Below are positions 1 through 22,486 of a DNA stretch of 22,486 bases, in pieces. A program made the translations under genes and the position numbers. The DNA lies in the IMG/VR virus record IMGVR_UViG_3300029309_000376, positions 1 to 22,486 of that record. One strand, 5' to 3'. The DNA comes from a virus. Under the pieces are notes generated by a model that worked only from the letters and a program-made list of their open reading frames with translations, had not been told where the DNA came from and did no database searches. Within the stretch, counting starts at the first letter, position 1. Every line of letters begins with the position of its first letter.

Positions 1-186
1 CAAATCGAAGAGAACATTGGCGAGAAAGTGTTTTTTATGAGCGAGACAGAAGTGTTGGACGAACTAATGATGCATGGGGTTCATTACGCTGTACATGCCG
101 AAGACTTGGAGGATGAGCGGTTCATGGAGGAAGCTAGGGAAGAGCTTTGCAAGAAACTCCTAGAAGAATATCAGTCAAGTTACTAG
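1..186 (+). CDS. 3' part of a small acidic protein of unknown function
   Basis: An open frame runs from the left edge to a TAG at 184-186, giving 61 residues. The gene is either cut by the edge or starts at the ATG at 37-39, which has a weak purine stretch (GGCGAG) upstream. The visible part is rich in Glu, Asp and Met, with a C-terminal charged helix containing EEAREELCKKLLEEY. I recognise no domain. It lies directly upstream of the repeat array at 193-309 and on the same strand as the following small genes, so it probably belongs to the same early or regulatory module. It is supported only by its open frame and position. Confidence 0.5.
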   Translation, partial: QIEENIGEKVFFMSETEVLDELMMHGVHYAVHAEDLEDERFMEEAREELCKKLLEEYQSSY

Positions 187-192
187 CCCCAA

Positions 193-275
193 TTTGTTCA
201 ACTGAACTTTTTATTTGTTCAACTGAACTTTTTATTTATCCAACTGGCTTTTAATTTATCCAACTGGACTTGACA
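193..275. repeat. Four tandem ~21-bp repeats with dyad cores, operator-like array
   Basis: Four near-direct repeats start at 193, 214, 235 and 255, with a period of 21, 21 and 20 bp (about two helical turns). Copies 1 and 2 share the core GTTCAACTGAAC (196-207 and 217-228), a perfect dyad with 5-bp arms around AC. Copies 3 and 4 have the core changed to TCCA-AC-TGG(C/A) (239-248 and 259-268). In copy 4 the T-to-C change in the left arm is matched by A-to-G in the right arm, so the symmetry is kept. This is what a dimeric DNA-binding protein site looks like. Replication iterons are the alternative. Copy 4 runs into a TTGACA hexamer (270-275) that could be a -35 box. Confidence 0.75.
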
Positions 276-295
276 AAAGTTTGCAGTTTATGTCC

Positions 296-309
296 GTTCC
301 ACATGGAAC
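296..309. promoter_or_regulatory. Palindrome GTTCCA-CA-TGGAAC, probable fifth operator
   Basis: This is a perfect 6-bp inverted repeat with a CA centre, just ahead of the AGGAGG ribosome site (312-317) of the HTH gene at 323. Its TCCA/TGGA half-sites match repeats 3 and 4 of the array upstream, 39 bp centre to centre from copy 4. It lies downstream of the TTGACA at 270-275, where a bound repressor would block transcription. No convincing -10 hexamer is visible 16-18 bp after TTGACA, so the promoter itself is not proven. Confidence 0.6.
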
Positions 310-322
310 ATAGGAGGAAATA

Positions 323-535
323 ATGTCACAGAACAAAAGACTCAAAACGTATCTTGAAAACAATGGATCAATAACTGGCATGGAGGCTTGGCAGGAACTA
401 GGCATATACAGGGCTTCAGCTAGAATAAATGATCTACGACAGAGTGGTTGTGCGATAATGACTGATATGATAAAAGTCACTGACCGTTTTGGTGACGAAC
501 AGAGAGTTGCTCGATGGATACTGAAATCAGCTTGA
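323..535 (+). CDS. Small helix-turn-helix protein (HTH_39-like), candidate regulator
   Basis: This 70-aa protein has a strong AGGAGG ribosome site at 312-317, five bases before its ATG. The stretch around residues 10-45, with a G-S-I-T-G-M-E-A-W start and then LGIYRASARINDLRQSG, matches the small winged helix/HTH domain common in phages (HTH_39 type). It forms two helices that end in an Arg-rich recognition helix, followed by a beta hairpin (KVTDRFGDEQRVARWIL). It most likely binds DNA. It sits directly behind five dyad repeats, so autoregulation through those sites is a reasonable inference but not shown. Proteins of this family also occur with no known regulatory role. The 3' end overlaps the next ORF (514). 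Confidence 0.85.
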   Translation: MSQNKRLKTYLENNGSITGMEAWQELGIYRASARINDLRQSGCAIMTDMIKVTDRFGDEQRVARWILKSA

Positions 536-666
536 CTGAAGCAATAACTATCATAAAAAACCTTGCTGTAAGAATATCGGGGGTTGATGAAGATCGCCCC
601 TCATTACCCTCCGACTATCCTAGGGCTGACATAGAAGCAGCTATCAAGAGAATTGAGCGTGACTGA
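514..666 (+). CDS. 50-aa acidic protein of unknown function
   Basis: The ATG at 514 opens 50 codons to a TGA at 664-666, beginning MDTEISLTEAITIIKNL and ending AAIKRIERD. It overlaps the HTH gene by 22 bp upstream, and its TGA shares an A with the ATG of the next gene (TGATG). This makes it a plausible coupled link between its neighbours, and it fills what would otherwise be a gap in the module. It is predicted mostly helical with a Pro-rich middle (DRPSLPSDYP). The purine-rich AGAGAG 8 bases before the ATG could serve as ribosome site. No family recognised. Confidence 0.6.
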   Translation: MDTEISLTEAITIIKNLAVRISGVDEDRPSLPSDYPRADIEAAIKRIERD

Positions 667-905
667 TGAAAACTCTAGCTTTCTTGCTAGTTGTTGCGTT
701 TCAAGAAACGCCATATCAGCTTGTTTCAGACACTTCCGTAGCAGAGATATACATTCACCTCCCACATTGCGTTAGACGCGCTCAGACGCTCTCACAGGCG
801 CAGAGACACTTCGATCATGTTAAAGTTACCTGTACACCAACACTGATTGACCTTAAAGAACCTGGTTATGACGTAAGAATCATAGGAGTGAGCAATGAAC
901 GATGA
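666..905 (+). CDS. Small protein with hydrophobic N-terminus, unknown function
   Basis: This is a 79-aa ORF whose ATG overlaps the preceding TGA, so it is probably read by translational coupling. Residues 1-13 (K-T-L-A-F-L-L-V-V-A-F) look like a short export signal or membrane anchor, although the hydrophobic stretch is brief. The remainder is soluble, with Cys at about 35 and 56 and His-rich patches. It overlaps the next gene by 11 bp. No domain recognised. Its place behind an HTH gene in a run of small ORFs fits an accessory early protein. Confidence 0.6.
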   Translation: MKTLAFLLVVAFQETPYQLVSDTSVAEIYIHLPHCVRRAQTLSQAQRHFDHVKVTCTPTLIDLKEPGYDVRIIGVSNER

Positions 906-1107
906 AGACTTTGCTAGTGAGTTAATACACGCCATAGATCATTTGAGTTCAGAAATACAGAGATCGGCTGATATAATTAAAAGATCAACTGATATGAACA
1001 GTGAATTGTTTTTACGCTTGTGTGATCAGTTACAGACATTTGAGAATGCTTTGAGGGAGTTAATCGAGGAAGTAGATGAGCAGAAAAGGTTGACAGTGAA
1101 ACATTGA
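895..1107 (+). CDS. 70-aa predicted coiled-coil protein, unknown function
   Basis: The ATG at 895 is preceded by a good AGGAGTGAG site (884-892) lying inside the end of the previous gene. The 70 residues are almost all helix-forming and charged, with heptad-like hydrophobics (L-I-H-A-I-D-H-L, I-I-K-R-S, L-R-L-C-D-Q-L, F-E-N-A-L, L-I-E-E-V), which predicts a coiled coil or helical hairpin. No known motif. It is the last clear gene of the plus-strand module before the terminator at 1169-1192. Confidence 0.7.
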   Translation: MNDEDFASELIHAIDHLSSEIQRSADIIKRSTDMNSELFLRLCDQLQTFENALRELIEEVDEQKRLTVKH

Positions 1108-1116
1108 GGAATTATT

Positions 1117-1194
1117 GTGTCAGAGCATATTCATTTTCCTTTAATTTTCATGATCAATTGTTGGTTGGGGGGCTGTAACAAGCCCCTTTTTTAA
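1117..1194 (+). CDS. Possible 25-aa hydrophobic peptide running through the terminator
   Basis: A GTG at 1117 has GAGGA at 1106-1110, six bases upstream, overlapping the TGA of the preceding gene. The frame encodes 25 residues ending C-W-L-G-G-C-N-K-P-L-F and stops with TAA at 1192-1194. Residues 6-20 are hydrophobic enough for a membrane helix, with two Cys. The last third is encoded by the terminator stem and U-tract, so translation would unfold the terminator. The ribosome site is the only positive evidence; chance is a real alternative. Confidence 0.3.
   Translation: MSEHIHFPLIFMINCWLGGCNKPLF
1169..1192 (+). terminator. Intrinsic terminator ending the plus-strand module
   Basis: The perfect stem GGGGCT (1169-1174) / AGCCCC (1181-1186) with loop GTAACA is followed by six T (1187-1192). 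It works for the plus strand only: on the minus strand the stem is followed by a C/A-rich run, not T. Its U-tract overlaps the stop codon of the convergent minus-strand gene (1191-1193). Confidence 0.9.
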
Positions 1195-4073
1195 TCTTGA
1201 AGTTCATTAAACCTCTCTGCACCACCCCCAAAATGAGCGTAAATGATTGGTCCCATAATAGGTATTGCTTTTAGCGTAGTCTCAAGATTTGGTTCATCTT
1301 TAAATGGAGCAGATCCAAGTTTTGTTGCAGCATCAATTACAGGTGTTGCAGGAGCAATGTAATTTATTACTGCACCTTTAATATCACCTCTTTCCAAGTA
1401 TCGTTCTGATACATATTTAGATATTCCATATACTCCAAGAAGAGACCATATAGCTCTACCTGGCAAACTTTCTGGCTTTATTTCTCTGCCCAAAAGCGTA
1501 TCTTTAACGATCTGAGTTGTCGTGTTTGCCGCTGTCAAATAACCTGCAAGCAAAGCCATTTGTTTTGCTGCATTTACCTTATTACCTTTCCTCCATTCTT
1601 TAACAACATTATTTCTGACAACATCTAATTGTTTTAAAGTAAAAGATTTAAGCATATACAATAAACGCCCATTTGCACTGTTTAAATATGCCTCTGGCAT
1701 TTCACTTAAAGAAACGGGTTGTACATCAGACAGTTTGTTGAATGCATAAAGGCGTACATTGTCCGATTTAATTCCAAGTTTTAGGTCTGATATAAGTGAA
1801 TCGGTTTCATCTTGAAAGATCGCTTGCACTTCTTTTTTAAATTTGTTTTCTCCTTGTTTTGTTTTTATTTGATTAGTAGCTTTTCTTAGAGATGCATTTA
1901 CCAATGTCTCTTTCCCAAGCCTATCTATCGTTGCAAATCTTGATTTTCTAAAAGCAAAATCTAACAACGCTGCTGTTTTACTTGGTTCTCCCCCAAGTTC
2001 TTTAGATATTTGACTTATACCTAAATCAACTAAGTTTATATTTTTAGTGCCAAAAGCGGCTGCTATAGTATTCCTAAACCCATGCAAAGCCATGCTTGAC
2101 CCTAAATCGCCAAGTTGTGTTATTGCTGAAATCGGATTAGCTATAGTCCCAAGATAACCAAGATTTCTTAATGCTTGCATAGGTTGGGCTGGACTTTGCT
2201 CACCTTCAATAAATCTTGCTTTTAACAGTTCTGACAAACTTGATTGTTGTTCAGGTGTTAACTTGTATAACTCATCATCAATTATTTTTCCAATAGATAA
2301 ATTAGCATCAAATTGCCCCAATGCATTTGATGTTGCATTACGCCCAAAAAAATTACGTCTTTCAATATCGTTTACTGCACCAGCTAGGTAAGTAGTCAAT
2401 GACTCTTCCGCAGAAGCATAAAAGTCATCCTGATATGGTTTTACTTCAATATTTGTTCGCTCTTTTGCAAATTTAAATTTATTGCCATCCGTTGATATTT
2501 TGTAACCCCTCATAAACAAATCAATCAATTCAGATCGTTTTTCAGGGGGAATATCATTAACTGCAATATTTGTTTTATCTGCATACGTTTTTAATACTTT
2601 GTCAATTTTACCAGCCTCTTTTACTCCTAGGCTTTCCCTTAATCCCTCTAAATCTTTTACAAGTCGTGGAAAATATTGAGGGATCTTTTCAAATGTATGA
2701 CCAGCCAAGAGCAAATCACTTCCTGTTTTATCTAATCTTGCTTGCACCCTTTCCCAAGAGGCTAATAATTTTTCACCATTATCCTTTCCAACTTTTGACA
2801 TTAAACTTTCAGCTTCTTTAAATGCACCATTATATAAACTTCTAGTAATTCGTTTTTTTATTTCAGGCGATGCTGTTCTAAGTTCATCAATAAATGGCTT
2901 TACATTATTTAATGCCTCATCTGTTTTGCTATGAATATTAAACTCATATCGCCTTAATCGTGCAAATACAGGTTCTGAAATATCTTTAACTCTAGTGCTC
3001 AAAGCACCTAAATATTTATCAATACCTTCACTAAATCTTCGACTTAATGCACTATTTCTTTTTACTGAATGCTCAAATGCTTTTGCTGCTTCTGTTGCGT
3101 GTTTGGGTATAAATATTTCACGACCTGTATTAGTTAAAGCTGCATTCAATTTAAAAATATCAATATCTGTATCTGCTATTCCTTCACTTACAGTATTAAT
3201 TATTTTGCCATCTTGAACTTTTTCTAAAATTTGCACTTGAGCATCATCAATAAGTTTATCAGCAGCTTTTTGCTGCACTCTTGATGTATATCTAGTTGCT
3301 AATGATCTTGTTCCTGCTATTAAAGCAGTTCCACCAGCAGCAGACAAAGCCGCTGTTTTTGCCGCTTTTTCTACATCAACTTGCCCTGTTTTTGCTAAAT
3401 CTTCTGTTGCTGAAAATACACCGCCTAATCCAGCCGATATTCCAGCAACTGCCTTAAGACTCTGACCTACAGGAAGTAATGTAGTTGGATCAACAACTGC
3501 TTTTGCAACTGATCCTGCTGTTGCTGCAAAGCCATCATTATTTGGTGTAAAAAACTGTCCATATTCAAGTTGTAACTCGCGTTCTTTTTCAAGTGCAAGC
3601 AACTCTCTTCTTTGTTGTGGTGTTGAATCAACAAACTCTTTACCATAAACATCTGTTGCTGTATATGATTTAGAGTCATATTCATTAAAGGTATTTAAAT
3701 ATTCAGGAGCTATTTCTGGAAATAACGATTGCAAGTAAGTTGACACATTAGAAATTATCGTGCTTCCTGCATCAAACGAATACAAAAATTGTTTAAATGC
3801 ATTTTCATTATCAGGCTTAATAAGCTCTAATGTTTCTGAATCTTTTTCTTTTTGAGCAAGAATATCGCCAACTTTAACACCTGCATCCTGCAATGTTTTT
3901 GACGAATTTATTTCTTCTTGTGTAATCGTTTGTGTTTTAAAATATTTATTTTGTCCATCCGAAAATACCCTTTCAATTGATCCATCATCTAAGAATAAAT
4001 CTCCTGGCATAATACCATTTTGCTGAAGATATGCAGATTGTTGAATGTCTGATAATTTTACTTGTCTGCTCAT
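1191..4073 (-). CDS. Large probable internal virion (DNA ejection) protein
   Basis: This 960-aa protein is the last gene of the virion module and starts two bases after the stop of the 317-aa gene. The first ~110 residues are polar. Residues around 180-260 are Ala/Gly-rich and partly hydrophobic (TAALSAAGGTALIAGTRSL), and a second Ala/Leu-rich segment lies near 850-870. The long middle is helical and charged. Size, terminal position after two other Ala/Gln-rich helical proteins, and membrane-like patches fit the internal core or ejection proteins of podoviruses (T7 gp16-like or P22 gp16/gp20-like role). No catalytic motif is seen, and no lytic transglycosylase signature (E-S-x-x or G-L-M-Q) stands out. 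The DNA is visibly more AT-rich than the capsid and portal genes. Function is inferred from context and architecture only. Confidence 0.6.
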   Translation of the reverse strand: MSRQVKLSDIQQSAYLQQNGIMPGDLFLDDGSIERVFSDGQNKYFKTQTITQEEINSSKTLQDAGVKVGDILAQKEKDSETLELIKPDNENAFKQFLYSFDAGSTIISNVSTYLQSLFPEIAPEYLNTFNEYDSKSYTATDVYGKEFVDSTPQQRRELLALEKERELQLEYGQFFTPNNDGFAATAGSVAKAVVDPTTLLPVGQSLKAVAGISAGLGGVFSATEDLAKTGQVDVEKAAKTAALSAAGGTALIAGTRSLATRYTSRVQQKAADKLIDDAQVQILEKVQDGKIINTVSEGIADTDIDIFKLNAALTNTGREIFIPKHATEAAKAFEHSVKRNSALSRRFSEGIDKYLGALSTRVKDISEPVFARLRRYEFNIHSKTDEALNNVKPFIDELRTASPEIKKRITRSLYNGAFKEAESLMSKVGKDNGEKLLASWERVQARLDKTGSDLLLAGHTFEKIPQYFPRLVKDLEGLRESLGVKEAGKIDKVLKTYADKTNIAVNDIPPEKRSELIDLFMRGYKISTDGNKFKFAKERTNIEVKPYQDDFYASAEESLTTYLAGAVNDIERRNFFGRNATSNALGQFDANLSIGKIIDDELYKLTPEQQSSLSELLKARFIEGEQSPAQPMQALRNLGYLGTIANPISAITQLGDLGSSMALHGFRNTIAAAFGTKNINLVDLGISQISKELGGEPSKTAALLDFAFRKSRFATIDRLGKETLVNASLRKATNQIKTKQGENKFKKEVQAIFQDETDSLISDLKLGIKSDNVRLYAFNKLSDVQPVSLSEMPEAYLNSANGRLLYMLKSFTLKQLDVVRNNVVKEWRKGNKVNAAKQMALLAGYLTAANTTTQIVKDTLLGREIKPESLPGRAIWSLLGVYGISKYVSERYLERGDIKGAVINYIAPATPVIDAATKLGSAPFKDEPNLETTLKAIPIMGPIIYAHFGGGAERFNELQD

Positions 4074-4075
4074 AC

Positions 4076-5029
4076 TTAATCTTTAATTGTTCTTCCTGCA
4101 AAAGGATCGTCGCCTGAATCAGGTGCATTGGAATTAGGTGAAACTGTAGCGTTGTTTAAATCACTTTCAATACCTTTCAAAACATTCCCAATCACCTTAA
4201 CAAGAGGCTCACTCACATTATTTGATTTATTATTTTCTATTTGTTGTTTTATTTCTAAAAACACAGCATCTTTGTTAGGTTTATCTAAAAAAGGCAAAAT
4301 ATTCGTCAAAGAGAAACCTGATGATAAAGATGAATCTGGAAAGTTTTCATTTATAATAGCTTGAAAGGAGTTTTCTTCTGCTTTACTTACAGAAGTAACA
4401 ACATTTGGAACTTTTTCTTTGGGCTTGTTTGATGTTAAATTATCAAGTGTTGTTGCTGTATAATTCTGACCATCAAACTTATATGCTTTAGCATTTTCTC
4501 CAGGCTGACTCATAAATACAATTTGTACTTCATTGCCATCCGAGTCATAATATGTTTTCACAGCAGATGCAGTTGCTTTGCCATTTAAATTTCTTACTGC
4601 TGCTGCAATTAAATTTGAATCTCCACTTTCAATCATTAATTTAGCTATTGGATTATTTTTAGCTTCAGCCAACTTAGTTAATGCAGATATAGTATTTTGT
4701 TTTTGCGATTCTTCACGAACTCTTTTGTCTTCCGCTTGTTGCAATTGATTCAACCGTAATATAGTTGGAGCTAGATTTACTCTAGCTTCTGCTCTTTGAT
4801 CTGGATTTAATGCCATTACGCTGTCTTGTAAACTAGAAATTAATCCCCCCACTGATGTTAAATCAGCCTCTTTAGAAGCTAATCTTTGCATAGCTCTTTC
4901 CTGGTTAGTTAGGAACTGATTGGGATTTCGTCCTAATAGCCCAGCAACACCTTGTCTAGTTCGTCTTGTACCAAGGTTAACTAGATCCATTGCTGCTTGT
5001 GATGGTTGTCCTGTAAGTAATCTTGCCAT
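4076..5029 (-). CDS. Probable internal virion protein, 317 aa
   Basis: The ATG at 5029 is preceded by AGGTGAATT. The protein begins with a basic, Ala/Gly/Leu-rich segment (RLLTGQPSQAAMDLVNLG). It continues as a helical region with Gln/Arg/Ala (residues about 40-135), a beta-like patch near 155-195, and a polar Asn/Ser-rich C-terminus ending DDPFAGRTIKD. No enzymatic motif. Its neighbours of 343 and 960 aa are similar in style, so the three probably form the ejection apparatus or capsid core. A tail-associated structural role cannot be excluded. Confidence 0.5.
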   Translation of the reverse strand: MARLLTGQPSQAAMDLVNLGTRRTRQGVAGLLGRNPNQFLTNQERAMQRLASKEADLTSVGGLISSLQDSVMALNPDQRAEARVNLAPTILRLNQLQQAEDKRVREESQKQNTISALTKLAEAKNNPIAKLMIESGDSNLIAAAVRNLNGKATASAVKTYYDSDGNEVQIVFMSQPGENAKAYKFDGQNYTATTLDNLTSNKPKEKVPNVVTSVSKAEENSFQAIINENFPDSSLSSGFSLTNILPFLDKPNKDAVFLEIKQQIENNKSNNVSEPLVKVIGNVLKGIESDLNNATVSPNSNAPDSGDDPFAGRTIKD

Positions 5030-5036
5030 AATTCAC

Positions 5037-6068
5037 CTATCCAAATATTCCACCAAGTAAACCACCAATAGCACCTTGCGCTAATGGATTCTGATCAAGA
5101 AACTGCCCAAATCCTGTGTCTGATAAAGCACCTAACACTATGTCATCTAATCCTTCTCGACCTTCTTCACCTAACAAACCTTGTAAAAGATTTGCATCTC
5201 GTTGATCTCTTAAAACATTTGCCGCTTGGTTTGCAAGAATAAGTTGTTCAATGCCTGTTCGTCCTGTATTTGTTGCTGCTGTTAGTACGTTCTTTTGCAA
5301 ATCTTGCGGTAAAGTTGCTACATCTCTACCTGCCGCTAATCCTGCTAGTGCTTGACTTTGAGGGCTGTAACCGGCCTCTAACAAGCCTTGCGTCAAAGCC
5401 AGATCATCTGCTCTTTCCTGTCTTGCTGCTTCAATCGCTGTAAGTGCATCTCTTGCTCTTTGCTCTTCAATTACTTGCTGTCGTCCAAATAAGTTAGGAT
5501 TACCACCACCATAAGCATCAAGACCTAAACCCAATCGACCTGCTGCATTCTCAGCATTTAAAAGACCCTGTAACTCTCTGTTTCTTTGTGGCTGTCGTAT
5601 TGCTTCAAGACGATCAAATATTTCCTGCTCTCTTTGTGATCGGCTTGCTCCTAACCCTTGAATACCTGTCAAAGCTTGTGTAAGAGCCTGGTCCTGTATA
5701 TCTCGTGGAGTCTGACCTAAAGTAACACCAAAACCACCTTCAGGTGTTGTTGCTGTAGTCGCTAAGTCTGTTGTGACAGTAAAGGGTCTAAATGTACCTC
5801 TACGCTCTGTATCAGCAATTAATTGATCTGCTAAAGCAACCGCTTGCCGACCAAGTTGTTCCTGTCTTTGAATGCCTTGATTAGCTACTACTGATCCTGT
5901 TGCTGTTGTTAATAAATTACTCAGCAAACCAAGCGGATTTGCATTTGGATCATTTACAGGAGAACCAAACTCTCCATAAGGATCATTTGGATCAAAAGTA
6001 GATGATGATTGGGCATTAACAGACGTTGGCCCACCCAATGTAACCGCTAATAAATCTTCTTCGTCCAT
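5037..6068 (-). CDS. Probable internal virion protein, 343 aa, Gln/Ala/Gly-rich
   Basis: The ATG at 6068 has AGAGG eight bases upstream. The N-terminal 55 residues are polar with D-P-N-D-P-Y-G-E-F-G. A short Ala/Leu/Thr segment follows (NPLGLLSNLLTTATGSVVANQ), then long helices dominated by Gln, Arg, Ala and Leu. The C-terminus is hydrophobic and Gly-rich (AQGAIGGLLGGIFG), which could insert into a membrane. This architecture and the position before the 317- and 960-aa genes resemble small ejection proteins of podoviruses (compare P22 gp7 or T7 gp14 by role, not by sequence). The assignment is an inference. Confidence 0.5.
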   Translation of the reverse strand: MDEEDLLAVTLGGPTSVNAQSSSTFDPNDPYGEFGSPVNDPNANPLGLLSNLLTTATGSVVANQGIQRQEQLGRQAVALADQLIADTERRGTFRPFTVTTDLATTATTPEGGFGVTLGQTPRDIQDQALTQALTGIQGLGASRSQREQEIFDRLEAIRQPQRNRELQGLLNAENAAGRLGLGLDAYGGGNPNLFGRQQVIEEQRARDALTAIEAARQERADDLALTQGLLEAGYSPQSQALAGLAAGRDVATLPQDLQKNVLTAATNTGRTGIEQLILANQAANVLRDQRDANLLQGLLGEEGREGLDDIVLGALSDTGFGQFLDQNPLAQGAIGGLLGGIFG

Positions 6069-6076
6069 ACCAACCT

Positions 6077-6349
6077 CTACGATTTTTGCTGCATCAAGAT
6101 TAATATCTGTTTGACATCATCTTTTGTTTCAGATGTAACCTCTTCAACACGCTCTACTTTGTGCTTGATAGAAATAACCTCCCTATCAAGTTCCTGAATC
6201 TGGGTTTCATGTCGCTCAAGACGTACTTCATTATCCTGTATATCATCAGTATTACTCTGTGCTGTAGCAGATAATGTAGCGTAACTAAAAATAGTAGCAA
6301 CTGCTACTGTAGCTATAGGTAATATGCCTGTAATCGATTTTAAGTCCAT
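6077..6349 (-). CDS. N-terminally anchored coiled-coil protein, 90 aa
   Basis: Residues 7-30 form one hydrophobic helix (GILPIATVAVATIFSYATL), followed by a long acidic/basic coiled coil (about 35-88, with E-V-R-L-E-R-H-E-T-Q-I-Q-E-L-D-R-E-V). This layout resembles XhlA-type haemolysin/holin accessory proteins turned around, or i-spanin-like proteins, so a lysis role is possible. It lies between the tail chaperone and the ejection genes, far from the holin at 15511, which argues for caution. AGGA stands upstream of the ATG. Confidence 0.5.
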   Translation of the reverse strand: MDLKSITGILPIATVAVATIFSYATLSATAQSNTDDIQDNEVRLERHETQIQELDREVISIKHKVERVEEVTSETKDDVKQILILMQQKS

Positions 6350-6353
6350 GTCT

Positions 6354-6641
6354 CTATCCTAATGTAGGTTTCTTGTCTGGAAAATCAGAAGTGCTAGGCC
6401 AATCTCGTAATGCCTTACGATACGTTATATAGGCTGCGTGTTGAGGATGGTCTGTCGTTGGGACAATCCAATCGGATTCTCTAAGTTTTTGATCTCGCCA
6501 AGACCTAGCTAAAGTTTGTTTTATTTCACTTTCTGAAGGGAGACTAGATGTATCTATAGCTTCTTTGTCAATATAACTACCATCTTCAAATAGATAACGA
6601 GTCAGACCATTACTTAATTTTGTTTCACTTTTCATAGTCAT
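6354..6641 (-). CDS. Phage tail assembly chaperone-like protein
   Basis: The 95 residues contain the pattern of the tail-fibre assembly/chaperone family (Phage_tail_APC type): R-D-Q-K-L-R-E-S-D-W near residues 50-59, then a helix with Y-R-K-A-L-R-D-W-P (about 74-82) and a final FPDKKP. Proteins of this family help fold or attach tail fibres and normally sit directly behind fibre genes, as here. The ATG at 6641 overlaps the TAA of the preceding gene (TAATG). An in-frame ATG two codons later (6635) is an alternative start. Confidence 0.75.
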   Translation of the reverse strand: MTMKSETKLSNGLTRYLFEDGSYIDKEAIDTSSLPSESEIKQTLARSWRDQKLRESDWIVPTTDHPQHAAYITYRKALRDWPSTSDFPDKKPTLG

Positions 6642-7306
6642 TAATAATTACCTCTATCTAGTATATATTGAACTCCACAATTTTCGTAATTAGTAGTGCT
6701 TACTGCTCTATTCATTTGAACTTTTACATTCAAAGACGTTTCAAAACGAACACATGATTGTGGCATTTGCATTTTTGTAAATTCTAAATTTGCTACATAA
6801 CGTGTTTCGGCATCTAATGACCTAAATGATGGCCCTGTGTTATCCCAACCCACCGATGAATAAGATGGATTATTTTCCATCAACGAATAACCAAATTGTC
6901 CACTATAATTAACATTATATAACGGCCCTAAAACGGCTCGTACTTCTGCCGGAGTAAAACCTTGACCCCTACCACCAGCCTCCATAAGAATTGTTGTAGC
7001 TACACCATCAACTGTTATTGTCCAAGTAAAGTTTGTTGCATTTCCAGCACCTAATCCAGTAGACATGCTCATTGCACCTGTCATAAATCCTGCTTTTCCA
7101 GAAATATTTAAAACAGTTACATCTGTGTCTGCCGTAACAGCAGATGTTGTTTTTGCATTATATACAGCATCTGCTCCCCAAAACTCACTTTGAGTGGAAT
7201 TTACAAAATTAGTTCCATAAGCCATGGTTACATGATCAGCACCTATAGCATATTTGACCATGTTATTTGGGTCTTTGTTATATTTTACACCACCTAATAC
7301 AGCCAT
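6641..7306 (-). CDS. Tail-fibre-associated beta-rich protein, 221 aa, unknown
   Basis: A strong AAAGGAGAT site precedes the ATG at 7306. The sequence is Thr/Ser/Asn/Gly-rich with alternating hydrophobics, which predicts mostly beta structure. It has no signal peptide or membrane helix. It has two Cys near the C-terminal half (S-C-V-R-F-E and E-N-C-G-V-Q). It lies between the tail fibre gene and the tail assembly chaperone, so it is most likely a virion surface protein of the host-recognition set, perhaps a distal fibre or cap. I do not recognise the family. Confidence 0.55.
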   Translation of the reverse strand: MAVLGGVKYNKDPNNMVKYAIGADHVTMAYGTNFVNSTQSEFWGADAVYNAKTTSAVTADTDVTVLNISGKAGFMTGAMSMSTGLGAGNATNFTWTITVDGVATTILMEAGGRGQGFTPAEVRAVLGPLYNVNYSGQFGYSLMENNPSYSSVGWDNTGPSFRSLDAETRYVANLEFTKMQMPQSCVRFETSLNVKVQMNRAVSTTNYENCGVQYILDRGNY

Positions 7307-7319
7307 TATTTAATCTCCT

Positions 7320-8747
7320 TTAAAGACTTGCCCATCCAATTGTTCCATCAACATATACCAATTGAACAGCATTACCTTTTGGTAAACTTCCGTCAGCCGC
7401 TACTGAATCTATGTTGCTTGAATTTCTGCCTATTGTGACTAAGGCATTTCCTACATTCTTTATAATTACCGTATTACCTGCTGATGGGCTTGCAGGAAGT
7501 GTAATTGTAAATGCTGTACTAGCGTGGTTAGCTATAAGTTGATCTTTATTTGATGCTGTATATGTAGTTGTTTTTATAGACCAATCATTATAAGCACCGC
7601 CTAGTGTAGTAAAACTAAGATTACCAGAACCATCAGTAATCATTGCTTGCCCTGCATCACCATCAGACGAAGGTAATGTTAGCGTTATATCTGCGGTGCT
7701 TGCTGGACCAATCAGTGTAACTTTATTTGTACCATTATCGCTGTCTTCAAAGAACTCTAAAAACCCTGCGCTTGTTGCACCATTCTTTAACTGAAGCCCT
7801 GCGTTAACCACAGGAGTCGTAAGTGTTTTGTTAGTCAAAGTATCCGCGGATACTAAAGAAACTAAAGTCGAACTTGCACCTGCTGGCAATAACAATTCAT
7901 TGGTAACACCTGCTGAATGAGGCTGTGCTTTTACTATTTGACCATGACTATTACTTTCACAGTTAAACTGTATTGCACCAGCATTAGTGTTACCTTTTAC
8001 GGTTACATGACCTGTACCATTTGGGGCTAGTTCTAAGTCTGCATTGGATGTCGTAACGATGTCTTGACCATTCATATCAAGATCACCACCTAACTGCGGT
8101 GAAGTATCTTCTACAACATTAGATATTGCACCAGATGTTGCCAACCCTGATACAACTGCACTTCTAGCAACTTTTTTAAGACCCCCGCCTGATGTATCAA
8201 TTGCCAGGAACACATCATCATTAGCTATTGTACTAATTTCTGATAAAGAACTAACTGCTACTGAATTAAAGTTTGTACCATCTGCTATAAGTAAATTACC
8301 AGAGGTATTAGTACCCATCGTAATGTCATCACCCGATACTGTTAAATCACCGCCGATATTTACATCACCTGCAAAATGACCATCCTTAAACTTAAGTGAT
8401 GACGTTCCCAAGTCAATATCATTAGTCGTTACTGGTGCAACAAGACCATTGGAAAAAGTAACTTGAGATGTGCCATCAGCAGTAAATGCCAAAGTATCTG
8501 CGGCACTAAAAAATAAACCACAGTTTGTATCGCCTGTATTTGTAATAGCAGGGGAACTAGCAGAGCCATCAGAAAACGATACAGGATTAGTAAATGCTGC
8601 ACCTGTTGAATCAAGTTTGGTAGCAATAGCCGTAGCTATATTATCAAACTCTGTATTGATTTCTGTGCCTCTAACTATTTTATTAGAGTCACCAGAGGTC
8701 AAGCTGTCTTTTGCAGCAAAATTAACTGTCTTTGTATAATCTGTCAT
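7320..8747 (-). CDS. Tail fibre protein
   Basis: This 475-aa protein has an N-terminus (Y-T-K-T-V-N-F-A-A-K-D-S-L-T-S-G-D, then I-V-R-G-T-E-I-N-T-E-F-D-N-I) typical of marine phage tail fibres, where it probably forms the part that attaches to the tail. The body is a run of Gly/Asp/Thr/Ser beta repeats such as GDVNIGGDLTVSGDDITMGT and LGGDLDMNGQDIVTTSNADL, as in trimeric fibre shafts. The last ~85 residues form a compact beta domain that could be the receptor-binding tip. Its ATG overlaps the stop of the nozzle gene (ATGA at 8744-8747). Confidence 0.8.
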   Translation of the reverse strand: MTDYTKTVNFAAKDSLTSGDSNKIVRGTEINTEFDNIATAIATKLDSTGAAFTNPVSFSDGSASSPAITNTGDTNCGLFFSAADTLAFTADGTSQVTFSNGLVAPVTTNDIDLGTSSLKFKDGHFAGDVNIGGDLTVSGDDITMGTNTSGNLLIADGTNFNSVAVSSLSEISTIANDDVFLAIDTSGGGLKKVARSAVVSGLATSGAISNVVEDTSPQLGGDLDMNGQDIVTTSNADLELAPNGTGHVTVKGNTNAGAIQFNCESNSHGQIVKAQPHSAGVTNELLLPAGASSTLVSLVSADTLTNKTLTTPVVNAGLQLKNGATSAGFLEFFEDSDNGTNKVTLIGPASTADITLTLPSSDGDAGQAMITDGSGNLSFTTLGGAYNDWSIKTTTYTASNKDQLIANHASTAFTITLPASPSAGNTVIIKNVGNALVTIGRNSSNIDSVAADGSLPKGNAVQLVYVDGTIGWASL

Positions 8748-10273
8748 AGTATCCTTCCTAGTAATACTAGAATATCAATTCTCTGTATTGAAAATGAAGC
8801 ACCTGATATATTCGCTTCAAGCCCAACTGTTACTACCTCACCACCACCCGTAGCATTTATCTTAGGTGTGTTAACCAATAAACTCGCAGTATACTCTGCT
8901 GTCCCACCATATTCACTGACTCCATACTCCGCAGCAGCCGATGAACCAATAGTAAAATTTTGGTTTTGATAAGCCTCGCTATAATCATAACCCCACTTAA
9001 ACACTACGCCTGTAGATGCACCACCAATTATTGTAAGATTAAAGTTCTTTAAAAACTTCAAATTAGCTGGCTGACCAAAAGCAAGCGGATTACTAAAATA
9101 CTGCAAGGTAAACGCTGCATTATTATCTTTAAACGTAGAATACTTGGCAATACCACCTAATCGACCAAATAATAAATCACCATTACGCTTTCTTGCATAA
9201 CATAATGGATTAATACTAGACCAAGTAGTTACCCGAAATGTATTGTTAGGCAGTATCTTGCTTGTATCAAATACATATACTTTTTCTGTAGAAGGAAAGG
9301 TTAACAAGTAAAATGAGTTTTCAGGACTATAAACAGCTTTTATGTTACCTGTTTCACTTGCTATGTCACCAAGCAAATCATCTCGTACATTCTGACTAAG
9401 ATCACCAATCTCTACAGACTCTTCCTGTATTGTCCTACCCAATGATCTAACACCTGAATCAGACAAAAACAGAAGATCACTACCAATTGACACTACAGAG
9501 TCTCTAGCAATACAGCCAATGCCAATAATAGTATCTTCCAGCGTCATAGTTGCCGGATTAGTAGGACCAGCGTAAACAAGTATTGTATTAGTACAGAATA
9601 TAATTAAACGTCCATTATGAGCCGCTAGCGCAACTACATCATCTGCTCCTCCAGGTAATACAGTTGTTAGATCCAATGTTCCTGAACTACCACCTGTCCA
9701 CTGATAGCCTGTCTGCAAATGACTAAAAAATATTGTATGTTTGTTACCTACAACATCTGCTGCCCATAACCGACCAAAAGCACTGATAACCTCATTAGCC
9801 TGTGGTGCTGTACCCGATGCAGAGCCAAAAGAACTAAATGCAGTCAAAGCATTAGATCCACCAGCATCTGTAAAAACTAAAGATTCATGCCCACTTTGAA
9901 ACAAAAATGCATGGTTATTTAAGTTGGCAAACTTCCAATTATTTGCAGTTGGTGAATACCCACCAGGTGTAATCTCTGTTATTGTTGTTGTACCAGAAAA
10001 TATCTTGTTATTCCCTGCCGATAAAATAGTAATATCACCACTCTGATCTATGTATTCAAAAATACTTTCAGTACCAATAGATGCGCCAAGATTTGTAGCA
10101 TCAGACGTTAACAACTCATAACCATTCCTAGCACCAATACGACCAAAGGAATCAATAACACAGTTATCTGCAACCTTTGCAAATGATGGATCTAAGTCAA
10201 TAGGTGAGTCCTGAGTATTTATCCCAGAAAAACCTGGAGCAGAGATCGTTACATTCTGTAGCTTCTGTGCCAT
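8744..10273 (-). CDS. Tail nozzle / hub protein (P22 gp10-like role)
   Basis: The 509 residues open with F-S-G-I-N-T-Q-D-S-P-I-D-L-D, then A-D-N-C-V-I-D-S-F-G-R-I-G-A-R-N-G-Y. This signature is common to short-tail nozzle or stabilisation proteins of podovirus-like phages. The rest is beta-strand repeats consistent with a beta-propeller (H-N-G-R-L-I-I-F-C-T-N, S-D-L-L-F-L-S-D-S-G-V-R, N-G-D-L-L-F-G-R-L-G-G). The C-terminus ends FSIQRIDILVLLGRIL. It sits between adaptor and fibre, the expected order for proteins stacked from head to tail tip. The ATG overlaps the adaptor stop (TAATG). Confidence 0.75.
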   Translation of the reverse strand: MAQKLQNVTISAPGFSGINTQDSPIDLDPSFAKVADNCVIDSFGRIGARNGYELLTSDATNLGASIGTESIFEYIDQSGDITILSAGNNKIFSGTTTITEITPGGYSPTANNWKFANLNNHAFLFQSGHESLVFTDAGGSNALTAFSSFGSASGTAPQANEVISAFGRLWAADVVGNKHTIFFSHLQTGYQWTGGSSGTLDLTTVLPGGADDVVALAAHNGRLIIFCTNTILVYAGPTNPATMTLEDTIIGIGCIARDSVVSIGSDLLFLSDSGVRSLGRTIQEESVEIGDLSQNVRDDLLGDIASETGNIKAVYSPENSFYLLTFPSTEKVYVFDTSKILPNNTFRVTTWSSINPLCYARKRNGDLLFGRLGGIAKYSTFKDNNAAFTLQYFSNPLAFGQPANLKFLKNFNLTIIGGASTGVVFKWGYDYSEAYQNQNFTIGSSAAAEYGVSEYGGTAEYTASLLVNTPKINATGGGEVVTVGLEANISGASFSIQRIDILVLLGRIL

Positions 10274-10917
10274 TAAATAGTCCTAAAAACTAACTCTTCT
10301 GGATTCTTAGCCTGATCAAATGCCGCGGCATCCGATAAAGTAACATCTGCAAGTCTAAATAGTTCAGCAGCACTGGTCCCACCTGTCTCACCCCTTTCTC
10401 TAGCTGCAAGAGCATGGGCATACTCAATTACAGGTGCTGTAGGAACAAGGATTGTGTCAGAGTCACTCGATAAATCGACTGGTCTTTTAGCTACTGTAAA
10501 AATTAACGAATAAACACCATCAGGTGTGGGATGAACATCAACCTGTGTATTTACACCATCAAACCCGTTAAATGTAAAAAATGATGGAGACCCTTTAGAT
10601 GATGTTGCAATATTTTTAAAATTCTTGAATTCGTAAGGTGTTTTGTAAGACAGTCTTTTATTTGACGTATCATTGATAACATCCAAAACAGTAGATCGAT
10701 CAGTTGCACCTGTAAGAGTATATGTAAAATCATCATCGGCTGTATTGAATGTAATATCACTTCTCAATCCTGACCAATTTACAGCATTTTCAATATAACG
10801 CTTTGATTGATTAACTAACTCACCAATCAATGCAGAGTATGTATTCTGTGATACAGAAGTTACTTCTGACTCTCTTAATCTTCGTAAAACGGCATTAACT
10901 AACTGTAAATATGTCAT
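10273..10917 (-). CDS. Head-tail adaptor (P22 gp4-like role)
   Basis: This 214-aa protein starts M-T-Y-L-Q-L-V-N-A-V-L-R-R-L-R-E, followed by helices with ELVNQSKRYIENAVNW and a beta-rich middle. This is the usual pattern of the adaptor that binds the portal and carries the tail nozzle in podovirus-like phages. The length suits the family. It overlaps the 1040-aa gene by ATGA (10914-10917) and shares TAATG with the nozzle gene, so dosage with both is probably coupled. Confidence 0.75.
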   Translation of the reverse strand: MTYLQLVNAVLRRLRESEVTSVSQNTYSALIGELVNQSKRYIENAVNWSGLRSDITFNTADDDFTYTLTGATDRSTVLDVINDTSNKRLSYKTPYEFKNFKNIATSSKGSPSFFTFNGFDGVNTQVDVHPTPDGVYSLIFTVAKRPVDLSSDSDTILVPTAPVIEYAHALAARERGETGGTSAAELFRLADVTLSDAAAFDQAKNPEELVFRTI

Positions 10918-13900
10918 CGTCTCAATCCTGTAAATAAACCTCTTGGCGTATACACAAATGGTAACATCTGTGTCGGTACAACATCTTGTATTGTTGATTT
11001 TGACATATAATCACCAAACAATGTTTCTGTTTGTAAGGGTTGTCCAAATAAACCTTGCTGTTGCCCTTGCTGCTGTCCCTGACCTTCTCCTTCACCATCG
11101 CCTTCACCAGAACCATCGCCTGATCCCGTGCCAGATCCTGTCCCCGTGCCACTACCTGTTCCTGTGCTTGTGCCTGTATCTGTGCCTTCTCCTAACCCCT
11201 GACCTTGTTCGCCACCTGCATCCTCTGTGCCTGAAGCCCCTTGACCATCAGTACCTTGACTATCAGTATCTTGACCATTAGTTTGACCACCATCAAGAGA
11301 AGAATCACCACCTGTTAATAAACCGCCACCATTGTCTCCTGACACATTATTATCAGGATCACCTTGGTTATTAGGATCGCCTTGGTTGTTTGGGTCACCC
11401 TCATTATTGGGGTCACCTTGGTTATTGCTTGGATCAGTGTCTAAGTTTGCACCATCCATGCTGCCATCATTGAATAATTCTGGAACTTCTCCAACTCTTG
11501 ATGGATCATTTGGCGCAGCATCTGCATTATCTCCTACACCATCATTGTCCGAATCAACCTGTTCGTTTGGGTCATCAGGAAACGCATCGTTTCTATCTAA
11601 GACACCATCTTTATCCCTATCACCTACGAAGGGGTCTCGATCAAACAATGTTGGTACATTATTAGAATCATTTGGAAAATCATCACTATTATCACCTATA
11701 CCATCATTATCTGTGTCAATAGTTTCATTTGAATCACTAGGAAACGCATCAGCATTGTTACCAACACCATCACCATCAGAATCTACTTGCTCAGATGGAT
11801 CATTTGGAAATGCATCCTCTGAATCTATAATTCCATCATTATCCGTGTCTAACAAAACATCTAATGGATCTGCACCACTAGGATCATCTCCAAGAGTGTC
11901 AAGAAAAGTGTCAAGATTAAATTCATCTTCAGACCCCAAAGATGGATCAATCGCTGGATCTTCTTCGACATCTGGGTCTTTTGCATCACCTTCTCCTGCT
12001 ACCCTTGAGTCCCCACCCTCAATTGCAGGATCTGGCATTCTCTTGGGATCTTGAATTACAACAACACTCTTATTTTCCCAATCAACTTCATAAATTAATC
12101 CAGTATCAGCAGACTTATCTAAATGCTCCACCCTATGAACGCCTGATTCTCCCCAAGTATCCAAATCACCTGTAACTACAACTATTTCAGCATCCAGAGC
12201 AGCATCGAGTGTCTCTCGTCTATCATCAACACGAAAATCGTTCTCGCCATCACCATCAATATCAAAATCCCTGCCTGGATAGGTTCCTCCTGTATCAACA
12301 GGCGTTCCTCCAATATCACTCCCTTGATTATCCGTTCCTTCATTTTGCCCTTGTTGATTAGTTGTATCACTGGTGCTGCGCGAAGGATCGTTAGGAAATG
12401 CATCCTGCGAATCTGGCACACCATCACCGTCACTATCTGCATTTTGACTTGTAGAGGGTGGTTGATTTTGATTTGTAGAGGGTGGCTCATAGTTGCTATT
12501 AGGAACTGTTCTAGGGCCATTCGGGGTTTGTATTATTACAGTTGGATCGGTGGTATTAGGCGAACCATTTGCGTTTTCAGCAGGTATACCCGTTGTGGCT
12601 TGAGTGCCACCAACACCACCTCCTGCATCAACCGTTTCTTCTTCTTGTTCAGGCAAAACAGGTTGATCTACTTGAGGCTCAAATGTAAACTCATTTGTTA
12701 TCGGTGGCCCTGTATCAATTTGCCCTACTATGTCGTCAACATCAGCACTTTTACCATCCGGTGCTTTAGCAATAATTGGATTACCATCACTATCAAAAAT
12801 AGTTATTACAGGTTCAATTGATTGTCCATCAGGATTTCGCTCAAATGCCGTTTTAAATCCTGACAATGCACCTACAATACCACCACCACTTATCTGGTCA
12901 GACGATAACCCAACCGAAGCTAATACCTGAGGAGGAATCATTCCTGATAAACTAGCAACGGCTGATGCCAATCCTAATATTCTCTGACCAAAACTCATCT
13001 CTGGAGCTTCTGGTACTTCAATCTTTAATAGAGAATAACTCCCAATAGGCGCATCACCACCCGTAATATCAACATATAATGTTTGGTCAATAACTTTGTC
13101 TTGAGTTATTTCACCTTTATGAGCCTTTTGTAATTGACTGTACTTTGATTCAGGCAGCTTCATGTAAAGCTGTGATTCATCATAATCAAACGGAAAGTCT
13201 TTGAGGTTAATACTTTCTTTTAATGTACGAGATAAAGGAATGCCTTTCTCATTCAGTTTATTGATAAAATCCTGATAATAAACGTCATGTTGTGTCCAAT
13301 CCCTTTGCGCTGTTTCTATACCAGCTTCATTATCACGCCAATTAGCGGCTGCATTGGCAGCACCTCTAATGCTTTTACCTGTCATTAATGAGGCTTGAGT
13401 CTTTCCCTGCAAAGAACTGATATCATTACCAAATGGTGTTTGACCTTCTACCCTAGGCGCACCAGCTTCCTGCCAATCATCCCATATCTGATTTGCATCA
13501 TTAAAACGCTGTTCAGTATCAGGGTCATTCATGTAGTTTTCAAACCACGCCCTCATACTGAAATCATCGCCTAAATCATAATCATCTAACGTGTAGTTAC
13601 TATTACGATCTAGTAAATCTTGATCCCACTGAAATTCTTGAGTTGAATTACCTGTCATCATGCCACCAGATGTAATTGGCGCACCTTCAGGAACATTATC
13701 AGGGGTTGTATTTAAAGTTTGAAAGGTTGCAGGTGTTCTAGTGTTTGGTAAAGGTTCTGCTTGATTGGGTATTACAAAATCATCAGCAGACATATTACGG
13801 GGATCAGGTATTGGCTCCCATGCCTCTCTGAAACCAAGACCTGCACCAAATGGACTAACAGATAACTTAGCTCTGTAGAATGTACCAAACCGATCTACTA

Positions 13901-14036
13901 CATCTCCAGGTTCATACGCATTAGCACGACTGTAGACAGTTGCATTGAATGGTACGGTATCCGTAGCTGCTGGTAATACACCATACAACTCTTTAGACAA
14001 TAATCCCTTGACGGGTGTGAATGTATTAAGACTCAT
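10914..14036 (-). CDS. Giant TSP3-repeat virion protein, 1040 aa
   Basis: Several regions can be seen. Residues ~30-75 (V-Y-S-R-A-N-A-Y-E-P-G-D-V-V, then G-T-F-Y-R-A and later E-A-W-E-P-I) resemble a carbohydrate-binding module of the CBM5/12 kind. Residues ~100-460 are mixed and hold one hydrophobic stretch near 350-365. Six thrombospondin type 3 style Asp-rich calcium-binding repeats (D-x-D-x-D-G, then D-A-F-P-N-D-P) occur at about 533-552 and 731-847. A (G-D-P-N-N-Q)n repeat lies at ~872-897, and a Gly/Thr/Ser then Gly/Glu/Gln low-complexity tail at ~925-998. The last ~40 residues are again ordinary. It sits just before the adaptor gene, so a virion appendage or head-tail vertex protein is likely. 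The exact role is unknown. Start: the ATG overlaps the previous TAA. Confidence 0.75.
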   Translation of the reverse strand: MSLNTFTPVKGLLSKELYGVLPAATDTVPFNATVYSRANAYEPGDVVDRFGTFYRAKLSVSPFGAGLGFREAWEPIPDPRNMSADDFVIPNQAEPLPNTRTPATFQTLNTTPDNVPEGAPITSGGMMTGNSTQEFQWDQDLLDRNSNYTLDDYDLGDDFSMRAWFENYMNDPDTEQRFNDANQIWDDWQEAGAPRVEGQTPFGNDISSLQGKTQASLMTGKSIRGAANAAANWRDNEAGIETAQRDWTQHDVYYQDFINKLNEKGIPLSRTLKESINLKDFPFDYDESQLYMKLPESKYSQLQKAHKGEITQDKVIDQTLYVDITGGDAPIGSYSLLKIEVPEAPEMSFGQRILGLASAVASLSGMIPPQVLASVGLSSDQISGGGIVGALSGFKTAFERNPDGQSIEPVITIFDSDGNPIIAKAPDGKSADVDDIVGQIDTGPPITNEFTFEPQVDQPVLPEQEEETVDAGGGVGGTQATTGIPAENANGSPNTTDPTVIIQTPNGPRTVPNSNYEPPSTNQNQPPSTSQNADSDGDGVPDSQDAFPNDPSRSTSDTTNQQGQNEGTDNQGSDIGGTPVDTGGTYPGRDFDIDGDGENDFRVDDRRETLDAALDAEIVVVTGDLDTWGESGVHRVEHLDKSADTGLIYEVDWENKSVVVIQDPKRMPDPAIEGGDSRVAGEGDAKDPDVEEDPAIDPSLGSEDEFNLDTFLDTLGDDPSGADPLDVLLDTDNDGIIDSEDAFPNDPSEQVDSDGDGVGNNADAFPSDSNETIDTDNDGIGDNSDDFPNDSNNVPTLFDRDPFVGDRDKDGVLDRNDAFPDDPNEQVDSDNDGVGDNADAAPNDPSRVGEVPELFNDGSMDGANLDTDPSNNQGDPNNEGDPNNQGDPNNQGDPDNNVSGDNGGGLLTGGDSSLDGGQTNGQDTDSQGTDGQGASGTEDAGGEQGQGLGEGTDTGTSTGTGSGTGTGSGTGSGDGSGEGDGEGEGQGQQQGQQQGLFGQPLQTETLFGDYMSKSTIQDVVPTQMLPFVYTPRGLFTGLRR
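11060..11190 (-). repeat. Low-complexity Gly-Thr/Ser and Gly-Gln/Glu coding repeat
   Basis: Within the 1040-aa gene the plus strand shows degenerate 6-bp periodicity (CCTGTG, CCATCG and CCTTCA type units) that encodes alternating Gly-Thr, Gly-Ser, Gly-Asp/Glu and then Gly-Gln runs on the minus strand. It is probably a flexible linker that changes length by slippage. Confidence 0.75.
11356..11427 (-). repeat. Four imperfect 18-bp tandem repeats encoding GDPNNQ units
   Basis: Units start at 11356, 11374, 11392 and 11410, each a variant of GGATCACCTTGGTTATTA. They encode six-residue Gly-Asp-Pro-Asn-Asn-(Gln/Glu) blocks in the 1040-aa protein. The DNA copies differ mainly at third codon positions, so the repeat is maintained at protein level. 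Confidence 0.8.
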
Positions 14037-14482
14037 TAGCCTTTTGCCGTTGCATTAACAACCTCCATCACTGCCATCAATGTACTGGCTAAACTGCTTA
14101 TCGCTACACCCATCCACTTTAACCATTTTTGCACCTGATGCCAAACATCCTGCTCTTTCTGCTTCAAAGCTCTAGCTTCTGCTGCCCTTACTTTCTTACA
14201 TTGAGCCTGAAACTTTAACCAATCATCGTAGAGTCCTGCCCTACCACTATAAATCATCCACTCCCGAATCCACTCTTCCTGCTTGCGGAGCTTCTCTAAC
14301 TCAAAAAAGTTTTGTAATTCACTTTTCTTTTTGCTTCTTTTATTACTGCGTCTTGCAATAATACTCTTACAGTTAAAGTAAGTGGCACAGCTATCACTTA
14401 CATCATAAAACTCTTTACCACTCTGCAAGGCAGTCTTAATGGTAGCAAATGCTTTATTAGCCTGTTGTATTTCTTCAAGCAC
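14036..14482 (-). CDS. 148-aa conserved-looking phage protein with C-terminal hydrophobic helix
   Basis: The start is GTG at 14482, one base after the stop of the EF-hand gene; there is no good ribosome site, so coupling is likely. The N-terminal helix (EEIQQANKAFATIKTALQSG) is followed by a very basic patch (A-R-R-S-N-K-R-S-K-K-K), a Trp-rich charged helix (residues about 58-120), and a hydrophobic C-terminal stretch (WMGVAISSLASTLMAVMEVV). It could be a membrane-tethered or virion-internal protein. Its place between the EF-hand membrane protein and the TSP3 giant suggests it works with them. No known family named. Confidence 0.6.
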   Translation of the reverse strand: MLEEIQQANKAFATIKTALQSGKEFYDVSDSCATYFNCKSIIARRSNKRSKKKSELQNFFELEKLRKQEEWIREWMIYSGRAGLYDDWLKFQAQCKKVRAAEARALKQKEQDVWHQVQKWLKWMGVAISSLASTLMAVMEVVNATAKG

Positions 14483-14483
14483 A

Positions 14484-14804
14484 CTATCGTCTACTCATAA
14501 ATGCTGTAGCACCAAAATACGCGGCTACAATCGATGCTTGTGCTATGTAAAATAAACCAAGAAGATCAGACAATGCCTCTACCCTTTTATCGGGCATCAT
14601 AGGTAACATCAAGAAAATAGAAAATATAATCATAGATAACATAGCTATCCATGCCATCTGCTTCTGAGAGTCTGCCTTTTCTTCTCGCAACTCTAGCTCA
14701 GTCATTTCCTGATGCCGACTTATCTCATCATCTGTTACAGTACCATCACCATCTAAATCATACTTTTCATACTTGGACTTTCTCTGTAATTTTTTATTTG
14801 CCAT
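14484..14804 (-). CDS. EF-hand membrane protein, 106 aa
   Basis: Residues 16-27 form a canonical EF-hand calcium loop (DLDGDGTVTDDE, with Asp at 16, 18 and 20 and Glu at 27). A charged helix and two predicted membrane helices (about 51-68 and 82-102) follow. The calcium loop would be on the same side as the N-terminus. Similar EF-hand plus two-TM proteins are familiar from marine phages near lysis genes, so a holin-like or membrane-sensing role is possible. I chose the ATG at 14804 (MANKK); an in-frame TTG at 14813 is an alternative and has AAGG eight bases upstream. It overlaps the nuclease gene by 11 bp. Confidence 0.75.
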   Translation of the reverse strand: MANKKLQRKSKYEKYDLDGDGTVTDDEISRHQEMTELELREEKADSQKQMAWIAMLSMIIFSIFLMLPMMPDKRVEALSDLLGLFYIAQASIVAAYFGATAFMSRR

Positions 14805-15138
14805 AGTATTCAACCGCCAAACCTTCTTTTAAAAGCATCTTGCAAATATTTACACCATCACTACTCCTAAATGGTGTTGCCAATATCCGACCATACTTAC
14901 CCTTGCCATGAGATAAAATCTCTAACGTGTCCTCACACAACTCCTTAACTCTTTCTTTGGCAATCAGACCTCGTTTTTTCTCTTCTAAGTCCCTTGTTCT
15001 TGTTTCTGGGGTGTTTATACCATATAGCCTCAATCGTTGATTAGAGAGCGTAATACCGAACCCCAGATCAATGTCTACATCAATTGTGTCTCCATCAACA
15101 ACTTTTAAGAGCTTGCACTTGTAATAATAAGGCTTCAT
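14794..15138 (-). CDS. Staphylococcal-nuclease-like (thermonuclease) protein
   Basis: This 114-aa protein has an OB-fold nuclease pattern. V-V-D-G-D-T (D15 and D17) matches the DGDT of SNase, and R-L-Y-G-I-N-T-P-E-T holds R37, T43 and E45, equal to Arg35, Thr41 and Glu43. G-K-Y-G-R supplies R84, equal to Arg87. The calcium ligand Asp40 of SNase is Asn (N42) here, a change seen in other small SNase-like proteins that may alter metal affinity. There is no signal peptide, so it acts in the cytoplasm or in the virion. It overlaps its upstream neighbour by ATGA and is followed by an EF-hand protein. Host DNA degradation is a plausible role. Confidence 0.85.
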   Translation of the reverse strand: MKPYYYKCKLLKVVDGDTIDVDIDLGFGITLSNQRLRLYGINTPETRTRDLEEKKRGLIAKERVKELCEDTLEILSHGKGKYGRILATPFRSSDGVNICKMLLKEGLAVEYYGK

Positions 15139-15356
15139 AACTTCTGTGTCTTAAACTTCCAGTCAATACACGTTGTACTTACAACATACTCTTCTTTTTC
15201 TGCCCACTCTCGTCCGTTTTCTTTTTCCGTCTTTGTCAGATAATTTATACAATCAATGTGATTGTCAAACGTGCCAGCATATATGGTTGTCTTACACACT
15301 GTTTTAGTATCATCCATCATGCAAATCAACAAAACAGCACTAAATAACTCAATCAT
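15135..15356 (-). CDS. Small Cys-containing exported or membrane protein, 73 aa
   Basis: The first ~14 residues (IELFSAVLLICMM) are hydrophobic and look like a short signal or anchor. The rest is polar, with Cys at about 21, 36 and 63, which could form disulfides in the periplasm. No lipobox fits well around the first Cys, so a spanin lipoprotein is not supported. It follows the holin and a 53-aa ORF with ATGA overlaps at both ends, so it could be a lysis accessory protein. No family recognised. Confidence 0.6.
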   Translation of the reverse strand: MIELFSAVLLICMMDDTKTVCKTTIYAGTFDNHIDCINYLTKTEKENGREWAEKEEYVVSTTCIDWKFKTQKL

Positions 15357-15514
15357 TTGTTTAATTCAGCACTAATATTTATGTACGCCTCATTCTTATC
15401 TGGTGTTGACTTATCATCTGCAATATACCGACCCTTCTTATCCCTAGCCCGTACCTGCTTAAACTCCCTGTTAAAAAACAATTTTAAATGTTGATCATAT
15501 AACCACTTAATCAT
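15353..15514 (-). CDS. 53-aa basic protein coupled to the holin gene
   Basis: The frame starts at the ATG at 15514, which overlaps the holin TGA (ATGA), and ends in a TGA at 15353-15355 that overlaps the ATG of the next gene (again ATGA). The double overlap is strong evidence that it is real. It has an aromatic N-terminus (M-I-K-W-L-Y-D-Q-H-L-K-L-F-F-N) followed by Q-V-R-A-R-D-K-K-G-R-Y-I-A-D-D-K-S-T-P, a basic motif I associate with short proteins of marine phages but cannot name. Function unknown. Confidence 0.75.
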   Translation of the reverse strand: MIKWLYDQHLKLFFNREFKQVRARDKKGRYIADDKSTPDKNEAYINISAELNK

Positions 15515-15909
15515 TTTTCTCTTGACACTCCTTGAACCTTTTCAACACTTCTCATTGCACCGAGGCCCAACATTCCCATCAACACAGGCATCATAGTACT
15601 TGTATCAATCAAAGGAATTGTAACTTGTGATTCTGCTAACGCTAAACCAAAATTAGCCATTGGTATTACAATAAAGTTGCTTGCCATCCCTAGAACACAA
15701 ACCCATCCCACAGCAGGTCTCCATCCAGCAACAAACATAGACTTGGAAGCTGCTTCTACCTTATTGACTTCCAACTGACCTTTTGCCAATTCCTGCGCGT
15801 GACGTTCTGCCATCGTGCTTATCTCATGGGCCAAAGCATTCTTCGTATCTTTATCTTCAATAAACTTATCTAACAATCCTGCGACTGGTCCAATCAATGC
15901 CTGAAGCAT
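15511..15909 (-). CDS. Holin of the 3TM / gene-transfer-agent type
   Basis: The 132 residues show an amphipathic helical N-terminus (1-55) and the signature F-V-A-G-W-R-P-A-V-G-W-V (59-70), with membrane helices at about 66-88 and 104-121. They end in M-L-G-L-G-A-M-R-S-V-E-K-V, the conserved end of the GTA_holin_3TM family. It would make the inner-membrane lesion that releases an endolysin or triggers lysis. A GGAGG site stands four bases before the ATG at 15909, directly behind the capsid terminator's T-run. No endolysin gene is visible anywhere in the window. Confidence 0.85.
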   Translation of the reverse strand: MLQALIGPVAGLLDKFIEDKDTKNALAHEISTMAERHAQELAKGQLEVNKVEAASKSMFVAGWRPAVGWVCVLGMASNFIVIPMANFGLALAESQVTIPLIDTSTMMPVLMGMLGLGAMRSVEKVQGVSREK

Positions 15910-15977
15910 AAATCCTCCAAAATAAAAAAGGCAATGGGGAAACCCACTGCCTTTCTCATAGTGCGTAAAATGTTCAT
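15894..15977 (-). CDS. Possible 27-aa leader peptide spanning the capsid terminator
   Basis: An ATG at 15977 with AAGGA upstream opens MNILRTMRKAVGFPIAFFI and continues to a TGA at 15894-15896, overlapping the holin start by 16 bp. Its codons cover the whole terminator hairpin at 15924-15951. A central hydrophobic stretch could be a membrane helix. If translated, ribosomes would melt the hairpin and raise holin expression. Evidence is only the frame and ribosome site, so this may be chance. Confidence 0.3.
   Translation of the reverse strand: MNILRTMRKAVGFPIAFFILEDLCFRH
15924..15951 (-). terminator. Intrinsic terminator behind the capsid gene
   Basis: On the minus strand the stem GGCAGTGGG / CCCATTGCC (nine pairs with one G-U) has a four-base loop and is followed by six T (15929-15924). 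It lies about 60 bases after the capsid stop and right before the holin ribosome site. It should end or reduce transcription after the abundantly needed coat mRNA and may protect its 3' end. Confidence 0.88.
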
Positions 15978-16012
15978 CTTAATCCTTAAATAGAGGCTAC
16001 AAGCCCCTAAAA

Positions 16013-17002
16013 TTAGAGGACTAAAACAAAGCCAGTTTCAGAACGCAATGGCTCAATTCCAAACAGACGATCTGCTGTGAGGAGTGTTGCCAGATACTCT
16101 TGTTTGTACTGAGTCTGTGATCTGACACCAAGCTGCTCCACCAATACCATAGTATCAGTATGAGCAAGGATAGCTGCCTTCACATCAACAGAACTTGCTG
16201 AGTTATCACTTGCAGTTTCTACAGTCTGACAATTGTTTGAAACAAATACATCAATACCATAAAGGTTACCAATCTGACCATTTTGCACCGTCTGACCTCC
16301 AACAAAGTCAGATGAGGTATAACGATCAATACCCATGATAGAGTTTCTTGCTGAAGGGGGTACAACAAGGAAACGGCCGTCCATAGGCGTACTTGCTTCA
16401 TCCATCTTCTGAATCAACTCCCTGAATCCAGCATCAGTAAATACATCTGTACCACCAATTACTGTATCTGCACCATATGCAGTGAGACCATTAGAAGCAT
16501 CAATAAAGAATGAATTGCTGTGAATGTAGTCGGTTGCACTTGCATTACCCTGGTCACCAAAGTTCTGTGCCAGATCATGAAGTGCAGTGTCTACCTGCAA
16601 GGCCAATGCATAACCTGCATCATCAGTGTAGAACTGACGCAAGCTACCAAGTGCCTGAACCTCGACAATATCATCAATCAAACGGGAATATTCGAAATGC
16701 TGATTGATTGCTACCTGTACTTCAGTAGACGTACCATGAAGAATATTGACCAAAGCACCCTCAGTCTTCTGACTTGCTGCGCCACGATCAGGTGATGGGA
16801 TATGTATTACATCTCCCTTTTGTCCTTCCATTGACATCTTTTTTACAAGGTTTGCCAATACAAGGTTTTTCTCATAAGCAGCTACAATTTCATCCGACCA
16901 AATCTCAGGGATAAATGTTGCTGCCTCTGTAGCACTGATTGCCTTTGCAGCAGTGCCAAACGAGCCACTTGTAGAAGTGACATATGATGGTTGTGTTGCC
17001 AT
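16013..17002 (-). CDS. Major capsid protein (HK97 fold, P22-coat/phage-capsid family)
   Basis: The 329 residues contain F-I-P-E-I-W-S-D-E-I near residue 30, a hallmark of a large group of marine podovirus-like coats. These are followed by a helix with V-L-A-N-L-V-K-K and later G-R-F-L-V-V-P-P-S-A-R, G-Q-I-G-N-L-Y-G-I-D-V-F-V-S-N-N and a final R-S-E-T-G-F-V-L-V-L, all typical of HK97-fold coat proteins of this type. A GGAGTAATATC site precedes the ATG. It directly follows the scaffold gene and is followed by an intrinsic terminator. There is no protease gene nearby, so maturation is probably by scaffold release without a prohead protease. Confidence 0.92.
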   Translation of the reverse strand: MATQPSYVTSTSGSFGTAAKAISATEAATFIPEIWSDEIVAAYEKNLVLANLVKKMSMEGQKGDVIHIPSPDRGAASQKTEGALVNILHGTSTEVQVAINQHFEYSRLIDDIVEVQALGSLRQFYTDDAGYALALQVDTALHDLAQNFGDQGNASATDYIHSNSFFIDASNGLTAYGADTVIGGTDVFTDAGFRELIQKMDEASTPMDGRFLVVPPSARNSIMGIDRYTSSDFVGGQTVQNGQIGNLYGIDVFVSNNCQTVETASDNSASSVDVKAAILAHTDTMVLVEQLGVRSQTQYKQEYLATLLTADRLFGIEPLRSETGFVLVL

Positions 17003-17014
17003 GATATTACTCCA

Positions 17015-17764
17015 TTATCTTTTAACGCGACCTTCTGCATAAGCCTGCAATATTTCATCATTCAAAGCATTATACATTTTTCGGTTATTCGCTCTCATAT
17101 CATCAAGTTTGAGTTTATGGAAAGTTTGTTTAGAACTTGGCGTAGTCGAACCACGAGTGTTACCTGTTGATGCTGCCTTTACCTGCTGTTTTCTGCCATT
17201 AGTGACTGTTTGCGCCACAGACTGCTGACGCTCCTTCCACAATGACATTAACTCAGAGGCTCTCTCATAGTCGTAGTTCTGATCCGCGTTTCTAAAATCC
17301 CTTTGCCGTACTGGTGAAGCAGCAATCCATTCCTGGAATCTAGGATCAGCAACAATGTCTTTGGTATCTGGGTGCGTCTGCATTAACTGCTGATGCGCCT
17401 GTTGATGCCTCAAACTCTGCTGCGTCTTCTCTGCTTCAACAACTTTTGGATGCCTATCAATTAATTGCTCTACTGCCTTTTCAGGATCAGCAAAGAAATC
17501 AATCTCCTGCTTAGGCTCTTCCGTTTTGACCTCTGCCGTCTGGTTTTGAATGTATGAGTCTACAACTTTCTTTAACTCACCGTACTCTGCACCCTGTTTA
17601 CCAAATGCTCTCTCAACATCTTGGTGCATCGCTATCAGTTCAGCCGTAGATTTATCCCTGTATTTTGCAGGGATCTCCGGCTCTTGCTCCTCAACAATCA
17701 ATTCCTGTTGCTCCATTTCCTCAACAGGTGCTGCCTCTGGCGTGTCAACAAGTTTTGTACCCAT
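17015..17764 (-). CDS. Capsid scaffolding protein
   Basis: This is a 249-aa, highly charged, Gln/Glu-rich helical protein directly upstream of the coat gene. The acidic N-terminus (E-E-M-E-Q-Q-E-L-I-V-E-E) is followed by a helix I-P-A-K-Y-R-D-K-S-T-A-E-L-I-A-M-H-Q seen in scaffolds of related phages. The long helical middle leads to a basic C-terminal region (residues ~195-249, ending E-G-R-V-K-R) suited to coat binding. It shapes the procapsid and leaves before or during packaging. ACGGAG stands upstream of the ATG at 17764. Confidence 0.82.
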   Translation of the reverse strand: MGTKLVDTPEAAPVEEMEQQELIVEEQEPEIPAKYRDKSTAELIAMHQDVERAFGKQGAEYGELKKVVDSYIQNQTAEVKTEEPKQEIDFFADPEKAVEQLIDRHPKVVEAEKTQQSLRHQQAHQQLMQTHPDTKDIVADPRFQEWIAASPVRQRDFRNADQNYDYERASELMSLWKERQQSVAQTVTNGRKQQVKAASTGNTRGSTTPSSKQTFHKLKLDDMRANNRKMYNALNDEILQAYAEGRVKR

Positions 17765-17818
17765 TTTTACTCCGTCTTAAAAAAGATTATGGATGTGGGT
17801 TATCAGGGCTTCGTAAAG

Positions 17819-18043
17819 TTATCCTGTCTTTCGCTCTTCTGCTATTTTCACTTGCCTCCACTTTGCCCAGTTCTTCGTGGCCTTGGGGAAGTCACCGGAG
17901 ATTGGGTCAAGCGAAAAGTTTATGCTGCTTATAATCCTAAATGCTTGATTGGTACATTCTGGACAATTAACCTGATGAATAGAGTTATCCACAAGTCTTT
18001 CCACAATATGACCTTTCTCACACTTAAAATCATATAACGGCAT
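17819..18043 (-). CDS. FmdB-type zinc-ribbon protein, 74 aa
   Basis: I chose the ATG at 18043 because the family starts M-P-x-Y-x-F-x-C, as here (MPLYDFKCEKGH). An upstream in-frame start at 18091 would add 16 unrelated residues inside the previous gene. The putative zinc ligands are C8, H12, C27 and C30. The second Cys of the first knuckle is replaced and His probably takes its place (C-x3-H, then C-x2-C). The C-terminus holds N-F-S-L-D-P-I-S-G-D-F-P and a Trp/Lys-rich helix. Small FmdB-like proteins are frequent beside capsid genes in marine phages; their role is unknown. The start is one base after the upstream stop. Confidence 0.8.
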   Translation of the reverse strand: MPLYDFKCEKGHIVERLVDNSIHQVNCPECTNQAFRIISSINFSLDPISGDFPKATKNWAKWRQVKIAEERKTG

Positions 18044-18044
18044 A

Positions 18045-18302
18045 TTAATACTCAAGAAAATTGAACGAATTATCTTCCTGAGGTGTCTCAAGATTACCTT
18101 CTATACCAAGAATCTCTGTTATTTTAGCAACTTTTCCTTTCCTAAAACAAAGATCATCTTGACTGTGAATCGCCTCGATATTGTTTAAAAACCTCTGCTC
18201 TTGTACTAACTTTTGCTTGAGAACCTTCCAGCCCTCACTCAAAAACATAGTACGCAAAGCATCGCGTTCTTTTTCAATTCTCAATGACTCTTCTGTAACC
18301 AT
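18045..18302 (-). CDS. 85-aa helical phage protein next to the FmdB gene
   Basis: The ATG at 18302 has AAAGGG upstream. The protein is helical with an E-R-D-A-L-R-T-M-F-L-S-E-G-W-K-V-L motif (residues ~12-28) followed by a helix with FLNNIEAI and D-L-C-F-R-K-G-K-V-A-K-I. I know this pattern from small conserved proteins found between portal and scaffold in podovirus-like marine phages, but no function is known to me. Its terminal position before the FmdB gene with a one-base gap suggests joint translation. A possible promoter and a small hairpin lie upstream of it. Confidence 0.7.
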   Translation of the reverse strand: MVTEESLRIEKERDALRTMFLSEGWKVLKQKLVQEQRFLNNIEAIHSQDDLCFRKGKVAKITEILGIEGNLETPQEDNSFNFLEY

Positions 18303-18329
18303 CTGTTTACCCTTTCGGACAGATGTTGC

Positions 18330-18360
18330 ATTTTAACATCAAGAAAGTATCGTAAGTCAA
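18330..18360 (-). promoter_or_regulatory. Candidate internal promoter ahead of the scaffold-capsid block
   Basis: On the minus strand TTGACT (18360-18355) is followed after 19 bases by TAAAAT (18335-18330); each differs from the sigma-70 consensus at one base. It lies upstream of the 85-aa, FmdB, scaffold and capsid genes and paired with the terminator at 15924-15951 would define a capsid transcription unit. The spacer is longer than ideal, and the -10 overlaps a six-pair hairpin (18322-18340), so this is tentative. Confidence 0.3.
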
Positions 18361-18365
18361 TACCT

Positions 18366-18419
18366 TTACTTATAGCTTTTACGTTTTTTCTTTTTCTTTC
18401 CTGTCATGTATCCAGGCAT
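18366..18419 (-). CDS. 17-aa lysine-rich micro-protein
   Basis: A perfect AGGAGG (18428-18423) lies a few bases before the ATG at 18419, overlapping the TAG of the preceding ORF. The product is MPGYMTGKKKKKRKSYK. The ribosome site is among the strongest in the window, which argues against chance. It continues the run of tiny basic ORFs behind the portal gene. A role in binding DNA or RNA is suggested by charge only. Confidence 0.55.
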   Translation of the reverse strand: MPGYMTGKKKKKRKSYK

Positions 18420-18427
18420 AACTCCTC

Positions 18428-18499
18428 CTATTTGCGTCTTCGCTTTCTATGCAATTTGATATTATCTTTCTTTTTGATACGTTTACTTGGCCTAGCCAT
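18428..18499 (-). CDS. 23-aa Arg/Lys-rich micro-protein
   Basis: The ATG at 18499 is preceded by GGTGATAAT and starts four bases after the stop of the 97-aa gene. The peptide, beginning MARPSKRIKKKDNIKLH and ending R-K-R-R-R-K, is more than half Lys/Arg. A longer in-frame ORF reaching 18634 would lie inside the preceding gene and is less likely. Spacing and composition match the neighbours, so this is probably a real member of the basic cluster. Confidence 0.5.
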   Translation of the reverse strand: MARPSKRIKKKDNIKLHRKRRRK

Positions 18500-18503
18500 A
18501 TTA

Positions 18504-18797
18504 TCACCACTTTGTTTTATGAGACCAATATCTGGCACTAAAGAAATCAGGTTTAGGATCTTGTGCATTATGCCGAGCATAATACGATTTTCTACGTGCT
18601 TTATCTTTCTCACTTTTGGGGTTTTTACCAGCACCCGTCACACCTTGCTGACCAAACCTAATTAACTTTATCTCATGCCCACGCTCTGCCAAGACAACAT
18701 GTGACTTCGTAGAATGCTTGGGTGTCCTCTTAGGTTTATTAGTACCTGACAACCCATGCTTCTTTAACAATGCTTTCTTTCTATCTGCGTGAGCCAC
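18504..18797 (-). CDS. 97-aa basic protein of a virus-shared DUF type
   Basis: The start is GTG at 18797, one base after the stop of the 86-aa gene. The sequence holds K-K-H-G-L-S-G-T-N-K-P-K-R-T-P-K-H-S-T-K-S-H, then K-L-I-R-F-G-Q-Q-G-V-T-G-A-G and R-R-K-S-Y-Y-A-R-H, ending A-R-Y-W-S-H-K-T-K-W. This pattern recurs in cyanophage and other marine phage proteins (DUF6321-like; the number is from memory). The function is not known. It is strongly basic and lies in a block of basic proteins, so a nucleic-acid contact in the virion is conceivable. Confidence 0.75.
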   Translation of the reverse strand: MAHADRKKALLKKHGLSGTNKPKRTPKHSTKSHVVLAERGHEIKLIRFGQQGVTGAGKNPKSEKDKARRKSYYARHNAQDPKPDFFSARYWSHKTKW

Positions 18798-18798
18798 A

Positions 18799-19059
18799 TC
18801 AAGCCTTTCGTGTTTTTGTTTTCTTGGTCTTTGTTTTTGCTATAAGATCAGAGTCTGCTTTTCTAGCACCACCCTTACCTGTTGCAAAACTTTTAACCCG
18901 ACCAGCAGCCCATTGATGCGCTGAAACTCCAGGTCTGGAACCTGAACTGTAGTATGCTCCTAAACCTCTCTGATAAACCTTTGCAAGTGTTGCCTTAGAA
19001 AAACGACTCGACTTGGCATATTTTTCAAGCACTTCTTCTTTTCCGCTTTTTTTTGGCAC
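18799..19059 (-). CDS. 86-aa basic protein of a virus-shared DUF type
   Basis: The start is GTG at 19059, with AGAGGG upstream, inside the end of the previous gene (35-bp overlap). The core reads K-A-T-L-A-K-V-Y-Q-R-G-L-G-A-Y-Y-S-S-G-S-R-P-G and H-Q-W-A-A-G-R-V-K-S-F, then G-G-A-R-K-A-D-S-D-L, with a Lys/Thr-rich tail. I know this core from small uncharacterised proteins of phages and large DNA viruses. No activity is assigned to it. Confidence 0.75.
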   Translation of the reverse strand: MPKKSGKEEVLEKYAKSSRFSKATLAKVYQRGLGAYYSSGSRPGVSAHQWAAGRVKSFATGKGGARKADSDLIAKTKTKKTKTRKA

Positions 19060-19234
19060 TTGCTACCCTCTGCTTGCTTATTTCATCCATTTCTTTCTTG
19101 GTTAATGTTCCTTCCTTATATTTTTTTCTGGTTCTTTTTATCTCATCCTCAGTCTTTTTTTTATTCTTCGAACCCCTAACATATTTTTTGGGAACACCAC
19201 GTTTGGTTTTAGGAACCTTGGCAAACTTTCTCAC
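19025..19234 (-). CDS. 69-aa Lys/Arg-rich protein
   Basis: The start is GTG at 19234, overlapping the preceding TGA (GTGA). The motif K-T-K-R-G-V-P-K-K-Y-V-R-G-S-K-N and I-K-R-T-R-K-K-Y-K-E-G-T-L-T recurs in short uncharacterised proteins of marine phages and giant viruses (DUF5824/DUF5872-like, named from memory). It ends in a poly-basic tail (A-K-K-K-R-K-R-R-S-A). About 40 percent of residues are Lys or Arg by eye. Possible roles are DNA compaction or RNA binding; unproven. Confidence 0.7.
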   Translation of the reverse strand: MRKFAKVPKTKRGVPKKYVRGSKNKKKTEDEIKRTRKKYKEGTLTKKEMDEISKQRVASAKKKRKRRSA

Positions 19235-19404
19235 TTGCGCTTCCTTGCCTTCTTTTTTGCAGCCTCAGAAAGATCCTTGAAGTGAAATAACTTCTTACTA
19301 TTCTTACCATGCTTCTTACCAGAATGAGTATCACCATTTGGCATCTTATGCGTACCACCCATATGGCGAGTACCGTCTTTAAAATAATGTGCTACACCTT
19401 TCAT
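19231..19404 (-). CDS. 57-aa His/Lys-rich small phage protein
   Basis: The ATG at 19404 lies two bases after the portal stop, with GAGGTAATT as ribosome site inside the portal end. It reads MKGVAHYFKDGTRHMGGTHK, then M-P-N-G-D-T-H-S-G-K, and ends K-L-F-H-F-K-D-L-S-E-A-A-K-K-K. I recognise this small-protein pattern from marine phages, with conserved His and Gly that could bind metal, but it has no name known to me. Its TGA (19231-19233) overlaps the GTG start of the next gene. It heads the basic-protein block. Confidence 0.75.
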   Translation of the reverse strand: MKGVAHYFKDGTRHMGGTHKMPNGDTHSGKKHGKNSKKLFHFKDLSEAAKKKARKRK

Positions 19405-19406
19405 AA

Positions 19407-21371
19407 TTACCTCATTTGAGTGACGTTGCGTTGCGCTGCAGCTTGTTGAGCTTCTCGTCTTTCAGCAAGAATGCGAGCCTCTTCTGCCTGAGCTTCTTTA
19501 ACCGCAATCTCTCGCTCCTTAGTGAGTTCCTTTGAGATTTTAATCCTACGCTCAAACTCTTTGTCATCTTCTGTCCCTACTTTAAGATTAGCTGTTACTG
19601 CCTTGATCCTGTCAATCTCTAACTCTTCAGGCAACTGACCTGTCTCTGCTGCAAGTTTTCTTGCCCTAGCCTGTGCTTCAACTGCCTGACCATTCAGCGC
19701 ATTGGTCTGTGCGTTCTGGAAACCAAGTTGACTCTGAGCCGTAAGCTGTTGTAACTGGACTGCCTGTGGATTAGGTTGTGCAGCCTGTCGCATAGAAGCA
19801 ATCAACTGCTCTCTGTTACTCAAAGACATATTATCAATAATGGCTTCAATCAACTGCTGTTTGACAGGTGAATCCTGCATAGTCTGTAACAATTGGGTCA
19901 ATTGAGCTATCTCATACTCCCTAGCCACAACACCCAATGAAGTTGTCGCAACAAACTTATAATCACTAACAGGATACAACTCAGGCTCAAACTGCATATA
20001 ACGATGAGCGGTTTTAGTTACAAAGGGAATCAAAAAGGCTTCTTGAAAGTTTATCAGAGTACGTTTATGCCGCTTAATGACCGTACCCAAACCCATACTG
20101 AAACCAGCAGCAGAGCGTGTATCAGTCCCTGCCATCCTGTCCGTAGGATCAATAGCACCTGTCGAAGTCTGAACCATCTGCTGTAATGCAGCAGCCTGAT
20201 TAAATGTAATCTGACTTACCTGACCAAAATTGAAAGGCTGTAAAGACTCAGCAGGATTACCATTCGTCCTGATCGTACCTCCAGGTCTTACATGTAATTG
20301 CTGTCCTCTTGGAACCCTAGATGCATCCATTGCTAACATAGGGTGTATAGTCAGGGCTAATGCATCGATTCTAGCCCGTATTTCAGCGTCTAACGCCTTT
20401 TGTGAGTTATAGGCCTTCTCACATATGCCCCTGCCCCAGAAACGGCTAGGAACGATGTCAAATGGAAAGGCAACAACAGGGCGATCCTGCATCATGTAAG
20501 GATTCTCTTCTGCTTTCAAAAGAACATCCTTGTTCGCTATTACGACAATTGCTTCAACGTAATAACTATCTCCTTCTGTCTTTTCATCTTTCAATTCATC
20601 AAGTAGATGACGGGGGACCAAACCATAGTAAGTTGTCTTCCTGGCTTTATTCTCCTCATACATGCTTGATTCAGTTGGATCAGCCAGTAAATCAGTATTG
20701 TACGAAGCGTTGGTAATATCCCCTTCTAGGTAAACACCTTCTTCCTGAAGTATCTCTAACTGGTGTTTGGGCACAAATTCATCAATGGCTACGCCCAAAG
20801 CATCATCAATACTTGAGGCGCAAGGGTCTATTAGGAAATTTTGGGGTAAAACAGAGCGTAATCTGACAACATTCCTGTCTCTGACTCTTACACCTACCTG
20901 ATTTAACTGCCCTTCCATAACAGGTTCGGTAGCAGGAGACATCTCTTTTTCATCTGTTAAGGTTATTTCACCAATACCTGTACCAAAAATAGCTGAATTC
21001 AGGATGCATTCAGACAATTCTTTACGAATCTGGTGCTTGCTGAAGTCTTCGTAGAGCCTTTCCCTTAATAAAACGACATCAGGACGGGGATCACCTATAT
21101 CATCTTTGATATCAAACCATCGTCCACGACCAAATGTTGCCTCTTCAATCTCTGCAACAGTGGATTCTACGGCTTGTTGGGTAGCTGGTGATACAATTCT
21201 TGAGCGTTCCGACTCCCTAGTTTTATCCATAGGAGACCATTCACCACGAAAAATGCGGTAATACTCTTCAAATCGTTCTTTATAATTGCTTTCAAAGTTG
21301 TTTCTCCACCCATCACAGGTAGACATGACCCAACTTTCCAGCGTTTCATCAAATAACTCGTAATTATCCAT
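19407..21371 (-). CDS. Portal protein (P22-like, podovirus head-tail connector)
   Basis: The 654 residues start one base after the terminase stop. The N-terminal region has Y-Y-R-I-F-R-G-E-W and S-R-I-V-S-P-A-T-Q-Q-A-V-E-S-T-V-A-E-I-E-E-A. It is followed by a mixed stem and wing region (V-L-P-Q-N-F-L-I-D-P, P-V-V-A-F-P-F-D-I-V-P-S-R-F-W-G-R-G). Residues from about 530 on are an Ala/Gln/Glu-rich long helix, as in the C-terminal barrel of P22 portal. It forms the dodecameric ring through which DNA enters and leaves the capsid and on which the adaptor docks. Length fits the large-portal class. Confidence 0.9.
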   Translation of the reverse strand: MDNYELFDETLESWVMSTCDGWRNNFESNYKERFEEYYRIFRGEWSPMDKTRESERSRIVSPATQQAVESTVAEIEEATFGRGRWFDIKDDIGDPRPDVVLLRERLYEDFSKHQIRKELSECILNSAIFGTGIGEITLTDEKEMSPATEPVMEGQLNQVGVRVRDRNVVRLRSVLPQNFLIDPCASSIDDALGVAIDEFVPKHQLEILQEEGVYLEGDITNASYNTDLLADPTESSMYEENKARKTTYYGLVPRHLLDELKDEKTEGDSYYVEAIVVIANKDVLLKAEENPYMMQDRPVVAFPFDIVPSRFWGRGICEKAYNSQKALDAEIRARIDALALTIHPMLAMDASRVPRGQQLHVRPGGTIRTNGNPAESLQPFNFGQVSQITFNQAAALQQMVQTSTGAIDPTDRMAGTDTRSAAGFSMGLGTVIKRHKRTLINFQEAFLIPFVTKTAHRYMQFEPELYPVSDYKFVATTSLGVVAREYEIAQLTQLLQTMQDSPVKQQLIEAIIDNMSLSNREQLIASMRQAAQPNPQAVQLQQLTAQSQLGFQNAQTNALNGQAVEAQARARKLAAETGQLPEELEIDRIKAVTANLKVGTEDDKEFERRIKISKELTKEREIAVKEAQAEEARILAERREAQQAAAQRNVTQMR

Positions 21372-21372
21372 G

Positions 21373-22486
21373 CTAATACCCTGCTACAGCGTCAACATAT
21401 TGATAATCTTCTTCCTCAAAGTCTACATCATAGGCTATTCTAGCCATTTGGTCTATGTAAGCAAGACTATCAATCAAATCATCATGCACTAACGGGTTGG
21501 GAAACTGAAAAAGTTGGTCAAGAAGTAGTGTATTCCACGGCCCCTTGTTGAATTTCAACATTCCCTGCTCAATTCTACCCTGCAATGCCCATATTATCCT
21601 GTCTGTTTTCTTCTGATTTCCGTGTGTAAGCTCATCAATCCTGAAAAATTGCTGATTTTTTTTCATATTTTCCGAAATATACGGCAAAACAGCGTTTTTC
21701 AAGGCTCCTTTTTCAATTCCTACCGAAATAGGGCGGTATTTACTGACTGTTTGGAAGATTTTACGTGCTGTTTCTTCAACACCCCACCTTCCATGTATGA
21801 TATCGGCTACCCACCAGCCATCTGTATTCGCTTTTACCACGGAAATAGCCGTTTCATCAAGCCATTTCGTCTTTGTCTTCACTTTATTGGCATCTGCAAA
21901 CCCTGCAAGGTCAACAGAAATGTAATATTCACCTGCATCTGGCTCTTCTTCATCAAAAATAATGTCCTCTTCCTTAAATAATTCACTCGCTTGTGCCTCA
22001 AAGGACGCTAAAAACTCCTGACGGTAGGAATAACGGCTCATAGAGCGTTCAGCAGCAGCAATTTCCTTGGGATCAAGTAAAGGATTGTCAAAAGAAGTAA
22101 AATGATAGCCAGTAAAGTCCTCATCATCACTAATATTGGCGTAATTGTAGAGTTCATAGAAGTGATTACGACCAATTGGTGTACCAATAAACAATGCATG
22201 GCCTTTTTGGTCAGTCAAAGCAGGTCTTAATATCTGTTCCCACACCTCTGGCTTCATATCCGCATACTCATCCATACACAGATACTTCAAACTCACACCA
22301 CGCATCGTCTCAGGTCTATCAGCACCCTTCAAAGCAATCATAGTGCCGTTTACCAGCCTGATCTGTAGATTATTAACATGACTGCTACTAATCACACTAT
22401 GACCCAATTCCAATAAGAGATGCCACATGATATCCCTAGCCTGACCCTGAGTTGGTGCAACATAAAACACCTGACCACTCTTGTCA
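21373..22486 (-). CDS. Terminase large subunit, 5' end missing
   Basis: The frame continues past the right edge; at least the part before residue D-K-S-G-Q-V-F-Y-V-A-P-T is missing, including the Walker A loop. Visible are Walker B with catalytic Glu (Y-L-C-M-D-E-Y-A-D-M) and the coupling motif L-F-I-G-T-P-I-G-R. The C-terminal RNase H-like nuclease has Asp at S-V-D-L-A-G and a second acidic cluster at H-D-D-L-I-D-S-L-A-Y. This ATP-driven motor cuts and packages the genome through the portal. The frame ends in TAG at 21373-21375, one base before the portal ATG. No small subunit is seen; it may lie beyond the edge. Confidence 0.92.
   Translation of the reverse strand, partial: DKSGQVFYVAPTQGQARDIMWHLLLELGHSVISSSHVNNLQIRLVNGTMIALKGADRPETMRGVSLKYLCMDEYADMKPEVWEQILRPALTDQKGHALFIGTPIGRNHFYELYNYANISDDEDFTGYHFTSFDNPLLDPKEIAAAERSMSRYSYRQEFLASFEAQASELFKEEDIIFDEEEPDAGEYYISVDLAGFADANKVKTKTKWLDETAISVVKANTDGWWVADIIHGRWGVEETARKIFQTVSKYRPISVGIEKGALKNAVLPYISENMKKNQQFFRIDELTHGNQKKTDRIIWALQGRIEQGMLKFNKGPWNTLLLDQLFQFPNPLVHDDLIDSLAYIDQMARIAYDVDFEEEDYQYVDAVAGY

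Follow-up and report, generated by a model that had tools for sequence, protein, structure and literature searches.

What could a row of short palindromes do in front of a very small gene of the DNA-binding type in a marine phage? This question is raised by one end of the virus record IMGVR_UViG_3300029309_000376, whose whole stretch of 22,486 bases is referred to below as the window. Its late operon (terminase, SU10-type portal, capsid and 3TM holin) lies on the - strand, and its nearest named relatives, as judged by the portal, are the HMO-2011-type marine phages, with only about 24% identity. Within the first 1.1 kb, the + strand has a convergent set, which consists of the end of an ORF, an array of dyads, a 70-aa HTH_39 gene, three small ORFs and a terminator-like hairpin, and the array is placed in the 136-bp intergenic gap upstream of the HTH_39 gene (Table 1). 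The early region of the phage is outside the window contig. From the sequence, we consider it somewhat probable that the phased four-dyad array is bound by a dimeric regulator, which would control the short + strand operon headed by the HTH_39 gene.

Table 1. Positions of the features at the array locus in the window, with their state in the sister contig (L001/L227) where compared
Feature	Position	Strand	Sequence or match	Remarks
Dyad site 1	196..207		GTTCA-AC-TGAAC (GTTCAACTGAAC)	5/5 symmetric pairs; identical in L001
Dyad site 2	217..228		GTTCA-AC-TGAAC (GTTCAACTGAAC)	5/5 symmetric pairs; identical in L001
Dyad site 3	238..249		ATCCA-AC-TGGCT (ATCCAACTGGCT)	4/5 symmetric pairs; ATCCA-AC-TGGAT in L001, 5/5
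Dyad site 4	258..269		ATCCA-AC-TGGAC (ATCCAACTGGAC)	4/5 symmetric pairs; TCCA/TGGA core kept in L001
Imperfect inverted repeat	259..307	+	TCCA-ac-TGGA-ctt-GACA-N15-TGTC-cgt-TCCA-ca-TGGA	strong leader hairpin in L001 only
Doubtful fifth palindrome	296..309		GTTCCA-CA-TGGAAC (GTTCCACATGGAAC)	asymmetric in L001 (GTTCTACATGGAAC)
HTH_39 winged-helix protein, 70 aa	323..535	+	PF14090 match	Shine-Dalgarno AGGAGG upstream; candidate ligand
Three small ORFs (p50, p79, p70; 50, 79, 70 aa)	514..1107	+	no family found	same putative operon; conserved in L227
Terminator-like hairpin with T-run	1167..1188	+		end of operon

The first-pass annotation of this DNA had described four repeats spaced by about 21 bp, and they are borne out. 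The centres of the 12-bp dyads are at 201.5, 222.5, 243.5 and 263.5, that is, 21, 21 and 20 bp apart, and Tandem Repeats Finder gives a period of 21 with 3.9 copies and a score of 104, the highest in the window. When the array region is shifted by 21 bp against itself, 35 of 40 columns agree, compared with a maximum of 25 over 100 mononucleotide shuffles. The repeats are genuine, and no product of chance. They are not dispersed over the rest of the genome; at this locus several similar dyads occur at regular spacing within an intergenic gap, as is typical of operator arrays. The half-site TYCANNTGRA, described earlier as common to the repeats, is present in copies 1, 2 and 4 of the window, but not in copy 3, which ends in TGGC.

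Besides the window, the only contig found to carry the locus is a 16.1-kb sister contig (L001), about 95% identical in DNA. All four dyad copies are kept in it, at exactly 21, 21 and 21 bp, and most changes between the two genomes lie between the sites, with an indel between sites 3 and 4. A coding explanation of the period (21 bp is 7 codons) was rejected: the array of L001 does contain one frame that stays open throughout, but in the window this frame is shifted by the 20-bp spacing. Then, could a 21-bp unit with a chance palindrome simply have been multiplied by slippage, without any function? The 21-mers of copies 1 and 2 are identical and the 20-mers of copies 3 and 4 nearly so, as after fresh duplication, the T-rich linkers are prone to slippage, and the distribution of the array is very narrow. 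However, the array occupies the only gap of any size, in front of an operon, its four copies are retained in the second genome with the changes mostly in the linkers, and the differences between the copy types are compensated on both sides. Copy 3 of L001 (ATCCAACTGGAT) differs from copies 1 and 2 at four bases, which form two compensated symmetric pairs, and in a simulation four random substitutions kept all five pairs in 0.5-1.6% of the runs, depending on the transition bias. It should be noted that the resulting p of about 0.005-0.016 is generous, because this one comparison of sites in two genomes was chosen after the data had been seen. Since the differences in copy 3 of L001 form compensated pairs, the sequence favours dimer sites over plain tandem duplication, and a neutral origin of the array appears unlikely.

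The change on both arms of copy 4, from TTCA/TGAA to TCCA/TGGA, had already been pointed out in the first-pass annotation; it is correct, but weak when taken alone, with a chance of about 5-8% for two random substitutions. The wider claim made there, that the dyads are dimer sites whose symmetry is selected, holds in part, as does the covariation of half-sites in a related genome, which was named there as a check. The two compensated pairs in copy 3 of L001 are consistent with both, but one symmetric pair is broken in copy 3 of the window (TGGC), the outer pair of copy 4 is missing in both genomes, and the covariation is based on very few changes, as the array is carried by two closely similar genomes only. 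With these few changes, the symmetry is likely to be under selection.

The perfect palindrome at 296-309, previously counted as a fifth copy, is doubtful, and we do not count it as one. It is broken in L001 and 39 bp away from copy 4, and its size class (6-bp arms with a 2-bp spacer) has nine members in the window including itself, with about 5.5 expected by simple arithmetic. It constitutes the right arm of the inverted repeat at 259-307, whose left arm is site 4. As RNA, this repeat forms in L001 a 57-nt hairpin of -21.2 kcal/mol (z -4.3), and the whole L001 leader also has a z of -4.3, while the transcript of the window folds differently (z -1.6), the large hairpin being broken by three bases that differ on one arm and are unmatched on the other. 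The array and the inverted repeat could accordingly be read as an mRNA leader element, which would fold just upstream of the Shine-Dalgarno sequence and influence the translation of the HTH_39 message, or else its processing or stability. For the part with sites 1 and 2, z is -2.7 (window) and -3.4 (L001), and compensated changes in the dyads would preserve RNA pairing too. However, tandem palindromes of any kind fold well, so that the z-scores are not discriminating, and the loop of a single dyad is too short for all the pairs to form. An even spacing of 21 bp is not needed by RNA hairpins, a search of Rfam gave no match, and the large hairpin is confined to L001, which together make the leader element quite unlikely.

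For an array bound by a dimeric regulator, the spacing has a simple meaning. Because they are two helical turns apart, the four dyads would lie on one face of the DNA, and this placement would therefore suit dimers bound side by side. A dimeric regulator would fill the four dyads in this way; binding, dimer stoichiometry and cooperative filling are all what we infer. In operator arrays of the lambda OR/OL type, too, several similar dyads stand in tandem between genes, and a small HTH gene follows. The window array resembles them in this general layout, and it differs from them in its four near-identical sites, their uniform two-turn spacing and the lack of a recognisable promoter pair. The array is an ordinary kind of gene-control element.

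The unit under control would comprise HTH_39, a PAPS-reductase-like gene (in L001 only), p50, p79, p70 and the terminator. Site 4 would lie approximately at the -35 region of a promoter with its -10 near 288-293. A search covering promoters of the sigma-70 type found no consensus -35/-10 pair in the gap, either in the window or in L001, and TTGACA at 270-275 was rejected as a -35 box, for it is GGGACA-like in L001 and no -10 is present at the proper spacing. The dyads may serve an activator of a weak promoter downstream of them, or they may act as an operator. Since no consensus pair was found there and site 4 is near the putative -35, repression is no more likely than activation. A lysis switch, another suggestion of the first-pass annotation, is unlikely, as the GTA-type 3TM holin belongs to the late operon on the opposite strand, and an M15 peptidase gene is found just upstream of the terminase gene in a close relative.

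The PAPS-reductase-like gene (255 aa; PF01507, E 7e-10) is located between HTH_39 and p50 in L001/L227 and is absent from the window. The difference was noted at 472-1252 in L227 and 500-540 in the window, and ATGGATACTGAA is found at both of its boundaries in L227. Consequently, the gene was likely gained or lost via direct repeats. The same difference alters the stop of the HTH gene (ILK followed by the stop versus ILKSA followed by the stop).

Which protein, then, would bind the array? The 70-aa protein encoded downstream matches PF14090 (HTH_39) over residues 2-68, with a score of 62.9 bits (gathering cut-off 21.3; E 2.5e-17). Its AlphaFold2 model (pLDDT 93.6) shows helices followed by a two-stranded wing, namely a winged helix, and the best Foldseek matches of the model include winged-helix domains, although they are weak (E 1e-3 to 1e-1). 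A sequence search of the PDB with the HTH_39 profile gave no match. Judging from the model, it is plausible that the protein binds DNA. The earlier proposal that it is the ligand is consistent with this type of protein; on the other hand, a comparable array was found upstream of HTH_39 at none of 27 other loci (19 viral, Itty13, CSP3, ctQRb9 and 5 alphaproteobacterial), some of which are near-duplicates of each other. The five alphaproteobacterial loci are those of 13 matches among 337 genomes for which the upstream DNA could be placed. Relatives that keep the HTH gene but lack the repeats, which had been named beforehand as speaking against the proposal, are therefore almost all that is seen, L001 being the only one with the array. 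However, the proteins at the loci without the array are at most about 56% identical to that of the window, so the operators there could differ. Autoregulation by the HTH_39 protein itself is possible but somewhat doubtful, and the regulator may alternatively be a different protein of the phage or of its host, with its gene beyond the window, for example in the early region.

It had also been suggested that the repeats are iterons, the direct repeats found at a replication origin. In this reading, which takes iteron plasmids as its model, the gene for an initiator or accessory protein of the winged-helix type would be preceded by an operator in the form of an inverted repeat. The oriS/repE region of the F plasmid, for example, comprises four iterons and a Rep gene downstream, with inverted repeats placed ahead of the reading frame (PMC13028717), and four direct repeats, an inverted repeat and a downstream gene of the DNA-binding type are all present in the window, as are AT-rich linkers. 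In addition, the HTH_39 genes of other phages are often beside replication or recombination genes. In the Bcep22-like phage JC1, the HTH_39 protein gp18, described as of unknown function, precedes the replication genes (PMC9144972). Both proteins belong to PF14090, and each is a small winged-helix protein heading a gene cluster, but the HTH_39 gene of the window stands ahead of small ORFs without a family and has a phased array upstream. Compared with the F plasmid, the adjacent gene encodes a single HTH_39 domain of 70 aa and no Rep-type protein, the inverted repeat is not conserved in L001, the repeat units are themselves palindromic, no sign of a replication start is seen, and this part of the window contains no replication gene. 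The GC skew, proposed earlier as a check, does change sign near 1-2 kb, but just where the gene direction changes, and it is consequently uninformative on an origin. A DnaA-box reading of TTATCCAAC was rejected, as copies 1 and 2 do not fit. The idea of an origin is thus not supported, its clues being the gene neighbourhoods of HTH_39 elsewhere and the architecture of the locus, and we give it a slim chance.

Repeats of another kind were noted in the terminase relative G018, where the gap between the early and late operons holds four degenerate TGTGGATAACT units (DnaA-box-like TTATCCACA when read in reverse), with CTTAAG-type repeats nearby (L233, 11719-11759 and about 12059-12145). The repeats in this gap are a candidate origin or early/late control region.

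How widespread is the array? Among the 25 records searched (L001 and 24 terminase-related contigs), HTH_39 and the array are found in L001 only. The 24 contigs, three with 97-99% and the others with about 72-77% terminase identity, have neither, which is soft evidence, many of them being fragments. With ORF1 and the 960-aa protein as baits, one near-identical contig each was retrieved, L001 and L226, and L226 ends before the array. A blastn search of 150-330 against annotated phages gave no match. Two TYCAACTGRA sites at 21 bp occur in 34 stretches of IMG/VR and in 110 stretches of a set with one genome per bacterial or archaeal species; apart from L001, the matches inspected (all the viral and some of the bacterial ones) are coding-like, for example Ser-Thr-Gly or Gln-rich stretches, and no operator arrays were found among them. 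In a looser three-site scan of IMG/VR, the full three-site stretches among the matches listed are coding-like open-frame repeats or an unrelated minisatellite (L475). Within these collections, the array is narrow in distribution and lineage-restricted, being shared with one other closely related phage. A phage-wide regulon was considered and rejected: a single TCCACCTGGA precedes the late operon of L236/L384, but its counterpart in L385 is TACAACTAGA, so that the site is probably there by chance.

Some differences in gene content were observed elsewhere in these phages. The close relative L022 has an extra ORF-bearing stretch (about 200-740) between the peptidase gene and the terminase gene, which L236 lacks, and from the sequences this is a further gene gain or loss. 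The window encodes at 10914-14036 a protein of 1040 aa whose numerous D-x-D-x-D-G repeats (SDGDGVPDSQDAFPNDPS-like) resemble calcium-binding thrombospondin type 3 repeats; a Pfam search at E 0.01 gave no match for it, and the region is not the same in the window and L227. A staphylococcal-nuclease-like gene (PF00565, E 4.7e-10) in the stretch 14484-15138 has as its neighbour the gene of a protein of 109 aa, in which the loop DLDGDGTVTDDE is EF-hand-like.

The interest of the array would come from the identity of its ligand. It is conceivable, though rather unlikely, that HTH_39 proteins act as dimeric regulators with sequence specificity, or as accessory proteins at origins, and that in the array a natural binding site of such a protein has become visible for a first time. 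If HTH_39 is not the binder, the array would be one more small, lineage-restricted operator array. If it is, a family that Pfam names only by its fold would gain a defined DNA target and a role that can be put to the test.
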